In this document: positions 1 to 64,000 of the stretch, one piece after another
Position numbering within the stretch: the stretch's first letter is position 1
How the letters are laid out: each line of letters begins with the position of its first letter
Source of the DNA: Chromobacterium haemolyticum DSM 19808
GTDB taxonomy: Bacteria; Pseudomonadota; Gammaproteobacteria; Burkholderiales; Chromobacteriaceae
Direction: 5' to 3'
NCBI RefSeq assembly: GCF_000711885.1
Contig: NZ_KL543997.1
Location: 21,438 to 85,437, forward strand
Length of the DNA stretch: 64,000 nt
Notes under the pieces: model-generated
Databases searched by the model: none
The model's input: only the letters and a program-made list of their open reading frames with translations
What the model was told of the DNA's origin: nothing
Made by a program: the position numbers and the translations under genes

Positions 1-3000
1 GTCACCGTGCTATTGGCCTCCGCCGTGCCGGTGACCGTGGGCTGGTTGTTGCCGGTGATGCCGTCGCTGTGGCTGGACCCGGTATCGGTGGCGCTATTCA
101 GCGCCACACCGGACGGCGTGGGCGGCGCGCTGGTGTCGATCACCACGTTATAGGCGCTGGATTGACCACTGCTGACCCCGCCGCTGCTAACCACGGCGGT
201 AATAGCGTGCGAGCCGGACGTCAGGCTGGAGACGAAGCTGTAGCTCCATGCTCCGCTCCCATCCGCAGTGACCCCGTCGATCGGCACCCCATCGACATAG
301 ATGGTGACGAGGCTGTTGGCGATCGCGGTACCGGTGACCGTGGGCGTGGTGTTACTGGTGATGCCATCGCTATGGCTGCTGCCGGTATCGGTGCCGGCGG
401 TCAAGCCGCTGACGCTAGGCGGCACTAGCTGCACCGCTATCGCCCGGCTCGCCGTCGCGCTGGTTTTGATGCCGTCGCTAACGCTGAAACCGATAGTGCG
501 AGTGGCGGTGTTGGGAGAACCCGCGGTGTCGTTGTAAGTGACCGCGCGCAAGGCCGCCTGCCATTGCGCCAAGGTGGCCGTCGCGCCGCTGGACGTCAGC
601 GTCAGTACCCCGGTGCCAGCGTTATAACTGGCCGTGATATTGCCGAAGGCGCTGCTACTGGTGTTGCTGAAGGCCAGCACGTCCTCGCCGCTATGGAAGT
701 TGCCGGTAATCGCCACCGTGGCGCTGGCCAGCGTGGCGTTGTCCCGATCAGAAACGGTGAGGCCGCCGTCCACCTGCGTGGCTCCGCCGCCAACGACATA
801 AGCCCCAGCGCTGCCAGTGGTGGTGGCGATCGGCGTTTGGTCCGTCGCCGCCACCGTCACCGTGCGTGTTACCGCGGCACTATCCTTGCTACCGTCGTTG
901 ACACTGAAGCTGACGGTACGGGTGGCGGTATTGGGCGTCACCGCAGTGTCGGTGTAAGTGACCGCGCGCAGTGCGGCCTGCCATTGCGCCAGCGTCGCCG
1001 TGGCGCCGCTGGACGTCAGCGTCAGCACTCCGGTGCCGGCGTTATAACTGGCCGTGATGTTGCCGTAGGTGCTGCTATTGCTGTTGTTGAAGGCCAGCAC
1101 ATCCTCGCCGCTATGGAAGTTGCCGGTGATGGACACTCGGGCGCTGGCCAGCGTGGTGTTGTCCAGGTCGCTGACCGTAATGCCCGTGTCCACCGCCACC
1201 GGCGTGGACGTCGTATTGTCCCCGGCGGTGAAGGCCGCGCTGCCGCCGCTCGCGGTGGCGATCGGGGTTTGATCGGTGGCGGCCACCGTCACGCTGCGAG
1301 TCACCGCCACGCTGTTCTTGCTGCCGTCGTTGACCTGGAAGCTGACGGTGCGGGTGGCGGTGTTGGGCGTCACAGCGCTGTCGGTGTAGGTCACCGCGCG
1401 CAGTGCGGCCTGCCATTGCGCCAGCGTCGCCGTGGCGCCGCTGGAGGTCAACGTCAACACCCCGGTACCGCTGTTGTAGCTGGCGGTGATGTTGCCGAAG
1501 GTGATGGCGCTGGAGTTGCTGAAAGCCAACACGTCCTGACCGCTCTGGAAGTTGCCGCTGATGGACACCGTGGCGCTGGCCAGCGTGGTGTTGTCCAGAT
1601 CGCTGACTGTAATACCTGGGTCCACCGCCACCGGGGTGGACGTCGTATTGTCCCCGGCGGTGAAGGCTGCGCTGCCGCCGCTGGCGGTGGCGATCGGGGT
1701 TTGATCGGTGGCGGTCACCGTCACCGTGCGCGTCACGGCACTGCTGCTGGCGTTGCCGTCGTTGACCTGGAAGCTGATGGTGCGAGTGGCGGTGTTGGGA
1801 CTGACCGCGCTGTCGGTGTAGGTCACCGCGCGCAAAGCCGCCTGCCACTGCGCCAGCGTGGCGGTGCCCCCGCTGGACGTCAGCGTCAGCACCCCGGTGC
1901 CGCTGTTGTAGCTGGCGGTGATGTTGCCCATGGTGCTGCCGTCGTTACTGAAAGCCAGCACGTCCTCGCCGCTATGGAAGTTGCCGGAGATGGAAACGGT
2001 GGCGCTGACCAGGGTGGGGCTGGCGCTGTCGGCGACGGTGAGACCACTGTCTACCGCCACCGGGGTGGAGGCAGTGTTGTCGCCGGAGGTGAAGGCGGCG
2101 CTGCCGCCGCTGGTGGTCACTACCGGCACCACGGCGACGTTCACGGTAGAAGCCAGCGCCAGCGTGGTGGTGTCGACGCCGCCATTGCTGGTGCCGCCGT
2201 TGTCCTTGACGCTGGTCAGCGTCACCACCCGGTTGCCGGCGGTGGGGCTGCCGTTGCTGTCTCGATAGGTGATGCCGTTGACCACGCTGGCCGCGGTGCT
2301 GCCGGATATGCCGCTGCTGCTGATGGATACGGTAGCGGTGCCGCCGGAGAGCGAGACGGTGACGCTCAGGCCGTTGCCGCTGGTGGTGACCGAGTTACCG
2401 TTGGTCAGCGCCACATTGCTGCCGTCTATGGATAGGATTTCGCTGCTGCCGTCATGCAGGCCGGACACGGTCAGCGTCAGCAGGATGATGCTCTGGCTGG
2501 ATTCAATCGCGCTAACGCTGGCGCCGCTGAACACCGCCACCGCGGAGCCGCCCATGGCGAAGGTGGGGTTGCTCGCCGTGGCGCTGGTGGTAGGCGCGTC
2601 GTTGACCGCCGCCACCGCCACCGTCACATTGCTGGAGCCCGTACCGCCACGGCCGTCGTTGACGCTGACGTTGACTGTGCGGGTGGCGGTGTTGGGGTCG
2701 TTGCTGGTGTTGTTGTAAGTCAGCGCCGCCACCAGCGTGGCCACTCGCGACGGGGTGGCATTGCTGTTGAAGGTGACGATCAGGTCGTGACCGCCGACAC
2801 CATCGCCATTGCTGGCGATCACCCCTATGCTCACCCCGCCCACCGTCACCACGCTGCCCACGCTGGTGCCGCTGGACAAGGTCACCGTGCCGCTGGTGTC
2901 GATGCCCAGCACATCCTGGCCGCTTTGTCCGTTGGCGGAAATGTGCACGGTCAGATTGCCGCTGTTGAAGTTGGGCGTGTCGCTATCCGTCACCGTGACC

Positions 3001-4793
3001 GCGGTGCCGGTATCCAGTTTCACCGCGCCGCCTTTCTCGGTGAAAGTGGGATTGTCGCCGTTGAGGTTGCCTATCACCGGCGCGGCGTCCGCCGCCACCG
3101 TCACCGTCTTGGTCACCGAGCTGCTGTTGATCGCGCCGTCGTTGATGGCGAAGCTGATGGTGCGGGAACTGGTGTTGGGCGACAGAGAACTGTCGGAATA
3201 GGTCACCGCGCGCAAAGCGGCCTGCCATTGGGCCAGGGTGGCCGTCGCGCCGCTGGAGGTCAGCGTCAGCACCCCGGTGCCGGCGTTATAACTGGCCGTG
3301 ATGTTGCCCATGGTGCTGCCATTGTTGGTGAAGGCCAGCACATCCTCGCCGCTGTGGAAGTTGCCGGTAATGGACACCGTGGCGCTGGCCTGGGTGGTGC
3401 TGTCGGAATCGGACAGCGTGATGCCGCTGTCCACCGTCACAGCGGTGCCGGTGCCGCTGCTGTAAGCACTGGAGCCGCCGCTGGCGGTCAGCGCCGGCGC
3501 AAAACCGAAATTGATGGCGTTGATGGCTCCAATGCCTATCATGCCGGTCACATTGTGACCGTTGGCCGCCAGTACCCGGAAGGAATCAATGCCCTGGAAG
3601 GCGCTGTTGCCGGATACGTTGAAAGTCACCAACCCGCCGCTGCCTTGCAACACGTCGCCCACGTTCTGCGTCAGCGTCGCGCCGCTGACCGCGGAACCGT
3701 TGATATAACCGACCAGTTGCAGATTGCCGCCGGCAGTGCCGGAGTCGAAGCCGTTCAGCACCACGCCGATGGAATTCAAGGTAAAGCGGCTGTTGTCGTT
3801 GGACTTGACGCTGAAATAGGAGATGGGGATGTTGCCGTCGCTATAGCCGTCCACCGTTTCCGTGGTCACCGAGCCTATTTTTTCGACAATGATCGTCTGG
3901 CCGCCGTTATTGACGGAGCCCAATTGCAATGTGAAATCCCAGCCTTGCAAGGGACTGGCGTTCACCACGCTGCCGGATGGGTTATAGGTGTTGCCGTCCG
4001 ATGTGGTGAAATCGGTGGTGCCGGTTACCGGCCGCGCCAGCAGAGCGTCGTAACTGAAATGCAATGCATCCACGTCGATATGGCCGCTGTTGCGCTCCAG
4101 CGTCCAGTCGCCGCCCAGCCTTGCCGCGCCGGTGGCGTCGGTGGACGCGGCCACATCGGCATGGGTATAGCGGGACAAGGCGTTAACGAAGGCCGCGCCG
4201 CTGCTGCCGGCGGCGATATCGCAGCCGTAGAGCAGAATATCGCCGTCCGGCCGCAAGGATTGACCTATGGTTTTCAGGTCCGCCTGGCGGCTGTCCAGCT
4301 TGGCGGTGGTCAGCTCCACACTGCCCAGCATCAGGTCCGCGCTCTGACCGTGGGAAATGATGTGAATGGCGGCATAGCCGTGATGGGTTTTGGCCCACTC
4401 GGCAATCTGGCTCAGGCCGTCCTTGCCGGCGTCCAACACCACCACCTCCATGCCGGCCGGCATTTGCGACAGCAGGCTCTGGTAATTGACGACATTGGAT
4501 TCGACAAACACCACCTGTTTGACCGGCGCAACCGGTGCCAAGGCCGCGGCGAACTTCTCCGCCAGCCGCTCCACCGCGGCGGACCGCGGCGCGGCGGGCG
4601 TCTCCGCCGGAGCCGGTCGCTCCACGGGGTGCGGCGCGTCCGCATGCGCCGAGGCGGCGGCGGCCGTGGCCGCCGCCGCGCCGTCAAACATCAACCTGGG
4701 CTCCAAGGCCTGCAATAGCAAGCGGGAGCGTTTGAGAACCGGTGTCTTCTTATGACTGCCTTGCGATTGCCCCGCTGATTTCCACCAACCCAT
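1..4793 (-). CDS. Giant DUF4347 repeat surface protein, N-terminal 1597 residues (3' end beyond window)
   Basis: The open frame runs off the left edge, so only the N-terminal 1597 residues are seen. The start is the ATG at 4793-4791 behind GGGGAGAG. A short basic N-terminus leads to LEPRLMFDGAA (residues 30-40), the motif typical of DUF4347 surface proteins, then an Ala/Pro-rich stretch. A DUF4347 domain spans about 73-215, with ISHGQ (His148) and YGCDI (Cys191). After a linker come cadherin/VCBS-like beta repeats. Five are near-identical, with the signature ATLAQWQAALRAVTY near residues 518, 978, 1122, 1266 and 1406; the last four are tandem with 140-144 residue spacing. A bacterial Ig-like domain starts at the left edge. 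No classical signal peptide is visible, so type I secretion with a C-terminal signal outside the window is inferred. Likely role: adhesin or biofilm matrix protein. Confidence 0.85.
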   Translation of the reverse strand, partial: MGWWKSAGQSQGSHKKTPVLKRSRLLLQALEPRLMFDGAAAATAAAASAHADAPHPVERPAPAETPAAPRSAAVERLAEKFAAALAPVAPVKQVVFVESNVVNYQSLLSQMPAGMEVVVLDAGKDGLSQIAEWAKTHHGYAAIHIISHGQSADLMLGSVELTTAKLDSRQADLKTIGQSLRPDGDILLYGCDIAAGSSGAAFVNALSRYTHADVAASTDATGAARLGGDWTLERNSGHIDVDALHFSYDALLARPVTGTTDFTTSDGNTYNPSGSVVNASPLQGWDFTLQLGSVNNGGQTIIVEKIGSVTTETVDGYSDGNIPISYFSVKSNDNSRFTLNSIGVVLNGFDSGTAGGNLQLVGYINGSAVSGATLTQNVGDVLQGSGGLVTFNVSGNSAFQGIDSFRVLAANGHNVTGMIGIGAINAINFGFAPALTASGGSSAYSSGTGTAVTVDSGITLSDSDSTTQASATVSITGNFHSGEDVLAFTNNGSTMGNITASYNAGTGVLTLTSSGATATLAQWQAALRAVTYSDSSLSPNTSSRTISFAINDGAINSSSVTKTVTVAADAAPVIGNLNGDNPTFTEKGGAVKLDTGTAVTVTDSDTPNFNSGNLTVHISANGQSGQDVLGIDTSGTVTLSSGTSVGSVVTVGGVSIGVIASNGDGVGGHDLIVTFNSNATPSRVATLVAALTYNNTSNDPNTATRTVNVSVNDGRGGTGSSNVTVAVAAVNDAPTTSATASNPTFAMGGSAVAVFSGASVSAIESSQSIILLTLTVSGLHDGSSEILSIDGSNVALTNGNSVTTSGNGLSVTVSLSGGTATVSISSSGISGSTAASVVNGITYRDSNGSPTAGNRVVTLTSVKDNGGTSNGGVDTTTLALASTVNVAVVPVVTTSGGSAAFTSGDNTASTPVAVDSGLTVADSASPTLVSATVSISGNFHSGEDVLAFSNDGSTMGNITASYNSGTGVLTLTSSGGTATLAQWQAALRAVTYTDSAVSPNTATRTISFQVNDGNASSSAVTRTVTVTATDQTPIATASGGSAAFTAGDNTTSTPVAVDPGITVSDLDNTTLASATVSISGNFQSGQDVLAFSNSSAITFGNITASYNSGTGVLTLTSSGATATLAQWQAALRAVTYTDSAVTPNTATRTVSFQVNDGSKNSVAVTRSVTVAATDQTPIATASGGSAAFTAGDNTTSTPVAVDTGITVSDLDNTTLASARVSITGNFHSGEDVLAFNNSNSSTYGNITASYNAGTGVLTLTSSGATATLAQWQAALRAVTYTDTAVTPNTATRTVSFSVNDGSKDSAAVTRTVTVAATDQTPIATTTGSAGAYVVGGGATQVDGGLTVSDRDNATLASATVAITGNFHSGEDVLAFSNTSSSAFGNITASYNAGTGVLTLTSSGATATLAQWQAALRAVTYNDTAGSPNTATRTIGFSVSDGIKTSATASRAIAVQLVPPSVSGLTAGTDTGSSHSDGITSNTTPTVTGTAIANSLVTIYVDGVPIDGVTADGSGAWSYSFVSSLTSGSHAITAVVSSGGVSSGQSSAYNVVIDTSAPPTPSGVALNSATDTGSSHSDGITGNNQPTVTGTAEANSTV

Positions 4794-5156
4794 CACGCTC
4801 TCCCCGATCATTTCGGCTTAAAGCACCGGTCGAACCACGCCTATGACTGCATCCAAAAAGCTGCTCAGCGGATTAGAACCTGTATCAAAGCAAAAATAAA
4901 TGACAATTAAATAAATTCAAATCAGAACAACTGCGATAACGTAACAAACCAGGCCGCTTGCAAGCTGACAAAAGCTGTCAACCTCAACGAAGAAGGCCCC
5001 TCTTTAAAAAATAGTTGTTCCTCACGCGAAGTAAGCTAAGTGCAAATACGTAGCGCACACGATATTTGTCCAACATATGCGATATGCCACGGCTTGCCCT
5101 CGCCCGCGCCATCCCGTATCGTTCGTCCGCCGTCCGCTCCATCCAAGGATTTCTCC
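4794..5156. other. Divergent intergenic region, AT-rich next to the adhesin gene
   Basis: These 363 bases separate the adhesin gene (-) from rsmJ (+) and should hold both promoters. The part from about 4870 to 5040 is clearly AT-richer than the flanks. Two small palindromes lie together: GCTTGCAAGC at 4956-4965 and TGACA-AAAGC-TGTCA at 4966-4980, possibly an operator for the adhesin gene. A short match to the end of the 142-bp repeat family (TAGAACCTGT) sits near 4874. I see no convincing -35/-10 pair and no gene. Confidence 0.4.
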
Positions 5157-5939
5157 ATGCCCGCCACCCCGCTCTACTGCGCCTGTCCCCGCCGCCTGGA
5201 CGCCGCCCGCCTGCTAAGCCAGCGTTTTGCTTTGCCGCTGCTGGAGCAAAGACCGCAACAAGGCTATTGGCTGGAACTGGGGGAGGAACGACTGGAACTG
5301 CTGACCACAGGCAAACACGGCGCGGTGTATGCGGAATTCGTCGAAGGCGCGGCCAAACATCGCCGCGAGCAGGGAGGCGGCCGCGGCCAGCCGGTGGCCA
5401 AGGCCATCGGTCTGAAAGGCGCCAAGGAGCTGCCCTATGTGGTGGACGCCACCGCCGGCCTGGGCCGCGATAGCTTTGTGCTGGCCGGTCTGGGCTGCCG
5501 CGTCACCCTGGTGGAGCGCTCGCCGGTGGCCGCCGCGCTGCTGGCCGACGCGCTGGAACGCGCCGCCGGCCACCCGGACACCGCCGACATCGCCGCTCGC
5601 ATGCAACTGGTTCACGCCAGCTCCATCGCCTGGCTCGCTGCGCTGAGCGAGGCCGAACGGCCGGATGTGGTCTTCGTCGACCCGATGTTCCCGGATACCG
5701 ACAAGAAAAGCGCGGCCGCCAAAAAGGACATGCAAGCCTTTCAGCAGGTGATAGGCGACGACCAGGACAGCGCCGCGCTGTTGCAAGCCGCCATCGCCGC
5801 GGCCAAGAACCGCGTGGTGGTGAAACGGCCGCGGCTGGGCGCGGCCATCGAAGGCGTGAAACCGTCCGCGGTGCTGGACGGCAAGTCCACCCGTTTTGAT
5901 CTTTACGTGATCAAGGCCTTGAACCCGGCTCTGGGCTAA
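5157..5939 (+). CDS. rsmJ: 16S rRNA (guanine(1516)-N(2))-methyltransferase RsmJ
   Basis: RsmJ (YhiQ family) methylates N2 of G1516 in 16S rRNA using S-adenosylmethionine. The 260-residue product shows the family hallmarks: an N-terminal segment with LELGEERLEL, the SAM-binding loop VVDATAGLGRDSFVLAGLG, VERSPVAAALL after it, the catalytic-type FVDPMFPDTDKKSA (DPMFP), and a C-terminal VVVKRPRLG segment. The ATG at 5157 is chosen because AAGGA lies seven bases upstream and the protein then has normal family length; a longer in-frame start at 5040 would add an unrelated leader. The 3' end overlaps the convergent ABM gene by 29 bases. Confidence 0.93.
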   Translation: MPATPLYCACPRRLDAARLLSQRFALPLLEQRPQQGYWLELGEERLELLTTGKHGAVYAEFVEGAAKHRREQGGGRGQPVAKAIGLKGAKELPYVVDATAGLGRDSFVLAGLGCRVTLVERSPVAAALLADALERAAGHPDTADIAARMQLVHASSIAWLAALSEAERPDVVFVDPMFPDTDKKSAAAKKDMQAFQQVIGDDQDSAALLQAAIAAAKNRVVVKRPRLGAAIEGVKPSAVLDGKSTRFDLYVIKALNPALG

Positions 5940-6264
5940 CGCCATCAGGGACCTGTTCCCGCTCGTCCATCCCATAGTCCCGCAACACCGCCGCCACCCG
6001 CAGCCGGTAATCGGCGAACAAAGCCTCCCGGCCCTGCCGCTGCGCCGCGCGATGCGGCTCCAGCCGCCGCCAGGCCGCCACCGCTTCTTCATCGCGCCAG
6101 AACGACAACGACAGCATCTTGTTCGGCCGGTTCAGGCTGGCGAAACGCTCGATGGACAGGAAACCGTCCGCCGCCGCCAACTCCCGCCCCAGGCGTTCCG
6201 CCCAGCCCAGATACCCATCCCGGCCGCCCTCGGCCAGTTCCACCTCGAAAATCACCGCAATCAT
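5911..6264 (-). CDS. Antibiotic biosynthesis monooxygenase (ABM) domain protein
   Basis: A 117-residue protein with one ABM-type ferredoxin-like fold: an N-terminal strand MIAVIFEVEL, a helix rich in Glu/Arg, the GFLSIERF segment and the strand MLSLSFWRDEEAVAAW. Such small proteins either oxidise polycyclic or quinone-like natural products without cofactor, or act as accessory or heme-handling proteins. The ATG overlaps the stop of the upstream P450 gene (ATGA), so both belong to one operon with the DUF6058 gene. That context favours a role in tailoring the same small molecule as the P450. The substrate is unknown. Confidence 0.75.
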   Translation of the reverse strand: MIAVIFEVELAEGGRDGYLGWAERLGRELAAADGFLSIERFASLNRPNKMLSLSFWRDEEAVAAWRRLEPHRAAQRQGREALFADYRLRVAAVLRDYGMDEREQVPDGVSPEPGSRP

Positions 6265-7367
6265 TCCGCACTCCCTTCCTCGTCGTAGATGCGCACGCGC
6301 GCATTGGGCAGCCGGCGAAAACGCGCCGCCGCCGTCAAGGTTTTCCAATCCGGCCGCACCGCCACCAGGGCGGCCAAGCCGCCGCGGGCAATCTCCAGCG
6401 CCAGCGCCTGGCCCGGACACGCATGCCTACCCGCGCCAAACATCAAGCCTTCGCCCGGCCCTGCCGGGTCAAGCGCCGCCGCGGCCAACACCACCAGCAC
6501 GGAAGCGCCGGCCGGTACCGTCTGCCCGCCGTGGGACCACTCCCCCGCGCTAAAGCGACGGGTGTTGTGCAAGACCGGATCATGCAAGGCCAGCCAGGCC
6601 CAATCCGCCGCCACGCCCGCCGCCAGCGGACGGCCATGGGCCTGATGCCAGACCGCGGCGGCGAACAGGCCGGCGCCGGCGTCCAGGCTCTGGAACAGCA
6701 GGCCGATCACATTCGCCGTCAGCGCCGCCTCCTCCGCCGTCCACTCGCGTCGCAGCGCAGCCAATACGCCGCCGGACCGCGGCAAAGCCTTGGCCACCCG
6801 AGCCTGCAACGCCGCCAAAGCCCGTTCCCCGCTCGCCTGCGCCTCGGCGTCGGCATCCGCCGCCAACGCCCGCGCCAAGGCCGCCACCTCCGCGACCACA
6901 CCCGGCGCGTCCTCCATCGGCAGCCCCAGCAAACTCGCCAGTGTCAGCACCGGCAAACCCTGCGCCATCCGGTCCAGCAAGCCTCCATTCAATGGTTCGC
7001 GCGCCAGCCAGTCTCGCGCCAGACTTTCCGCCAGACCTCCGGCCTCCGCGCCCGCCACCGTCGCCAAGGCCCGGTTCAAGGCCGCCTTCAAGACCGGATG
7101 GCGCGGCGCCTCGCTCATCCGCGCCCACAGACAGAAAGTCCGCGCCACGCCGCCGTCGCCCAGTTGCGACGGCGCGGGCTGTTCCACCGGCCGCACCCGG
7201 CATGTCGCTGAAGCCAGCGCCGCCTGTACCGCCGCGTGGCCGGCGGCCACCCACAACCCCAGGCCAGCATCAAAATACAATGGCTGTCGCTGCGCCAGAT
7301 CCCGGTAATAGGGATAGGGATGGGCGTGGACCACCGCCGCCAGCGGGTCCGAGGGCCAGGCGCTCAC
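6261..7367 (-). CDS. Cytochrome P450 with atypical I-helix
   Basis: A soluble bacterial P450 of 368 residues, shorter than the usual ~400. The heme-binding loop FGAGRHACPGQ is intact, with the thiolate ligand Cys317. The I-helix reads IGLLFQSLDAGAGL (about 221-234) and lacks the acid-alcohol pair of ordinary oxygen-activating P450s. The usual ExxR motif is not recognisable in the region before HDPVLHNTRR. This suggests unusual chemistry such as peroxide use, or an accessory role. It starts with GTG in a GTGA overlap with the DUF6058 gene and ends in an ATGA overlap with the ABM gene, so the three genes are translationally coupled. I can assign no CYP family. Confidence 0.85.
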   Translation of the reverse strand: MSAWPSDPLAAVVHAHPYPYYRDLAQRQPLYFDAGLGLWVAAGHAAVQAALASATCRVRPVEQPAPSQLGDGGVARTFCLWARMSEAPRHPVLKAALNRALATVAGAEAGGLAESLARDWLAREPLNGGLLDRMAQGLPVLTLASLLGLPMEDAPGVVAEVAALARALAADADAEAQASGERALAALQARVAKALPRSGGVLAALRREWTAEEAALTANVIGLLFQSLDAGAGLFAAAVWHQAHGRPLAAGVAADWAWLALHDPVLHNTRRFSAGEWSHGGQTVPAGASVLVVLAAAALDPAGPGEGLMFGAGRHACPGQALALEIARGGLAALVAVRPDWKTLTAAARFRRLPNARVRIYDEEGSAE

Positions 7368-7990
7368 GCCGCCGCTCCCAGATACCGCCGCCGCGTCAGC
7401 TCCACGCAGCGCGCGCGCGAGCTACCCGCTCGCTCATGCGGCGCAAACGGCGCCGCTACCTCGTCCAGCAAATCCACCGCCCACGCCAGGCGCTCACGTT
7501 CGGCCGGCGCCAACCCGGGCCGGCGTTGACGATCCGTCAACGCGTCGATCAGCGACACCAGCGCCTCCTTCTGCGCGACCTCCCCCGGCAAGCCGGCGCG
7601 GGTGCACACCCCGTAGCTTCCGGCCAGGAAATCCCGCCACACGGCCGCCAAGTCCGGCTCCGCCTCGGCAGGAGGCAGCTCCAACGCCGCCAGCCCCTCG
7701 CGCCACGCGCTCTCAAAGCCGGTGCGCAAACGCTCCGGCTCGCCGTCCAAGGCCAGCGCCTGACCCAACCAACACAGCATGCCTCGCGGATACCAGGCCG
7801 ACTCCGCGCTCAAGGCCGCCGAGCCCATGCAGGACGCCGCCTCCCCGGCCAGCGTCAGCCGATACGACGGCCACGGCGCCGCGCCGGCCCGCTGCCAGCC
7901 GCGCAAAGTGTCCAGGCTCATGCCGCTGCGCGCCAACAGCTCCGGTTCCGCCAGAAAATGACGGCGCAAATAGTCCAGCAAATCCTCCAC
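7364..7990 (-). CDS. DUF6058-like natural product biosynthesis protein
   Basis: A 208-residue protein starting with GTG; AAGGAG lies seven bases upstream. The N-terminus EDLLDYLRRHFLAEPELLAR followed by GMSLDTLRGWQRAGAAPWPSY resembles, from memory, the DUF6058 family, which is found in small natural-product clusters. It looks helical throughout, has no signal peptide and carries no catalytic motif I can name. It is the first gene of a three-gene operon with a P450 and an ABM protein, divergent from an ArsR-type regulator. The role is therefore inferred from context only. Confidence 0.6.
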   Translation of the reverse strand: MEDLLDYLRRHFLAEPELLARSGMSLDTLRGWQRAGAAPWPSYRLTLAGEAASCMGSAALSAESAWYPRGMLCWLGQALALDGEPERLRTGFESAWREGLAALELPPAEAEPDLAAVWRDFLAGSYGVCTRAGLPGEVAQKEALVSLIDALTDRQRRPGLAPAERERLAWAVDLLDEVAAPFAPHERAGSSRARCVELTRRRYLGAAA

Positions 7991-8014
7991 TCCCGCTCTC
8001 CTTGTTCCAACTTG

Positions 8015-8030
8015 ACGATGGGTTTATCGT
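8015..8030. promoter_or_regulatory. Candidate operator between regulator and P450 operon
   Basis: The inverted repeat ACGAT-6 bases-ATCGT lies midway in the 80-base gap between the divergent DUF6058 operon and the ArsR-type regulator gene. That is a natural place for the regulator to control both. The half-sites are only five bases, so this is suggestive rather than strong. Confidence 0.3.
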
Positions 8031-8070
8031 AGCCGGCGGCGTCCGCCAAAGTTTCAGCCAAGGATGAACC

Positions 8071-8787
8071 ATGCTTGCAACCCCGCACGACCGTATACCC
8101 GACATCAGCCGCCTGGCCAGCCTGCTGGCCGATCCCGGCCGCGCGCTGATGCTGCTACTGTTGCAAGACGGCCGCCTCTACCCGGCCAGCGACCTGGCCC
8201 AGGCCGCCGGCCTGTCGCCGCAAGCGGCCAGCAACCATCTGGCCAAGCTGCTGCACGGCCAGGCGGTGCGGGTGGAACAGCGCGGCCGCCACCGCTATTA
8301 CGGGCTGGCCAGCCCCGCCATCGCCCATGCGCTGGAAGCCTTGTCCGCCGCCGCCGGCCACCACGCCGCGGTGCGCCCCAAGGGCAACGCCGACATCCGC
8401 CTGGCGCGCAGCTGCTACGACCACCTTGCTGGCCGGCTGGGCATCGTCGTCGCCGACTTCCTGCAACAGCAGCAACTGCTGCAACGGCGGGATGAACGCG
8501 AGTTCGCGGTGACGCCGGCCGGCTCGGACTGGCTGGCGGCGCGGCTGGACATTCAACTGGACGGCATCGCCCGCCCGCGCCGGCCGCTGGCGCGGGCCTG
8601 CCTGGACTGGAGCGAACGCCGCGACCACATCGCCGGCAGCCTGGGCGCGGCCCTGTGCCAGGCCTTTTTGCTGCGCGGCCTGACCGAGCGCCGCAACGAC
8701 AGCCGCGCCTTGCGGATCACGCCGGCCGGTTACGCCTTCTTGAAGCAGGAATGCGGAGTGCGCAGCGAGCAGCTGCGGGGGGAGTGA
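8071..8787 (+). CDS. ArsR/HTH_20-type winged-helix transcriptional regulator
   Basis: A 238-residue regulator. The N-terminal winged helix (about 10-85) has the recognition-helix pattern LAQAAGLSPQAASNHLAKLL followed by the wing RVEQRGRHRYYGL, typical of ArsR-like repressors. The longer C-terminal half (about 100-230) has a Cys residue and several Arg-rich helices and may sense a ligand. The ATG at 8071 follows AAGGA at a good distance. The gene is divergent from the DUF6058-P450-ABM operon, so local control of that operon is likely. The inducer is unknown. Confidence 0.82.
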   Translation: MLATPHDRIPDISRLASLLADPGRALMLLLLQDGRLYPASDLAQAAGLSPQAASNHLAKLLHGQAVRVEQRGRHRYYGLASPAIAHALEALSAAAGHHAAVRPKGNADIRLARSCYDHLAGRLGIVVADFLQQQQLLQRRDEREFAVTPAGSDWLAARLDIQLDGIARPRRPLARACLDWSERRDHIAGSLGAALCQAFLLRGLTERRNDSRALRITPAGYAFLKQECGVRSEQLRGE

Positions 8788-8837
8788 GGGGGATATAAGG
8801 TGGGTATCGCCGGACGGCGATACCCACGCGGCGGAGG

Positions 8838-9287
8838 TCAGCGATTGCGCAGGCGGATGCGACGGAAACGCGCCTCCAGCTTGAGCCGTTGTCCCAGCGC
8901 CAGATAGAACTGATGTTGGCTATCGACATGGCGGTAGACCCTGACCCGGTCGGCACCCAACAGCATCATGATTTCCAGATAGTAGAAGAAACCCATCCAC
9001 TGGCCGCGACCATCGCGGTCGTCAAAATCGATGTCGCGCGCCACACGGCTGAGCAGGCCCTTACCAACGTATTCGCGGTTGTCCTTCATCCATTGCAGCA
9101 AATGCGCCGCACATTCGCGGCCGTAGGCGCTGTCGGCGGGGGAATCCTTACGGGGCGTGGGCATTTGCCAGTAATGCGCATAGGTGCGGCCGGGGCAGAA
9201 ACGAACAAAGGGAAGCAAGGCTTCCTGCTGCTCCAGCGAGTGCAGTTTGTAGCGGCGGCGACGGGGGAAGTTTTGAGCGTGATGCAT
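8838..9287 (-). CDS. Hypothetical protein (149 aa)
   Basis: I do not recognise a family. The start at 9287 is preferred because GGAGAAAC lies just upstream; the longer frame adds an unlikely leader. The protein is basic at both ends (PRRRRYKLHSL near the N-terminus, RFRRIRLRNR at the C-terminus). It contains the aromatic segment GQWMGFFYYLEIMMLLGADR in the middle. It has no signal peptide or clear membrane anchor. It stands alone, convergent with the regulator gene and bordered upstream by a long gene-free structured region, so an accessory or mobile origin is possible. Confidence 0.55.
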   Translation of the reverse strand: MHHAQNFPRRRRYKLHSLEQQEALLPFVRFCPGRTYAHYWQMPTPRKDSPADSAYGRECAAHLLQWMKDNREYVGKGLLSRVARDIDFDDRDGRGQWMGFFYYLEIMMLLGADRVRVYRHVDSQHQFYLALGQRLKLEARFRRIRLRNR

Positions 9288-9886
9288 GGTGTTTCTCCTG
9301 CTGTGACACAAGATAAACCACCTGCCGAGAGAAGCTGAGGTATTAGGCAGGCGCGTGGCAGGATTGGCGTACCGGATGAATCCCAGACCGGTGAGTGCAT
9401 GGCACTCTCCCACCATGCGCCTGCCAAATGGCGCGGCCATGGTAAAGCAGCCTACGCAGTGGTGCGTAGGCCTGTTAGTTGGGATTCATAACGGGACGCC
9501 AATCCCGTGTGCCGCTTGTTTTGGCGACAACGGGGGGATTGTTGCCGAGGGGGCGGTTGGGGTCAAGGTGGGGTGGTTGCTTTGATTGAGCGTGGTTTAT
9601 TTGGTTAGGTGATCTGGTTTTGAATCCGCTACGCGGATATTGATTTAGGTGCCGCTTTCCGCGCGGCGAACGGGGAGGGGGCGGGCCGCCGCCCCCTTCC
9701 ATCCCCGCTCGTCCCCCAGGACGCGAAACCCGGAGCGCGCCCCGAGGGGACACTTGGGCGCTACACAAAGTGGTCTTTTTTGAATAAGAGGGGTCGTTTA
9801 GCAAAGTGGGGCATTTCTGTGGGTAACTTGGCCCCATTGCTCTTGTCTGTGGATAAGCCTAGCTCCCTATAAAGAAAGCATGTATC
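9288..9886. other. Gene-free region with several hairpins
   Basis: About 600 bases with no supportable gene. Visible structure: the hairpin CCTACGCA-GTGG-TGCGTAGG near 9451-9470, the inverted repeat GGGATT...AATCCC near 9481-9506, the hairpin ATCCGC-TAC-GCGGAT near 9624-9638, and a very GC-rich block at 9660-9760. The frames on both strands here have poor codon statistics and no homology I recognise. It may be degenerate phage or plasmid DNA joined to the structured repeat that follows. Confidence 0.4.
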
Positions 9887-10141
9887 CGACGCGCCCCAGG
9901 TCCCTTCAAGCCTGCCGACGGGTGGCAGGCCCGAGGTCTTAAGCGGCTGCTTGTTCGAGCAGCGCGACGTTAGCGCGCTGCGAGTTCAGCCGCGCCTCGG
10001 GCCTGACGGGAACCGGCGGGAAGCCGTAGGCCAGGCTTGCAGGGCGGCCTTTGGGGTGAAGGGGAATTTGGCCGCGCAAATTCCCCTTCCTGCCCGCCGG
10101 GCAGCCCCGGCAATCAAAAATATCATCCGCGCAGCGGATTC
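9887..10141. repeat. Dispersed structured repeat, copy A (candidate structured RNA)
   Basis: This element recurs at 43424-43741 (copy B). Conserved parts include CGACGCGCCCCA, the hairpin GCCTGCC-7-GGCAGGC (9910-9930), CCGAGG (9931-9936) pairing with CCTCGG (9995-10000), and GGGCGGCCTTTGGGG. Inside the closing pair sits the stem GCAGCGCG (9959-9966) with CGCGCTGC (9974-9981) around loop ACGTTAG. In copy B the same stem has a different sequence but still pairs perfectly. A further hairpin GGGGAATTTG-GCCGCG-CAAATTCCCC occupies 10061-10086. The end shares GCAGCGGATTCA with copy B. I recall similar sequences scattered in other proteobacterial genomes, often with spurious ORFs called across them, but know no name. 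The transcribed strand is not determined. Confidence 0.7.
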
Positions 10142-10275
10142 AACAAAACAACTCTCTCCAAGCACAAAGCTATCTAAAGACCGTAAGCCCCTCCACAAAA
10201 CCAATCCCAAGCCATCGGCACACCCCCGCCTCCCCTGCTACACTAAACCCCCGCCATGACCCCGGCATTCCCGCC

Positions 10276-10830
10276 ATGCACACCGCCCCCGCCCTCATCA
10301 TCATCGACATGCAACAAGGCATGAGCCGCCCCGAAGCCGGCCCGCGCAACAACCCCCAGGCCGAAGCCAATATCGCCCAACTGCTGAACGCCTGGCGCCA
10401 GGCCGGCGCGCCGCTGGTTCACGTGCGCCACATTTCCCGCACCCCCGGCTCACCGTTCTGGCCCGGCCAGCCCGGCGTCGAATTCCAGCCGGCGCTGACC
10501 CCGCTGGCGAGCGAACACGTCATGGAAAAGAACGTGCCGGACGCCTTCGCACACAGCGGCCTGGAACGCTGGCTGCGCGTGCGCGGCATCGAACAACTGC
10601 TCATTGTCGGCGTCAGCACCAACAACTCGGTGGAAGCCACCGCCCGCAGCGCCGGCAACCTCGGCTTCCGCACCCTGGTGGCCGCGGACGCCTGCTTCGC
10701 CTTCGACAAAGTGGACTACGCCGGCACACCCCGCAGCGCAGATGAAGTGCACGCCATGGCGCTGGCCAATCTGGACGGCGAGTACGCTCGCGTCGTTGAA
10801 TGCGCCGACATTCTGCGGCAACTGCAATAA
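10276..10830 (+). CDS. Isochorismatase-family hydrolase with Ser at the nucleophile position
   Basis: A 184-residue isochorismatase-fold protein. Asp11 (IIIDMQQ) and Lys85 (HVMEKN) of the usual catalytic triad are present, but the expected nucleophilic Cys is Ser118 in GVSTNNSVEATAR (codon TCG). Cysteine hydrolases of this superfamily deaminate or deamidate; members without the Cys, such as PhzD-type isochorismatases, act by acid-base chemistry. This protein may be a non-cysteine variant or catalytically altered. The next gene, a VOC protein, follows after 21 bases with an SD-like AGGAG, so they are probably co-transcribed. Confidence 0.82.
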   Translation: MHTAPALIIIDMQQGMSRPEAGPRNNPQAEANIAQLLNAWRQAGAPLVHVRHISRTPGSPFWPGQPGVEFQPALTPLASEHVMEKNVPDAFAHSGLERWLRVRGIEQLLIVGVSTNNSVEATARSAGNLGFRTLVAADACFAFDKVDYAGTPRSADEVHAMALANLDGEYARVVECADILRQLQ

Positions 10831-10851
10831 ACCCTGATCAGGAGCTCAACC

Positions 10852-11241
10852 ATGCAATTCGGTTACACCATTCTCTACGTCTCCGACGTCGCCGCCTCGC
10901 TGGCCTTCTTTGAAAACGCCTTCGGCCTGAAGCGCCGCTTCCTGCACGAATCCGGCGATTACGGCGAACTGGACACCGGCGCCACCACTCTGGCGTTCGC
11001 CGCCCACCCGCTGGGCCGGATGAATCTGCCGGAAGGCTATGTGGCGGCGGACGCCTCGCCGCTGCCGCTGGGCATGGAAATCGCGCTGGTCACCGACGAC
11101 GTGGCCGCCGCGCACGCCCAGGCCTTGCGCCACGGCGGCGTTGAACTGCAAGCGCCGTCGCTCAAGCCCTGGGGCCAGACCGTGTCCCATCTGCGTTGTC
11201 CGGATGGCTTGCTGTTGGAGTTGTGCTCGCCCATTTCCTAA
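10852..11241 (+). CDS. VOC family (glyoxalase/bleomycin-resistance fold) protein
   Basis: A 129-residue protein with one vicinal-oxygen-chelate module pair: QFGYTILYVSDVAASLAFFENAFGL at the start and LRCPDGLLLELCSP at the end, the Glu of LLLEL being a usual metal ligand. The first-strand His is replaced (GYTILYV), as in many VOC proteins of unknown substrate. It lies directly downstream of the isochorismatase-like gene, behind AGGAG. Its stop codon abuts a 142-bp palindromic repeat. Function unknown; dioxygenase, isomerase or drug-binding roles are all possible. Confidence 0.8.
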   Translation: MQFGYTILYVSDVAASLAFFENAFGLKRRFLHESGDYGELDTGATTLAFAAHPLGRMNLPEGYVAADASPLPLGMEIALVTDDVAAAHAQALRHGGVELQAPSLKPWGQTVSHLRCPDGLLLELCSPIS

Positions 11242-11383
11242 AGAACCTGTTCAAGGTCTGCCGCGCTTCGGCGATACGGCGTTGAAAACGTCTTCGGAAT
11301 GCTCATGTACTTCTTGTAGATTCCGCTTCCTCAGCCGTTTTCGCCTTGCCTCGCTCTTGCTCGCGAGACTTTGAGCCGGCTCT
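11242..11383 (+). repeat. 142-bp palindromic repeat, copy 1 (MITE-like)
   Basis: This is one of seven copies in the window. It starts AGAACCTGTTCAAGGTCT and ends with the inverted arm AGACTTTGAGCCGGCTCT. The centre has the shared motif TGCTCATGTAC and a run ending ATTCCGCTTCC. It begins right after the VOC stop codon, and its right half is translated as the C-terminus of the PslK-like gene on the other strand. Confidence 0.8.
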
Positions 11384-12775
11384 AAAGCGCCAGCCCAGAA
11401 CCAGCAACAACACAGCGCCGGCCACGGCGGCCAACGTCAGTTGCGGCCACGGGCCGAAGCCGCGCAGCGGAAACAACAGCAGGCCGGCGGCGGCCAGCGG
11501 TACGGACGCCGTCAGGCCCTGGCGGACCAGCCTTGGCAACAGGCCCTGACCCAAGCGGGCGGCGAGCAGGCCGCCGGTCAGCCATACTCCCGCCAAGGCG
11601 GCCAGCGCCAGGCCGGGCAAGCCCAGCCAGCGCGGCAGCGTCAGCAGCAGCGCCGCGCTCAACGCGCTGCCCGCCAGTTCCAGCAGCATCGGCCCGCGGG
11701 TATCGCCGCCGGCGTAGCAATAGCGCGCCAACAGCGCGTTCCAGGCGCCGAACACAATGCCCGGCGCGTACAGCGCCAGCAGCAGCGGCAGGCTGCTCGC
11801 CGCCAGCCCGGCCGGCAGCAACAAGGCCACCAGCGCCGGCGCGGCGCCGATCAAACCGGCCGCCGCCGGCAGGGTCAACAGAGTGCAGGCGGCCAGGCCG
11901 CTATCCAGCAACCGCAGCCGGTCCGCGCCCAGCGCTCCGCTCATCTTGCTCAACAGCACCTGGTTCAAACTCATCAGCGCGATCAGCGGCAGATTGATCA
12001 GCTTGCGCGCCAGGTTGAGCAGGGTAATCGTCCCCTCCCCCAACAACGAAGCAGCCACCCGCTCCAGCAAGCCCAGGCCCTGGCTGGCGGCGCCGCTGGC
12101 CAGCAAGGGCCACAGCTGCCGCCAGGCCTGGCCGGCTTCGCCGCGGCCGGCTCGCAGCCAGGGCCGCCAACCCAGCCGCCAGTTGCCGGGCAGCAGCGCC
12201 GCCGCCATCAGCAGGCTGCCGACAAGAAAGCATTGCGCCAGCGTGGCCGCCTCCGCGGCCGGTCCGGCCCAATACAGGTATGACACCGCCGGCAGATTGA
12301 ACAGCAGCGACCCCAACCCGGCCAGCAGGAAACGGCCCTGGGCTTGCAGCGGCGCCGCCAGCGCCGCCTGGACCAACAGGCCAGGCGCCAGCCAGGCCAG
12401 CCAACGCAGCGCGGCGGCGGCCTGCGCCGCGTGAGCGACGTCGACGCCGGGCGCCAGCGCCCGCGTCAGCCATGGCGCGGCCAGGCTCAACAACGCGGCC
12501 AGGCCCAGGCCAACGCCCAGCCAGTGGCGCAGTTGACCAGCCAGCCAGGCGCCGCGCCGCGCCGGCGTCTGCGCTTGCCACAAGGGCAGCAGCGCGGCGG
12601 ACAGCAAACCGCCGGCCAGCAGAGTGCGCAAGGCTTCCGGCAGGAACATCGCCACCAGAAAGGCGTCGCTGCGCCCGCCGGCCCCCCAGGCGGCCACCAG
12701 CAGCCACTCGCGGGCGAAACCGGCCAACAGGCCGGCCAGCGTGGCCAGGGTCAATAAGGCGGCGGGACCGAACAT
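11303..12775 (-). CDS. pslK: MurJ/MviN-family polysaccharide flippase (PslK-like)
   Basis: A polytopic membrane protein of 490 residues with about 14 hydrophobic segments. It belongs to the MurJ/MOP superfamily, as shown by the N-terminus LLAGFAREWLLVAAWGAGGRSDAFLVA. In this operon it should move the lipid-linked repeat unit to the periplasmic face, like PslK. It is the last gene of the operon, 13 bases after the acyltransferase gene. The last 26 residues (from RAGSKSREQERGK on) and the stop codon come from inserted repeat copy 1. The original C-terminus has therefore been replaced by a charged tail, which probably remains tolerated because it is cytosolic. Confidence 0.85.
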   Translation of the reverse strand: MFGPAALLTLATLAGLLAGFAREWLLVAAWGAGGRSDAFLVAMFLPEALRTLLAGGLLSAALLPLWQAQTPARRGAWLAGQLRHWLGVGLGLAALLSLAAPWLTRALAPGVDVAHAAQAAAALRWLAWLAPGLLVQAALAAPLQAQGRFLLAGLGSLLFNLPAVSYLYWAGPAAEAATLAQCFLVGSLLMAAALLPGNWRLGWRPWLRAGRGEAGQAWRQLWPLLASGAASQGLGLLERVAASLLGEGTITLLNLARKLINLPLIALMSLNQVLLSKMSGALGADRLRLLDSGLAACTLLTLPAAAGLIGAAPALVALLLPAGLAASSLPLLLALYAPGIVFGAWNALLARYCYAGGDTRGPMLLELAGSALSAALLLTLPRWLGLPGLALAALAGVWLTGGLLAARLGQGLLPRLVRQGLTASVPLAAAGLLLFPLRGFGPWPQLTLAAVAGAVLLLVLGWRFRAGSKSREQERGKAKTAEEAESTRST

Positions 12776-12788
12776 GGGCTCAGTGTCA

Positions 12789-13652
12789 TTAGTGGAACAG
12801 GGTGAACAGCCCTTTGCCGCCCACCTTGTAGTTGAGATCGCGCGGCCGCTCGCCCATGGGCTTGGCGCCGCTGCCGCCGACGATCTTGTACGGGGCCACT
12901 TCCTTGCCCACCACGGTATTGGCGGTGACCACGGCGCCGCGGCCGATGCGCGCGCCGTGGCCGATCAGCGCTCCGGTGGCGATCCAGGCGTAATCGTCGA
13001 TGTACATCGGCGCAGACACAGACCAGAATTCCGGCGCGCTCAGGTCGTGGCTGCCGGCGATGATTTTGGCGTAGGAGGCAATGGCGACATGATCGCCGAT
13101 GATCAGCCCGGCGCGGGCGTCCAGCAGGCAATGCCAGGCCACGCAGCTGTCCGCGCCTATCACCAGATTGTTGACCCCCAGCACCTCGGTGTTGCGCCAC
13201 ACGCTGGAGCCCTTGCCGATGCGCGCGCCGCCCAGGCGCAGCCAGGCCAAGCGCAGATGATGAGACGGCAGTTTGTTGATCAGGATGTTGTAGCACTGCT
13301 CCCAGGCGCGCAGCCAACGATCCTTGAAAGTGGGCCAGTTGAGGCCGTAACGCGGCACCAGTTGGGTGGGCACTTCGTCGCGCAGCAGCGCGTAGAAGCG
13401 GCTCGCCAACGGATGCGGGATGCGGCTTTCCATATTCACGGAAACGATGGAGACGCGCGGCTCCGCGGCGTCGCCCTCTTCGAAGACCACATTATTGGCC
13501 AGCATCCAGTCGTAGGCGACGGCCAATTCCGCGGCCGGAACGCCAAGGCGCGCGGCGTAGCCGTCCAGGCGCTCGCGCAGCGCGCTGCTGTGGTAAATAC
13601 GGTGGCGTAGCGTCAGCGCCGGCGGCGCGGGGGGAAGGTCGGTCGGGTTCAT
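12789..13652 (-). CDS. Left-handed beta-helix (hexapeptide repeat) acyltransferase
   Basis: A 287-residue protein. The N-terminal ~130 residues are helical. Hexapeptide repeats follow from about 150 (LGGARIGKGSSVWRN, LVIGADSCVAWHCLLDARAG, LIIGDHVAIASYAKIIAGSHD, GARIGRGAVVTANTVVGKEV), forming the beta-helix of acetyl/acyltransferases such as WcaF. The start overlaps the upstream polymerase gene (ATGA). It sits between PslJ-like and PslK-like genes, where it probably O-acetylates the sugar unit. In Pseudomonas the psl acyltransferase (PslL) is, as I recall, a membrane protein placed after pslK, so this is a different enzyme type in the same niche. Confidence 0.82.
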   Translation of the reverse strand: MNPTDLPPAPPALTLRHRIYHSSALRERLDGYAARLGVPAAELAVAYDWMLANNVVFEEGDAAEPRVSIVSVNMESRIPHPLASRFYALLRDEVPTQLVPRYGLNWPTFKDRWLRAWEQCYNILINKLPSHHLRLAWLRLGGARIGKGSSVWRNTEVLGVNNLVIGADSCVAWHCLLDARAGLIIGDHVAIASYAKIIAGSHDLSAPEFWSVSAPMYIDDYAWIATGALIGHGARIGRGAVVTANTVVGKEVAPYKIVGGSGAKPMGERPRDLNYKVGGKGLFTLFH

Positions 13653-15073
13653 CGCGGTTTCGCTTTCAGATCGATTGGCGCGGAACCTGCCGGCGCAGAG
13701 AGGGTCAACAGCGTGTCGCCGCGGCCGGCCAGCCGGCGCGCCGCTTGCAGATTGACGCCCATCAGCAGCCAGAACAGGCCGATCAGCACCATGGTGAAGC
13801 TGTAATAGTGGTCAAACAGACCGGTGAGCAGCGCAGCCAGCAAGCCGGACAGGGTGCCGAGCCAGATGGCGCGCTCCGGGTCCAGCGCGGACAAGGGGCC
13901 GCGCGGCCGCGCCTCGCGCCACCAAGCCACGGTGACGGCGACGAACAGCAACATGCCGGGCGCGCCCAGCTTGTAGACGAAGTTGAGCCAAAGATTGGAG
14001 ATGCCCAGCAGGCCGCTGTCAGGCGGCGGCGGATCCACCTTGAAGCCCAGACCCAACGGGTAAGTGCGCACCGCGTCGGGGAAGCGGCGGTATTCGTCCA
14101 TGCGCACCTCGGTGCTGGCGTTGCTGGCGGAAAAGGTCGTGGCCAGACGCTGTTGCAAGGGCGGGTAAAACAGGACCAAGGCCAGGCCCAGCGCCGCGGC
14201 CAAGCCGATGATGCGACCGGCGTGCGGCGCGCGCCGCCAGCTCAGCCAAAGCAAGACCAGCGCCAGGCTGACGATGGCCCCGCGCGAAATACTGAACAAC
14301 AGGCCGGCCGCGCCCAACAGCGCCACCGTCAGGCCCAGCAAGCGCCGCCAGCCGCGCTGCGTCAAACCGTAAAAGAAAGCCAGCGGCAGGAAAAGCGCCA
14401 ACGCGCCGCCGGTGAGGTTGGGGTGCACCCAGGGCGAGGCCATGCGGGTGTAGTTGGCGGAGAAGATGTCGCGCACCGCTTCCGGGTGGGCGTAGCGCAG
14501 TTTCTCCAGCACCGGGATGAAGCTGTTGGCGTCGCGGTCCTTGAGAAAGTAGCCGATGGACAGCAGCAGCATGGCCAGCGTGCCCAACAGCAACATCACG
14601 ATCAGACGGTCGCGGCTGCGCTCGTCCGGCAGCAACAGCGGGGCCAGGAACAAGGCGGACAGATTAAGCAGCCAGCGCGCCCAGTTGACCGGGCCGTTGC
14701 CGTCGGCCTGCACCATCAGCTGTCCCGCCAAAAACGGCAGCAGGCTGAAGGCCATCAGCCACAACAAGCGCCGCTCGACGCGGCCGCTCGGCCATTGCAG
14801 GACGCCGACGGCCAAGCGCGGCAGCGCGCCCAGCCAGGCCAGGCCCAGCAGCGCCTCGGATACGGTGACGCGCACGCCCAGTTGCACCGTGGAATAGGGC
14901 GTCAGGGTGGCGGCGAAGCCGAACAAAACCAGACCCAGCAGCGGCGCGCGCAGCACGGCGACTCCGGCGCAGGCGGCGGCCAGCGCCAGCGCGGCGGCGG
15001 CCGGGCTGAAGGCCAGCAAGCCGCCGAACAATAGCCCGCAGACCAGGGCGAGCGCGCGGTTCAGCGGCGTCAT
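13649..15073 (-). CDS. pslJ: O-antigen ligase/polymerase family membrane protein (PslJ-like)
   Basis: A Wzy/WaaL-superfamily protein of 474 residues with about 11-12 membrane segments. The family segment near WVHPNLTGGALALFLPLAFFY and the following ISRGAIVSLALVLLWLSWRR match the Wzy_C/O-antigen ligase signature. A periplasmic loop carries RFPDAVRTYPLGLGF. The start at 15073 is chosen from the ATGA overlap with the glycosyltransferase gene; the longer open frame runs back through that gene. Expected role: polymerising repeat units in the periplasm. It ends in an ATGA overlap with the acyltransferase gene. Confidence 0.87.
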   Translation of the reverse strand: MTPLNRALALVCGLLFGGLLAFSPAAAALALAAACAGVAVLRAPLLGLVLFGFAATLTPYSTVQLGVRVTVSEALLGLAWLGALPRLAVGVLQWPSGRVERRLLWLMAFSLLPFLAGQLMVQADGNGPVNWARWLLNLSALFLAPLLLPDERSRDRLIVMLLLGTLAMLLLSIGYFLKDRDANSFIPVLEKLRYAHPEAVRDIFSANYTRMASPWVHPNLTGGALALFLPLAFFYGLTQRGWRRLLGLTVALLGAAGLLFSISRGAIVSLALVLLWLSWRRAPHAGRIIGLAAALGLALVLFYPPLQQRLATTFSASNASTEVRMDEYRRFPDAVRTYPLGLGFKVDPPPPDSGLLGISNLWLNFVYKLGAPGMLLFVAVTVAWWREARPRGPLSALDPERAIWLGTLSGLLAALLTGLFDHYYSFTMVLIGLFWLLMGVNLQAARRLAGRGDTLLTLSAPAGSAPIDLKAKPR

Positions 15074-16173
15074 ACCAGCAGCCGGTCCAATAGCTGATCC
15101 ACGCGGCGGCGATAGGCATCCATATCGTAGCGTCGCGCCCAGGCGCGGTTGGCGTCGGCGTCGCCGTCCGGCCCGGCCGCGGCCAGCCGGTGCATCAGGG
15201 CTTGCAGCCCGCTGGCGTCGTTGGGGGCGAAGCGCGCCGCTTGCGGCGGCGCGACTTCGTCCAGCGCCGAGCCTGTGGCCACCGCCACCGGCGTGCCTTG
15301 CGCCAGCGCCTCTATCACCGGCAGGCCGAAGCCTTCCGCGTAGGACGGTTGCCACAGCCGTTCCGCCGCCGCGTACACCGCGCTCAACATGCCGTCGTCC
15401 AGATCGCTGAGCCAGATCAGCCCCTCCAGCCGCCGCAGTTCCGCCGGCAGGTCTTCCGGCCGCGCCACCAACGCCAATGCCGGCAGGTCCGGCTGGCGCT
15501 GACGCGCCTTCCTCCATTGCTCAACAAACCAGGGCATGTTCTTGCGCGGTTCGCGCGCGCCCACCGCCAGCCAGTAGCGCGCCGGCAGCGAGGCAGGCAG
15601 CGCCGCGGCCGGCGCGGCCGGCTGCGGCACCGCGTTGGGCAGCAGCGCCAGTTTGGCGCGCTGACGCGGGAACAGCCGCGCGGCGGCGTCGGCGGTGAAT
15701 TGCGACGGTGTCCATATCGCGTCGGCGCGCTGCAAGGAGCGCGCGGTGCCGATCCAGTCGATCACGCGGTAAGCCAGCGCGCGCAGCAAGCTGACGTGGT
15801 AGTTGTCCAGGGTCAGCTGGAACACATCGTGCAGCAGCATGGCGTAGCGCACGCCGCCGGGCGCGCGCCAGAGCGGCAGGCCGGTGTTGGCGGTGGCGAT
15901 GTACAGGTCCAGCCGACGGGCGCGGATGGCCCGCGGCAAAAAACGGCATTCGAAATGCCAACGCTCGCGCGGGCGGTGCAGTCCGTCCGCAGGACTGGGC
16001 CGCGCCGGGCATTCGGCCAGCCGCCGGTGGGGATGGTCTGCCGGACAGGCGGTGAAGCGCAGCACTTCCACGTTCGGCCGCGCCGCCAACGCGGCTTCCA
16101 GCGCCAGCACTTGCCGCGCGATGCCGGAGCGCGGCGCGGCAGTGACCGGACGGTAATCAATTCCGATGCGCAT
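15070..16173 (-). CDS. pslI: Glycosyltransferase family 4 (PslI-like)
   Basis: A GT-B fold glycosyltransferase of 367 residues. The N-terminal MRIGIDYRPVTAAPRSGIARQ is a typical GT4 opening. The C-terminal donor-binding half includes YWLAVGAREPRKNMPWFVEQW and the E-x7-E-type motif PSYAEGFGLPVIEALAQG. It is cytosolic or membrane-associated and adds one sugar, plausibly from GDP-mannose, to the lipid-linked acceptor. It overlaps the upstream glycosyltransferase gene by 17 bases and the downstream polymerase gene by ATGA, so it is firmly inside the operon. The linkage it makes cannot be read from sequence. Confidence 0.85.
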   Translation of the reverse strand: MRIGIDYRPVTAAPRSGIARQVLALEAALAARPNVEVLRFTACPADHPHRRLAECPARPSPADGLHRPRERWHFECRFLPRAIRARRLDLYIATANTGLPLWRAPGGVRYAMLLHDVFQLTLDNYHVSLLRALAYRVIDWIGTARSLQRADAIWTPSQFTADAAARLFPRQRAKLALLPNAVPQPAAPAAALPASLPARYWLAVGAREPRKNMPWFVEQWRKARQRQPDLPALALVARPEDLPAELRRLEGLIWLSDLDDGMLSAVYAAAERLWQPSYAEGFGLPVIEALAQGTPVAVATGSALDEVAPPQAARFAPNDASGLQALMHRLAAAGPDGDADANRAWARRYDMDAYRRRVDQLLDRLLV

Positions 16174-17419
16174 GTCTCAGCTCCCGATACAAGGTTTCCA
16201 GCTGGTCGGCGGCGATGGCCCAATCGTGCCGCCTCCTCACGTATTCCCGCCCGGCCGCGCCCAGGCTGGCGGCGCGCTCCGGCCGGCTCAGCAGCGCGGC
16301 GGCGGCCTCGGCCAACTGCTCGGCGTCGTCGCCCCTCAGGTAATCGCTGTCAGGCCGCAGGTCCAGCCCGGACGCGCCCTGCGGCGTGCTCAGCAGCGCC
16401 AGGCCCGCGGCCAGCGCCTCCAGCACTTTGAGCTTGGAGCCTCCGCCCTGACGCAGCCCGGCGATGAAGGCGGCGGCGCGGCGCTGCTGCGTCGAGAGTT
16501 CCGGCACAAAGCCCAGCCACTCCAGGCGCTCGTCCGGCCACCGCCGCGCCCAGTCTTCCGGCATCGCGTAACCGCATATCGCCAGCCGCGCCCGCGGCAG
16601 CCGCCGCCACAGCCGCGGCATCACTTCCTCCGCCAGCCAGACGACGGCGTCGCGGTTGGGCGGGTATTCGAAATTGCCAACGAACAGCAGACGCTGGCTG
16701 GCGTAATCCGGGCGGACTTCGGCGAAGGCGTCGGCGTCCACGCCGTTGATCACCACGTCCACCAGCCGGCCGCTGTGCTGAGCCATTACCGCGGCATCCT
16801 CCCAGGTGACGGCGGCGACGCGCTCGGCGGCGTTCAACGCCAGGGCCGCCCAGCGCCGATAACGCCAGCGGTCCCACCACACAAAGGGCGCGCACCAGCG
16901 CGGCAGGTGCTGATAAGTGGCCGCGCCCAGCTCGGATTCGACATTGTGCTCGGTCAGCAGGAAAGGCTGACCGTGGCGGCCCAACACGTCCAGAAAGGGC
17001 TGCAAGCCGTAACTGTGCTCGATTTGCACCACGTCCCAAGGCTGGCGCAGCAGGCCGTCGAAGGTCCGGCTCAAGTCCGGCGACAGGCCGTTGACGCTGG
17101 CCAGCAACGGATACGGGCCCAACGCGGCGGCCAACAGCGTCAGCGGGTGTTTCAGCGGACGGCGCGGCAGCACGATCAGCCGTTCAACAATGCTTTCCAG
17201 CTGGCGGCGGCAGGCGTCGCTGGCGGGCTCCTTGCTCTGCACCAGCAAGGTGATGCGATGGCCGCGCGCCGCCAGCGCGCGCAGCAGTTGGAACTGACGC
17301 AGCTTGCCCCCGCTGGTGGTGGGCCAGGGCAGATAAGGCAGGGTCCACAAGATACGCAGCGGCGGACACGCGCCGGTGGAACCGAGGGAAAGTGGACGGT
17401 GAAGAGACCCCGGTTTCAT
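16157..17419 (-). CDS. pslH: Glycosyltransferase family 4 (PslH-like)
   Basis: A GT-B glycosyltransferase of 420 residues. The start ATG at 17419 lies in an ATGA overlap with the glycosyl hydrolase gene behind GGAG; the longer frame is a shadow of that gene. The acceptor half begins LRILWTLPYLPWPTTSGGKLRQ, and the donor half contains LLFVGNFEYPPNRDAVVWLAEEV and LRQGGGSKLKVLEALAAGLALL, as in hyphal-tip/PslH-type GT4 enzymes. Likely role: a mannosyl- or other hexosyltransferase in assembly of the Psl-like repeat unit. Confidence 0.86.
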   Translation of the reverse strand: MKPGSLHRPLSLGSTGACPPLRILWTLPYLPWPTTSGGKLRQFQLLRALAARGHRITLLVQSKEPASDACRRQLESIVERLIVLPRRPLKHPLTLLAAALGPYPLLASVNGLSPDLSRTFDGLLRQPWDVVQIEHSYGLQPFLDVLGRHGQPFLLTEHNVESELGAATYQHLPRWCAPFVWWDRWRYRRWAALALNAAERVAAVTWEDAAVMAQHSGRLVDVVINGVDADAFAEVRPDYASQRLLFVGNFEYPPNRDAVVWLAEEVMPRLWRRLPRARLAICGYAMPEDWARRWPDERLEWLGFVPELSTQQRRAAAFIAGLRQGGGSKLKVLEALAAGLALLSTPQGASGLDLRPDSDYLRGDDAEQLAEAAAALLSRPERAASLGAAGREYVRRRHDWAIAADQLETLYRELRHAHRN

Positions 17420-18747
17420 TCTCGCCACTCCAAAATTTGCAGCTGCGGCGTCACCGTCACGCGCAGGCTGTCTCCGGCGGCGCTCAAGGCGGTGCTGCCT
17501 CCGCTCAGCGGCTGACGCAGCGTGGCGCGGGCGATGCCGGGCAAACGCGCCGCGCCGCCGCTCGCACTCCAGAACATCCACAGGCGCGCGCCGTCCGGCT
17601 TGCGCCAGGCGATGCTGTACAAACCATCCGGCGCGGCATCCAAGCGCGGCGGCGCCGCCGGCTCCAGCCGCGGGCCGGTAATGGCGAGGAAGCGCGCCAG
17701 GGCCTTGTAGGCGGGCTTGGGCTTGCCGTCGAGATCCAGCAGGCCGTAGCCGCGGTCGCGCGCGCTGGCGCGCTGGTCCAGATCGGACAACGCGAACAGG
17801 AAGACGCGGTCGTAATCCAGCGCGCTCATCAACGCCAGCCGGCGCAATAGATAATCCGCCTGGCCGTCGCGGCCGATGATGTCCTGCTCTTCCTTGGGCC
17901 CGGCGTAGCTGGACCAGCCCCATTCGGTGGCCCAGATCCCCGGCGCCTTGACCTGGCGCAGCCGGGCGTTGATCTGCTGCGCGCGCAGCACGAAGTCCCG
18001 CGTTTTAGGATCGTCGCCCTCCGGCTGCTGGCTGTACGGATGGTAGGCGACGATGGTTTTCAGGTTCAGGCTTCCCTTCTTGCCCAGCTCCTCCAGCATC
18101 AGCCCGCCGCGCACCGGCATCTGACTGTAATAAGCCATGCCGGCCATCACCACCGGCTTGCCCGGCGCAGCGGCGCGCAGCGCTTCGGCGCTGGCCTGCA
18201 ACAAACGGCCGTACCCTTCCGGGCTGGGCAGCGGCCGCCAAAAGCCGGGCAGATTGGGTTCGTTCCACACCTGCCAGGCATCCACCGTCGGATAGCGCCG
18301 CGCCAACATGGCCATGCGCTTGGCGAACACCTTGTCGTCCTTGGGCGGGTACTGGTCGCTGGAACCAAGCAGCGGCGGCACGCTGCTGGCGAAGGGCGCC
18401 GACCCCACCAAGTAAAAGACCGATTTGAGCTTCTGCGCCTTTAGCGTGTCCACCAGTTGGTCCAGCGGCGCAAACACAAACTGGCTTTCCTTGGGCTCGT
18501 GGCGATCCCAATGCAGGTCCACGCGCACCCAGTTCAGGCCAAGCGACTTGAGCTGCTGCATCTGGCGCTGGTATTGCGGCGGCGTGAACCACAGGAAATG
18601 CGCATTGACGCCAAGGAAATCGCGCCACACCACCGGCCGGCCGGCTGTCAGCTCGGTGGTTTCCGCGCGCGGGCCAGCCGCGGCCAAACCCAGAACCGCC
18701 GCCAGAACCAACATCCGCCGCGCCGCGCCGCCGCGCGCGCTAGCCAT
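17416..18747 (-). CDS. pslG: Periplasmic glycosyl hydrolase of the PslG/GH39 type
   Basis: A 443-residue TIM-barrel hydrolase with an N-terminal signal or anchor (MLVLAAVLGLAAAGPRA). The two clan-A catalytic glutamates are clear: acid/base Glu163 in VWNEPNLPGFW and nucleophile Glu275 in WATEWGWSS. They agree closely with the Glu positions I recall for Pseudomonas PslG. The C-terminal ~100 residues form a beta domain. PslG trims or edits the growing polysaccharide in the periplasm and can disperse it. The gene overlaps its upstream neighbour by 8 bases and the downstream one by 4. Confidence 0.9.
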   Translation of the reverse strand: MASARGGAARRMLVLAAVLGLAAAGPRAETTELTAGRPVVWRDFLGVNAHFLWFTPPQYQRQMQQLKSLGLNWVRVDLHWDRHEPKESQFVFAPLDQLVDTLKAQKLKSVFYLVGSAPFASSVPPLLGSSDQYPPKDDKVFAKRMAMLARRYPTVDAWQVWNEPNLPGFWRPLPSPEGYGRLLQASAEALRAAAPGKPVVMAGMAYYSQMPVRGGLMLEELGKKGSLNLKTIVAYHPYSQQPEGDDPKTRDFVLRAQQINARLRQVKAPGIWATEWGWSSYAGPKEEQDIIGRDGQADYLLRRLALMSALDYDRVFLFALSDLDQRASARDRGYGLLDLDGKPKPAYKALARFLAITGPRLEPAAPPRLDAAPDGLYSIAWRKPDGARLWMFWSASGGAARLPGIARATLRQPLSGGSTALSAAGDSLRVTVTPQLQILEWRE

Positions 18748-19924
18748 GCGCTCTCTCCCGCAGCGCCGTCTGAAACAATTGCAGAAATTGCGTCGCCACC
18801 CGCGGCCAAGCGCGCTCCCGCCCCAAGCTCCGCGCCTGCTCGCTATGCTGACGCAAGCGCTCCGGCTGACGCAGCAGCCCGCTCAAGGTCCGGGCCAACG
18901 CCGCGCTGTCGCCCCGGGCGTACACCGCGCCGTTGCCGAAGGAGGCCTCCTCGGCCAGGGCTCGGGCGTCGGAACAGACCACGCCGCGGCCGCAGGCCAC
19001 CGCCCAGGACAGCGCGCCGCTGGCGCCGCACATCCGGCCCAGCAAGGCCAGCTTCCACGATTCCCGATAAGGCAGCACCATGGCGTGATTGGCCTGGATC
19101 AGGCCGGGAATCTCGGCCGCCGGCAGGTCCGGCCGCCATTCCAGCATGTCCCGGTGCAGCCCCAGCAGGATGGCTTGCTGGCGCAGGGATTCCAGATAAG
19201 AGCCGGAGCGGCCGAAGGCGACGTCCGGCGCCACTCCGCCCGCCAGAGTCAGCCTCACCCGGTCGCGGGTATCCGGCTCTTCCTGCAGCAGCGCCAGCGC
19301 GTCCAGCACATCCTCGATGCCCTTGCCCTGGTAGATGTAACCGAAGTACAGCAGCCGCAACGGCCCTTGCGGCGGCAAGGCCGGCAACGGCTGAGCGGCG
19401 ATCTCGCAATTGCCGTGCGCGATATGGAACACCCGCCCGTCCGGCAGCCGCATCCGCCGGGCCAGGCGCTCCGCGCCGATGGTCGTCAGCGTCACCAGCC
19501 GGGTCAAGCGCCGGGCCAGCCGCCGCTCTCGCGCCAGCGTCAGCGGAGCGGCCAGCAAGGCGGCGGCCTGGCCAAGCGGGCGCGGCAGCCGCCGCGGCAA
19601 GCCGGGCGGCCTCCAGACCAGGCGTTCCGGGTCATGAACGGTGGCGGTCAGCCTCAGTTCCGGCTGATGACGCGCCAGCCACTCCAGCGCCATGAACTCG
19701 CCGCAGCGCCCGCCTCCCAGCTCCGCGTGCACCAAGTCGAAATCGCTCCAATTCACGTTCTGCATCTGCCAGGACAGTTCCAGAGCGTTGCTCGCCAGCG
19801 GCTGCCCCCCCAGCGGAGAGACGACGCTGACGCCTTCGTTTTCCAAAGCCCGCCGCCAGGCGTCGGCATAGTCGGCAATGCCGTTCTGCTCCGACGGCAG
19901 CGGAGCCAACAGGGCGATCTTCAT
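18740..19924 (-). CDS. pslF: Glycosyltransferase family 4 (PslF-like)
   Basis: A 394-residue GT-B glycosyltransferase. N-terminal MKIALLAPLPSEQNGIADYA is characteristic of PslF-type enzymes. The donor half holds LLYFGYIYQGKGIEDVLDAL and VLPYRESWKLALLG. The ATG overlaps the stop of the PslE-like gene (ATGA), with GGAG upstream. It should act in the cytosol on the undecaprenyl-linked intermediate. Donor and linkage are not readable from sequence; GDP-mannose, UDP-glucose or dTDP-rhamnose would be typical for this pathway. Confidence 0.86.
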   Translation of the reverse strand: MKIALLAPLPSEQNGIADYADAWRRALENEGVSVVSPLGGQPLASNALELSWQMQNVNWSDFDLVHAELGGGRCGEFMALEWLARHQPELRLTATVHDPERLVWRPPGLPRRLPRPLGQAAALLAAPLTLARERRLARRLTRLVTLTTIGAERLARRMRLPDGRVFHIAHGNCEIAAQPLPALPPQGPLRLLYFGYIYQGKGIEDVLDALALLQEEPDTRDRVRLTLAGGVAPDVAFGRSGSYLESLRQQAILLGLHRDMLEWRPDLPAAEIPGLIQANHAMVLPYRESWKLALLGRMCGASGALSWAVACGRGVVCSDARALAEEASFGNGAVYARGDSAALARTLSGLLRQPERLRQHSEQARSLGRERAWPRVATQFLQLFQTALRERAHG

Positions 19925-21915
19925 CGGCCTTCTCCTTTCCAGCGCGCCGCGCGTTTCAGCACGGCGGCGGGGATTTCAAAACGGCGGCGGTTGAGCACAA
20001 TGCCGTCCACCTGTCCAAACGCGGTGCCGAGGATGGCCAACGCGTTTTCCACCACCGGCACCGTGGAGGCGCGCGCCTCCACCACCAGCAGGATCAGATC
20101 GGCGCGCTTCAACTGCACAAAGGCCTGTTGATTGTCGAGCAGCGCCGGCGCCTCGATCAGCGCCACTTCGCCGGGGCCGACGCGCGCGTCGCCGGCGGCC
20201 AGCCTTGCCGGCACGCCTCTCTCGGCCAACACGCGCAAGAACTGGCCGGCGATGAAGCTGACGCCCTCGCCGCGCCGCGAGGACACCAGACCGATCACCA
20301 GGCCGTCTCGCGCCAGCTTGTCTGCCGGCAGTTGGCTGTAAAGTCGATAGACACTGGCTTCGAACGCCGGAGGCGGGGTTTGGCCCGGCTCCAATTCCAT
20401 CAGCGTGCTCCACAGCGGCACGCCAAAACGGCGCTCAACGCCCCCACCATCGTGAATGCGCTGGTCCAGCAGGTAGCACAGGTAGAGCACGAACAGCCCC
20501 ACCGCCAAACCGGCCGGCACCGCGGCCAACAGGATGGCCAGGCTCTTGGGAAACACTCGCGCCGGGCTAAAGGTGGCTTGCTCGATCACCGCGATATTGC
20601 TGATGCGGCTGTTGTCCAGCTCACGGTCGATGCGCGCTTTTTCCAGACTGTCGCGGTAGAGCAGGTAGTTCTTTTCCGCCACCGCCAGATTGCGCTCCAG
20701 CCGCGACAGCTCCGGCTCCACGCTCAGAATGCGCGCGCGCTCGTCCTTCAGCGCGGCGATGGCCTTGTCGTAAGCCGCCACCTTGGCCTTTAGCTCGCCG
20801 GCGCGCATGCCGCGCTCCAGCTTGCCGCGCTCCAGCAGATTGACGAGGTCGCTGGGCACGCGGTTTTCCGAGCGCTGCACCGTGTCTTTTTCACGCGCGA
20901 TCAGCGCCTTGAGCGCGGCGATGTTTTCGTCCAGCTCGCGGATGGGCGGCGCGTCCGGCAAATAAGTCTTGAGCTTGTCCAGCCGCTCCAGCTCCAAGCC
21001 GTTGAGCTTGAGCTTGAGATCCTGCTGCGCCGGATTCAGGCTCAGTTCGCGCTCCTTGGTGATTTCACGCGGCAGCTTGCCGCCGCTGGCCTGGGCATTG
21101 GCGATGCCGCCCTGCGCCGCCATCCAGTCCGCCTGGTCGGCGCTGCGCGCCGCCTCCAGCTTGTTGAGCTGGTCGGTGAGGCTGTCCAGCCTCTCCTTGG
21201 AACTGATGCCGTCGATCTGGCGCAATTGCTGGCCGATGCGTTCCTTGTAGCCGGCGATCTGCTCGGCCAGCTTGCCGCTCTCGGTTTCGTAAAACGCGTA
21301 CAGACTTTTGCGGCCCAGCGCGCGGCTGCGCTCATCGATGTACAAGGACAGCCACTTGGCCAGCACTTGCTGCGCCACCGCCGGATCGTCCCAGCTGAAA
21401 GCGATTTCCATCACCGCGGAGCCGCTCTGATGGCTGACGCTGAACTGTTTTTCCAGCCTGGCGGCCAGGCGCTCTTGCGGGGTCTGCGTTTCCACCACCC
21501 CGATCAGGGCCAGCGCGTCGCGCACCCCGTCCAACACCGTGGCGGCGGCCTGCTTCGCCTGATACTTGAAGGTTTTCCACCAGCCTTGCGGCGGCGGAGA
21601 GCGCATTTCGTTCAGGTAGTAGTCGGCGACCTGGTGGATGATGGGACGGCCGGTCAGCAGCTTTTCCTCATCCACGATGGGGTCCCGCTGGGTGCTGGGC
21701 GCCACCAGCGTCTGACGGTCGGCGTATTCGATCGGCAGCGTGCTGGTGTCGCGGCCGGGCTTGACCAGCAGCCGCGCCTCGGATTCGTAGCGGGCCGGCA
21801 GCAAGAAAGCGCCCAGCACCGCCACCAGCACGGTGGCGGCGAACGCCCATTTGAACTCCCGCCGGAAGATGAAGAACAGGCGGGCCAGATCGCGGAAGGA
21901 GCGGATTTCTATCAT
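19921..21915 (-). CDS. pslE: Wzz-type polysaccharide co-polymerase with degenerate kinase-like domain (PslE-like)
   Basis: A 664-residue inner-membrane protein. A Wzz domain with the first membrane segment (about 20-40, FKWAFAATVLVAVLGAFLLP) is followed by a long periplasmic coiled-coil (about 190-430) and the second membrane segment near 455-480 (FPKSLAILLAAVPAGLAVGLF). The cytosolic end resembles a Wzc/BY-kinase ATPase fold, but its Walker A reads SSRRGEGVS: the Lys of GxGK(S/T) is Val, and there is no Tyr-rich tail. It is probably a structural chain-length regulator rather than a kinase. It lies between the PslD-like export gene and the PslF-like gene, as in psl. Confidence 0.88.
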   Translation of the reverse strand: MIEIRSFRDLARLFFIFRREFKWAFAATVLVAVLGAFLLPARYESEARLLVKPGRDTSTLPIEYADRQTLVAPSTQRDPIVDEEKLLTGRPIIHQVADYYLNEMRSPPPQGWWKTFKYQAKQAAATVLDGVRDALALIGVVETQTPQERLAARLEKQFSVSHQSGSAVMEIAFSWDDPAVAQQVLAKWLSLYIDERSRALGRKSLYAFYETESGKLAEQIAGYKERIGQQLRQIDGISSKERLDSLTDQLNKLEAARSADQADWMAAQGGIANAQASGGKLPREITKERELSLNPAQQDLKLKLNGLELERLDKLKTYLPDAPPIRELDENIAALKALIAREKDTVQRSENRVPSDLVNLLERGKLERGMRAGELKAKVAAYDKAIAALKDERARILSVEPELSRLERNLAVAEKNYLLYRDSLEKARIDRELDNSRISNIAVIEQATFSPARVFPKSLAILLAAVPAGLAVGLFVLYLCYLLDQRIHDGGGVERRFGVPLWSTLMELEPGQTPPPAFEASVYRLYSQLPADKLARDGLVIGLVSSRRGEGVSFIAGQFLRVLAERGVPARLAAGDARVGPGEVALIEAPALLDNQQAFVQLKRADLILLVVEARASTVPVVENALAILGTAFGQVDGIVLNRRRFEIPAAVLKRAARWKGEGR

Positions 21916-21942
21916 GTTGCTATCGCCGGTGCGGACCAGGGG

Positions 21943-22758
21943 CTAACCGCCGGCCTTGATGGTGGGGTTGTTCTGGATGTTGACGTTGTTGCTGCCTTTG
22001 CCGCCCAGGTCGTAATTCAGGCCTATGCCTATCGCCTTGGAGAAGGGCAGCAGCTGGTTGACGTACATGTCCACGCCTTCCACCGCCTTGCCGATGGCGG
22101 ATTTGGGCACAAACACGATGTCGCCGCGTTGCAGCATGACGCCGCGCCGTCCAGCGGCCGGGTCCAGCATCCGCGCCAGATCGGTGAAATAGATCTGATA
22201 CAGGCCCGTCTCGTCCATGCGCAGCAGCGCCACGTGCTCGCTGTCGGCGGACGGCAGCACGCCGCCGGCGCCGATCACCGCTTGTTCTATGCTGGCGGCG
22301 GCGCTCAGTTCGAAAGCGGACGGATTGCGCACCGCGCCGCCTACGAAGACGCGGTTGCCCGGCGCGATGGCGATGTTGACGGTGACTTGCGGCTGGCGAT
22401 ACAGCGTGGACAGCCGGTCGGTGATCTCCGCCCCTATCTCCTCCGGCGTGCGGCCGCCGCCGCGGACCAGGCCGGCGTGGGGGTAGGAAAAGCTGCCGTC
22501 CGGGCGTACGAAGAACAGCGCCATCTCGTCTTTTTCGGCCGGAGATTGCGCGTCTCGGACAATGCGCAGGGTGTCGCCGTTCATTACCCTGGTAACGGGC
22601 GGCGGCAATTGGCTGATGTCGCGCAGCGCCAGCTGCCGCGCTTCCACGGTCTTGGCGTCCGGCAGCGCGATGGTGCTGGGGGTGGAACAGGCCGTCAGAC
22701 CGCCCAGAACGGCGAACAACAAAACGGCGGCGAGTTTGGCGGTAGTCATCGCATTCAT
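21943..22758 (-). CDS. pslD: Outer-membrane polysaccharide export lipoprotein (Wza/PslD-like)
   Basis: A 271-residue lipoprotein with signal peptide and lipobox (VLGGLTACS). A poly-export domain (about 55-150; NGDTLRIVRD, DGSFSYPHAGLVRGGGRTPEEIG) and an SLBB-like domain (NIAIAPGNRVFVGGAVRNPS) follow. The start at 22758 forms an ATGA overlap with the PslC-like gene; ATG at 22749 is the alternative. A much longer frame upstream is a shadow. It should form the outer-membrane outlet for the exopolysaccharide, working with the PslE-like co-polymerase encoded 27 bases downstream. Confidence 0.9.
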   Translation of the reverse strand: MNAMTTAKLAAVLLFAVLGGLTACSTPSTIALPDAKTVEARQLALRDISQLPPPVTRVMNGDTLRIVRDAQSPAEKDEMALFFVRPDGSFSYPHAGLVRGGGRTPEEIGAEITDRLSTLYRQPQVTVNIAIAPGNRVFVGGAVRNPSAFELSAAASIEQAVIGAGGVLPSADSEHVALLRMDETGLYQIYFTDLARMLDPAAGRRGVMLQRGDIVFVPKSAIGKAVEGVDMYVNQLLPFSKAIGIGLNYDLGGKGSNNVNIQNNPTIKAGG

Positions 22759-23669
22759 TTCCAATAAGCGGGGAACATGCTGAGGCGGCGCTTGAGCGCT
22801 CGCGGCAGCCAGCGCTCGCCATGGCCCAGGCGGTAGCCGGCCAGCTTGAGCGCGCAACGCAGCAACACTTCGGACTGCCGCCACGGCTGGCCTGCCCGGC
22901 GGACGGTTTCCAGCTCGGAGCGCAGAAAACGCCGCCCTTCCGCGCCTGCGCGGCCAAAGCGCTCGGCGATCCAGCGCTCGCGGCCGTAAAACACGCCGAT
23001 GTCGAAATAGCGGCGCATTTCCTCCAGCAGTCCGTAATCGTGCGAGTGGTGAACGCAGGCGGCGGCCTCGTAACGCACCGCCCAGCCGGCCAGCAGCATG
23101 CGGCCGGCGACGTGGGCGTCTTCGGAGCCGATCACGTCGGAAGGGAAACCGCCCACCTCGCGCAAGGCCTCGCGGCGATAGGCGGCGAAGGAGTCCGAGC
23201 TGAAACAGGTCCTGATGCCCAGTTCGGCGGCATCGGCCAGCCGCTTGGTGCGGCTGAACGGCGGGTAATTGAAACGGCGCGCGTGCGCGCCCAACAGGCC
23301 GGCGTCCGACTGCGGCAGTTGGCGGCCGTAGGCGACGCCGATGTCGTCCTCCGCCAGCAGCGCGTCGCGCAAGCGGCGCAAGGCGTCGGGCCCGGCCGGG
23401 ATGGCGTCCTGGGTCAGATAGATCAACACCTTGGCGTCGGTCAGTTCGCTGGCTAGCCGGCGCGTGCCGCCGTGATTGAAGTCCGCGGCGCGCACCGGCA
23501 CCACGCTGGCGCCGGCGGCCAGCAAGCGCGCCCGGCTGCCGTCGCTGGACTCGCTGTCCAGCGCCAGCCATTCGTCCGGCCGCAAGCTTTGCGCCGCCAG
23601 CGCCGGCAACAGCCGGTCCAGGTGGCGGCCGGCGTTGCGCACAGGCAGGATCAATGCTGTGCGGCTCAC
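22755..23669 (-). CDS. pslC: Glycosyltransferase family 2 (PslC-like, rhamnosyltransferase type)
   Basis: A GT-A glycosyltransferase of 304 residues. It opens with ALILPVRNAGRHLDRLLPAL and DSESSDGSRARLL, the nucleotide-binding half of GT2 enzymes. It contains YLTQDAIPAGPDALRRL, the acidic metal/nucleotide motif, and EVGGFPSDVIGSEDAHVAGR, the acceptor motif. The pattern resembles rhamnosyltransferases. It overlaps both neighbouring genes by ATGA. Role: sugar transfer on the cytosolic side during assembly of the repeat unit. Confidence 0.87.
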   Translation of the reverse strand: MSRTALILPVRNAGRHLDRLLPALAAQSLRPDEWLALDSESSDGSRARLLAAGASVVPVRAADFNHGGTRRLASELTDAKVLIYLTQDAIPAGPDALRRLRDALLAEDDIGVAYGRQLPQSDAGLLGAHARRFNYPPFSRTKRLADAAELGIRTCFSSDSFAAYRREALREVGGFPSDVIGSEDAHVAGRMLLAGWAVRYEAAACVHHSHDYGLLEEMRRYFDIGVFYGRERWIAERFGRAGAEGRRFLRSELETVRRAGQPWRQSEVLLRCALKLAGYRLGHGERWLPRALKRRLSMFPAYWK

Positions 23670-25129
23670 GGCGCGGCCTCCGAGCGGCCGTAGTCATCGG
23701 CGAAGCGCACGATGTCGTCCTCGCCCAGGTATTCGCCGCTCTGCACCTCGATCAATACCAGATCGATCAGCCCGGGGTTGCTCAATCTATGTGTTTCGCC
23801 AGCGGGAATGAAGGTGGATTCATTGGTGTGCAGCAAGCGCTCTTCTTGGCCGTGGGTCACCATCGCGGTGCCGCTGACCACGATCCAGTGCTCGCTGCGG
23901 TGGTGGTGCATCTGCAAGGACAGCGACGCGCCCGGCTTCACCACGATGCGCTTGATCTTGTAGCGTTCGCTGTCCGCCAGCACGGTGTAATGGCCCCAGG
24001 GCCGCTGCGAGCTCAAATGCAGCCGCCAGGCAGGATGATTCTGGTCCTGCAGCCGCCGCGCCAGCTCGCGCACTTCCTGGCTGCGCCCGCGGTCTGCCAC
24101 CAACAGGGCGTCCGGGGTGTCCACCACCGCCAGATTGTCCACGCCCAGCATCGCGATCAATCGGCCGCGGCTCTGGATGAAGCAATCATGACTGTCCCGC
24201 AGCAAGGCGTCGCCGCTGACGCGGTTGCCGTCCGCGTCGGCGGGAAACTGCTCGGCCAGGCTGTCCCAGTTGCCGATATCGCTCCAGCCCAGTTCGCAAC
24301 GCACCACCGCCGCGGCGCGGGTGCGCTCCATCACCGCGTAGTCGATGGAAATGTCCGGGCAACGGCCAAAGCGCTCGCGCTCCAGCGCCCGCAAGCGGTG
24401 GTCCGCGCTCTGGGACGCAGGGCTGTGCGCCAGGCAATCCCGCACCGCCGCCAACACATCGGGCGCGTGTTCGGCCAGTTCCTCGCACAAAGCAGCGGCG
24501 GAAAAGCAGAACATGCCGCTGTTCCACAAATGCCGTCCGCCAGCCAGATAGCCTTCGGCGGCGGCGTGGTCCGGCTTTTCCACGAAGCGAGCCACTTCCT
24601 GTCCGTCAGCGCCTATCGCCACGCCGGCCTCGATATAGCCGAAACCGGTTTCCGCGCGGCTGGGCTTCAAGCCGAAAACGACAATGCGTCCATCGCCGGC
24701 CAGCCGCGCGGCTTTCTCCACCGCGGCGGCGAAGGCGGCTTCGTCGGCGATCAGATGATCCGCCGGCAGCGCCAATAGCAAGGGATTCGCCGCCGGTTCG
24801 CGCTCCAGCAGGTCCGCGGCGGCGGCCGCCAGCGCTGGAGCGGTATTGCGCCCTTCCGGCTCCAACAGCAGCTCCAACGCCAACCCGCCGGCGTTGACCG
24901 CCCGGCATTCGTCCAGGGTGCGCAGTTGCGCCTGCTGATTGGTGATGATCATCACCCGCTTCACCCCCGGCAGGCGCGCGGCGCGCAGAAAGGCCTTCTG
25001 CAGCAGGCTCTGATCGTCGGCCAAGCGGATGAAGGGTTTGGGAAAAGCCTGCCGGGACACCGGCCACAAGCGGGTGCCGGCGCCGCCGGACACGATGCAG
25101 GGAATCAATTCTGGAATTTGGGTTTGCAT
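23666..25129 (-). CDS. pslB: Mannose-1-phosphate guanylyltransferase / mannose-6-phosphate isomerase (PslB/ManC/AlgA type)
   Basis: A bifunctional 487-residue enzyme that makes GDP-mannose. The N-terminal nucleotidyltransferase domain has IVSGGAGTRLWPVSR and FPKPFIRL, plus GFGYIEAG and FVEKPD (about 165-195). The C-terminal type II phosphomannose isomerase cupin has RPWGHYTVL and the metal-binding QMHHHRSEHWIVV. Substrates are mannose-1-phosphate with GTP and fructose-6-phosphate. The gene is second in the operon, seven bases after the PslA-like gene, behind GAGG, and supplies the mannosyl donor for the downstream transferases. Confidence 0.93.
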   Translation of the reverse strand: MQTQIPELIPCIVSGGAGTRLWPVSRQAFPKPFIRLADDQSLLQKAFLRAARLPGVKRVMIITNQQAQLRTLDECRAVNAGGLALELLLEPEGRNTAPALAAAAADLLEREPAANPLLLALPADHLIADEAAFAAAVEKAARLAGDGRIVVFGLKPSRAETGFGYIEAGVAIGADGQEVARFVEKPDHAAAEGYLAGGRHLWNSGMFCFSAAALCEELAEHAPDVLAAVRDCLAHSPASQSADHRLRALERERFGRCPDISIDYAVMERTRAAAVVRCELGWSDIGNWDSLAEQFPADADGNRVSGDALLRDSHDCFIQSRGRLIAMLGVDNLAVVDTPDALLVADRGRSQEVRELARRLQDQNHPAWRLHLSSQRPWGHYTVLADSERYKIKRIVVKPGASLSLQMHHHRSEHWIVVSGTAMVTHGQEERLLHTNESTFIPAGETHRLSNPGLIDLVLIEVQSGEYLGEDDIVRFADDYGRSEAAP

Positions 25130-25136
25130 GGCGGCC

Positions 25137-26582
25137 TCAATAGGCTTCGTCGGCCGACAGCACGGCCGGCAGAGTGCGGATCAGAATGTAGGCGTCGAAC
25201 CATAGCGACCAGTTCTCGATGTATTCGAGATCGTGCGCCACCCGGCCCTCTATCTTGGCCAGCGTGTCGGTTTCGCCGCGGTAGCCGTTGACCTGGGCCC
25301 AGCCGGTAATGCCCGGCTTGACCCGATGGCGGGCGGAATACTCCGCCACCGCGTCTTCGAACAAGACACCGGCGGCCTTGGTGGCGGTTGCGTGCGGACG
25401 CGGCCCCACCATGGACATGCTGCCGCCCAGCACATTGAGCAATTGCGGCAGTTCGTCCAGGCTGGTCTTGCGGATGAAGCGCCCGACGCGAGTCACGCGC
25501 GGGTCGCTGCGTGTGGTTTGCGCCTCGGCGTCGGCGTCGGTCCGCTCCACGTACATGGAGCGGAATTTGTAGACCTCGATCAAACGGTTGTTGTAGCCGT
25601 AGCGCCTTTGCCGGAACAGCACCGGCCCCGGCGAATCCAGCTTGATCAACAAGGCGATCAACAACATCAGCGGCGCGGTCAGCGCCAGCGCGCAAACGGC
25701 GAGCAGCACGTCCTCGCAGCGTTTGAGCAAGGGCGACCACCCCTTGAGCGGGCGCTCGGAAATATTGAACATCGGTAACCCCGCCACCGCGGTCACCCGA
25801 TGATGAGCGTGCTGCAAGCCCGCCATGTCCGGCGCCAGCAGCACCGTCACCGGCAAGCGCCGCAGCATGCTGACCAAGTCTCCCATCCGCTTGACCGCCG
25901 CCCAAGGCAACGCCACCAGGATTTGCTGTACCTCGCCCTCGCGCACCATCGTCTCCAGCCGACGCATGCCGCCCAAATAAGGCAGGCCGGCCATGGCGTG
26001 CTGCAAGCGGTCCGAACGATCGTCCACAAAGCCGATCACGCAGGCGCGGATGTCCGCGTTTTCCTTCAGAAAACCGGCCAGCAAATGGCCGCTGGCAGTA
26101 CAACCCAGGATCACCGTGCGTTGCAGGCCCACGCCGCGACGCACCAGCCGGCGGCACCAGACGTACACCAACAAGCGCTGCGCCAGCAATAAAGCCAGCG
26201 TCGCCGTAAACCAGACCGGCCACAGCCGGTCCGGCAAGGCGGCCAAGGCCGGGGACAGCCCGCGGGCCAGCCACAAGACCAAAAACAAGAGCACGCACGC
26301 CGCGGCCAAGGGCCGCAGGCGCAACTGGCGTAAAAACATGCCTCCGCCGTAAACGCCCAGCGCCTGGAAAGACAGCAAAGCCAGCGCGCCGGCCAACAAC
26401 AAGAGCTGTCCGGCCTGCCCGCGGGCCGCCGCGGCGGCCGGATCAAACAACAGCAAAATACAGCCGGGCGCCAGCACCATCGCCAGGTGCGTCAACCGGG
26501 CCAGCAGCCGCAGATAGGTCAAGGTCTCGGGATAGAACTGCACCAAGCCGTCCACATTGCGAATTCGCATCTTGTAAACCAT
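25137..26582 (-). CDS. pslA: Undecaprenyl-phosphate sugar phosphotransferase (PslA/WcaJ-like)
   Basis: A 481-residue polyprenol-phosphate hexose-1-phosphate transferase that starts repeat-unit assembly. Four to five N-terminal membrane segments, then a CoA-binding-like domain ([18 protein letters not shown], about 150-260), then a C-terminal bacterial sugar transferase domain from about 285: [59 protein letters not shown]. It is the first gene of the operon. No good Shine-Dalgarno precedes the ATG at 26582 or the in-frame ATG at 26570, so the exact start is uncertain and translation may be controlled. Confidence 0.9.
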
Positions 26583-26730
26583 TAAGTTTAATTTGATTAA
26601 ACAAATCCACCTTTTAAGTTTAAAATTTTAATTTAATGTCTTTAAACCTTTTGCGTAATATCGCAGCAAAGCGTCCTCCACGCAACCAGGATTTGCTCCG
26701 CGCCTTGAAATCTGTTGTCAAAAAGAATGT
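26583..26730 (-). promoter_or_regulatory. AT-rich leader of the exopolysaccharide operon
   Basis: The first ~85 bases before the operon are strikingly AT-rich in a GC-rich genome, suggesting a silencer or strong regulation. A perfect palindrome GTTTAAT-TTG-ATTAAAC occupies 26586-26602, only four bases before the start codon, where a bound protein or RNA hairpin could block translation. On the coding strand the leader carries several GGA trinucleotides (GTGGAGGACG, AAGGTGGATT) of the kind bound by RsmA/CsrA, which is known to repress psl in Pseudomonas. TTGACA near 26715-26720 is a possible -35, without a clear -10. Confidence 0.4.
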
Positions 26731-26808
26731 AAAGCGAAGCCGGCAAGCTGACTGCGCGACGATTTATCGATTAAAATCACAACATCAGCCTTAGGAAGGA
26801 ACGATGCG

Positions 26809-26988
26809 ATGTATCAGTCCGATTTCACCCAATTCATCAATGGCTTCCTGGAAGAACACCCGGAAGTGGACAGTCAACGCCGCGAGCTGCGCCTGACCCT
26901 GTGGGACCGTCAATTGAACGCCGACGACCAGAAGCGCTGGAAAGAATCCCGCGTTCCGCAGCAGCCCTACGTTTACCAGCCGGAATAA
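26809..26988 (+). CDS. DUF3460 family protein (59 aa)
   Basis: A short protein starting MYQSDFTQFINGFLEEHPEV and ending SRVPQQPYVYQPE, the pattern of the small betaproteobacterial DUF3460 family of unknown function (conserved LWD and RW.ESRV..Q.YVYQ). AGGAAGGAACG lies upstream of the start. A possible -10 (TTAAAAT) sits near 26771-26777. It is divergent from the exopolysaccharide operon and followed by a hairpin terminator. It is below usual ORF length cut-offs, but the family match makes it a confident gene. Confidence 0.88.
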   Translation: MYQSDFTQFINGFLEEHPEVDSQRRELRLTLWDRQLNADDQKRWKESRVPQQPYVYQPE

Positions 26989-27010
26989 AACCGGCTCCCG
27001 CCTGACCCGA

Positions 27011-27030
27011 CGCCCGCGCCGCGGGCGTTT
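27011..27030 (+). terminator. Hairpin terminator after the DUF3460 gene
   Basis: Stem CGCCCGC-GCC-GCGGGCG (27011-27027) followed by TTT. It is a compact GC-rich stem with a short T-run, lying 22 bases after the DUF3460 stop codon. Confidence 0.6.
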
Positions 27031-27049
27031 CCGATTGCACTGCATACCC

Positions 27050-27718
27050 ATGACCAGCCGCACCCTGGCGCTAGACGGCGCCTTGCACGACTACTTGCTG
27101 AACATCAGCCTCAGCGAACATCCGGTGATGCGCGAGCTGCGCGAATTCACCGCCACCCACCGCATGTCCAAGATGCAAATCGCGCCGGAACAAGGCCAGT
27201 TCATGGCCTGGCTGGCTCAACTGATCGGCGCGCGCCGCTATCTGGAAATCGGCGTGTTCACCGGCTATAGCGCGCTGGCGGTCACCTTGGCGATGCCGGC
27301 GGACAGCCGCACGCTGGCCTGCGACGTCAGCGAAACCTTCACCGCCGTCGCCCGCGATTACTGGGCCCGCGCCGGCGTCGCTGATCGCATTGAGCTAGTG
27401 CTGCAACCGGCGCTCGTCACCTTGCGCCAGCAGCTGGACGCCGGCCAAGCGGGTCAGTACGACCTGGCCTTCATCGACGCGGACAAGCCAGCCTACCGCG
27501 ACTACTACGAAGCCTGTCTGCAACTGGTGCGCCCCGGCGGCGTGATCGCCATCGACAATATTTTCCTGTCCGGCCGCGTGGTGGAACCCAAGCCGGAAGA
27601 CCCGCCTGGCGTGCACCTGATGCACGAATTCAACGCCGGGCTGAAGCACGACCCGCGCATCCGCATGTGCGTGCTGCCGGTGGGCGATGGGCTGACCTTG
27701 TGCACGCGGCTGGCCTGA
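27050..27718 (+). CDS. Caffeoyl-CoA-type O-methyltransferase (Methyltransf_3 family)
   Basis: A 222-residue SAM-dependent O-methyltransferase. Family motifs: ARRYLEIGVFTGYSALAV (motif I), TLACDVS, DLAFIDADKPAYRDYYEAC (metal-binding Asp residues) and GGVIAIDNIFLSGRV. It would methylate catechol-type substrates in a divalent-metal-dependent reaction. The ATG at 27050 gives the usual length; an in-frame ATG at 27035 is the alternative, inside the preceding terminator zone. It stands alone between the DUF3460 terminator and the tol region. The natural substrate is unknown. Confidence 0.88.
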   Translation: MTSRTLALDGALHDYLLNISLSEHPVMRELREFTATHRMSKMQIAPEQGQFMAWLAQLIGARRYLEIGVFTGYSALAVTLAMPADSRTLACDVSETFTAVARDYWARAGVADRIELVLQPALVTLRQQLDAGQAGQYDLAFIDADKPAYRDYYEACLQLVRPGGVIAIDNIFLSGRVVEPKPEDPPGVHLMHEFNAGLKHDPRIRMCVLPVGDGLTLCTRLA

Positions 27719-27776
27719 ACGCCTCAGGCCGGCGCGGCCATGAACTTTTCATGATCCGCCGCGGTCTGACCCGCTT

Positions 27777-27920
27777 AGAGCCTGCTCATCAGTCTCGCGA
27801 GCTAAGGCGAGACAAGGCGAAAGTCGTTGAGAAAGCGGAATGTACAAGCGGTACATGAGTATTTCGAAACGGTTTTCAACGCCGTATCGCCGACGCGCAG
27901 CAGATCGTAAACAGGTTCTT
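27777..27920 (-). repeat. 142-bp palindromic repeat, copy 2
   Basis: Same family as copy 1, reverse orientation. The right end reads GCAGATCGTAAACAGGTTCT; the left end AGAGCCTGCTCATCAGTCTC is diverged, so the arms no longer pair fully. It is flanked on both sides by TTA/TA. It lies between the O-methyltransferase gene and tolR, in the position where tolQ normally ends. Confidence 0.75.
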
Positions 27921-27984
27921 AGCCGGCCCACTTGGGCCGGAGCCCGGTGTATCATGACCGCTTGCCAACGCTAACAGACGCTCC

Positions 27985-28395
27985 ATGCTCAATCGCCGTC
28001 CCCGCCGCCAGATGAACCAGATGAACGTCGTGCCTTACATCGACGTGATGCTGGTGCTGCTGGTCATCTTCATGGTGACCGCGCCGATGTTCACGCCTGG
28101 CGTGATAGAAGTGCCCAGCGTGTCCCAAGCCGCCAGCATCGACACCCGTCCGCTGGAAGTGACCGTGGACGCCCAGGGCAAGATTCAACTGATAGACCAA
28201 GACCGCAAGACAGACGTCGCCTCCGTCGCCGACCTGGCCACGCAGATCCAGGCGCTGGGCGCGGCCGAGCGCCCGGTGGCCATCTCCGCCGACGCCAACC
28301 TCAAATACGCCGAGGTAGTGCGCATCGCCGACAAACTCCACCAGGCCGGCGTCAAGCGCGTAGCGCTGACGGTCAAGCAGCAAAAGCAGGGATGA
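27985..28395 (+). CDS. tolR: TolR, ExbD/TolR-family proton-channel subunit
   Basis: A 136-residue protein with one N-terminal membrane helix, VVPYIDVMLVLLVIFMVTAP (about 19-38), containing the conserved proton-pathway Asp in YIDVML, and a periplasmic domain to the C-terminus. TolR works with TolQ to energise TolA using the proton motive force. TolQ is not encoded upstream, where it normally lies; a repeat and an O-methyltransferase gene are there instead. The stop overlaps the tolA start (ATGA), so TolR and TolA are coupled. GTGTATCATG upstream may be part of the promoter. Confidence 0.92.
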   Translation: MLNRRPRRQMNQMNVVPYIDVMLVLLVIFMVTAPMFTPGVIEVPSVSQAASIDTRPLEVTVDAQGKIQLIDQDRKTDVASVADLATQIQALGAAERPVAISADANLKYAEVVRIADKLHQAGVKRVALTVKQQKQG

Positions 28396-29261
28396 TGGCC
28401 GCAGTGTCCACCTCCCCGCGCCCTTGGTCGTTGATTGTCTCGGTGCTGCTGCACATCGCCGTGGTCGGCCTGCTGCTGTGGGGCGGCTTCCATTCCCAAA
28501 CCTTGCAGGAACAAGCGCCGGTAGCGCTGGAGCTATGGACCACCGCGCCTCCGCCCCCCGCGCCCAGCGCCGTGGCCGAACCCAAGCCCGCGCCGGTGGT
28601 GGAGCCGCCGCGTCCCGCCGTGGCGGAGCCTCCAGCCGACGTCAACCTGGGCCGCCACAAGAAACCGCCGGAGCCGCCCAAGCTCAAACCTGAACCCAAG
28701 CCCGAGCCTAAGCCGGAGCCCAAACCCGAGCCGGCGAAGAAGCCCGAACCCAAAAAAGCGGACAAACCGGCCGAGAAAAAACCGGAGGCCAAAGCGCCGC
28801 CGGCGACGGCCGCCAAGCCGCAGGCCAAACCCAAGCCGTCCAAGACCTACAATCCGGAGGCCGACGACCTGCTGGCCAGCCTGGACAGCCCCCGCACCAA
28901 CGGCAAAGCCAATGCGCGCAGCGACCAGGCCGGTTCCCCCAACGGCGTGGCCGGCGGCGCGGCCAATGGCTCGTCAACGGCCAAAGCAGGCTGGATCAGC
29001 CGGGTCAAGACCAAAGTCACTCCGCTGGTGCAGGTGCCGCCGGAACTGAGCGGCAACCCCAAGGTAGTGTTGCAGGTCAGCCTGCTGCCCTCGCTGGAGG
29101 TGAACCGGGTTCAACTGCTGCAAAGCAGCGGCAGCAAGGCCTACGACGACGCGGTGCAAAGGGCGATCTGGGAAGCGAAAACCTTTCCGGCGCTGCCGCC
29201 CGGCGCCAATTTCAACGACGGCTACCGGCAGTTCAAAATGGAATTCCGTCCCAGGTCATAA
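28392..29261 (+). CDS. tolA: TolA, energy-transducing envelope protein
   Basis: A 289-residue protein: an N-terminal membrane anchor SLIVSVLLHIAVVGLLLWGG, a long Pro/Lys/Glu-rich spacer with repeated KPEP units (about 75-155), and a C-terminal TonB/TolA-type domain (about 195-289; VQVPPELSGNPKVVLQVSL, AYDDAVQRAIWEAKTFP). It spans the periplasm to reach TolB and Pal and takes part in outer-membrane invagination and stability. The spacer is Pro-rich rather than the Ala-rich helix of E. coli TolA. It is coupled to tolR and followed by tolB after 74 bases. Confidence 0.9.
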   Translation: MMAAVSTSPRPWSLIVSVLLHIAVVGLLLWGGFHSQTLQEQAPVALELWTTAPPPPAPSAVAEPKPAPVVEPPRPAVAEPPADVNLGRHKKPPEPPKLKPEPKPEPKPEPKPEPAKKPEPKKADKPAEKKPEAKAPPATAAKPQAKPKPSKTYNPEADDLLASLDSPRTNGKANARSDQAGSPNGVAGGAANGSSTAKAGWISRVKTKVTPLVQVPPELSGNPKVVLQVSLLPSLEVNRVQLLQSSGSKAYDDAVQRAIWEAKTFPALPPGANFNDGYRQFKMEFRPRS

Positions 29262-29335
29262 GACGGATCAAGCACAAGCCATGATGGAACGGCTGCGGCG
29301 TCGCCTCATGCCGATAGACTGATTCGAGGGAACTA

Positions 29336-30625
29336 ATGTCCAGCTTTAAAACTCTGTTGAATATGCTGCTCGTCACGCTGGGCCTGATGGCCGCAGGCGG
29401 CGCGCAAGCGGAAATGACCATTGAGATCGTCGGCGGCGGGGCGAATCGCCACGCCATCGCCATCGCTCCGTTCAAGGACGAGGCCAACGCCCAGGGCGGC
29501 CTGGGTCCGGTGATCAAGAACGATCTGACGATTTCCGGCGTCTTCCGCATGGTGGACGCGGCCGGCGTGGCCAATGTGCCGTTTGAGCCTGCTGACATCC
29601 GCTACCCGCTGTGGCAAGCCGCCGGCGCGCAATCGGTCGCCATCGGCAAGGTAGAGGCCGCGGGAGGCGGGCAGTTGAAAATCAGCTTCCGGCTGATGGA
29701 CGTCGCGCAGAAGAAACAACTGACCGGCGGCGAATTCACCGTCACCCCAGACCGCACCCGCCAAGTGGCGCACGCGATCGCCGACATGATTTACGAGGCG
29801 ATCACCGGCCAGAAAGGCTTCTTCAACACCCGCATCGTTTACGTGCTGAAGACCGGCGGCAGCTATCTGCTGCAAGTGGCGGACGTGGACGGCGGACGCG
29901 CCCAGACCATTCTGCGCTCCAGGGAGCCCATCATCTCCCCAAGTTGGAGCCCGGATGGCGGACGCATCGCCTACGTGTCGTTTGAAAGCAAGAAGCCGGT
30001 GGTCTGGGTGCAGAACTTGGCCACCGGCCAGCGTTTTGCCGCCGCCAACTTCAAGGGCAGCAACTCCGCCCCGGCCTGGAGCCCGGACGGCAGCAAGCTG
30101 GCGGTGGTGCTGACCACCAGCGGCAATTCGCAGATTTACGTGATCAACGCCAACGGCGGCGGCTCGCGCCGGCTGATGTACAACGGAGGCATCGACACCG
30201 AGCCCACATGGAGCCCGGACGGCGGCAGCCTGTACTTTGTCTCCGACCGCGCTGGCGGCCCGCAGATCTACCGCGTGTCCGCCGATGGCGGCAACGCCCA
30301 GCGCGTCACCTGGGAAGGACGCTACAACGTATCGCCCAAGGTGTCGCCGGACGGCAAGACCCTGAGTTACATCCGTCGCGAGGGAGGCAACTTCCGCGTG
30401 ATGGCGCAAGACCTGGCCACCAACGACAGCCGAGTGCTGTCTGACGGCGGCTACAACGAACGCCCAAGCTTCGCCCCCAACGGCCGCATGGTGCTGTACG
30501 CCAGCGACGCAGGCGGCAAGAGCGTGTTGTACGCCGCCACCACGGATGGCAGCAGCAAAGTGAAATTGGCCGTGATCAACGGCGATGTACAGGACCCGGC
30601 TTGGGGCCCATTTAATCGTCCTTAA
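29336..30625 (+). CDS. tolB: TolB, periplasmic Tol-Pal beta-propeller protein
   Basis: A 429-residue secreted protein with a signal peptide (MLLVTLGLMAAGGAQA). The N-terminal alpha/beta domain (about 22-155) is followed by a six-bladed WD-like propeller whose blades repeat S-W-SPDG (SPSWSPDGGRIAYVS, APAWSPDGSKLAVVL, EPTWSPDGGSLYFVSD, SPKVSPDGKTLSYIR). TolB connects TolA to Pal. Length and motifs are normal. pal follows after 14 bases with TTGGAG upstream, so they form one operon. Confidence 0.95.
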   Translation: MSSFKTLLNMLLVTLGLMAAGGAQAEMTIEIVGGGANRHAIAIAPFKDEANAQGGLGPVIKNDLTISGVFRMVDAAGVANVPFEPADIRYPLWQAAGAQSVAIGKVEAAGGGQLKISFRLMDVAQKKQLTGGEFTVTPDRTRQVAHAIADMIYEAITGQKGFFNTRIVYVLKTGGSYLLQVADVDGGRAQTILRSREPIISPSWSPDGGRIAYVSFESKKPVVWVQNLATGQRFAAANFKGSNSAPAWSPDGSKLAVVLTTSGNSQIYVINANGGGSRRLMYNGGIDTEPTWSPDGGSLYFVSDRAGGPQIYRVSADGGNAQRVTWEGRYNVSPKVSPDGKTLSYIRREGGNFRVMAQDLATNDSRVLSDGGYNERPSFAPNGRMVLYASDAGGKSVLYAATTDGSSKVKLAVINGDVQDPAWGPFNRP

Positions 30626-30639
30626 TTGGAGCTATTGAT

Positions 30640-31167
30640 ATGAACTGGAAACAACTCGTCCTCGGCACCGCCACCGTAACCCTGCTGGCCGCCTGCGCCA
30701 GCACCAAACCGGCCGACACCACCGCCGGCACCCAGCAGCCCACCACGCCGCAGACCACCGCGCCGGTGGACACCGGCAGCGGCAACCAGAATCAGGTGTC
30801 CGTGGATCCGCTGAACGATCCCAACAGCCCGCTGGCCAAGCGCAGCGTCTACTTCGGCTTCGACTCCTCCTCCGTCGACGCCAACGGCAAACCGGTCGTG
30901 GAAACCCACTCCGCCTACCTGAAGCAGAACGCGGACAAAAAAGTCATCATCCAGGGCAACACCGACGCTCGCGGCAGCCGCGAATACAACCTGGCCCTGG
31001 GTCAGCGCCGCGCCGAGAGCGTGAAGAAGGCGATGGAAGTACTGGGCGCCAAGGAAAGCCAACTGGAAGCGGTCAGCTTCGGCAAGGAAAAACCGCGCGC
31101 CACCGGCAACACCGAAGCGGACTTCGCAGAGAACCGCCGCGCCGACATCGTGTACCAAGGCCACTAA
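30640..31167 (+). CDS. pal: Pal, peptidoglycan-associated outer-membrane lipoprotein
   Basis: A 175-residue lipoprotein. Signal peptide with lipobox LLAACAS (Cys19), a Thr/Pro-rich linker, and an OmpA-like peptidoglycan-binding domain (about 65-175) with SVYFGFDSSSVDANGKPVV, GNTDARGSREYNLALGQRRA and ENRRADIVY at the end. It anchors the outer membrane to the cell wall and binds TolB. The stop codon directly abuts repeat copy 3, and a strong hairpin follows, so transcription may be partly terminated before cpoB. Confidence 0.95.
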   Translation: MNWKQLVLGTATVTLLAACASTKPADTTAGTQQPTTPQTTAPVDTGSGNQNQVSVDPLNDPNSPLAKRSVYFGFDSSSVDANGKPVVETHSAYLKQNADKKVIIQGNTDARGSREYNLALGQRRAESVKKAMEVLGAKESQLEAVSFGKEKPRATGNTEADFAENRRADIVYQGH

Positions 31168-31311
31168 GAACGGGTTTACGATCTCGCGGGCTAGGACAAG
31201 ACAAGGCGAAAACGGCTGAGAAAGCGGAATGTGCAGCTGGCGCATGAGCATTTCGAGGCGCGACTCGCCTTGCCACGTCTCACGACGCGCAGCAGATCGT
31301 AAACAGGTTCT
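31168..31311 (-). repeat. 142-bp palindromic repeat, copy 3
   Basis: Reverse orientation, directly after the pal stop codon. The arms pair: TTTACGATCT at the left and AGATCGTAAA at the right. The core is diverged but keeps GCTGAGAAAGCGGAATGT and GAGCATTTCGA. It lies inside the tol-pal transcription unit and could act as an RNA hairpin between pal and cpoB. Confidence 0.78.
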
Positions 31312-31322
31312 AGTCCTATGAC

Positions 31323-31350
31323 GCCGGCCCGGTTCCCCGGGCCGGCTTTG
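31323..31350 (+). terminator. Strong hairpin between pal and cpoB
   Basis: A perfect 10-bp stem GCCGGCCCGG-TTCC-CCGGGCCGGC at 31323-31346, followed by TTTG. It probably terminates or attenuates the tolR-tolA-tolB-pal transcript. Confidence 0.6.
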
Positions 31351-31475
31351 CAGCCGGACATCGGGCGAGTGCGTTTTCACGCGCTTGCCGTTAAGATATC
31401 CGGCTGTATTCATTGCCACCCAACTCACACGCGTCGTCCCCTCCGGGGCGGACGGCGGGACATCCTGGGACAACC

Positions 31476-32219
31476 ATGAAACGGCTCACCCTTTGCAGCG
31501 CGCTGCTGCTGGTCCTCACCGGCTGCGCCACCACCGGCGATCTGGAAGAAACCCGCCGCCAGCTGGACCAAGTCAACCGCCAGGCCTCTACGCGGCTCAA
31601 TGAAGTGGAAAGCAAGCTTTCCAATGAAAAGCTGCTGGAGATGGTCAGCCAACTGGAAACGATGAAGGCAGAAGTGGCCAAGCTGCGCGGCGACGTGGAA
31701 GTGCTGAACTACAATCTGCAAACCACCCAAAAGCGTCAGAACGATCTGTACAACGACCTGGACGGCCGGCTGGGCCATCTGGAGAACAGCGGTGCCAAAC
31801 CGGTGCCCGCTACGCACGGCGACGCCTCGGGCGCCGCGGACGGCGGCGCGGCCACCAGCCCGGATTACGACAAGGCGCTGAACTTGCTGCGCGCTCGCGA
31901 CTTCGCCAAGGCCGCCGACGCGCTGCGCGGCTTCATCGAACAAAACCCGCAGGCGCCGCAAGTGGCGGAAGCCACCTACTGGCTGGGCGTGTCGCACACC
32001 GCCTTGCGCCAATACGACGCCGCCATCGACATCCACCGCCGCTTCGTCGAGCAGTTTCCGGACAATCACTTCGCGCCGGAGGCCCTGCGCAATATCGGCA
32101 ACTGCCAGCGCGACCTGGGGCAGATGGATCAAGCCAAAACCACTTATAAACGCCTGATCAAACTGTATCCCAAAACAGATTCCGCCCAGAAAGCGCGCCA
32201 GCAACTGGCAAAAATGTAA
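31476..32219 (+). CDS. cpoB: CpoB (YbgF), cell division coordinator
   Basis: A 247-residue periplasmic protein. The chosen ATG at 31476 gives a signal peptide with a lipobox-like LVLTGCAT. An N-terminal trimerising coiled coil (about 25-105; EETRRQLDQVNRQASTRLNE) is followed by TPR repeats (about 125-247; DYDKALNLLRARDFAKAADA, APQVAEATYWLGVSH, FAPEALRNIGNCQRDLGQ). CpoB links peptidoglycan synthesis with Tol-driven outer-membrane constriction. The Cys suggests a lipid-anchored form, unlike soluble E. coli CpoB. It is the last gene of the tol cluster, followed by a terminator. Confidence 0.9.
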   Translation: MKRLTLCSALLLVLTGCATTGDLEETRRQLDQVNRQASTRLNEVESKLSNEKLLEMVSQLETMKAEVAKLRGDVEVLNYNLQTTQKRQNDLYNDLDGRLGHLENSGAKPVPATHGDASGAADGGAATSPDYDKALNLLRARDFAKAADALRGFIEQNPQAPQVAEATYWLGVSHTALRQYDAAIDIHRRFVEQFPDNHFAPEALRNIGNCQRDLGQMDQAKTTYKRLIKLYPKTDSAQKARQQLAKM

Positions 32220-32262
32220 CACCCCGGCCGGCTCGCTTCCGGCCCTCATGCCCCATTTTGAC

Positions 32263-32290
32263 GCCAGCCCGCCGCGGCTGGCTTTGTCTT
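32263..32290 (+). terminator. Terminator after cpoB
   Basis: Stem GCCAGCC (32263-32269) with GGCTGGC (32276-32282), followed by TTTGTCTT; 43 bases after the cpoB stop. Confidence 0.65.
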
Positions 32291-32552
32291 ATGCGCCCTT
32301 TTCTCCCACGGCAAACACCTGATTTTTCAACAAAAAATTAAAACACAAATAATTATAACCGCTGGTTATCTACACGCCGCACCAAAATAGCGCATTGCTC
32401 CGTCTTTTCCATCCGCTTGTCCCCCCGCTTCCTCTTGCCTTGTCCATGCGTTTTCTCTACCAAACATGCTTACCGCATGACAATATATTCATTCTGGGTT
32501 TAAACCCGGATTAAAAACACAAACGACAAGCTATACAAAGGAGTTATCCGTG
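32291..32552. promoter_or_regulatory. AT-rich upstream region of the RCC1-like lipoprotein gene
   Basis: After the cpoB terminator there are 262 bases without a gene. About 32325-32370 and 32460-32545 are AT-rich, against the genome trend. The TATACAAAGGAG stretch just before the next gene includes its ribosome binding site (AGGAG at 32539-32543). The bias suggests a regulated or horizontally acquired promoter. I cannot define a -35/-10 pair with confidence. Confidence 0.35.
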
Positions 32553-34214
32553 ATGAGAACCAGACAAGCAAGTGGAACCCAATGGTTCCGGCTTGGCGCT
32601 ATCGCCGTGGGCGTGGCGCTGATCGGCGGCCTCGCCGGCTGCGAAGACGACGGCAGCACCCCCGGCGACGGTTCCAGCCATCATGGCGGCAGCGGCCGCC
32701 TGGCGGTGGACATCTTCGGCAACCGCGGCGGCGTGCTGACCGCCGTGCCCAGCGGCCGCTGCCTGGGCGAACCGCGCGTGCAATGGAGCAACGGCGCGCG
32801 CGGCTTCAGCGCTGAGGACAGCGCGCCGGACCAGCCGCTGACCGCCACCGTCAGCTGCGCCTTGACCAGCGCCAGCCAAACCCTGGTGCCGCAGAACGTC
32901 TTCAGCGCGCCGTCGGTGTTCGCCGTGCTGAAGACGGACCGCACGCTGGCGGTCTGGGGCAGCCGACGCCTGGGCGGCGACACTTCCACCCTGCCCGCCC
33001 AGCCTAAAAACGTAGTGGCGGTGGCCGGCAACGAACGCGCGATGGCCGCGCTGCAAGCCGACGGCACCATCGTGGGCTGGGGCCGCGCCGGCTCCGGCGC
33101 CAGCTACGCCGGCCCGGTGGGCATAGGCAACGCCGACGCCACCTCCCCGGTGGCGCCGCTGGGCAAGGTGGCCAAACTGTGGCCCACCAAACGCGGCTTC
33201 GTCGCTCTCAACGACGACGGCAGCGCCACAAGCTGGGGCAATATCGAAACCACCTTCGACGGCAACGGCGGCTCCAAATCCATTTCCTCCTACTTCGACG
33301 CCGCCCGGCTCGCCGCGCTGAAGGACGTCGCCAGCGTCAGCCACAACCTAGGCGCGGTGGCGGTGCTGAAGAAAGACGGCAGCGTGCTCGCTTTCGGCGA
33401 CCCCAACTCCGGCGGCGACGCCTCTCCGTTGGCCGCCAAGCTCAACAATGTGGCTAGCATCGCCGCCACGGACTACAACTTCGCCGCGCTGAAAAAAGAC
33501 GGCAGCGTGGTGGTATGGGGCCTGAACTGGGACGGCCAGACCAGCGACTACTACGATGGCAGCGAAGCGATGCCGGCCGGCGTCAGCGCGGTGCAAACCA
33601 ACCTCAACGTCTTCGCCGCGCTGAAACAGGACGGCTCGGTCGCCACCATAGGCAGCGCCTACTTCGACCGCGGCGCCGACACCGGCCCGGTGGCCGGCAG
33701 CCTGGCTGGCGTGGCTAAAATCTACGCCAGCAAGACCGCCTTCGCCGCCTTGCGCAAGGACGGCAGCGTGGTCACCTGGGGCGACAGCGCCCGCAACGAC
33801 GCCAGCGGCGTGCAGCACAAGCTCAACCGCGTGCGTTCCATCGCCGCCACCGAGCTGGCCTTCGCCGCCTTGCGTCAGGACGGCAGCGTTGTGACCTGGG
33901 GCGACGAGCTGCGCGGCGGCGACAGCAGCGCGGTGCAACATCGTCTGCGCAACGTGGTGGCCTTGTTCTCCAACGACTACGCCTTCGCCGCCCTAAAGGC
34001 CGACGGCAGCGTGGTCACTTGGGGCGCGCCCACTCACGGCGGCGACAGCTCCGCAGTCAACGCGCGCCTGGTCAACATCCGCGCCATCTACAGCACCCCG
34101 CTCGGCGGCTTTCTCGCCGTGGCCAAGGACGGCAAGTTCGTCGCCTGGGGCAGCCCGTCCGCCGGCGGCAACGCCCCGGCCGGCCTCGCCGCCATCCCCT
34201 ACGTCAAGAACTAA
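32553..34214 (+). CDS. RCC1-like repeat lipoprotein
   Basis: A secreted protein of 553 residues (554 if the GTG at 32550 is used). The signal peptide ends in the lipobox LAGCED, then a Gly/Ser/His-rich linker. The rest is about nine RCC1-type propeller repeats of 45-55 residues, each with FAALKKDGSVVxWG (clear at FAALRKDGSVVTWGD and FAALRQDGSVVTWGD) and linked by SAVQHRLRNV segments. Two propellers may be present. It is predicted to be surface-exposed or periplasmic; the partner is unknown. The subtilase gene follows after 27 bases, so the two are likely co-expressed. Confidence 0.85.
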   Translation: MRTRQASGTQWFRLGAIAVGVALIGGLAGCEDDGSTPGDGSSHHGGSGRLAVDIFGNRGGVLTAVPSGRCLGEPRVQWSNGARGFSAEDSAPDQPLTATVSCALTSASQTLVPQNVFSAPSVFAVLKTDRTLAVWGSRRLGGDTSTLPAQPKNVVAVAGNERAMAALQADGTIVGWGRAGSGASYAGPVGIGNADATSPVAPLGKVAKLWPTKRGFVALNDDGSATSWGNIETTFDGNGGSKSISSYFDAARLAALKDVASVSHNLGAVAVLKKDGSVLAFGDPNSGGDASPLAAKLNNVASIAATDYNFAALKKDGSVVVWGLNWDGQTSDYYDGSEAMPAGVSAVQTNLNVFAALKQDGSVATIGSAYFDRGADTGPVAGSLAGVAKIYASKTAFAALRKDGSVVTWGDSARNDASGVQHKLNRVRSIAATELAFAALRQDGSVVTWGDELRGGDSSAVQHRLRNVVALFSNDYAFAALKADGSVVTWGAPTHGGDSSAVNARLVNIRAIYSTPLGGFLAVAKDGKFVAWGSPSAGGNAPAGLAAIPYVKN

Positions 34215-34241
34215 GTCCCCGACGCATTGGAGCAATAGAAC

Positions 34242-35720
34242 ATGAACCGCAAAACCTCGCTGTCCCTGCTGATCGCCGCGCTGCTGGCCGGCGCCGGCGC
34301 TGAAATCGCGGCGGCCGCGCCCTCCGCCGCCGGCATCACCGGCATCATCGTCAAATACCACAGCGTCTCCCAGCAGCAACTGGTCCAGGCGCGCATCGCC
34401 AACGGCGGCCGCGCCCCGTCCAGCCGTCCAGCCGACTTCGCCGCCCGCACCCAGCGCGTGCAGCAACTGAGCGGCAGCCCCTTGCAATTCCATCACCAGA
34501 TGGGCACTGGCGCCTATGTCTACCAAAGCGGCAAGACGATGAGCGTGGCCGAGGCCCAGACCCTGGCTCGCAAAATCCAGCAAGACCCGGCGGTGGAATA
34601 CGCCGAGCCGGACTTCGTCATGAGCCCCAACTATCTGCCCAGCAGCCCGCTATACGCCGGCAAGCAATGGGATATGCAGGCCAGCGCCGGCGAACCGGGC
34701 GCGATGAACCTGCCCGCCGCCTGGGACCTGTCGCTGGGCGCCGGCGTCACCGTCGCGGTGCTGGACACCGGCTACCGTCCGCACGCGGACCTCAAGCCCA
34801 ACCTGCTGGAGCCGGGCTACAACTTCATCTCCGACCCCAAACGCGCCCGCCTGCCCGCCGTGGCGCAAACCAACGCCGACGGCAGCCCGCTCTTGGACAG
34901 CAACGGCCAGCCGGTGCAAAGCGCGCGCACCAACAACGGCCTGGACCAAGGCGACTATAGCGACGGCAGCCTGTGCCGCGCCGGCAATAGCAGCTGGCAC
35001 GGCACCCACGTGGCCGGCACCATCGCCGCGGCCGCCGGCGACGCCAACGGTCTGACCGGCGTGGCGCCCAAGTCCAAACTGCTGCCGTTGCGCGTGTTGG
35101 GCCAGTGCGGCGGCGCCAGCTCGGATATCGCCGACGCCATGCTGTGGGCAGTGGGCGCCACCGTGCCCGGCGCGCCGATCAACGCCAATGTGGCTCGAGT
35201 GCTGAGCATGTCTCTGGGCGGCGCCCAGCCTTGCAGCCGCACCTATCGCGATGCCATCCAGCAGGTCAACGCCCGCAACGGCGTGGTGGTGGTGGCCGCC
35301 GGCAACGCGATGAAAAACGTGCGCAACACCAACCCGGCCAGCTGCCCCGGCGTGATCACCGTGGCCTCCAACGGCAAATCCGGCGGCATCGCCTCCTACT
35401 CCAACTACGGCGCGATCACCACCGTCACCGCGCCGGGAGGCGATCTCAACAGCGGCGACCCCGGCATCTACTCCACGCTCAATAGCGGCACCACCGTGCC
35501 GGGCGCGGACAGCTACGCCGCCTTCCAGGGCACCTCGATGGCCACGCCCCACGTGGCCGGCCTGGTGGCGCTGATGCTGTCCTCCAACCCCAGCCTCAAC
35601 TGGAAAGCGGTGCGCAACATCCTGATCAAGACCGCGCGCCCACCGGCGGCGGATTGCGAAGGTTGCTCCGCCGGCATCACCGACGCCGCCGCCGCGGTGC
35701 GCGCGGCCAAAGCCAACTAA
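34242..35720 (+). CDS. Secreted S8 (subtilisin-family) serine peptidase
   Basis: A 492-residue pre-pro-protease. Signal peptide (MNRKTSLSLLIAALLAGAGA), an I9-type propeptide (about 30-130; EYAEPDFVM near its end) and an S8 catalytic domain with Asp175 (AVLDTGYRP), His253 (HGTHVAG), oxyanion Asn355 (VVAAGNA) and Ser432 (GTSMATPHVAG). Paired Cys residues near 245/289 and 331/368 could form disulfides. Secreted proteases of this type in betaproteobacteria are usually extracellular. It lies behind the RCC1-like lipoprotein gene and ends just before a strong terminator. Confidence 0.93.
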   Translation: MNRKTSLSLLIAALLAGAGAEIAAAAPSAAGITGIIVKYHSVSQQQLVQARIANGGRAPSSRPADFAARTQRVQQLSGSPLQFHHQMGTGAYVYQSGKTMSVAEAQTLARKIQQDPAVEYAEPDFVMSPNYLPSSPLYAGKQWDMQASAGEPGAMNLPAAWDLSLGAGVTVAVLDTGYRPHADLKPNLLEPGYNFISDPKRARLPAVAQTNADGSPLLDSNGQPVQSARTNNGLDQGDYSDGSLCRAGNSSWHGTHVAGTIAAAAGDANGLTGVAPKSKLLPLRVLGQCGGASSDIADAMLWAVGATVPGAPINANVARVLSMSLGGAQPCSRTYRDAIQQVNARNGVVVVAAGNAMKNVRNTNPASCPGVITVASNGKSGGIASYSNYGAITTVTAPGGDLNSGDPGIYSTLNSGTTVPGADSYAAFQGTSMATPHVAGLVALMLSSNPSLNWKAVRNILIKTARPPAADCEGCSAGITDAAAAVRAAKAN

Positions 35721-35794
35721 GCCCGCCGGCGGCGCGCACTTGCGTGCAGACCGCCGGTTCGCTTACGGCTTCCTTTCCCTGCACACGGGAACCT

Positions 35795-35838
35795 GCCGCC
35801 GTGGTTCTGGCCCAAGCCGGACGGCGGCGGCTTTTTTC
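35795..35838 (+). terminator. Terminator after the subtilase gene
   Basis: GCCGCCGT (35795-35802) pairs with ACGGCGGC (35821-35828); GGC and six T residues follow. The 18-base loop can form a smaller inner stem (GGCCCAAGCC). Confidence 0.65.
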
Positions 35839-35852
35839 TCAACGCTTCGCGG

Positions 35853-35993
35853 GCGCGTTTACGATCCAGCAAATCAAGACGCGGCAAGGCGTTGCGGCTG
35901 AGAAAACGGAGTGTACGCACAGTACATGAGCATTTCGAAGCCGTACTCACCGTGCAACGCTCCACGACGCGTAGCAGATCGTAAACAGGTTCT
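35853..35993 (-). repeat. 142-bp palindromic repeat, copy 4
   Basis: Reverse orientation. The inner arms TTTACGATC and GATCGTAAAC still pair, and the right end AACAGGTTCT is intact. The left end (GGGCGCG) has lost the AGAACCTG part. It sits between the subtilase terminator and the CPBP protease gene. A spurious frame starts inside it and reads into the CPBP gene. Bases 35994-36036 hold nothing recognisable apart from the CPBP leader. Confidence 0.75.
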
Positions 35994-36036
35994 TAGGTAT
36001 CATTCAGTATCCAAACCCATCCCGCCGCGAGCCCCC

Positions 36037-36873
36037 ATGTCCCTGCCCACCCCGCCCTTGCCGGATTCCCTGTCCCTTGCAGCCTTCCTCCTATTGGCGC
36101 TCGCCCTGCTGGCGGAAAGCCTGCGCCTGCGCTGGCCCTCCCGGCTGGCCGCGCTCAGCAGCGCCGGCATCGCCGTCGCTTGCGGCCTGGTGCAGCCCTT
36201 GGGCGCGGCGGCCCTCCTCGCCGCCCTCGCCGTCAGCCTGGCCGCGATCCGCTACCGCCGGCCGGAGTTGTGGCTGGTCTGGATCGCTCTGCTGCTGGCG
36301 CTGGCGCTGCACGCGCTGCCCGGCTTCGACAACCCCTTGCTCTGGCAAGGCCTGAGCACGCCGAACAGCGCGCCCTATCGGCTGTACTGGAGTTACGACA
36401 AAGGCTCCGCCGGCTGGCTGCTGCTGATGGTGCTGGCGGCCAGTCCGCAGGTGGAGCGGCGCTGGGGACCGGCCGCCGCCGGCGTTGGAGCGCTGCTGTT
36501 GCTGATCGTGCTGGGCCTGGCCAGCGTGGCCGGCGTCATCGCCTGGGCGCCGAAATGGCCGTACTGGCTGCTGCCCTGGCTGTTCGCCAATTTCTTCCTG
36601 GTCTCGCTGGCGGAGGAAGCCTTCTTCCGCGCCGGCCTGCAACGCTGGCTGGAACTGCGCACCGAACCCTTCGCCGCCTTGATGGCCGCCTCCGTGGCCT
36701 TTGGCCTGGTCCATGTTGCCGGCGGTTGGGTCTGGGTCGGCCTGGCTACCCTCGCCGGCCTGGGTTACGGCCTGGTTTACGCCGCCACCCGCCAGGTCTT
36801 GTGGGCGGTGCTGGCTCACGTCGCTTTCAACGCTGTGCACCTGATTCTGTTCACTTATCCGCGGCTGATGTGA
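36037..36873 (+). CDS. CPBP family intramembrane metalloprotease
   Basis: A 278-residue polytopic membrane protein with about eight hydrophobic helices. The three CPBP (Rce1-like) motifs are present near the C-terminus: EEAFFRAGLQRW (EExxxR), FGLVHVAGG (FxxxH) and LAHVAFNAVH (HxxxN). Bacterial members act in protein maturation, bacteriocin immunity or lipid-linked processing; the substrate here is unknown. The ATG at 36037 is preferred over the upstream frame, which starts inside a repeat. It is followed by purE after 102 bases and is probably not part of the pur operon. Confidence 0.87.
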   Translation: MSLPTPPLPDSLSLAAFLLLALALLAESLRLRWPSRLAALSSAGIAVACGLVQPLGAAALLAALAVSLAAIRYRRPELWLVWIALLLALALHALPGFDNPLLWQGLSTPNSAPYRLYWSYDKGSAGWLLLMVLAASPQVERRWGPAAAGVGALLLLIVLGLASVAGVIAWAPKWPYWLLPWLFANFFLVSLAEEAFFRAGLQRWLELRTEPFAALMAASVAFGLVHVAGGWVWVGLATLAGLGYGLVYAATRQVLWAVLAHVAFNAVHLILFTYPRLM

Positions 36874-36975
36874 TATGCCCTAAGTACCTTGATGTCAAAA
36901 TAAAAAACCATAACGGCAGCAGGCCCCAATCGGGTAAAATCACGCCTTTAGCCTCAACCAGCGAGCTTCTCCGCC

Positions 36976-37464
36976 ATGATTGAAGTCGGCATCGTGATGG
37001 GTAGCAACAGCGATTGGGAAGTCATGCAGAACGCCGCCCGCGTGCTCAAGGACTTCGGCATCGCTTGTGAAACCCGCGTCGTCTCCGCCCACCGTACTCC
37101 CGACCTGCTGTTCCAATACGCAGAAACCGCTGCCGAGCGCGGCCTGAAGGCCATCATCGCCGGAGCCGGCGGCGCCGCCCACCTGCCGGGCATGCTGGCC
37201 GCCAAGACCCATCTGCCGGTGCTGGGCGTGCCGGTGCCGTCCAAATACCTGCGCGGCGAGGATTCGCTGCTCTCCATCGTGCAAATGCCCAAGGGCATCC
37301 CGGTGGCCACCTTCGCCATCGGCGAGGCCGGCGCCGCCAACGCCGCGCTGTTCGCCGTGGCCATGCTGGCCGCCACCCGCCCGGAACTGGCGGAACAGCT
37401 GATCGCCTTCCGTCGCCAGCAGGAACAGACCGTGCTGGCGATGACCTTGCCGGAGATCGAATAA
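36976..37464 (+). CDS. purE: N5-carboxyaminoimidazole ribonucleotide mutase PurE
   Basis: A 162-residue class I PurE converting N5-CAIR to CAIR in purine synthesis. Active-site segments: [22 protein letters not shown] (catalytic His), [17 protein letters not shown] and [22 protein letters not shown] are intact. A TAAAAT box at 36935-36940 may be the -10 element. The stop codon overlaps the purK start by one base, so the partner enzyme is coupled. Confidence 0.96.
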
Positions 37465-38594
37465 TGTCCGCCATCCTGCCCCCGGCAATGCTGGGCATCC
37501 TGGGCGGCGGCCAATTGGGCCGCATGTTCGCCGTGGCCGCCAAAACCATGGGCTACCGCGTTACCGTGCTGGACCCGGACGAAGCCGCGCCGGCGGCGGA
37601 TTTCGCCGACCGGCACCTGTGCGCGCCGTTCAACGACCCGGCCGCGCTGGAAGATCTGGCCAGGAGCTGCGCCGCCGTCACCACCGAATTCGAAAACGTC
37701 AACGCCGACGCCATGCGCGTCCTGGCCAAGACCACCCGCGTGTCGCCATCCGGCGACTGCGTCGCCATCGCTCAGGACCGCATTGCGGAGAAAGGCTGGA
37801 TCCGCAAGGCCGGCTTGCCCACCGCCCCCTATCTGGCCATCCAGAGTGTGGAAGACATTCAGGTTGAGCTCGCGCCCTACCTGCCCGGCATCCTGAAAAC
37901 CGCCCGCCTGGGCTATGACGGCAAGGGCCAGGTGCGGGTCGGCACCGCGGAAGAAGCGCGCGCCGCCTACGCCAATCTGGGCGGTCAAGCCTGCGTGCTG
38001 GAAAAGATGCTGGACCTGCAGCTGGAAGTGTCCGCCATCGTCACCCGAGTCAGCGCCACCCAGTGCGCGGTGTTCCCGGTGGCGGAGAATATCCACGTCG
38101 GCGGCATCCTGGACGAATCCATCGTGCCGGCGCGCATCAAGCCGGCGCTGGCGGCCGAAGCCCAAAGCATGGCGCTCAAGCTGGCCGAGGCGCTGGACTA
38201 CGTCGGCGTGCTGGCGGTGGAGTTCTTCGTGCTGGCCGACGACAGCCTGGTGGTCAACGAGATCGCGCCGCGGCCGCACAACTCCGGACACTACACGCTC
38301 ACCGCCTGCCTCACCGACCAGTTCCAGCAACAGGTGCGCGCAATGTGCGGCCTGCTGCCGGGCCGCACCGACCTGCTCAGCCCGGTGGTGATGGTCAACC
38401 TGCTGGGCGACGTGTGGAAGGACAACGGCGGCCAGCCCAATTGGGACGTGCTGGCGGAAGCGCCCAACGCCCAACTGCATCTGTATGGCAAGAAAAGCGC
38501 GCGCCCCGGCCGCAAGATGGGCCACTTCAATGTGATGGCGGCCACCGCCGACGAAGCCTTGGACCAGGCCCGGGCCTTGAAGGACACCTTGTAA
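37464..38594 (+). CDS. purK: N5-carboxyaminoimidazole ribonucleotide synthase PurK
   Basis: A 376-residue ATP-grasp enzyme that carboxylates AIR with bicarbonate and ATP. N-terminal GILGGGQLGRMFAVAAKTMG is the PurK signature; the ATP-grasp core has KTARLGYDGKGQ, the metal-binding VVNEIAPRPHNSGHYT, and NLLGDVW near the end. It acts with PurE encoded just upstream. The pathway gene purC lies 1.3 kb downstream, separated by repeat copy 5 and two accessory genes. Confidence 0.96.
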   Translation: MSAILPPAMLGILGGGQLGRMFAVAAKTMGYRVTVLDPDEAAPAADFADRHLCAPFNDPAALEDLARSCAAVTTEFENVNADAMRVLAKTTRVSPSGDCVAIAQDRIAEKGWIRKAGLPTAPYLAIQSVEDIQVELAPYLPGILKTARLGYDGKGQVRVGTAEEARAAYANLGGQACVLEKMLDLQLEVSAIVTRVSATQCAVFPVAENIHVGGILDESIVPARIKPALAAEAQSMALKLAEALDYVGVLAVEFFVLADDSLVVNEIAPRPHNSGHYTLTACLTDQFQQQVRAMCGLLPGRTDLLSPVVMVNLLGDVWKDNGGQPNWDVLAEAPNAQLHLYGKKSARPGRKMGHFNVMAATADEALDQARALKDTL

Positions 38595-38611
38595 GCGCAT
38601 GGCGAAGCCTA

Positions 38612-38754
38612 AGAGCCCGTTCAATGTCTGCTGCGCGTCGGCGATACTGCGTTGAAAACGACTTCAGAATGCTCATGTACCACATGTACATTCCGCTTCT
38701 TCAGCCGTTTTCGCCTTGTCTCGCTCTAGCTCGCTAAACTTTGAACAGGTTCTT
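38612..38754 (+). repeat. 142-bp palindromic repeat, copy 5
   Basis: Forward orientation, 17 bases after purK. Its arms are of the second type: GTTCAATGTCT at the left and AAACTTTGAAC at the right, ending CAGGTTCT. Copy 1 has the same arm type, while copies 3, 4 and 6 carry TTACGATC/GATCGTAA. The start of a longer spurious frame for the fosA-like gene lies inside it. Confidence 0.78.
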
Positions 38755-38778
38755 ACAGAACTTCGCCATTTTTCCGCC

Positions 38779-39198
38779 ATGACACTGAACGGACTGAATC
38801 ACCTGACCCTGGCGGTGCGCGATCTGGAGCGCGCCTGGGATTTCTACGCCGGCATCCTGGGCTGCCAGCCCCACGCGCGCTGGGACAGCGGTGGCTATCT
38901 GAGCCTGGGCGGCCTGTGGCTGTGCCTGTCCTTGGAACCCGACGCCGTACCGCCCGCCGGCTACACCCATTACGCCTTCGGCGTCGACGCCGCCGACTTC
39001 CCGGCCTGGCGCGAACGCCTGGCCGCCGCCGGCGTCCGCCAATGGCGGGACAACCGTAGCGAGGGCGACTCGCTCTACTTCCTGGACCCGGACGGCCATC
39101 AACTGGAACTGCATGTCGGCACGCTGGCCTCGCGGCTGGCCGCCTGCCGCGCCCGGCCTTACGCCGGCATGCGCTTTTTCGACGAGGCCCCGGCGTGA
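38779..39198 (+). CDS. fosA: FosA-family glutathione transferase (fosfomycin resistance type)
   Basis: A 139-residue VOC-fold enzyme that would add glutathione to fosfomycin. Metal ligands are in place: His8 (GLNHLTLAV), His63 (YTHYAFGV) and Glu109 (HQLELHVG). The substrate/K+ loop [10 protein letters not shown] and RLAACR near the C-terminus match FosA; a FosA Lys near position 90 appears as Arg89. The ATG at 38779 is used; the longer frame starts inside repeat copy 5. It overlaps the DNA-glycosylase gene (GTGA). Resistance is predicted from sequence only. Confidence 0.87.
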
Positions 39199-39881
39199 AC
39201 GCCGACATCGCCGCGCTGCGCACCGGACTCAGCGCCGCCGCCGTCCCGGAGCAGGCCGCGCCGATGCGCGCCTATATGCGCGAGCGGTTCGACTTTCTCG
39301 GCGTGCCCACGCCGGCGCGCCGAAAAGTATCCACGCCCTGGATCCGCGCGCTCAAGACCCACTCCGCGGAATACTGCCTGGACCTGGCCGAGCAACTGTG
39401 GCGGCAACCGGAACGCGAATTCCAATACGCGGCGGTGGACCTGCTGACCGCGCGCGCCGAGGAACTGCCGGCCGCCAGCCTGCCGCGGCTGCTGGCCCTC
39501 GCCGCCGCCAAGCCCTGGTGGGACTGCGTGGACGGCTTGGCCGCCTGGGTGGTCGGCGCACTGGTACGCCGGCACCCGGACTTGCAACACGATATGGACG
39601 CCCTCAGTGGCGATGCCGACTTCTGGCTGCGCCGCGTCGCCATCCTGCACCAGTTGCGCTGGAAAGCCGACACCGACGCCGAACGCCTGTTCCGCTACTG
39701 CGCCGCGAATGCCGGCGACGCCGAATTCTTCATCCGCAAGGCCATAGGTTGGGCCTTACGCGAATACGCTTACACCGACGCCAACGCCGTGCGCGCCTTT
39801 GTAGCGGCCACGCCGCTATCCGGGCTCAGCCGGCGCGAAGCCTTGAAACACATTGCCCGTTCCACCGAGGATTTCCGATGA
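39195..39881 (+). CDS. AlkD-like DNA alkylation repair protein
   Basis: A 228-residue HEAT-repeat DNA glycosylase of the AlkC/AlkD family, removing N3- and N7-alkylated purines. It has [13 protein letters not shown] near the start, [26 protein letters not shown] (the Trp/Asp active-site region) and [18 protein letters not shown] near the end, all familiar from AlkD-like proteins. It starts with GTG overlapping the fosA stop and ends in an ATGA overlap with purC, so three unrelated functions share one transcript. Confidence 0.87.
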
Positions 39882-40756
39882 CCGGACTCAACACCACCCA
39901 ACTGACCAGCTTGAAGAAAATCTACTCCGGCAAGGTCCGCGACCTGTACGAGATCGACGACCAGCGCATGCTGATGATCGCCACCGACCGGCTGTCCGCC
40001 TTCGACGTGATCCTGGACGACCCCATTCCCGGCAAGGGCCAGATTCTCACCGCCATCTCCAACTTCTGGTTCGACAAGCTCAAAGACCTGGTGCCCTGCC
40101 ACCTGACCGGCGACGCGCCGGAAGACGTAGTCTCCGCCGCCGATCTGCCGCAAGTGGCCGGCCGCGCGGTGGTGGCCAAGCGCCTGAAGCCGGTGCCGAT
40201 CGAAGCCGTGGTGCGCGGCTACCTGGCCGGCTCCGGCTGGAAGGAGTACCGCCAAAGCGGCACCGTCTGCGGCCTGGCGCTGCCGGCCGGCCTGCGCGAG
40301 GCGGACAAGCTGCCCGAACCCATCTTCACCCCGTCCACCAAGGCGGCAGTGGGCGATCACGACGAAAACATCAGCTACCAGCGCTGCGAGGAAATCGTCG
40401 GCGCCGAGCTGGCCGCCCAGGTGCGCGACACCGCCATCAAGCTCTACCGCGCCGCCGCCGAATTCGCCGCCAGCCGCGGCATCATCATCTGCGACACCAA
40501 GTTCGAGTTCGGCCTGGACGAAAACGGCGTGCTGACGCTGATGGATGAAGCGCTGACCCCGGACTCCAGCCGCTTCTGGCCGGCGGACAGCTACGCGCCG
40601 GGTGGCAACCCGCCGTCCTTCGACAAGCAGTTCGTCCGCGACTGGCTGGAAGCCTCCGGCTGGGACAAGCAGGCGCCGGCGCCGGCGGTGCCGCTGGAAG
40701 TGCGCGAGAAGACCGCGGCCAAGTATAAAGAAGCGCTGGACAGGCTGACCGCCTGA
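39878..40756 (+). CDS. purC: SAICAR synthetase PurC
   Basis: Phosphoribosylaminoimidazole-succinocarboxamide synthase, 292 residues, of the longer type. It has [20 protein letters not shown], the ATP-binding [23 protein letters not shown], and the substrate/metal motif [12 protein letters not shown] followed by [12 protein letters not shown]. It joins CAIR and aspartate using ATP, the step after PurE. Its ATG overlaps the stop of the DNA glycosylase gene. Its last base is shared with repeat copy 6, and a terminator follows that repeat. Confidence 0.96.
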
Positions 40757-40897
40757 GAACCTGCTTACGATCTGCTGCGCTTCAGCGATACCGCGTTAAA
40801 AATGAGCTCAAAATGCTCATGTACCACTCGTACATTCCGCTTTTTCGCTCGTTTTCGCCTTGTCTCGCCTTAGCTCGCGAGATCGTAAACAGATTCC
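40756..40897 (+). repeat. 142-bp palindromic repeat, copy 6
   Basis: Forward orientation, beginning on the last base of the purC stop. Arms CTTACGATCT and AGATCGTAAAC pair well. The core shows AATGCTCATGTACCACTCGT followed by ACATTCCGC. Together with copy 5 (same orientation) it brackets the fosA-alkD-purC segment. Confidence 0.8.
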
Positions 40898-40909
40898 AAG
40901 TTCCCACCC

Positions 40910-40938
40910 AAGCCCCGCCCTAGCGGGGCTTGCTTTTT
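40910..40938 (+). terminator. Terminator of the purC transcript
   Basis: Stem AAGCCCCGC-CCTA-GCGGGGCTT at 40910-40931 followed by GCTTTTTG. A textbook intrinsic terminator located just after repeat copy 6. Confidence 0.8.
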
Positions 40939-40988
40939 GCCGCGTTTCATATGACATTGGCGACTCAACCCCGCGACAGGAAACCCCG

Positions 40989-41534
40989 ATGAAAACCGCC
41001 CTGCTGATCATAGACGTGCAAAGCGGCATGTTCGACCACGAACCGCGCGCCGACCAGGCCGACGCCGTCATCGCCCGCCTCAATCAACTGGCCGCCGCCG
41101 CGCGCGCGGCGGGAACACCGGTGGTCTGGGTTCAGCATGAACGCGCCAGCGCGCCGCTGACCCACGGCTCGGCGGAATGGCGGCTGGCCCGCGGCCTGGA
41201 CGCGCAGCCGGACGACCACTATCTGCGCAAGACCACGCCGGATTCCTTCCTGCGCACCGGCCTGCATGAGCAGCTGCAACAATGGGGCGTCGGCCAATTG
41301 GTCATCGCAGGCTACGCCAGCGAATTCTGCATCGACACCACCACCCGCAGCGCGGCGGCCCACGGCTACGCCATCATCCTGGTCAGCGACGCACACACCA
41401 CCCACGACAAGGACCATGCCAGCGCCGCCCAGATCCGCGCCCATGAAAACGCCACTCTGCCCAAGCTGGGCAGTTTCGGCGTGCCCATCCTGCTGCGCGC
41501 GGCGGCCGAGATCGCCTTCCCCGCCAACGCCTGA
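40989..41534 (+). CDS. Isochorismatase-family cysteine hydrolase
   Basis: A 181-residue cysteine hydrolase. Asp9 (LLIIDVQSG), the Lys of YLRKTTPDSF and the nucleophile Cys in GYASEFCIDTTTRSA form the catalytic triad. Family members deaminate or deamidate small amides such as nicotinamide or N-carbamoyl compounds. AGGAAA precedes the ATG. Unlike the relative at 10276, it keeps the Cys. The acetyltransferase gene follows after 5 bases, so they form an operon. The substrate is unknown. Confidence 0.87.
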   Translation: MKTALLIIDVQSGMFDHEPRADQADAVIARLNQLAAAARAAGTPVVWVQHERASAPLTHGSAEWRLARGLDAQPDDHYLRKTTPDSFLRTGLHEQLQQWGVGQLVIAGYASEFCIDTTTRSAAAHGYAIILVSDAHTTHDKDHASAAQIRAHENATLPKLGSFGVPILLRAAAEIAFPANA

Positions 41535-41539
41535 CCCGC

Positions 41540-42121
41540 ATGCCCATCGTCCAACCCACCCTCAGCACGCCGCGCCTGCTACTCTTGCCGGCGCAGCCCG
41601 CGCTGGCGCGCGCGATGCTCGATTTCCACGTCCGCAACCGCCAGCACTTCGAACCCTGGGACCCGAAGCCCGGCGACATGTTCTTCACCGAGCTGTACTG
41701 GACCATGCAGCTGCGCCAGCGCGTACGCGACTGGGAAGAAGGCCGCGGCGGCCGCTTCCTGCTGGCGCTGCACGCCGAGCCGGAACGGGTGATCGGCAGC
41801 GTCGGCCTCAGCAACATCAGCCGCGGCGCTTTCCAATCCTGCCACCTGGGCTACGGCCTGGACCAACACTGCCAAGGCCAGGGCCTTATGCGCGAAGCGC
41901 TGGAAGCGGTGATACGCTGCGCCTTCGACACCCTTAGGCTGCATCGGATCCAAGCCAACTACCAGCCGCATAATCTGCGCAGCGCCGGCCTGCTCAAACG
42001 CCTGGGCTTCGAGATAGAAGGCCACGCCAAGAACTATCTCTATCTGAACGGCGGCTGGCGCGACCACGTGCTGACCTCGCGGCTCAACCCGGACTTCGAC
42101 CCGGAACACATGCTGGCCTGA
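41540..42121 (+). CDS. RimJ/RimL-type GNAT N-acetyltransferase
   Basis: A 193-residue GNAT protein of the ribosomal-protein acetyltransferase type. It starts with TPRLLLLPAQPALARAMLDF, has the acetyl-CoA loop region YGLDQHCQGQGLMREALEAV (Q-x-x-G-x-G/A-like), followed by HRIQANYQPHNLRSAGLLKRLGFEIEGHAKNYL, the standard RimJ C-terminal motif. It would acetylate N-termini, amino sugars or small amines. It lies five bases after the cysteine hydrolase gene. Confidence 0.87.
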   Translation: MPIVQPTLSTPRLLLLPAQPALARAMLDFHVRNRQHFEPWDPKPGDMFFTELYWTMQLRQRVRDWEEGRGGRFLLALHAEPERVIGSVGLSNISRGAFQSCHLGYGLDQHCQGQGLMREALEAVIRCAFDTLRLHRIQANYQPHNLRSAGLLKRLGFEIEGHAKNYLYLNGGWRDHVLTSRLNPDFDPEHMLA

Positions 42122-42419
42122 AAGATTGTCCACCACCTCCCCGCCAGGCCGGCGGGCTCATGACGTGACGGTTTCCAGCCTTTCAACGCCTCCTGCAAGC
42201 ACCGCGGCAAAGTCTCCAGCAAGGCCCACACCCCCTTGCCGCGCACTTGCGCCTTTTCGGCGTGATCCAACATCAACCTCTCGATGGCGACGCAAACGCA
42301 AGGACATTTGGATAGCGCTTGCCAGCATCGTCGCCCCATGTTCTGCTGTGAAGCCGCCGCTCTACCGCAACCCTGATGCCGCGGCGTAGTCAAAACAGGC
42401 CATAAAAGGGCTCACCGCC
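42122..42419. other. Intergenic stretch, no supported gene
   Basis: Nearly 300 bases between the acetyltransferase and hydrolase genes. A minus-strand frame spans 42040-42393 but overlaps the acetyltransferase gene, has no ribosome binding site I can see and matches nothing I know. It might be a decayed gene. No hairpin terminator with a T-run is visible. Confidence 0.35.
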
Positions 42420-43358
42420 ATGCAAACCTTCCACCTGAACGCCGACGACGGGGAAACCCTGCACGCCGCCTGCTGGCTGCCGGACGGCGCGCCCCGCGCC
42501 GTGGTGCTGATCTCCCACGGCATGAGCGAATACGCGGTGCGCTACCACCGCTTCGCCCAAACGCTGACCGCCGCCGGCTACGCGGTCTACGCCCACGACC
42601 ACCGCGGCCACGGCGCCGCGCCGCGGCTGCGCGGCTATTTCGCCGCCGAGAACGGCTGGGACAAGGTGGTGGCCGACGTGGAGACCCTGCGCCGCCACGC
42701 GGCGGAACGCCACCCCAGCCTGCCAGTGGCCCTGTTCGGCCACAGCATGGGCTCTTTCATCGCCCGCGCTTATTTCCTGCGCCACGGTGCGGCGCTGTCC
42801 GGACTGGCGCTATCCGCCACCGGCTACCGCCAGCGGCCGCTGGCCTGGCTGCTGCGCGGCCTGGCGCGGCTGGTGGCCCGCTGCGGCAGCCCGGAACGGC
42901 CTAGCCGGCTGCTGGCGCGGCTGATTTTCGGCAGCTTCAACCTGGGCTTCCTGCCCGCCCGCACCAGCATGGACTGGCTGAGCCGCGACCCGGCGGAAGT
43001 GGATAAATACCTGGTGGACCCGCTGTGCGGATTCGACCCCTGCCCCGGCCTGTGGATAGATTTGTTCGGCGGCATCATCGCCATGGAGCGTGGCGAGGCG
43101 AGCGGCGACAGCCTGCCGCGCCGCTGTCCGGTCTGGCTGTTGGCGGGCAGCCGCGATCCGGTCAGCCTGGGCAAACTGGGCCTGGGCCAGTTGGAAATCC
43201 GCTACCGCGAAGCCGGCCTGCTCGACGTGCGGACCACGGTCTACCCCGGCGGCCGCCACGAAATGCTGAACGAAACCAACCGGGTGGAAGTGGAGCAGGA
43301 CATGCTGCGCTGGCTGGAGCGGATAAGCGCGCAGCCGGCCGGCGCGGGTTCAGCCTGA
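42420..43358 (+). CDS. Alpha/beta hydrolase (monoacylglycerol lipase/lysophospholipase type)
   Basis: A 312-residue hydrolase of the Hydrolase_4 family. It has the oxyanion-type ISHGMSEYAVRYHRFA, DHRGHGAAPRLRGYF, the nucleophile elbow FGHSMGSFIAR (Ser109), the acid in LLAGSRDPVS and the catalytic His in YPGGRHEMLNE. The set fits a cytosolic monoacylglycerol lipase or lysophospholipase. There is no signal peptide. A fragment of the palindromic repeat arm (AGAGCCTGTTCAC) begins at its stop codon. Confidence 0.87.
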   Translation: MQTFHLNADDGETLHAACWLPDGAPRAVVLISHGMSEYAVRYHRFAQTLTAAGYAVYAHDHRGHGAAPRLRGYFAAENGWDKVVADVETLRRHAAERHPSLPVALFGHSMGSFIARAYFLRHGAALSGLALSATGYRQRPLAWLLRGLARLVARCGSPERPSRLLARLIFGSFNLGFLPARTSMDWLSRDPAEVDKYLVDPLCGFDPCPGLWIDLFGGIIAMERGEASGDSLPRRCPVWLLAGSRDPVSLGKLGLGQLEIRYREAGLLDVRTTVYPGGRHEMLNETNRVEVEQDMLRWLERISAQPAGAGSA

Positions 43359-43423
43359 GAGCCTGTTCACAATTCTTTTTCAGCACTTTGAAACCTTGCT
43401 AGCTAGGCAGGAAACCGCGTATT

Positions 43424-43741
43424 CGACGCGCCCCAACCCCCTTCAAGCCTGCCGACGGGTGGCAGGCCCGAGGTCTTAAGCGGCGGCCCTGTTTGAGCGA
43501 TTTGACGCTAGCAAATCGCGAGTTCAGCCTCGCCTCGGTGCCTGACGGAACCGAACGGGAAGCCGCAGGCCAGGCTTGCTGGGCGGCCTTTGGGGGACTA
43601 CGTGCGAATCTTTGATTCGCTCAGTGATAGGGAGATTTGACCGCGCAAATTCCCCTTTCCGTTTTATTCCCTCGCGACGCTGCGCTTGCCTCGCTCGGTC
43701 ACGGCGGAACCGGCCCTAAATCATCATCCTCGCAGCGGATT
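43424..43741. repeat. Dispersed structured repeat, copy B (candidate structured RNA)
   Basis: Second copy of the element at 9887-10141. The shared order is CGACGCGCCCCA, hairpin GCCTGCC-7-GGCAGGC, CCGAGG (43468-43473) pairing with CCTCGG (43533-43538), and GGGCGGCCTTTGGGG. The inner stem is GCGATTTG (43497-43504) with CAAATCGC (43512-43519) around ACGCTAG: five of eight pairs differ from copy A, all compensated. Copy B has an extra hairpin GCGAATC-TTT-GATTCGC (43604-43620) and about 60 extra bases before the shared GCAGCGGATTCA end. With its flanks it fills the 491 bases between the hydrolase and methyltransferase genes, where I see no gene. Confidence 0.7.
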
Positions 43742-43849
43742 CACGGCATTGGGCAATGGTTCCGAACCGGAAGGATTAGAAACAGCTCCCAAGCGCGCTG
43801 GCGCGAATTGGACTAAAATCCGGCGATTCGTTTTTCGCAGGAGGCCGCC

Positions 43850-44671
43850 ATGAGCCTGATTCCCGAGATCAAACCGCAGCAATCGCTGGAACTGCTCAAA
43901 GAGCTGCACATCCTGACCCGCGATGGCAAGATCAACCAGGACACCCGCCGCAAGCTGAAGCAGGTGTACCACCTGTACCAGTTCATCGAACCGCTGATGG
44001 CCGATGTGCTGGCGGAAAAAGGCGAGATGAGCCTGGCCGACCACGGCGCCGGCAAATCCTATCTGGGCTTCATCCTTTACGACCTGTTCCTGAAGGACAA
44101 AGCCGCCGGCAGCGTCTACGGCATCGAAACCCGGCCGGAACTGGTCAGCCGCTCGCAGGAACTGGCCGCCCGCCTGGGCTTCGAGCGCATGGGCTTTTTG
44201 AACCTGAGCGTGGAGCAGTCGATCACCTCGGACCAACTGCCGGAGCAGGTGGACATCATCACCGCGCTGCACGCCTGCAACACCGCCACCGACGACGCCA
44301 TCCGCTTCGCGCTGGCCAAGAACGCACGCTACATCGTGCTGGTGCCTTGCTGCCAGGCGGAAGTGGCCGGCGTGCTGCGTCAGAAGAAAAACCAGAGCTT
44401 CGGCCTGACTCCGCTGTCCGAAATATGGCGCCACCCCATCCATACCCGCGAGTTCGGCAGCCATCTGACCAATGTGCTGCGCTGCCTGCAGTTGGAAGCG
44501 CGCGGCTATCAACTCACCGTCACCGAACTGGTGGGCTGGGAGCACTCGATGAAGAACGAGCTGATCATCGCCAAATACACCGGCCAGCGCAAAAACAGCG
44601 CGCGCGAACGCCAGGAGGCGATTCTGAAAGAGTTGAACCTGGAAGACCTGCGCGAGCGCTTCGTTTACTAG
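43850..44671 (+). CDS. SAM-dependent methyltransferase-like protein (class I)
   Basis: A 273-residue protein. N-terminal helices are followed by EMSLADHGAGKSYLGFILYDLFL, a variant SAM-binding loop, the acidic strand end YGIETRPELV, then DIITALHACNTATDDAIRFAL and YIVLVPCCQAEVAGVLR, a pattern seen in GSTCD-like/Methyltransf_31-type proteins. The PCC motif resembles some RNA or small-molecule methyltransferases. AGGAGG precedes the ATG at a good distance. It stands alone. The substrate is unknown. Confidence 0.8.
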   Translation: MSLIPEIKPQQSLELLKELHILTRDGKINQDTRRKLKQVYHLYQFIEPLMADVLAEKGEMSLADHGAGKSYLGFILYDLFLKDKAAGSVYGIETRPELVSRSQELAARLGFERMGFLNLSVEQSITSDQLPEQVDIITALHACNTATDDAIRFALAKNARYIVLVPCCQAEVAGVLRQKKNQSFGLTPLSEIWRHPIHTREFGSHLTNVLRCLQLEARGYQLTVTELVGWEHSMKNELIIAKYTGQRKNSARERQEAILKELNLEDLRERFVY

Positions 44672-44885
44672 TCGCCAGTTCAAAGGCTTTAATGATTCGC
44701 GGGTTGCGGCATCATTGCCACTGACACCCGTCGCCTCGGCCCGTTTCCGGGCCCTGAGCATAATGGGGACGACGCACCCGGACCGCCTCGCGCGGCCGGC
44801 CTCGCCCCCGCCCGCTTCTCCTCCCGCCTCAGATTCTTTCGAGCGTCTCTCCGCGTCCGCCGGGGGCCCTTCCCAGGAGCCCGAC

Positions 44886-45320
44886 ATGAATATCAGCGCC
44901 AACGGCATCAAACTGATCCAGCAATTCGAAGGCCTGCGCCTCAAGGCTTACCAGGACGCGGTGGGCGTCTGGACCATAGGCTACGGCCATACCGGTCCGG
45001 ACGTGACGCCGGGCCTGGTCATCACCCAGGCCCAGGCCGACGCGCTGCTGGCGCGCGACCTGAGCCGCTTTGAAACCGGCGTCACCCGGCTGGTTCAGGT
45101 GCCGCTGAATCAGAACCAGTTCGACGCGCTGGTCAGCTTCAGCTACAACCTGGGCCTGGGCTCGCTGCAGAACTCCACGCTGCTGCGCCTGCTCAATCAG
45201 CGCGACTACGCCGGCGCGGCCGCCCAGTTCCCTCGCTGGAACAAGGCCGGCGGCAAGGTCTTGCCTGGCCTCACCCGCCGCCGCGCGGCGGAGCAAGCGC
45301 TGTTTCTGCAACCGGTCTGA
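44886..45320 (+). CDS. GH24 phage-type lysozyme (endolysin)
   Basis: A 144-residue T4-lysozyme-type muramidase cleaving peptidoglycan. The catalytic triad has T4 spacing: Glu15 (FEGLRLKAY), Asp24 and Thr30 (DAVGVWTIGYGHT). The C-terminal RWNKAGGKVLPGLTRRRAAE is the usual end of the family. AGGAG lies six bases before the ATG. There is no signal peptide and no holin, spanin or other phage gene beside it, so it is either a phage remnant or a domesticated enzyme. The 214 bases upstream hold only a small hairpin (GGCCCG-TTTC-CGGGCC near 44738-44753). A bidirectional terminator follows. Confidence 0.9.
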   Translation: MNISANGIKLIQQFEGLRLKAYQDAVGVWTIGYGHTGPDVTPGLVITQAQADALLARDLSRFETGVTRLVQVPLNQNQFDALVSFSYNLGLGSLQNSTLLRLLNQRDYAGAAAQFPRWNKAGGKVLPGLTRRRAAEQALFLQPV

Positions 45321-45339
45321 GCGAGTGGTCTGAGCCATG

Positions 45340-45372
45340 AAAAAAGCCCAAGCGAATGCTTGGGCTTTTTTT
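45340..45372. terminator. Bidirectional intrinsic terminator
   Basis: Perfect stem GCCCAAGC-GAAT-GCTTGGGC flanked by an A-run on the left and a T-run on the right. It can therefore terminate both the lysozyme gene (+) and the convergent lipoprotein gene (-). Confidence 0.9.
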
Positions 45373-45410
45373 ACGGAACGCGGCAAACTCAGCCACCCCG
45401 CCGCCATGTC

Positions 45411-45848
45411 TTATTGCGGCGATTGCACCAGTTGGGACTCTTTCACCCCTTTTTGACCTTCGGCCTCGTCCACGCTCTGCAGCTTGTTGCGAGCGTACAG
45501 CACGCCCATCTTCACTTCCTGCCAAACGTAGTAAATCTTGCCAGCCACCATGTCCAGGGTCAGGCTGGAATCATTCTCGGCCTTGCCCACCAGTGTGTGC
45601 GAGCCCGGCTCCAGATCAGCCATGATATAGGTTTTGGCCACGGTATCGCCCAGGGTCTTGTTGTCGGCTAGCACATTCATTTTCACTGCGGCGCCTATCG
45701 CTTCATTGCGGTAGATGTAAACGCGGGCCTTGGCAGGCTGAGCGTTGAACTGTTTGGCCTGGGCGTCGGCCTCGGGCGTCGCCAGCGTGGTGGAGGCGCA
45801 GCCGGACAGCAGCGCCAGCAGAGAAGCAGCGGCAAATAGTTTTTTCAC
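45411..45848 (-). CDS. DUF2846-type lipoprotein
   Basis: A 145-residue lipoprotein. The GTG start at 45848 gives a clean signal peptide and lipobox (LFAAASLLALLSGCAS); the long frame upstream has no sense as a protein. The mature part (KARVYIYRNEAIGAAVKMNV, DLEPGSHTLVGKAENDSSL, AGKIYYVWQEVKMG) fits the DUF2846 family of small beta-rich outer-membrane lipoproteins of unknown function. It stands alone and ends before the bidirectional terminator. Confidence 0.85.
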   Translation of the reverse strand: MKKLFAAASLLALLSGCASTTLATPEADAQAKQFNAQPAKARVYIYRNEAIGAAVKMNVLADNKTLGDTVAKTYIMADLEPGSHTLVGKAENDSSLTLDMVAGKIYYVWQEVKMGVLYARNKLQSVDEAEGQKGVKESQLVQSPQ

Positions 45849-45967
45849 GGAAAGTTCTTTCTTATATTTAAATGGTATGGCGGCGGGGATTCTACATGCA
45901 AATATTCCGCCCTGCATCCATCCATTTTCACTTTCCCGAAATACCGAACCGGCCCCGGGGCCCCGGC

Positions 45968-47065
45968 TCAATCCTCGTCCGCCAGCACCGTCTCGCCGTC
46001 GCGCTGCGTCAGCGTGAAACGGCGCAGCGGCCGGTGACGCGCAATCAGCTCCGCCAGCCGCGGCGAATGGCTGGTCACCCACAGCTGGCTGTGGCGGCCC
46101 GCCTCCGCGATCAGCCGCGCCAGCGCCGGCAGCAAGTCCGGGTGCAGGCTGTTTTCCGGTTCGTTCAAGGCCATGAACGCCGGCGGGCGCGGGCTGAGCA
46201 AGGCCACCGCCAGGCATAGGAAACGCAGGGTGCCGTCGGACAATTCGGCCGCCTCCAGCGGCCGCAGAATGCCGTCGCGCTGCATCAGCATCTGGAAACG
46301 GCCATGCAGCGCCTCCACCTGGAAGCGGCTGTCCGGAAAGGCGTCGGCCAGCACGCTGCGCAACAGCTCGACGTCGCCGATCTCCACGATGGTCTGGAAG
46401 GCCGACGCCAGGTTGCCGCCGTCGTGCGCCAGCACCGGCGAGCGGATGCCCACCTGCGGCGCGCGCGGCGGCGAGCCGGGCCACACCGCGAACTCATGAT
46501 AGAAGCGCCAGCGCCGCAACGTCTCGCGCACTTGCGATACTTCGGGATAGAGATGCGGCTCCGACAACTGGCCAAATACCGATTCCTCGGCTTGCAGGCC
46601 CAATGGATAGGTCGTCCTGACCCCGTCCACGCTGGTAAGAAAGGCGCTTTGATTGCGCCGCTCCAGCACTTGGGCCGAAGGGCGGCGGCCCTGGCCGGCC
46701 AGCCACAGCGTCTCCTCCTTCACCAGCGGGTCCAGCGAGAACAGGCTGAGGCTGGGCTCGGGGTAGCCCAGCTGCAATTCGTAGTCGTAATCGGCCAGCC
46801 GCGCCGCCAGCGTCATGCGCTTGGGCTCGCCCTTGCGGTCCCCGCGGCGCAGGCCGCCGGCCCACATCGCCTTCTGAATGCCGCCTTCTTCCGCCAGCGC
46901 CGCGGACAGGCGACCGCAAGCAGCCTCGTGCAGCAGGCGCACCGCTTTGTAGAGATTGGATTTGCCGCAACCGTTGGGACCGACGACGACATTGAGGGGC
47001 TCCAGTACCAACCGCAGCTGGCGGATGGATCGAAAACCCTTGAGGCTGAGCTCGTGAATGGACAT
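45968..47065 (-). CDS. AAA family ATPase (SMC/RecF-like, OLD-type without nuclease)
   Basis: A 365-residue ATPase. Walker A GPNGCGKSNLYKAV sits close to the N-terminus after the SIHELSLKGFRSIRQL strand. The insert is long (about 60-260). The signature-like LSDGTLRFLCLAVALLS, Walker B-type ALNEPENSLHPDLL and the switch VTSHSPRLAELI follow. This is the architecture of the AAA_21 family; there is no Toprim nuclease domain. Such proteins act in DNA metabolism or phage defence, usually with a partner, but none is encoded here. It is monocistronic. Confidence 0.85.
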   Translation of the reverse strand: MSIHELSLKGFRSIRQLRLVLEPLNVVVGPNGCGKSNLYKAVRLLHEAACGRLSAALAEEGGIQKAMWAGGLRRGDRKGEPKRMTLAARLADYDYELQLGYPEPSLSLFSLDPLVKEETLWLAGQGRRPSAQVLERRNQSAFLTSVDGVRTTYPLGLQAEESVFGQLSEPHLYPEVSQVRETLRRWRFYHEFAVWPGSPPRAPQVGIRSPVLAHDGGNLASAFQTIVEIGDVELLRSVLADAFPDSRFQVEALHGRFQMLMQRDGILRPLEAAELSDGTLRFLCLAVALLSPRPPAFMALNEPENSLHPDLLPALARLIAEAGRHSQLWVTSHSPRLAELIARHRPLRRFTLTQRDGETVLADED

Positions 47066-47114
47066 GGCGGCTCCGGTGACGACGGAGCCGCCATTCTAGC
47101 GCGGACGCGCCGTT

Positions 47115-47942
47115 TTACTGCAGCGCCTGGTTGATCACCATGGCGATGCGCGCGCCGGCCTTGGCCAGTTGCTGTTTGACCAGTTGAGCGCCGGCGGTCT
47201 GGTAGGTGCGGTCCAGGTAGGCCACGTCGCTGGGCGCGCTGCCGCAGCTGAAGTTGGACAGCGGGCCGTACACCTCGCTGCGCGCGTACTGGTTGGATTC
47301 CTTGATCCAGTCATTGACCTGCCCGCTCTGCCAGCCGGCGATGTTGCGCGCGTAGTACTTGAGGTCCTGCGCCGCCCAGCTCTGCTCGTTGGCGCCGTTC
47401 AGCGCTTGCTGCACCAGCGCGGTGTCCCACACCGAATGCAAATTGCTGACCTTGCTGCTGCCGGCCAGGCGCACGCGGACGTCGTTGCCGCCGCGGTCGT
47501 GGTTGTCGGCCGCGTGCAAAGGCTGGTGAATGTCGCCGATCATATGAAGCAGGAAGGTCAGCGCCTGAGCGCGGGCGGACTTGCTCGCACTCTTGTCGGC
47601 CAGCACCTTGCTGTAGCGCGCAATCTGGTTGGACGCGCAGTTGCCGCTGGGGCAGTCGTCCTCTTCCACCCCGTCGCACACCGGCTCGTCGTTGTAATGC
47701 CATTGATCAGAACCCGGCAGCTGCTGCTTTAATTCCTGCTTGTGCTGGTCCATGTACAGGGCCAGCTGGGCGAAGTCCGCGTTGGGGATCAATTGATTGA
47801 CCGCGGCCTTGGCTTGAGGGCTCAGCAATTGCTGGGCGATATAACCGGTGATGCGGTGGCCTTCCTGACCCCAGGCCAGCGCTTGGGCGCTGGGCAGCGC
47901 GAAAGCGGCGGACAGCAGCATGGCAAGCGTGAGTTTCTTCAT
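47115..47942 (-). CDS. S1/P1-type nuclease, secreted
   Basis: A 275-residue zinc-dependent single-strand nuclease. The signal peptide MKKLTLAMLLSAAFALPSAQ ends before a mature N-terminal Trp (ALA-WGQEGHRITG), whose amino group binds zinc in this family. Further ligands are in LLHMIGDIHQPLHAADNHDRGGND and NLHSVWD. A Cys-rich insert (CDGVEEDDCPSGNC) probably forms a disulfide loop. It acts outside the cytosol on DNA or RNA, plausibly for nutrient or phosphate scavenging. It is monocistronic. Confidence 0.92.
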   Translation of the reverse strand: MKKLTLAMLLSAAFALPSAQALAWGQEGHRITGYIAQQLLSPQAKAAVNQLIPNADFAQLALYMDQHKQELKQQLPGSDQWHYNDEPVCDGVEEDDCPSGNCASNQIARYSKVLADKSASKSARAQALTFLLHMIGDIHQPLHAADNHDRGGNDVRVRLAGSSKVSNLHSVWDTALVQQALNGANEQSWAAQDLKYYARNIAGWQSGQVNDWIKESNQYARSEVYGPLSNFSCGSAPSDVAYLDRTYQTAGAQLVKQQLAKAGARIAMVINQALQ

Positions 47943-48075
47943 GATGGTTTCTCTTCTGATTGTGATGGGCCGCGGGCGGCGAAATGCCGGCCACTTTTAT
48001 GGCGAACGCATATTACCTGAAAATCATTAAACTAAAATGCCATTCAGATTTCACGTGAAGATAAACCGCAGGCGC

Positions 48076-48098
48076 AAAAAAACCCGGCATTGCCGGGC
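48076..48098 (-). terminator. Terminator of the GNA1162/DUF4810/CsgG operon
   Basis: Stem CCCGGCA-T-TGCCGGG at 48083-48097 with a run of seven A on the plus strand at 48076-48082 (U-run of the minus-strand transcript), 30 bases after the operon's last stop. Confidence 0.8.
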
Positions 48099-48127
48099 TG
48101 GGTGTCTGCTACCTATCCATTGTGGAC

Positions 48128-48787
48128 TCAGTCGGTACCGTACTTGGGAGAATACGGGCCATACAGCAAACCACCGTTATAGCCGGTGCTGAATAGACGC
48201 TGGCTGGTGATGCCGGCTACATCGTGGCTGGCGTCGGTGGCGGTGTTGATGATCTGTTTCAAGGCCGCGGTCACCAGAATGCCCACCAGGCCGCCGGAGT
48301 TATTGTTGTTGCCTTCGTTGTTGGAAGCGGAGGCGGAACCGGTCCACAGCACCGCACCGGTCTTCAGGTCCACCATCTTGGCGCTGGCGGACACGATGGT
48401 GTCGCTGCTGATTACGCTGTAGCTGGTGCCGTACTTGCTCACTGTCACGTACAGGGCCGCATCCGCGCCAAAGATTTCCTTCAGCTTGGCCGGAGCCACG
48501 CCGTGGATGTCCGAAGCCGTGCTCATGCCGTTCTGCTTGAAGGTTTCTTCCACCAGCGTCACCGGCAGCACATAGTAGCCGGCTTCGGCCAGCGGCATGG
48601 TGACTTGCGACAGCATGCTGAGGCTGGCGGCCACTTCCGGCGATTCGTTCAACGGCGGCAGCACCAGAATGGAACGAGGACGGCTTTGCTTGTAAGCGGT
48701 GTAGTCGTAGGACTTGGGAGTGGCGCAGCCGGTGGCCAGCGCCGCGATGGCCAGGCAAGCCAGCCATTGGGCAATGCGTTTGATCAT
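48128..48787 (-). CDS. GNA1162/DUF799-family lipoprotein
   Basis: A 219-residue lipoprotein with signal and lipobox LAIAALATGCAT. The mature N-terminus has RPRSILVLPPLNESPEVAAS, a TolB/GNA1162-like alpha-beta fold, followed by IFGADAALYVTVSKYGTSY and MVDLKTGAVLWTGSAS. GNA1162 is a surface-exposed meningococcal vaccine antigen family. A GTG at 48802 overlapping the upstream gene is an alternative start. It is the third gene of a conserved set with CsgG-like and DUF4810 lipoproteins, suggesting an envelope complex. Confidence 0.85.
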   Translation of the reverse strand: MIKRIAQWLACLAIAALATGCATPKSYDYTAYKQSRPRSILVLPPLNESPEVAASLSMLSQVTMPLAEAGYYVLPVTLVEETFKQNGMSTASDIHGVAPAKLKEIFGADAALYVTVSKYGTSYSVISSDTIVSASAKMVDLKTGAVLWTGSASASNNEGNNNNSGGLVGILVTAALKQIINTATDASHDVAGITSQRLFSTGYNGGLLYGPYSPKYGTD

Positions 48788-48798
48788 GGTGCGGTCTT

Positions 48799-49155
48799 TC
48801 ACTTCTTGGCTTTTTTCAGCAGGAAGTCCATATAGGCGGCGGACTCCGGAAACAGCTGCTTCTCGGTCTGAAACTGCTGGACCATCTGATCGTCCTTGCC
48901 CAGGTTGGCGTACAGCATGCCCAGATGGGCATGGTAGCCCGGCGGCGGTGTCTTGCCGCTGGAACGGATCTTCTGCAGGTCGCGCTCCAGCGCGGTGACC
49001 TGCTCTTCAGCCGCCGCGCCCTTGAAGTGCTGATAGACCTGAGGCTGGTAGCTTTCCCACTGGTACAGCGAGCTTTGGCTGGCGCAGCCGGTCAACAATG
49101 CGCCGCCCAACAGGGCCAGCGCCCATAGCGGCGTTTTCGCCATCTTGTGTTTCAT
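48799..49155 (-). CDS. DUF4810 lipoprotein
   Basis: A 118-residue lipoprotein with signal and lipobox LLGGALLTGCAS. The mature part is helical (YQWESYQPQVYQHFKG, EQVTALERDLQKIRSSGKTPPPGYHAHLGMLYANLG) and matches the small DUF4810 proteins that accompany GNA1162-like and CsgG-like lipoproteins. It lies between them and 11 bases upstream of the GNA1162-type gene. Start at 49155; an upstream in-frame start at 49182 is less likely because of the signal-peptide shape. Confidence 0.83.
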   Translation of the reverse strand: MKHKMAKTPLWALALLGGALLTGCASQSSLYQWESYQPQVYQHFKGAAAEEQVTALERDLQKIRSSGKTPPPGYHAHLGMLYANLGKDDQMVQQFQTEKQLFPESAAYMDFLLKKAKK

Positions 49156-49237
49156 GATGTTCAATCTTGTAATAGCTATCACGGGCGGGCCGCAAGACCC
49201 GTCCTGTAATCATTCGAGGCTTGCTTAACGCTTAAAG

Positions 49238-49343
49238 CCGTTAACAAAACCTCGCAGAGAACCTGAGCCAAGGCGCGCCGACGCAGACAGTACAAGTCGT
49301 ACGACAAGGAGGCGCAACGCAGGGTCAGGAGTTTTGTTAGCGG
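49238..49343. repeat. 106-bp palindromic element between csgG-like and DUF4810 genes
   Basis: Terminal inverted repeats CCGTTAACAAAAC (left) and GTTTTGTTAGCGG (right) enclose a centre with the palindrome GTCGTACGAC. It differs in sequence from the 142-bp family but has the same build. It begins three bases after the CsgG-like stop codon and separates the first and second genes of the lipoprotein operon. Confidence 0.65.
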
Positions 49344-49346
49344 GTC

Positions 49347-50021
49347 TTATTTGCCCGGCTGCCAGGCGCCGGAATCTATGGCTGCGGTCAGCCTGTTCAC
49401 CGCCTCGCGCATCGCCAGGTCCAGCACCTTGCCATTCAGTGTGGAGTCATAGCTGGCGGTGCCCCCGAAGCCGATAATTTCCCGGTTGGACAGACTGTAC
49501 TCGCCGGCGCCCTGAGTGGAGTACACCACTTCCGAGGTGGCCACCTTGACAATGTTGAGGTTGACCTTGGCGTAAGCAATCTGCTGTTTGCCGCGGCCGA
49601 GAATGCCGAATAGCTGATGGTCGCCCACTTCCTTGCGGCCGAATTCGGTCACATCGCCGGTCACCACATAGGCGGCGCCCTTGACCGCCTGCGCCTGCTT
49701 GCTAAACGCGGCTTCCTGCTTCATTTCTTCCAGGTTGTCGCGGTCCAGAACATTGAAGCGGTTGGTCTGCTGCAAATGGGTGATCAGAATGGTCTTGGCC
49801 TGGCCGCCCAAACGGTCCACGCCGTCGGAGAAAATGCCGCGCATATAGCTGGAGCGGTTATCGAACTTGCCCACCGCGATAGGAGAACGTGGGCCGGCGT
49901 AAGGCTTGCCGGCGGTTTCCACCTGGGCCACCGTCAGCGCGCGCGAGCTTTCCGTCGCGCAGCCGCTCAACCCTGCGGCCGCGGCCATGGCGAGTACCAG
50001 GCATTTCTTTGCGATCTTCAT
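49347..50021 (-). CDS. CsgG/HfaB-family lipoprotein
   Basis: A 224-residue lipoprotein with lipobox AGLSGCAT. The CsgG domain includes PIAVGKFDNRSSYMRG, ILITHLQQTNRFNVLDRDNLEEMKQEAA, GAAYVVTGDVTEFGRKEVG and YAKVNLNIVKVATSEVVYSTQG. Related proteins form outer-membrane secretion pores (CsgG) or help anchor holdfast (HfaB). With DUF4810 and GNA1162-type partners it forms a conserved three-lipoprotein operon; no curli subunits are present in the window. Confidence 0.87.
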   Translation of the reverse strand: MKIAKKCLVLAMAAAAGLSGCATESSRALTVAQVETAGKPYAGPRSPIAVGKFDNRSSYMRGIFSDGVDRLGGQAKTILITHLQQTNRFNVLDRDNLEEMKQEAAFSKQAQAVKGAAYVVTGDVTEFGRKEVGDHQLFGILGRGKQQIAYAKVNLNIVKVATSEVVYSTQGAGEYSLSNREIIGFGGTASYDSTLNGKVLDLAMREAVNRLTAAIDSGAWQPGK

Positions 50022-50197
50022 TGTTATTCTCTCAAAACATCCAACACAGAAAGTCGAACATCATACTAACCGCCACGTGCAGGGTCGACGCAATTTATGC
50101 CAAAACAGCAACGACTTATCTGCGCTGAACCCAGTCTAGCCAGTGCTTGCAAGCGGCCCCTGGCGCCGCTGCGCCACACCGCCAAACCAAAGGCATG

Positions 50198-50220
50198 AAA
50201 AAACCCGGCCGTGGCCGGGT
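50198..50220 (-). terminator. Terminator of the tau operon
   Basis: Stem CCCGGCC-GT-GGCCGGG at 50204-50219 with six A on the plus strand at 50198-50203, giving a U-run after the tauD stop on the minus strand. Confidence 0.8.
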
Positions 50221-50244
50221 GGTTTGCACTGGAGTGGACCGCGC

Positions 50245-51075
50245 TCAACGTGGCCGGTCGCCCAGTATGGTGGCGCGGTGCATCACTCGCCGCTGCGGCA
50301 GGTAATCCGCCACCGCGTAATGCTGGGTGACGCGGTTGTCCCAGAACGCCAGGTCGTTTTCCTTCCAGCGCCAGCGCACGGTGAATTCCGGCCGCGCGGC
50401 ATGGGCGAACAGCAGGGCCAGCAAGGCCTCGCTCTCACGCGGCGCCAGCTCCAGAATCCGAGTGGTGAAGCCCTCGTTGACGAACAAGCCCTTGCGGCCG
50501 GTGACGGGATGGGTCCGCACCACCGGATGCACTACTGGCGGATGATCACGGCTGGCCTGTTGCCAGCGCGCGTATTGCGGCGTGTCCTTAAAACGGCTTT
50601 CCGGGAAAGAGTGGATAAAGCTGTGTTCGGCGCTGAGGCCGTCAAGCAATGTGCGCAAGGCCGGCGACAAGGCCTCGTAAGCGGCGCTGTTGCTGCTCCA
50701 CAGCGTGTCGCCGCCCACGTCCGGCAGCTGCCGCGCCGACAGCACCGCGCCCAACGGCGGGGTGGTGATGAAGGTAACGTCGGTGTGCCAATTGTCGTTG
50801 TCCGGCAAGTTGTCGACGTGGGTGTCCAGCACAATGATTTCCGGCTGCTCCGCCACCGTTGGGTAGACCGGATGCAGATGCAGATCGCCGAAGCGGGCGG
50901 CGAAGTCACGCTGCTGGCGCGGCGTCAGCGGCTGGTTCTCGAAGAACAGCACCTGGTGACGCAGCAGCGCGGCTTCAATCGCGTCGCGCTCGGCGTCTGA
51001 CAGCGGCGCGCTCAAGTCCACGCCGGAGACAATGGCCCCCAGGGCCGGACTAAGGGCTTGCAGTTGCAGGCTCAT
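50245..51075 (-). CDS. tauD: Taurine dioxygenase TauD
   Basis: A 276-residue Fe(II)/2-oxoglutarate dioxygenase that oxidises taurine to release sulfite. The iron ligands His97 and Asp99 are in DNWHTDVTF; the distal His is in [11 protein letters not shown], followed by the 2-oxoglutarate-binding Arg in [10 protein letters not shown]-terminal [17 protein letters not shown] is typical of TauD. It is the last gene of tauABCD, 57 bases after tauC, followed by an intrinsic terminator. Close sulfonate or alkylsulfate dioxygenases exist, but the tau context decides the name. Confidence 0.93.
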
Positions 51076-51132
51076 GAATGTGTGCTCCCTATCCGCGCGG
51101 CGGATTCAATACCAAGAAAAACGAAAATCAGA

Positions 51133-51996
51133 TCAGAAACGCTCAGGCGCGGCCCAGCCGGCGAAACGCCGTTCCACCCAACGCAGCCCCAGCTCCAGCG
51201 CCAACGCAATCCAGGCGATGATCAGGATGCCGGCGATCACCGCGTCGGTGACCAGGAACTGGGCGGCGGACTGCACCATGAAACCCAGGCCGCGGGTGGC
51301 GGCCACCAGCTCCGCCGCCACCAGCGTGGACCAGCCCACGCCCAACCCGATGCGCAGCCCGGTCAGGATGTCCGGCAACGCGCTGGGCAGCACCACCAGC
51401 CGCAGCAGCTGACCACGGCTGGCGCCCAGCGAGCGCGCGGCCTGCAGCCGCGCCGGGTCCGCTCGGCGCACGCCGGCGGCGGTGGCGATAGCCAGCGGCG
51501 CGAAGATGGCGAGATAAATCAGCAGCACTTTGCTGACCTCGCCGATGCCGAACCAGATCACGATCAAGGGCAGATAAGCCAAGGGCGGCACCGGCCGATA
51601 AAACTCGATCAATGGATCCAGCGCCGCATGCGCGCGCCGGCTCAGGCCCATCAACATGCCCAGCGGCACCGCGGTGGCCGCGGCCAGCAATAGCGCCAGG
51701 CCCACCCGGCCCAGGCTGGCGGCGGCGTGACGCCACAGGCTGGCGTCCATGAAGCCGTTGACCGCCAGATCCGCTAGCCTCGTCGCCACCTGAGCAGGGC
51801 CGGGCAGAAATAGCGGCGACACCAGCCCGCCGGCGCTGGCCGCCCACCACAACAACAGCAGGCCGCCCACCGACAGCGCGCTGGGCCAGCGCCGGCGCCA
51901 GGCGGCGCGGCCAGGGACGGGAGGATGTGCTGGCGGCGGCGCGCTTAGCTCGGCTTGCGCGGCCGGGCCCAATTCAGTCAGTTCAAGCGGCGGCAT
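51133..51996 (-). CDS. tauC: Taurine ABC transporter permease TauC
   Basis: A 287-residue inner-membrane permease with about six helices and the EAA-type cytosolic loop ([21 protein letters not shown], the conserved G followed by LP.ALP). The N-terminal ~45 residues form a Pro/Ala-rich extension before the first helix. It forms the translocation pore with the TauB ATPase. The start overlaps the tauB 3' end by 14 bases. Confidence 0.92.
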
Positions 51997-52777
51997 GGTC
52001 GGCCTCCTCCGCGCGGAAAATCCAGTCCAGCAAATGCTCGCGCATGGCGATGAAGGCGGGATCGGCCTTGATCGAGCGCGCCGATTCGCCGGCGGCGTAG
52101 CGATGGGCGAAACCCAGCTTCTGCCGCAGCGCGATACGGCCGGGGCGCGGTGTCAGCACCAAAAGCTCGGTGCCGAGGAACAACGCTTCCTCAATGCTGT
52201 GGGTAATCAGGAAAATGCCCTTGCCGCTGCGCTGCCACAGGCTGAGGATCAACGACTGCATCTTTTCCCGGGTCAACGCGTCCAGCGCGCCCAGCGGCTC
52301 GTCCAGCAGCAGGAAATCGGGATCGGCCGCCAACGCGCGCGCCAGACCCAGACGCTGGCGCATGCCGCCGGACATCTGGCTGAGCGCGTGGCCGGCGAAA
52401 GCCTCCAGCCCCACCCAGCCCAACATGCGGCGCGCCTCGAGCCGCCGCTGCTCGCGCGGCACCCCGCGCAGGCGCAGGCCGAAAGCCACATTGTCTTCGG
52501 CGTTGAGCCAGGGCATCAGCGCGTCGTCCTGGAACACCACGCCGCGATCCGCGCCCGGCCCGCGCACGGGGCGGCCGTTGGCCAGCACCCGGCCCTGGCT
52601 GGGCGCCTGGAAACCAGCCATCAGCCCCAGCAAAGTGGACTTGCCGCAGCCGGACGGCCCCAAGGCCACCACGATTTCGCCGGAGTGCAGCTCCAGCGAC
52701 ACCCGGTCCAAGGCTTGCACAGGACCGGACGGGCCGGCGTAGCTGACGCCGGCGTTTTCCACGATCAAGCTCGCCAT
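51983..52777 (-). CDS. tauB: Taurine ABC transporter ATP-binding protein TauB
   Basis: A 264-residue ABC ATPase: Walker [14 protein letters not shown]-loop [10 protein letters not shown], signature [15 protein letters not shown], Walker [13 protein letters not shown] and H-loop [10 protein letters not shown]. The ATG at 52777 follows GAGGAGG; the longer frame starts inside the preceding region. It powers taurine uptake together with TauA and TauC. Confidence 0.94.
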
Positions 52778-52793
52778 CGCGGCCTCCTCGCGC

Positions 52794-53798
52794 TCAGCGC
52801 GTCTGCGCCAGCCGCACGAAGCGCGGCTCGACATAGGCTTGATAATCCGGCAGCACCGTTTCCACCTTCTTCTGTTCCTTCAAGAACAAGGCGGTGTCGC
52901 GCAGCGCCTTGGCGGTGCCGCCGCCCAGCAAGCGCGGCGACAACTGCTCCTGCGCCAGCGGGAAGCGGCTGCCGGCCAGCAAGCCGGGAATCTGCGCCGG
53001 ATCGGCCCCGGTCAGCCGCGCGATCTTGGCCACCTGCGGCGAGCCGACGCTCCAGGCCGCCGGCTTGGCGCGGTAATCGGCGAAGGCCTGCAAAGTCACC
53101 TTGGCGAAGGCGGCCAGCGCCTGCGGCTGAGCGGCGGCGAAGTCCTTGCGCGCCACCCAGGCTTCGAAGGTGGGCGCGCCCCATTGCCCCACTTGTTCGG
53201 AATTAACCAGCACCGAGCCGGTTTTCAGCGTCTGGCTCAGCGCCGGGTCCCAGACATAGGCGGCGTCGATGTCGCCGCGCTGCCAGGCGGCGCTGATCTC
53301 GGACGGGCGCAGATTGATGATGGACAGCTTGGCCGGGTCCAGCTTCCAGTGCTTGAGCGCGGCCAGCAGGCTGTAATGGGTGGTGGAGACATAGGGCACC
53401 GCCACCTTTTTGCCGATCAGGTCCTGCGGGGTCTTGATGCCGCTGCCCTTGCGCGCCACCAACGCCTCGGAGTTGCCGATCTCGGCGACGATCAGAAAGG
53501 TCTGGATCGGCAGTTGGCGGGTGGCGGCGGCGCTGAGCGGGCTGGAGCCCAGATCGGCGATATGCACGTCGCCGGAAGCCAGCGCGGCGAGCACTTCCGC
53601 GCCGCTCTCGAACTTGCGCCACTGCAGCGGCCGGCCGATGGCTTTTTCGTACAGGCCGTCGGCCTGGGCCACCTTGGATGGATCGACTCCGGTCTGATAA
53701 CCGATGACGATGGGCGCCTCGGCGGCGTTTGCCGCCAAGGCAGCGAGAGAGAGGCTGGCGAGGCTGAGCGCCAGCAGGGAACGGCGGGATATGGACAT
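52794..53798 (-). CDS. tauA: Taurine ABC transporter substrate-binding protein TauA
   Basis: A 334-residue periplasmic binding protein with a signal peptide ([20 protein letters not shown]). The mature part starts [19 protein letters not shown], has [44 protein letters not shown] and [15 protein letters not shown], all typical of TauA-type sulfonate binding. It is the first gene of tauABCD. Its 5' leader contains repeat copy 7, 12 bases upstream of the start, between the gene and the AT-rich promoter zone. Confidence 0.93.
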
Positions 53799-53810
53799 GG
53801 CGTGCTCCTG

Positions 53811-53951
53811 AGAACCGGCTCACGCTCTGCTGCGCGTCGGCGGGGCGGGGTTGAGAACCGCTTTGGAATGCTGAGGTACCGGGGTACACTCCGCTCCCTC
53901 AGCGGCTCTCGCCTCGTCTCGCCCTAGCTCGCAAGATCGTAAACAGGCTCA
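53811..53951 (+). repeat. 142-bp palindromic repeat, copy 7
   Basis: Forward orientation. Left arm AGAACCGGCTCACGCTCTGC, right arm GCAAGATCGTAAACAGGCTC; the arms pair less well than in other copies. The core GAATGCTGAGGTACC-GGGGTACACTCCGC keeps the central palindrome. It lies in the leader of the tau operon and would be transcribed as a hairpin before tauA. Confidence 0.75.
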
Positions 53952-53972
53952 AAGTGGTGATGGACTCAGCAC

Positions 53973-54000
53973 ACTATAAAAGCCATGTTTAATATCAAAA
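53973..54000 (-). promoter_or_regulatory. Possible tau operon promoter
   Basis: On the minus strand TTTTGA, 16 bases, then TATAGT (-10 match) lie in an AT-rich stretch about 180 bases before tauA and just outside repeat copy 7. The -35 is weak, as expected for an activated promoter (CysB/Cbl-type control is known for tau). The remaining bases to 54062 are AT-rich with no gene. Confidence 0.3.
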
Positions 54001-54062
54001 AGTAATTAAATTTGCTTTCAATATTCCAAATAAATCAATAGCGTATTGAATCCCGACCCGCC

Positions 54063-56672
54063 TCACCACTTCACCTGATCGTTCAGCGTCAACCCGCCAG
54101 CCGGCGCCTGCAACACGCGGTTGCCTGCTCGCTGCTCCCAGCTCACGCTGCCGTCGGCGTTCTTGCGGTAGTACTTGTACTCGATCCGCTGACCCGCCGG
54201 CAGATTGACCCTGGTTCTCCACAAGGGGTAAGCCGCCGCATCCGCCGGCAGGCCCAGGTCCGTGTTCCAATTGCCCAATGCGCGGGCCGCGCCGGTTACA
54301 TACAGCTGTTGTCCCCAACTGGTATCGGCGGCGGCCTGGATCTCCACCGTCGCCTCACCGGCCTTGGGTTCAACGCGGCAGGCGTAGTAACGCGCGCAGG
54401 CGGCTTCCGGCAAATCCACGACGCGGCCGGCGCGGATGGAGGCCAGCAGGCTGATGTACTCGCCCATCGCCCAGCTCAGGGGCGCGATCGAACGCGTGGG
54501 CGTACCGGCGCGGTTGCCGGCTGGCGTCTCCACCGCCCAGCCGTCCGGCAGCACCGCGCTGTGCGGCCACACCTGTTCCGGCAGCATGCCCTCCGGCGTG
54601 GCCAGCTGTTTCAGCGCGGCCAGATACGGCTGGCCGGCCGCGCCGCCGCCCTGGCGCGCAATCTCGTAGATGCCGCGCTCCGCGGTGAAGATGGGCCACA
54701 GCCGGCCCACCCCGCTGCCGGCGAAATCGCCGCCGTCGTTGCGCTCGCCATAGCCGTCGAAGTTGTAGCGGAACCAGGCGTTGACCGGCAAAGCCGGCGC
54801 GCCGGGCAGCTCCAGCCGCTGGCCCAGCACCGCGTCGTAAATGCCCAGCGTGGCGAGCACAGCCGGATCATCGGCGCGCTTCACCCCCATGCGCACCAGT
54901 TCCAGGAAGCCGCCATCCACCACTCGGCGCGCGTCGCGGCTGCCGCCACCGTTTTTCACTTCCAGCGTTTGCGGCGTATCCGGCCCCAGCGCCGGCGCCT
55001 GGCCTGCGCGGCTCATCCCGCCGGCGCGCGCGGACGGGTTGAGGCGCAGATAATAGCGGCCGTCGCCAAAGCCGCCGCTGCGGGTGAAGGTCCAGGCGTC
55101 CACGTTCTGCTGCCAGTAGTCGGCCGCGGACAGATAGCGCGCGGCGCTGGCATCATCACCGTTGGCGCGGGCGATATCGGCGGCGGCGGCCAGCCCGGCG
55201 ATCTGCGCCGCCAGCGTGGACGGCGAGTAGCCGCTGTTCTCCTCCCAGCGCTCCTGATAGGTCCACGGCCCGGCGCTCAGGATGTAGTCGGCGGCCAGCT
55301 TGATGCGCGGCCACAGCGGCGAGTACACCGCCGGCCCCTGCCGCCAGGCCAGCAGGATGGGCATGGCCTGCTCGTCCATCTGGGTGCCTTGCCAATACTG
55401 CGCGCCGCTGACCCAGGCGTTTTGCGGGAAACGGCCATTGCGGCTGAAGCCGTCCGGGCAGCCGGCGGCGTCGTATTCCGCCGCGCCGCAGTCGCGACGC
55501 TGCTGCAAGGTATTGAACAGATAATCCGTCACGCGCGCTGCGGTCGCGCGGTCTCCGGCGGTGAGCAGGGCGTTGGCGAACTTGAACAGGTCGCGCGGCC
55601 ACACCAGGTGGTAGCCGCCGGCGTTGGCATCGCCCTGGCTGGCGCCCCATGGCGTGCCCAGGCCGGCCACCATCGCGCCGCTGGCCTTGTCCTGCATGGT
55701 TTTCAGCGTCATCGCCGCCAGGTAATAGCCGTCGTCGGCGCTGCCGCCCTGATCGGACAGGCCGGCGGCGTAGGCCTGCCAGCCGGCGTCATAGCGCCGC
55801 TGCGCCGCGTCCAGATCGCCGCCCAGCGCGGCGGCGGCCGTGTCCAGCGCCTGCCTCTGGCTGGCGCCGAATCCCAGCACCACATCGAAGGACACGCTGG
55901 TGGCGCGCGGGTCGCCCGCATCCAGCCAGCCCATCTGCGCCACATTGCCGTTGCCGGCGGAATCGAAAGTCCAGTCCATGCGCTTGTCAGCCGCGCCGCC
56001 CAACAGATCGGTCCAGCCGTCGCTCAAACCGACAAAGCCGCTGGACAACATGCGGCGGCCGTTCTGCGTTTTCCAAGGCAGGCTGCTCAGCAGCGCCGAA
56101 GCGCGCTGATTGCGGCTGGCCGCCAAGGCCGCATCGCCGCCAACACGCGTCAGGGTGGCGGCGCTGTTGCCCGCGCCGGCATTGTCCAGATAAGGCTTGA
56201 ACAGTAGGTAGAGGCGAAAATCGCCGACGCGGCGGCCATCCAGCGCGCTGAAGGTGACGCGCTGGATCAGCGCGTCACGCGCCGGATCCGTGAAAATGCG
56301 CTTGCTGATGCGCCAGTGATGGGCCGCGTTGCCTGTCTGCGCCTGCCAGCTCATGCTGCGCGGATGCAGCCGCTGCACGCGGTAATCCTGCTGCTTTTCC
56401 TCATCAACGAAGCCGCCGCCGGCATCGCCCACCAAGAATTGCAAGTCCACCGCCGCCTGAGTATCCACCGCCGGGTAGAACACCTCGGAGACCACGCCGC
56501 GGTAGCCAGTGAAATACACCCGCGACGGCCCCTCCGCCGCCACGCCCACAAAAGACTTCGCCGCCGGGCCGCGCACCGCCGTCAGCCCCGGCGCGCCAAA
56601 GGCCTCGCCGGCCTGCGCCGCGCCGCTCAAACCGCCCAACAGCAGGGCCAGGCCCATCCATTGCTTGATCAT
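54063..56672 (-). CDS. Secreted glucan 1,4-alpha-glucosidase (GH15) with starch-binding domain
   Basis: An 869-residue exo-amylase releasing glucose from starch-like glucans. Signal peptide MIKQWMGLALLLGGLSGAAQ; N-terminal glucodextranase-type beta domain (about 22-290); GH15 (alpha/alpha)6 barrel (about 300-730) with a probable acid Glu477 or Glu478 in ERWEENSGYSP and base Glu665 in TAERGIYEIA; C-terminal CBM20 starch-binding module (about 770-869; WGQQLYVTGAARALGNWNTD, IEYKYYRKNADGSVSWE). The start at 56672 gives a proper signal peptide. It is monocistronic and divergent from the FAD-oxidase cluster. Confidence 0.9.
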   Translation of the reverse strand: MIKQWMGLALLLGGLSGAAQAGEAFGAPGLTAVRGPAAKSFVGVAAEGPSRVYFTGYRGVVSEVFYPAVDTQAAVDLQFLVGDAGGGFVDEEKQQDYRVQRLHPRSMSWQAQTGNAAHHWRISKRIFTDPARDALIQRVTFSALDGRRVGDFRLYLLFKPYLDNAGAGNSAATLTRVGGDAALAASRNQRASALLSSLPWKTQNGRRMLSSGFVGLSDGWTDLLGGAADKRMDWTFDSAGNGNVAQMGWLDAGDPRATSVSFDVVLGFGASQRQALDTAAAALGGDLDAAQRRYDAGWQAYAAGLSDQGGSADDGYYLAAMTLKTMQDKASGAMVAGLGTPWGASQGDANAGGYHLVWPRDLFKFANALLTAGDRATAARVTDYLFNTLQQRRDCGAAEYDAAGCPDGFSRNGRFPQNAWVSGAQYWQGTQMDEQAMPILLAWRQGPAVYSPLWPRIKLAADYILSAGPWTYQERWEENSGYSPSTLAAQIAGLAAAADIARANGDDASAARYLSAADYWQQNVDAWTFTRSGGFGDGRYYLRLNPSARAGGMSRAGQAPALGPDTPQTLEVKNGGGSRDARRVVDGGFLELVRMGVKRADDPAVLATLGIYDAVLGQRLELPGAPALPVNAWFRYNFDGYGERNDGGDFAGSGVGRLWPIFTAERGIYEIARQGGGAAGQPYLAALKQLATPEGMLPEQVWPHSAVLPDGWAVETPAGNRAGTPTRSIAPLSWAMGEYISLLASIRAGRVVDLPEAACARYYACRVEPKAGEATVEIQAAADTSWGQQLYVTGAARALGNWNTDLGLPADAAAYPLWRTRVNLPAGQRIEYKYYRKNADGSVSWEQRAGNRVLQAPAGGLTLNDQVKW

Positions 56673-56908
56673 GTCCGCTCGCTCCTGAATTTGGCAGGGA
56701 GCGTAGCAAAGCAACATACAAATGTCATTTCATGCCAGAACAAAACCCAGCGGTTTCAAGCATTGAGCACCCGCAATGAAGCGATAAAACACTCAAATCC
56801 CCCCCCGCTCAGCATTTGCCAGCTTTCTCCGCTTTCGGCTCGCCTATAAAACAATGTCATGCAAATAAAATGGCCGCCCCCACCGCGGCCGCACAAGGAG
56901 AAAACGCT
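56673..56908. promoter_or_regulatory. Divergent region between glucoamylase and the oxidase/VioB-like cluster
   Basis: These 236 bases must hold promoters for both directions. TATAAA at 56845-56850 lies about 60 bases before the oxidase gene and could be its -10; no well-spaced -35 is seen. An in-frame upstream ATG at 56816 exists, but the ATG at 56909 has the ribosome binding site (AAGGAG at 56895-56900). Confidence 0.3.
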
Positions 56909-58513
56909 ATGGGCTTGAATGCCATCACCCCGGACGACCACCGTTACGAAACGCTGAAAAAAGGCTTCAATCTTCGCTGGCCGGCTGCCGGCCAGGCCGC
57001 GGGCGGCATCATCATCTGCAGCGATGAAGCCGAAGTCGTCGCCGCGCTGCAATACGCGCTGGACCACAAGCTCAAGCCCACTATCCGCAGCGGCGGCCAT
57101 TGCTACGAGGGCTTCGTCAGCAACAACCCCGGCGGCCTGATCATAGACATCGGCCAGCTCTCCGGCCTACGCCGCGACGTAGCCGCGGACGGCAGGCGTT
57201 ATGGCTTCCAGCTTTTGGCCGGCAATCAGAACTGGGATGGCTACGTAGGCCTGTACAAACTCACCGGCAAGACCATGCCCGGCGGCTCTTGCTATTCAGT
57301 GGGCGCCGGCGGCCACATTAGCGGCGGCGGCTACGGCCTGCTATCGCGGCTGCAGGGCCTGACCGTGGACTGGTTGAGCGCAGTGGACATTCTGCTGGCG
57401 GACGGCGGCAAGGCGCGCAAGGTACACGCCCGCGTCGACAATCAATTCGCCGACTTGCTCAAGCTGTGCAAGGGGGCCGGCGGCGGCAATGTGGGCCTGA
57501 TCACCAGCTATTACTTTGACGATTTGCCGCCGGCGCCGCAGCAGGTGGGCGTGCAGCTCCTGCAATTCAGCTGGGACGATTTCAAGGACTTGGGCCGCTT
57601 CAGCGACTTGCTGCAAACCTATGGCCAATATTGGCAGGAGGCGGACAGCGAGCCCGAAGGCTACGGCCTGTTCAGCCTGCTCAAGCTCACCCACATCAGC
57701 GCCAAAAACCTGGGCCTGGTGGTGCAATACACCGACAGGGACGGCAAGCTGAATCACACCGCGCCGTTCAACGATTTCTACCGGCGCATCAAGCAAGTGG
57801 CCCAGCCGCAACTGCTCAACACCTATCTGCCCGGCGGCGGCCATCTGCCCCACATTCCGCACCGCTCACCGCCAAAAAACACCGGCTCCTTGCCTGAGCA
57901 CACACAGGCGATGGACTGGCTGTACGCCACCCAAACGTTGAACGGCTCAGGCAGCAATCAGCGCGGCAAGTACAAGTCCGCCTATATGAAGCGGAACTTC
58001 AGCCCAGCGGAGTGCAAGGCCATCCACCAGCACCTTAGCTCCGATCCCGACAACCAGGATCTGGCCCAATCGCTGCTACAGGTGGACTCCTACGGCGGCG
58101 CGATCAACCACCGCAGCCCCGGCAACAACGGTTTCGACCCGGCCGACAACCAGACCGCGGTGCCTCAGCGCGCCTCGGTAATGAAGCTGCAGTACCAAAG
58201 CTACTGGACCGACCCGGCCAACGACGCCATGCACGTGAGCTGGATGCGGGCGTTTTTCGACGCCGTCTACGCCGCCGACGGCTTCAACGGCACGCCGTAT
58301 CCAAGTTCGGCGGCCTTGCCGGATTCGCCTTACGAGGGCTGCTACATCAACTACCCGGATGTGGACATGTTGAACGGCGCGCGGCCGGGAACCCCTGGCT
58401 ACAGCTGGGGCGAGTTGTATTACGGCGCGCTGTATCCGGAGCTGGTGGCGATCAAGCGCAAGTACGACCCGGGCAATGTGTTCAACCACGCGATGTCGCT
58501 GGGCGCGGAGTAG
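56909..58513 (+). CDS. Berberine-bridge-type FAD-linked oxidase (bicovalent flavin)
   Basis: A 534-residue flavoprotein of the FAD_binding_4/BBE family. The FAD is expected to be bound twice: His64 in TIRSGGHCYEG (8-alpha-histidyl) and Cys128 in GGSCYSVGAGGHISGGG (6-S-cysteinyl). The C-terminal BBE motif is YYGALYPELVAIKRKYDPGNVF. Such enzymes oxidise alcohols, sugars or alkaloid-like C-N and C-C bonds, making hydrogen peroxide. No signal peptide is seen. It is the first of three genes with VioB-related partners; it may prepare the substrate of the ferritin-like protein. The substrate is unknown. Confidence 0.88.
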   Translation: MGLNAITPDDHRYETLKKGFNLRWPAAGQAAGGIIICSDEAEVVAALQYALDHKLKPTIRSGGHCYEGFVSNNPGGLIIDIGQLSGLRRDVAADGRRYGFQLLAGNQNWDGYVGLYKLTGKTMPGGSCYSVGAGGHISGGGYGLLSRLQGLTVDWLSAVDILLADGGKARKVHARVDNQFADLLKLCKGAGGGNVGLITSYYFDDLPPAPQQVGVQLLQFSWDDFKDLGRFSDLLQTYGQYWQEADSEPEGYGLFSLLKLTHISAKNLGLVVQYTDRDGKLNHTAPFNDFYRRIKQVAQPQLLNTYLPGGGHLPHIPHRSPPKNTGSLPEHTQAMDWLYATQTLNGSGSNQRGKYKSAYMKRNFSPAECKAIHQHLSSDPDNQDLAQSLLQVDSYGGAINHRSPGNNGFDPADNQTAVPQRASVMKLQYQSYWTDPANDAMHVSWMRAFFDAVYAADGFNGTPYPSSAALPDSPYEGCYINYPDVDMLNGARPGTPGYSWGELYYGALYPELVAIKRKYDPGNVFNHAMSLGAE

Positions 58514-58686
58514 AGCGCCCAACTCCGGCCGGGGCTCGCAAAGCACCGGCCACACCGCTCCCGGCATTCACCTGTCCTAAAGAACATTGCCCTTATGGTC
58601 AGCGCTGCCTATACCCGCGCTATGCCTATGGGATTAAATCGTCAGCCATAGCCGTCCGCGGATTTTCCGGCCAGCAAGGAGCCAAT

Positions 58687-60642
58687 ATGAGCTATCTGCA
58701 GTTTCCCCGCCTGGCCTTTTCCGGCCAGTTCCAGTCAGATGTCTCCACCGTCAACAACGACCCGCGCCACTACGACAATGCCACCTTCGAACCGCGTTTC
58801 CAGGAATACCAACAAGCGGGAGCGGACGGGCGCACCAAAACCTATAACGGCTGGTGGCACCCCACCGGCACCGCCATCATGCGCTTCGCCAACTGCCAAG
58901 TGACCAGCTTGCGCGGGCCCAGCGGCATCCTGGTCACCAATCCGGCGCAAGACCCGCTGCTGTCCTGTAGCGTGAGCAACGCCATCGGCAAACCGTCCGG
59001 CAAGATGGTGGACCTGGACCCGGACTGGCAGCTGGCCTCCAGCATCTACGGCCTCGCGGTGTCGCTGCTCAAGCCGGACGGCACGCCGCTGATGACCGCC
59101 GACTATCAGAGCAACCCCTTCCGCGATCTGTGGTTTTCCCGCGCCCAAAGCCAGGGCGACAGCGCCGCCTCCGCCGTCTTTCAATCCGTGCTCACCAATA
59201 TCCAGTGGCATCTGGACGGTTTCGACAGCCCGCTGCTGGCGCGCCTGATCGAGTTGAGCGAACAGGACCGGCTCTCCATCCGGCTGTCCACCTACGGCTA
59301 CAGCACCGACTACAGCGATCCCGGCTTCGGTTACGGCACCGTGCTCGGCGCCATCGGTCCGGCCTATCTGGGCCAGCCGCGCTCCTTCATCCTGGGCCGC
59401 CGCTTCATGCCGACCACGCAGCAGGGCAACGACCTTGCCAGCAAGAACGGCATCGGCTGTTTCTCCTCCTGGCTGGATCAGGACACCGCCAGCCTGCAAG
59501 TGGACCTGAGCAACGCGTTGCCCCTGGACAGCCGCTTCCAGGTGGCGGCGCTGCCGTCGCTGCAATACGCCGTCCTGCACAATGAATGGACGGCGCAGGA
59601 CGCGGAGATAGGGCCTGACGACTACACCGTCATCGCCGGCGTGGACACCTCGCAAGCGCTGCAAGACCAGCAGGCCGGCATCCAATCGGTGCCGCTGACC
59701 GAGGAACAGTTGCGGCTGGCCAATCAGCCCTTGCCGCTGGCCATCGTGCAGCCGGTGGGCGTGGAGGGACGCGCCGTGGTCTGCGTGCGCGAGGCCTTGC
59801 TGGGCAACGAGGTGCGCGCTGAAGACTTCGCCATCCGCCTGGACCCCAACCATCCGGACCGAAACCACCAGCACACCCACGTTTACGCGGCGCGTTACGG
59901 TCAGCCGCTGGCCGGCGCGGCGCTGGCTTTCTGGGCCGGCGCGCCCATGCTGGACTACGGCGACACCCCCACCGACAAAACCCAGGGCACCACCCCGCGC
60001 GCGCTGTTGCCGGTCAACAACGTGCCCAACGCCGCCATCCGCATCAGCCCGGCGGAGCCGATCACCGACCAGGCCGGCCGGGCCGCCGTCACCCTGCACG
60101 GGCCGGAAAGCTTCGGCACCCCGCGCGAATACATGGACGGCCAGCTGTTCACCATCGCCTACAATCTGGCGGGCTCCGATCCGGCGCTGCAACAGCCCTT
60201 CGACAACTTCGCGGTGGTGGTTTTCAGCAGCTTCCCGCAGCCGGGCCAGGACATAGACCTGGACAATCCGCGCTGGGAAGACGTGCAGCCCATCCTGCAG
60301 CAATACGCCAACCTCTACCCGGTGATGAGCCAGGGCCTGTTCGACTTTTCCAAGCAAGCGGCAGCCGACGCCAGCGCCTTCATCATGCGCTTCGTTTTCG
60401 ACAAGCCCATCGAGGACCCGGACCAGATGCCGGTGACGCGCGATCTGTCCGCCAGCAAGCGGCGCATGCTGATCAACTACTTCCAGAACGTCATAGACCT
60501 CACCGGCAAAACCTTCGACCGCCAGCGGATGTACGGCAAGCGCTGCCCGCTGCGCCAGAGCGCGCCGCCCAGCGAGGCCGATATCGCCGCCACTCGCGGC
60601 TCTCTCAGCACAAGCAAGAGCCGCAAAGGCAACGACGCCTGA
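58687..60642 (+). CDS. VioB N-terminal-half-like protein
   Basis: A 651-residue protein resembling the N-terminal two thirds of VioB (violacein synthesis) from memory. It starts MSYLQFPRLAFSGQFQSD, with TVNNDPRHYDN, matching the VioB opening (MS-L-FPR--F-G, T-N-DP). Near the end YANLYPVMSQGLFDFSK and MPVTRDLSASKRRMLINYF (about 533-600) match the VioB segment before its ferritin-like part. Here the protein stops, and the ferritin-like half is a separate gene 37 bases on. AAGGAG precedes the ATG. It has no signal peptide. Role inferred: structural or catalytic partner of the next protein. Confidence 0.72.
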   Translation: MSYLQFPRLAFSGQFQSDVSTVNNDPRHYDNATFEPRFQEYQQAGADGRTKTYNGWWHPTGTAIMRFANCQVTSLRGPSGILVTNPAQDPLLSCSVSNAIGKPSGKMVDLDPDWQLASSIYGLAVSLLKPDGTPLMTADYQSNPFRDLWFSRAQSQGDSAASAVFQSVLTNIQWHLDGFDSPLLARLIELSEQDRLSIRLSTYGYSTDYSDPGFGYGTVLGAIGPAYLGQPRSFILGRRFMPTTQQGNDLASKNGIGCFSSWLDQDTASLQVDLSNALPLDSRFQVAALPSLQYAVLHNEWTAQDAEIGPDDYTVIAGVDTSQALQDQQAGIQSVPLTEEQLRLANQPLPLAIVQPVGVEGRAVVCVREALLGNEVRAEDFAIRLDPNHPDRNHQHTHVYAARYGQPLAGAALAFWAGAPMLDYGDTPTDKTQGTTPRALLPVNNVPNAAIRISPAEPITDQAGRAAVTLHGPESFGTPREYMDGQLFTIAYNLAGSDPALQQPFDNFAVVVFSSFPQPGQDIDLDNPRWEDVQPILQQYANLYPVMSQGLFDFSKQAAADASAFIMRFVFDKPIEDPDQMPVTRDLSASKRRMLINYFQNVIDLTGKTFDRQRMYGKRCPLRQSAPPSEADIAATRGSLSTSKSRKGNDA

Positions 60643-60679
60643 CCGTCCAACCGGCATCCCTTTCCAAGGAAACCAAGCC

Positions 60680-61774
60680 ATGCTGAAGATACGCCAAGAA
60701 CTGATGGACGAACTGCGTCAGGCCGACCACATCCAACATGTGCGGACCATGCTGGCCGGCGCGGTGCGGCTGGAGCTGTCCACCATCCCCACTTATCTGA
60801 CCGCGCTGTTCTCCATCAAGCCCGGCCAGAATCAGGAAGCGCGCGCGCTGGTGCAATCGGTGGTGGTGGAAGAAATGCTGCACATGACCCTGGCCGCCAA
60901 TACCTTGATCGCCATCGGCGGCAACCCACGCATCGTTGAAGACGGCCTGGCGCTCAATTACCCTGGGCCACTGCCGATGTGCGTGGATACCGGCCTCATC
61001 GTCACCCTCAAGGCCTTGAGCCGGCAGCAGGCGCAGGAAGTGTTCATGGAGATAGAACGTCCGGACACCCAGGCCATCCTGCCCGGCGAAACCCAGGCCT
61101 ATGTCGACAACCAGTCCGGCTTCGACTCCATAGGCCGCTTTTACCAGGCCATTCTGGAGCGGCTGCAACACCTGGAAAACCATGGCCACGACTGCTTCGC
61201 CCAACCGCGGCTGGACGAACAGGTGGACGTCAGCCAGTGGTTCCCGCACGAGGTGCCGGACTGTCCGGACGGCAAGGTCTACGACATGGCCAGCGCCCGG
61301 GCGGTGATAGACACCATCGTGCGCCAGGGCGAAGGCGTGCTGGAGGAGGACTGGATCAACCCCAAAGACGAGGCCGGCGGCGGCTACGCTCACTATTTCA
61401 AGTTTGGCGAAATCTACTACGGCAAACGGCTGATCCGGGACTATTCCAGCCCCTCCGGCTGGTCCTACACCGGGGAGCCGGTGCCGCTGGACGAAACCGG
61501 GGTGTTCAACCTGCTGCCCAACGCCGCGCTCTCAGACTACCCGGCGGGCAGCGGCGCGGCCGTCAGCGGCGCCCAGTTCTACCAGGCCTACCAAAACCTG
61601 CTGGCCGCGCTGGACCGCACCTTCAACGGCGAGCCGCGGCACTTGGACGCCGCCATCGGCATCATGTACGAGCTGAAGCTGGTGGCGCAGAAGGTGATGC
61701 AGCACCCGGTCAACAGCAGCGTGCCGGACGTGGTGGCCGCGCCGCCGTTCATGCGCCTGCATCAGTCGAGCTGA
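60680..61774 (+). CDS. Ferritin-like protein, VioB C-terminal-half-like (iminophenyl-pyruvate dimer synthase type)
   Basis: A 364-residue ferritin-fold protein (PF12902-like). Metal ligands are visible: Glu32 in RLELSTIPTYL, Glu64/Glu65 and His68 in VVVEEMLHMTLAANTL, and the second-half GEGVLEEDW and GGYAHYFKFGEIYYG. GGNPRIVEDGLALNYPGPLPM is a family hallmark. In VioB, RebD and StaD this type of domain couples two imino acid units. With the preceding protein the pair totals 1015 residues, near the size of one VioB. Its 3' end overlaps the convergent histidine-kinase gene by 26 bases. Confidence 0.82.
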   Translation: MLKIRQELMDELRQADHIQHVRTMLAGAVRLELSTIPTYLTALFSIKPGQNQEARALVQSVVVEEMLHMTLAANTLIAIGGNPRIVEDGLALNYPGPLPMCVDTGLIVTLKALSRQQAQEVFMEIERPDTQAILPGETQAYVDNQSGFDSIGRFYQAILERLQHLENHGHDCFAQPRLDEQVDVSQWFPHEVPDCPDGKVYDMASARAVIDTIVRQGEGVLEEDWINPKDEAGGGYAHYFKFGEIYYGKRLIRDYSSPSGWSYTGEPVPLDETGVFNLLPNAALSDYPAGSGAAVSGAQFYQAYQNLLAALDRTFNGEPRHLDAAIGIMYELKLVAQKVMQHPVNSSVPDVVAAPPFMRLHQSS

Positions 61775-63065
61775 GCGCCGGCAGCGTCAGGGCGGCGCAT
61801 AGCCCTCCCTCCTCGCCGGCCAGCAGCTCCAGACGGCCGCCAAAACGCCCTGCGATCGCGGAGACGATGGACAGGCCCAGGCCGCTGCCGGCGCCGGCAT
61901 GCCGCCCGCGCCAAAAGCGCTGCGCGGCCTGCTCGCGTTGAGCTGCCGTCAATCCCGGCCCCTGATCGCTCACTTCAAAACGCAAGCCCGCCTCGCTCTG
62001 CGCGGCCTCCAAACGCACCGGCGCGTCCGGCGGCGAATACCGCAAAGCGTTGTCCAGCAGATTGCGCAGCGCGGTGGCCGCCAGCGCCTGAGGCAAGGCC
62101 AGCGTGGCCTCAGGCAACGGGCCGCAGACAATGCGCCGCGGCGGCGCGGGCTCCGCGTCGCGCATCGCCAGCCGCGCCACCTCGTCTGCGCGGGCCGGCG
62201 GGCCTTCTTCCCAATCAAAAGCCCCCTCCAGCCGCGCCAACATCAGCAACTGCCCCAAAGTGTTCTGCAAACGGTCCGCTCCTTCGGCGGCATGAGCAAT
62301 CGCCTGCGCCGCGTCCGGCCCCTGGGTGATGCGCGCCACTTGCAGATGGGTCTTGATCGCCGTCAGCGGGGTGCGCAGCTCATGGGCGGCGTCGCTGGTC
62401 AAACGCCGCTCGCGTTGCAGTACCTCGCCCACGCGCCGCAGCAGCTGATTCAGGCTGTCCGCCAGCGGCAACACGTCCCGCGGCAAACCCTGAGTGGCCA
62501 CCGGCTCCAGCGCTTCCGGCGCGCGGCGCGCCAAGGCGCGGCGCAGCCGCTCCAGCGGGCTCAAGCCCCGGCTCACGCCCAGCCACAAGGCCACCAGGCT
62601 GCCGGCCAAGGCAGCGAGGAAGGGCACGGCGGCGGCCCAGCGGATATCCGTCAACATCGCGTCGCGTTCGGTCAGCCGGTCCGCCGTGGTCACCCGCAAG
62701 CCGTTGGCCACCACCGTATAGCTGCGCCAGCGCTCGCCGCGCAGGGTTTGTTCGGCATAGCCCGGCGCCGGATCAGCGCGGGTGTCCGGCGCGCCCGGCG
62801 TGCGCGCCAGCACCTCGCCGCGCACGGAAACGATCTGACAGGCAATGCCGGCGCCTATGCCCTCGAAACGCGGCACGGCGCGCGGCGGCGGCGCGGGCAA
62901 CTGCTCCATCAGCCCGGCCACCATCTGCGCGGACATCGCCAGCCGCCGGTCCAGCGTCAGCCGCATCTGCCGGTCCAGATCATGCAGCGTCCAGGCCGCC
63001 ACGCCGCCCCACAGCAGGCACAGCGACACCCCTATCCATAACAGCAAGCGCAGACGCAAACTCAT
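61749..63065 (-). CDS. Sensor histidine kinase (QseC/PmrB type)
   Basis: A 438-residue membrane kinase. First membrane helix about 6-26, a periplasmic sensor (about 27-140, one Cys in GAGIACQIV), second helix about 143-163, HAMP-like linker, dimerisation box with His228 (DAAHELRTPLTAIK), and the ATPase part with LLDNALRYSP (N box), VSDQGPGL (G1) and GSGLGLSIV (G2). It phosphorylates the response regulator encoded upstream, with which it overlaps by ATGA. The stimulus is unknown; QseC/PmrB-type kinases often sense metals, pH or cationic compounds. Confidence 0.9.
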   Translation of the reverse strand: MSLRLRLLLWIGVSLCLLWGGVAAWTLHDLDRQMRLTLDRRLAMSAQMVAGLMEQLPAPPPRAVPRFEGIGAGIACQIVSVRGEVLARTPGAPDTRADPAPGYAEQTLRGERWRSYTVVANGLRVTTADRLTERDAMLTDIRWAAAVPFLAALAGSLVALWLGVSRGLSPLERLRRALARRAPEALEPVATQGLPRDVLPLADSLNQLLRRVGEVLQRERRLTSDAAHELRTPLTAIKTHLQVARITQGPDAAQAIAHAAEGADRLQNTLGQLLMLARLEGAFDWEEGPPARADEVARLAMRDAEPAPPRRIVCGPLPEATLALPQALAATALRNLLDNALRYSPPDAPVRLEAAQSEAGLRFEVSDQGPGLTAAQREQAAQRFWRGRHAGAGSGLGLSIVSAIAGRFGGRLELLAGEEGGLCAALTLPALSSTDAGA

Positions 63066-63727
63066 TCGCCGGCCCTGCCGTAGCGATAGCCCAGGCCGCG
63101 CACCGTCTCCACCACCGCCGGCCCCAGCTTGCGCCGCAAATGGTGGATGTGCACGTTCAAGGCGTTGCTTTCAATTTCCTCGCTGTAATCATAGAGCCGG
63201 TCCTTCAGCTGCTCGGCGCTGAGAATCCGCTCCCGCGCCTGCATCAAGGCCGCCAGCAGCGCCAGTTCGCGGCGCGCCAGCGCCACCGGCCGACCGTGTA
63301 GCCAGACTTCGCCGCGCACCGGGTCCAGCCGCAGCGGACCGTCCTCGATCACATCCACGCAACGGCCGGCGGCGCGCCGGCGCAAAGCGTGCAGCCTCGC
63401 CACCAGTTCGTCCAGATCAAAAGGCTTGAGCAGATAGTCGTCCGCGCCGGCGCGCAGACCGGCCACCCGGTCCTCCACCGCGTCGCGCGCGGTCAACACC
63501 AGCACCGGCAGCGCCTCTCCGCGCGCTCGCAAGCGCGCCAGCAAGCGCATGCCGTCCTCGTCCGGCAGCCCCAGGTCCAAAATCATCAAATCGGCGTCCA
63601 GCGTCGCCAGCGCCGCCTCGGCCTGAGCCGCGCTGCCCACCGCGTCCACCGTCAGACCGTGAGCGCGCAGCCCGGCGACGATGCCCAGCGCAATCAACTC
63701 GTTGTCTTCCACCAATAACACCCGCAT
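63062..63727 (-). CDS. OmpR-family response regulator (QseB/PmrA type)
   Basis: A 221-residue regulator. Receiver domain 1-115 with phosphoacceptor Asp51 (LMILDLGLPDEDGM) and the conserved Lys in DDYLLKPFDLDELVARL. C-terminal winged helix 125-221 ending ALNVHIHHLRRKLGPAVVETVRGLGYRYG. It is first in the operon with the histidine kinase and divergent from dsbD; the 110-base gap between them contains GTTAACGGCGGCTTAA and is a natural target for autoregulation or control of dsbD. Confidence 0.92.
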   Translation of the reverse strand: MRVLLVEDNELIALGIVAGLRAHGLTVDAVGSAAQAEAALATLDADLMILDLGLPDEDGMRLLARLRARGEALPVLVLTARDAVEDRVAGLRAGADDYLLKPFDLDELVARLHALRRRAAGRCVDVIEDGPLRLDPVRGEVWLHGRPVALARRELALLAALMQARERILSAEQLKDRLYDYSEEIESNALNVHIHHLRRKLGPAVVETVRGLGYRYGRAGE

Positions 63728-63837
63728 CTCCTGCCTCCTTGTCGCCGCCAGCTTGCCGACGACGGATTATCCCATTGTTAACGGCGGCTTAATCCCCGGC
63801 ATCCAGGCTGTGCGCATTCATCGCCATGGAGACCGCA

Positions 63838-64000
63838 ATGCCGCTCATCTTCCGCAGCCTGTTGCTGCTGCTTTTTCTCTGGATGCCCGCCGCCCAGGCG
63901 CAAACCGGTTTTTTGCCGCCGGAACAGGCCTTCCGCCTCAGCGTCAGCGAGTTGGGCGACGGACAAGTCCGCCTGCGCTGGGACATCCGCGACGGCTATT
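63838..64000 (+). CDS. dsbD: Thiol:disulfide interchange protein DsbD, N-terminal fragment (3' end beyond window)
   Basis: The first 54 codons of a secreted or membrane protein: signal peptide MPLIFRSLLLLLFLWMPAAQ, then FLPPEQAFRLSVSELGDG and VRLRWDIRDGYY, which is the opening of the DsbD N-terminal immunoglobulin-like domain. DsbD carries reducing power from thioredoxin to periplasmic proteins. GGAG lies six bases before the ATG; an in-frame ATG at 63826 is an alternative. Only the fragment is in the window. Confidence 0.78.
   Translation, partial: MPLIFRSLLLLLFLWMPAAQAQTGFLPPEQAFRLSVSELGDGQVRLRWDIRDGY

Follow-up and report, generated by a model that had tools for sequence, protein, structure and literature searches.

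The genes P2 and P3 of Chromobacterium haemolyticum DSM 19808, which lie in the 64,000-nucleotide stretch of DNA analysed here (the window), are best read as encoding a two-subunit metalloenzyme that makes a small and often Ebo-exported metabolite. There is, in our judgement, an even chance that the two proteins are subunits of one enzyme related to VioB, RebD and StaD and that the flavin oxidase encoded beside them is a separate sugar oxidase, with the complex, its chemistry and the export of its product all being predictions. Enzymes of the VioB type stand at the beginning of the violacein and indolocarbazole pathways. The pair is no local oddity of the window but a member of a little-described family that is found in distant bacteria, where it often adjoins genes for metabolite export.

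An earlier note on this DNA had described three genes on the same strand, and open reading frames are present at all three positions (Table 1). The frame of the oxidase opens earlier, at a TTG (56816); the start is most likely the ATG at 56909, which is preceded by AAGGAG and gives a protein of 534 residues. The same AAGGAG stands ahead of the start of P2 at 58687.

Table 1. Coordinates of the oxidase, P2, P3 and associated sites in the window.
Feature	Position	Strand	Basis or remark
BBE/VAO-type flavoprotein oxidase, NagOx-like, 534 aa	56909..58513	+	FAD_binding_4 and BBE domains; match to 7zzk
Oxidase His64 codon	57098-57100	+	
Oxidase Cys128 codon	57290-57292	+	
Oxidase-P2 gap, 173 bp	58514..58686	+	two lux-box-like sites
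Lux-box-like site	58572-58587		2 mismatches
Lux-box-like site	58587-58602		1 mismatch
P2, 651 aa, homologue of VioB N-terminal part	58687..60642	+	23-sequence family, hhalign
P3, 364 aa, PF12902 ferritin-like, homologue of VioB C-terminal part	60680..61774	+	family profile, 3hl1 match
Putative P3 metal-ligand codons, Glu32 to His238	60773..61393	+	alignment; predicted metal binding

The relationship of P2 to the N-terminal part of VioB, which had been proposed previously, is borne out over its whole length. With a profile of the P2 family (23 sequences), residues 2-604 of P2 align with residues 1-578 of VioB in hhalign (probability 98.4, E 5.7e-15), against an E value of 0.61 for the control, a single unrelated protein of 883 residues. 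The protein starts with the motif MSYL..PR..F.G.F and ends with PI..QY.NLYP...DP..MPVTRDLS. No Pfam family is found in P2, nor a Pfam domain in any of the 23 family members, and the match of P2 to the NCBIfam VioB equivalog (TIGR04492) is weak, covering only residues 536-603 at 22.2 bits, which is below the curated cut-off of 1250; 16 of the 23 members match this model, likewise weakly. Sequence searches of the PDB with P2 and with the family profile gave no convincing match (best E 0.081 and 0.49), and AlphaFold models of P2 and P3, made with five sequences each, have a mean pLDDT of 31 and 37.

P3 belongs to PF12902 (E 6.9e-54), as do residues 603-825 of VioB (E 1.1e-32), in agreement with its earlier description as a ferritin-fold protein that matches the C-terminal part of VioB. 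Since a direct BLASTP of the two is weak (E 0.003, from a single comparison), this link rests on the family profile; against TIGR04492 P3 gives no match. The sole useful structural link found is to the solved chain 3hl1 (E 4.6e-11). Within P3 six residues, Glu32, Glu65, His68, Glu126, Glu218 and His238, are identical in all 24 split-family rows aligned, which take in 24 of the 30 loci that were read, and the same six are present in three VioB rows (G024, L091, L095) and in a lone PF12902 protein encoded on contig C13 of the window's genome. From membership of the ferritin-like family these invariant Glu and His residues are predicted to bind metal.

What, then, is the evidence that the two proteins work together? 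They are encoded next to each other in 29 of the 30 loci and are fused in the remaining one, a genome of the same class (G174), as one open reading frame of 1016 aa, a fusion that supports a joint function. The evolutionary distances of P2 and of P3 run closely parallel (r 0.967 over 435 pairs, with none of 2000 permutations as high), a correlation to which shared descent contributes, and both genes are under purifying selection, with a dN/dS of 0.09-0.26 in the four genomes compared. In a tree of the 30 split-family rows and three VioB rows the two groups are parted by a long, fully supported branch, the rows being clipped at tblastn ends, some without C-terminal residues, and several long branches being flagged. 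The idea that the pair is simply a broken VioB was set aside in view of the recurring split form, the purifying selection in the four genomes and the clade of its own that the pair forms. In both systems an N-terminal part of about 580-600 residues is followed by the PF12902 part, but VioB is a single chain whereas P3 starts (60680) as a second gene 37 bp past the end of P2. The pair belongs to a sister family to VioB with the same building plan, and is no VioB by the curated cut-off; of the chromopyrrolic acid synthases VioB, RebD and StaD, it is VioB with which the pair was compared.

The 30 loci at which the pair was read come from three phyla and comprise 21 in Chromobacterium, a count from which two weak rows (G015 C67, G000 C8) and the VioB frame in G024 are omitted, and nine elsewhere; six of eight plasmid records with P2 supplied loci that were read, the other two, from Mycetohabitans (H4 and H5), being left out. 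In the family to which the window belongs P2 is found in 12 of 61 genomes, all of one genus, and few genomes have the pair in even samples of the class (3/369), phylum (2/398) and order (2/300), the window's own genome included. The best relative of P2 among named-species genomes, a set in which the records nearest to the window's own were possibly left out, is that of C. alkanivorans (95%). Genes that we assign to ebo adjoin the pair in 16 of the 30 loci. Twelve of these are in Chromobacterium, where five further loci adjoin the oxidase and four adjoin neither; the remaining four of the 16, out of the nine loci elsewhere, belong to Gloeothece (Cyanobacteria), Aureibacter (Bacteroidota), Mycetohabitans and a genome of the same order (G985). 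At the Gloeothece locus only two ebo-like genes were seen, one TatD-like and one dehydroquinate-synthase-like. Pairs without ebo neighbours outside Chromobacterium are those of three Azospirillum loci, two of which are orthologous, and of G427; the fused pair of G174 has no ebo gene beside it either, but its contig, at 6.5 kb, is too short to tell. Some loci also encode a neighbouring protein of about 350 residues, which from a reading of its start we take to be probably exported.

The window's genome itself holds two versions of the pair. A second copy, on contig C24, lies immediately upstream of six ebo homologues and shares 32% (P2) and 39% (P3) identity with the copy in the window. Like it, the pairs of several other lineages adjoin ebo genes, whereas the window copy does not: there is no ebo match between window position 48563 and the end of the window, nor in about 4.5 kb beyond (G000:C20 70000-89900). 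Among the 398 evenly sampled Pseudomonadota the pair and EboE occur together only in the window's own genome, the pair being present in one and EboE in two of the other 397. Counted against the best reading are the ebo-less loci (the window, Azospirillum, G427 and nine of the 21 in Chromobacterium), the absence of any overlap between pair and EboE in those 397 genomes and the low pLDDT of the models. In the P2 tree the nearest relatives beyond the oxidase-bearing clade and C. subtsugae include the ebo-linked G018, G027, G028 and G985 together with the ebo-less G021 and G024; because ebo-linked copies are among them, the window lineage may have descended from an ebo-linked one.

According to the part of PMC6282210 available, the ebo cluster (eboA-F) serves the transport of a scytonemin precursor, which is moved to the periplasm, and a full ebo cluster is contained in the EDB cluster of P. 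fluorescens NZI7 (PMC6282210), which makes indoles from tryptophan (PMC9655573, in part). A term search found no mention of ferritin in the accessible portions of PMC5133447, PMC6282210 and PMC9235831, and the literature searches, which did not extend to the key EDB papers, turned up neither a description of the split pair nor one of its ebo link.

As for VioB itself, the available text of two papers has it coupling two imine molecules that are produced by VioA (PMC9705886, PMC10851217). The first of these, a 2021 review, records heme b and catalase activity for VioB and in its accessible part describes the catalytic properties as largely unknown and a structure as not available (PMC9705886). 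True VioB is found in 11 of the 61 family genomes, including six of the 12 with P2, and as the two coexist in these six and are otherwise variously present or absent, they are no simple substitutes for each other. The five genomes in which the oxidase adjoins the pair each hold two P2-P3 pairs, and VioB was found in none of them; in the window's genome nothing scores above the VioB cut-off. A VioA query found no VioA-like protein in that genome, nor in the two others searched among the five (G011 and G022), while control searches with this query gave matches in G026 (E 2.1e-151) and in G024, from which it was taken. At the window locus the neighbour of the pair is an enzyme of BBE/VAO type, and an L-tryptophan oxidase as partner was not found with the VioA query.

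The nature of this neighbour is given by its closest solved relative. That it is a BBE-type flavoenzyme with His64 and Cys128, as had been noticed before, is confirmed by a Pfam search, which finds both the FAD_binding_4 and the BBE domain, and by the alignment of the two residues with His64 and Cys123 of NagOx, where FAD is attached bicovalently (PMC9850908, in part). In a sequence search of the PDB the best match is 7zzk (E 6.2e-152), with TamL as runner-up far behind (E 1.5e-71). From the available portions of PMC9299179 and PMC9850908, 7zzk is NagOx, the N-acetyl-D-hexosamine oxidase of Ralstonia solanacearum, and the window oxidase is 53% identical to it (265 of 496 aligned positions). 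All 14 NagOx residues checked, which were chosen from the accessible text of PMC9850908 and cover FAD attachment, the active site and the N-acetyl pocket, are conserved, among them the Leu at pocket position 251 and the Tyr, Gln, Asp and Ser named as active-site residues; the disulfide Cys291-Cys316 of NagOx is absent, Val297 and Gly326 occupying the aligned positions. Because of this identity and the 14 conserved residues, the enzyme is probably a sugar oxidase, with N-acetylhexosamines as its predicted substrates, and probably not a functional equivalent of VioA. On the same similarity the notion that it is an amino-acid oxidase with a different fold was dropped. What NagOx does in R. solanacearum is described as unclear in the part of PMC9299179 available.

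How might such a pair act? In the reading preferred here the large N-terminal part would come from P2 and a metal site, of ferritin type with Glu and His ligands, from P3, the two forming a complex. By analogy with VioB, from which the proposed chemistry is wholly drawn, the metal site of P3, with or without heme, would serve in the coupling or oxidation of a small, reactive molecule, perhaps an imine or enamine derived from an amino acid. The product or a precursor would in many lineages be passed to the Ebo export system and so to the periplasm, a step suggested by the recurrence of ebo neighbours, as reported for scytonemin, and the oxidase may at most supply H2O2. A broader version is doubtful, if still worth stating: the split pair would form the core of the biosynthesis of coupled metabolites that are exported and make up a widespread, uncharacterised class, with Ebo and, in some lineages, the probably exported partner of about 350 residues carrying or finishing the product outside the cytoplasm, and with VioB, RebD and StaD as fused, specialised offshoots; the window copy would then represent a branch that parted from its ebo genes and acquired a sugar oxidase that makes peroxide.

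A sugar oxidase beside a relative of VioB could also be taken to mean that the pair deals with peroxide, the oxidase making H2O2 and a P2-P3 protein of catalase or peroxidase type, like VioB, using it for coupling or removing it in defence. In its favour, the candidate ferritin-type ligands of P3 are invariant, and the activity of NagOx is detected as H2O2 (PMC9850908, in its available part). However, 25 of the 30 loci have the pair without an adjoining oxidase, and the recurrence of ebo genes and of neighbours that are probably exported suggests a metabolite and not defence, so that we regard this explanation as unlikely. Poorer still are the prospects of P3 as an iron-handling ferritin-like protein with P2 as its structural partner and no small-molecule product: the match to 3hl1 and the existence of lone PF12902 proteins, such as that of contig C13 with the same six candidate ligands, are in keeping with it, but VioB, whose N-terminal part is homologous to P2, is a characterised biosynthetic enzyme, and the pair often adjoins metabolite-export genes.

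The remaining alternative, that of the earlier note, is a compact two-step oxidative coupling in which the oxidase makes an intermediate that P2 and P3 dimerise. TamL, AknOx, GilR and CrmK are BBE enzymes with roles in natural-product pathways, and all four are among the PDB matches of the oxidase. The order oxidase-P2-P3 on one strand is kept in five genomes, all of which lack VioB, and there the oxidase lies 173-193 bp before P2 (three loci measured) and is itself under purifying selection (dN/dS 0.11-0.18, four genomes compared). As all three genes are under such selection the oxidase gene probably still functions in its clade, and its retention in all five genomes with this strand and spacing makes a functional link to the pair within the clade possible. 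These five of the 21 Chromobacterium loci nevertheless form a single clade, the C. haemolyticum/C. alkanivorans group (support 92/94 in the P2 tree, and 100/100 when joined with C. subtsugae), and in C. subtsugae the pair, at 71-73%, has no adjoining oxidase and other neighbours. The oxidases beside the pair are 90-93% identical to that of the window where intact; in C. haemolyticum H4137 the gene is in three reading frames and the pair is intact. The distributions, too, are separate. A relative of the oxidase at E 1e-40 or better is present in 13 of the 61 family genomes and beside the pair in five; four have no P2 match, namely G012 (66%) and, as seen with two programs, G005, G007 and G008 (44-50%), and four others (G018, G024, G025 and G027) have the pair with a 43-45% relative elsewhere in the genome, as does G014 of the oxidase clade in the form of an extra, more distant copy (43-45%). 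In the order sample a search at E 1e-80 found the oxidase only in the window's own genome (1/300). Co-occurrence of the genes in related genomes therefore holds for P2 and P3 and fails for the oxidase outside its clade.

The DNA upstream of P2 bears on the same question. About 70-120 bp ahead of P2 the window has a block of DNA that is conserved in four of the loci with the oxidase. C. subtsugae shares it, about 45 bp further upstream of P2 and with no oxidase there; conserved both with and without the oxidase, the block suggests a promoter of the pair's own. With this, the three reading frames in one of five genomes, the separate distribution and a sugar oxidase as nearest characterised and closest solved relative, sharing 14 of 14 residues, the two-step pathway is the least probable of the explanations. 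The earlier note thus named the relatives of P2 and P3 correctly and was probably wrong in the first step of its pathway, where the oxidase would have replaced an amino-acid oxidase.

If the split pair is a natural two-subunit form of a VioB-type enzyme, it offers a separable system for locating the metal or heme part as opposed to the substrate-binding part, and the five oxidase-clade genomes, with two pairs each and no VioB, would be convenient hosts for its study. Its position beside ebo genes in three phyla provides a testable guess at the cargo of Ebo outside the producers of scytonemin.

Control of the pair through a lux box is a lead only. Promoter and terminator scans of the locus did no better than shuffles. 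The two lux-box-like sites before P2 (Table 1) lie within the conserved block and resemble the CviR palindrome CTGNCCNNNNGGNCAG (PMC12114271, in its available part). Of 3000 random 200-bp stretches drawn from the loci, with coding DNA among them, 2.0% contain a site with at most one mismatch and 20.8% one with at most two. A site with at most two mismatches is present in 15 of 22 upstream regions and absent from seven, the 22 including close orthologues and five regions taken before the exported-protein gene and not before P2. In the oxidase clade a site with one mismatch is found at all five loci, which are not independent of one another.

The split pair of VioB-like genes, P2 (the N-terminal homologue) and P3 (the PF12902, C-terminal homologue), is adjoined in 8 of the 30 loci read by a gene for a protein of about 350 amino acids. 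These loci comprise five from Chromobacterium and one each from Gloeothece, Azospirillum and genome G427, with the identity of the protein outside Chromobacterium lying between 47 and 67%. Searches of Pfam, NCBIfam and PDB with this protein gave no match, and its start suggests that it is probably exported.

Features associated with the P2-P3 pair and its relatives.
Feature	Location	Source	Remark
Gene for ~350-aa protein	L013 5712-6773	own genome, contig C24	other loci: L047, L049, L051, L052, L057, L060, L067
Six ebo gene homologues	L013 10185-15998	own genome, contig C24	directly 3' of the paralogous split pair
Two lux-box-like sites	58572-58602	window	5' of P2
P2 and P3 fused, single 1016-aa ORF	L068 2633-5683	same-class genome	natural fusion
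Solitary PF12902 protein	L014 8083-9144	own genome, contig C13	no P2 partner
Oxidase of C. haemolyticum H4137	L010 5221-6820		coding split among three reading frames

The last of the ebo (metabolite-export) homologues is incomplete, since the locus ends within this gene. Lux-box-like sites with 2 mismatches lie upstream of four ebo-linked copies, near -100, and the distances of both window sites from P2 are identical across five Chromobacterium loci.

The P2-P3 fusion is borne on a contig of 6.5 kb. In the solitary PF12902 protein all six candidate metal ligands of P3 are present, and its flanking genes appear from their sequences to be ilvB/ilvH-like and psd-like. The three-frame state of the H4137 oxidase may be genuine or may reflect sequencing error. 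Elsewhere in the window, a gene set at 50245-53798, which by its sequences resembles one for taurine/sulfonate uptake, presumably encodes a TauD-like dioxygenase, a permease, an ATPase and a binding protein.
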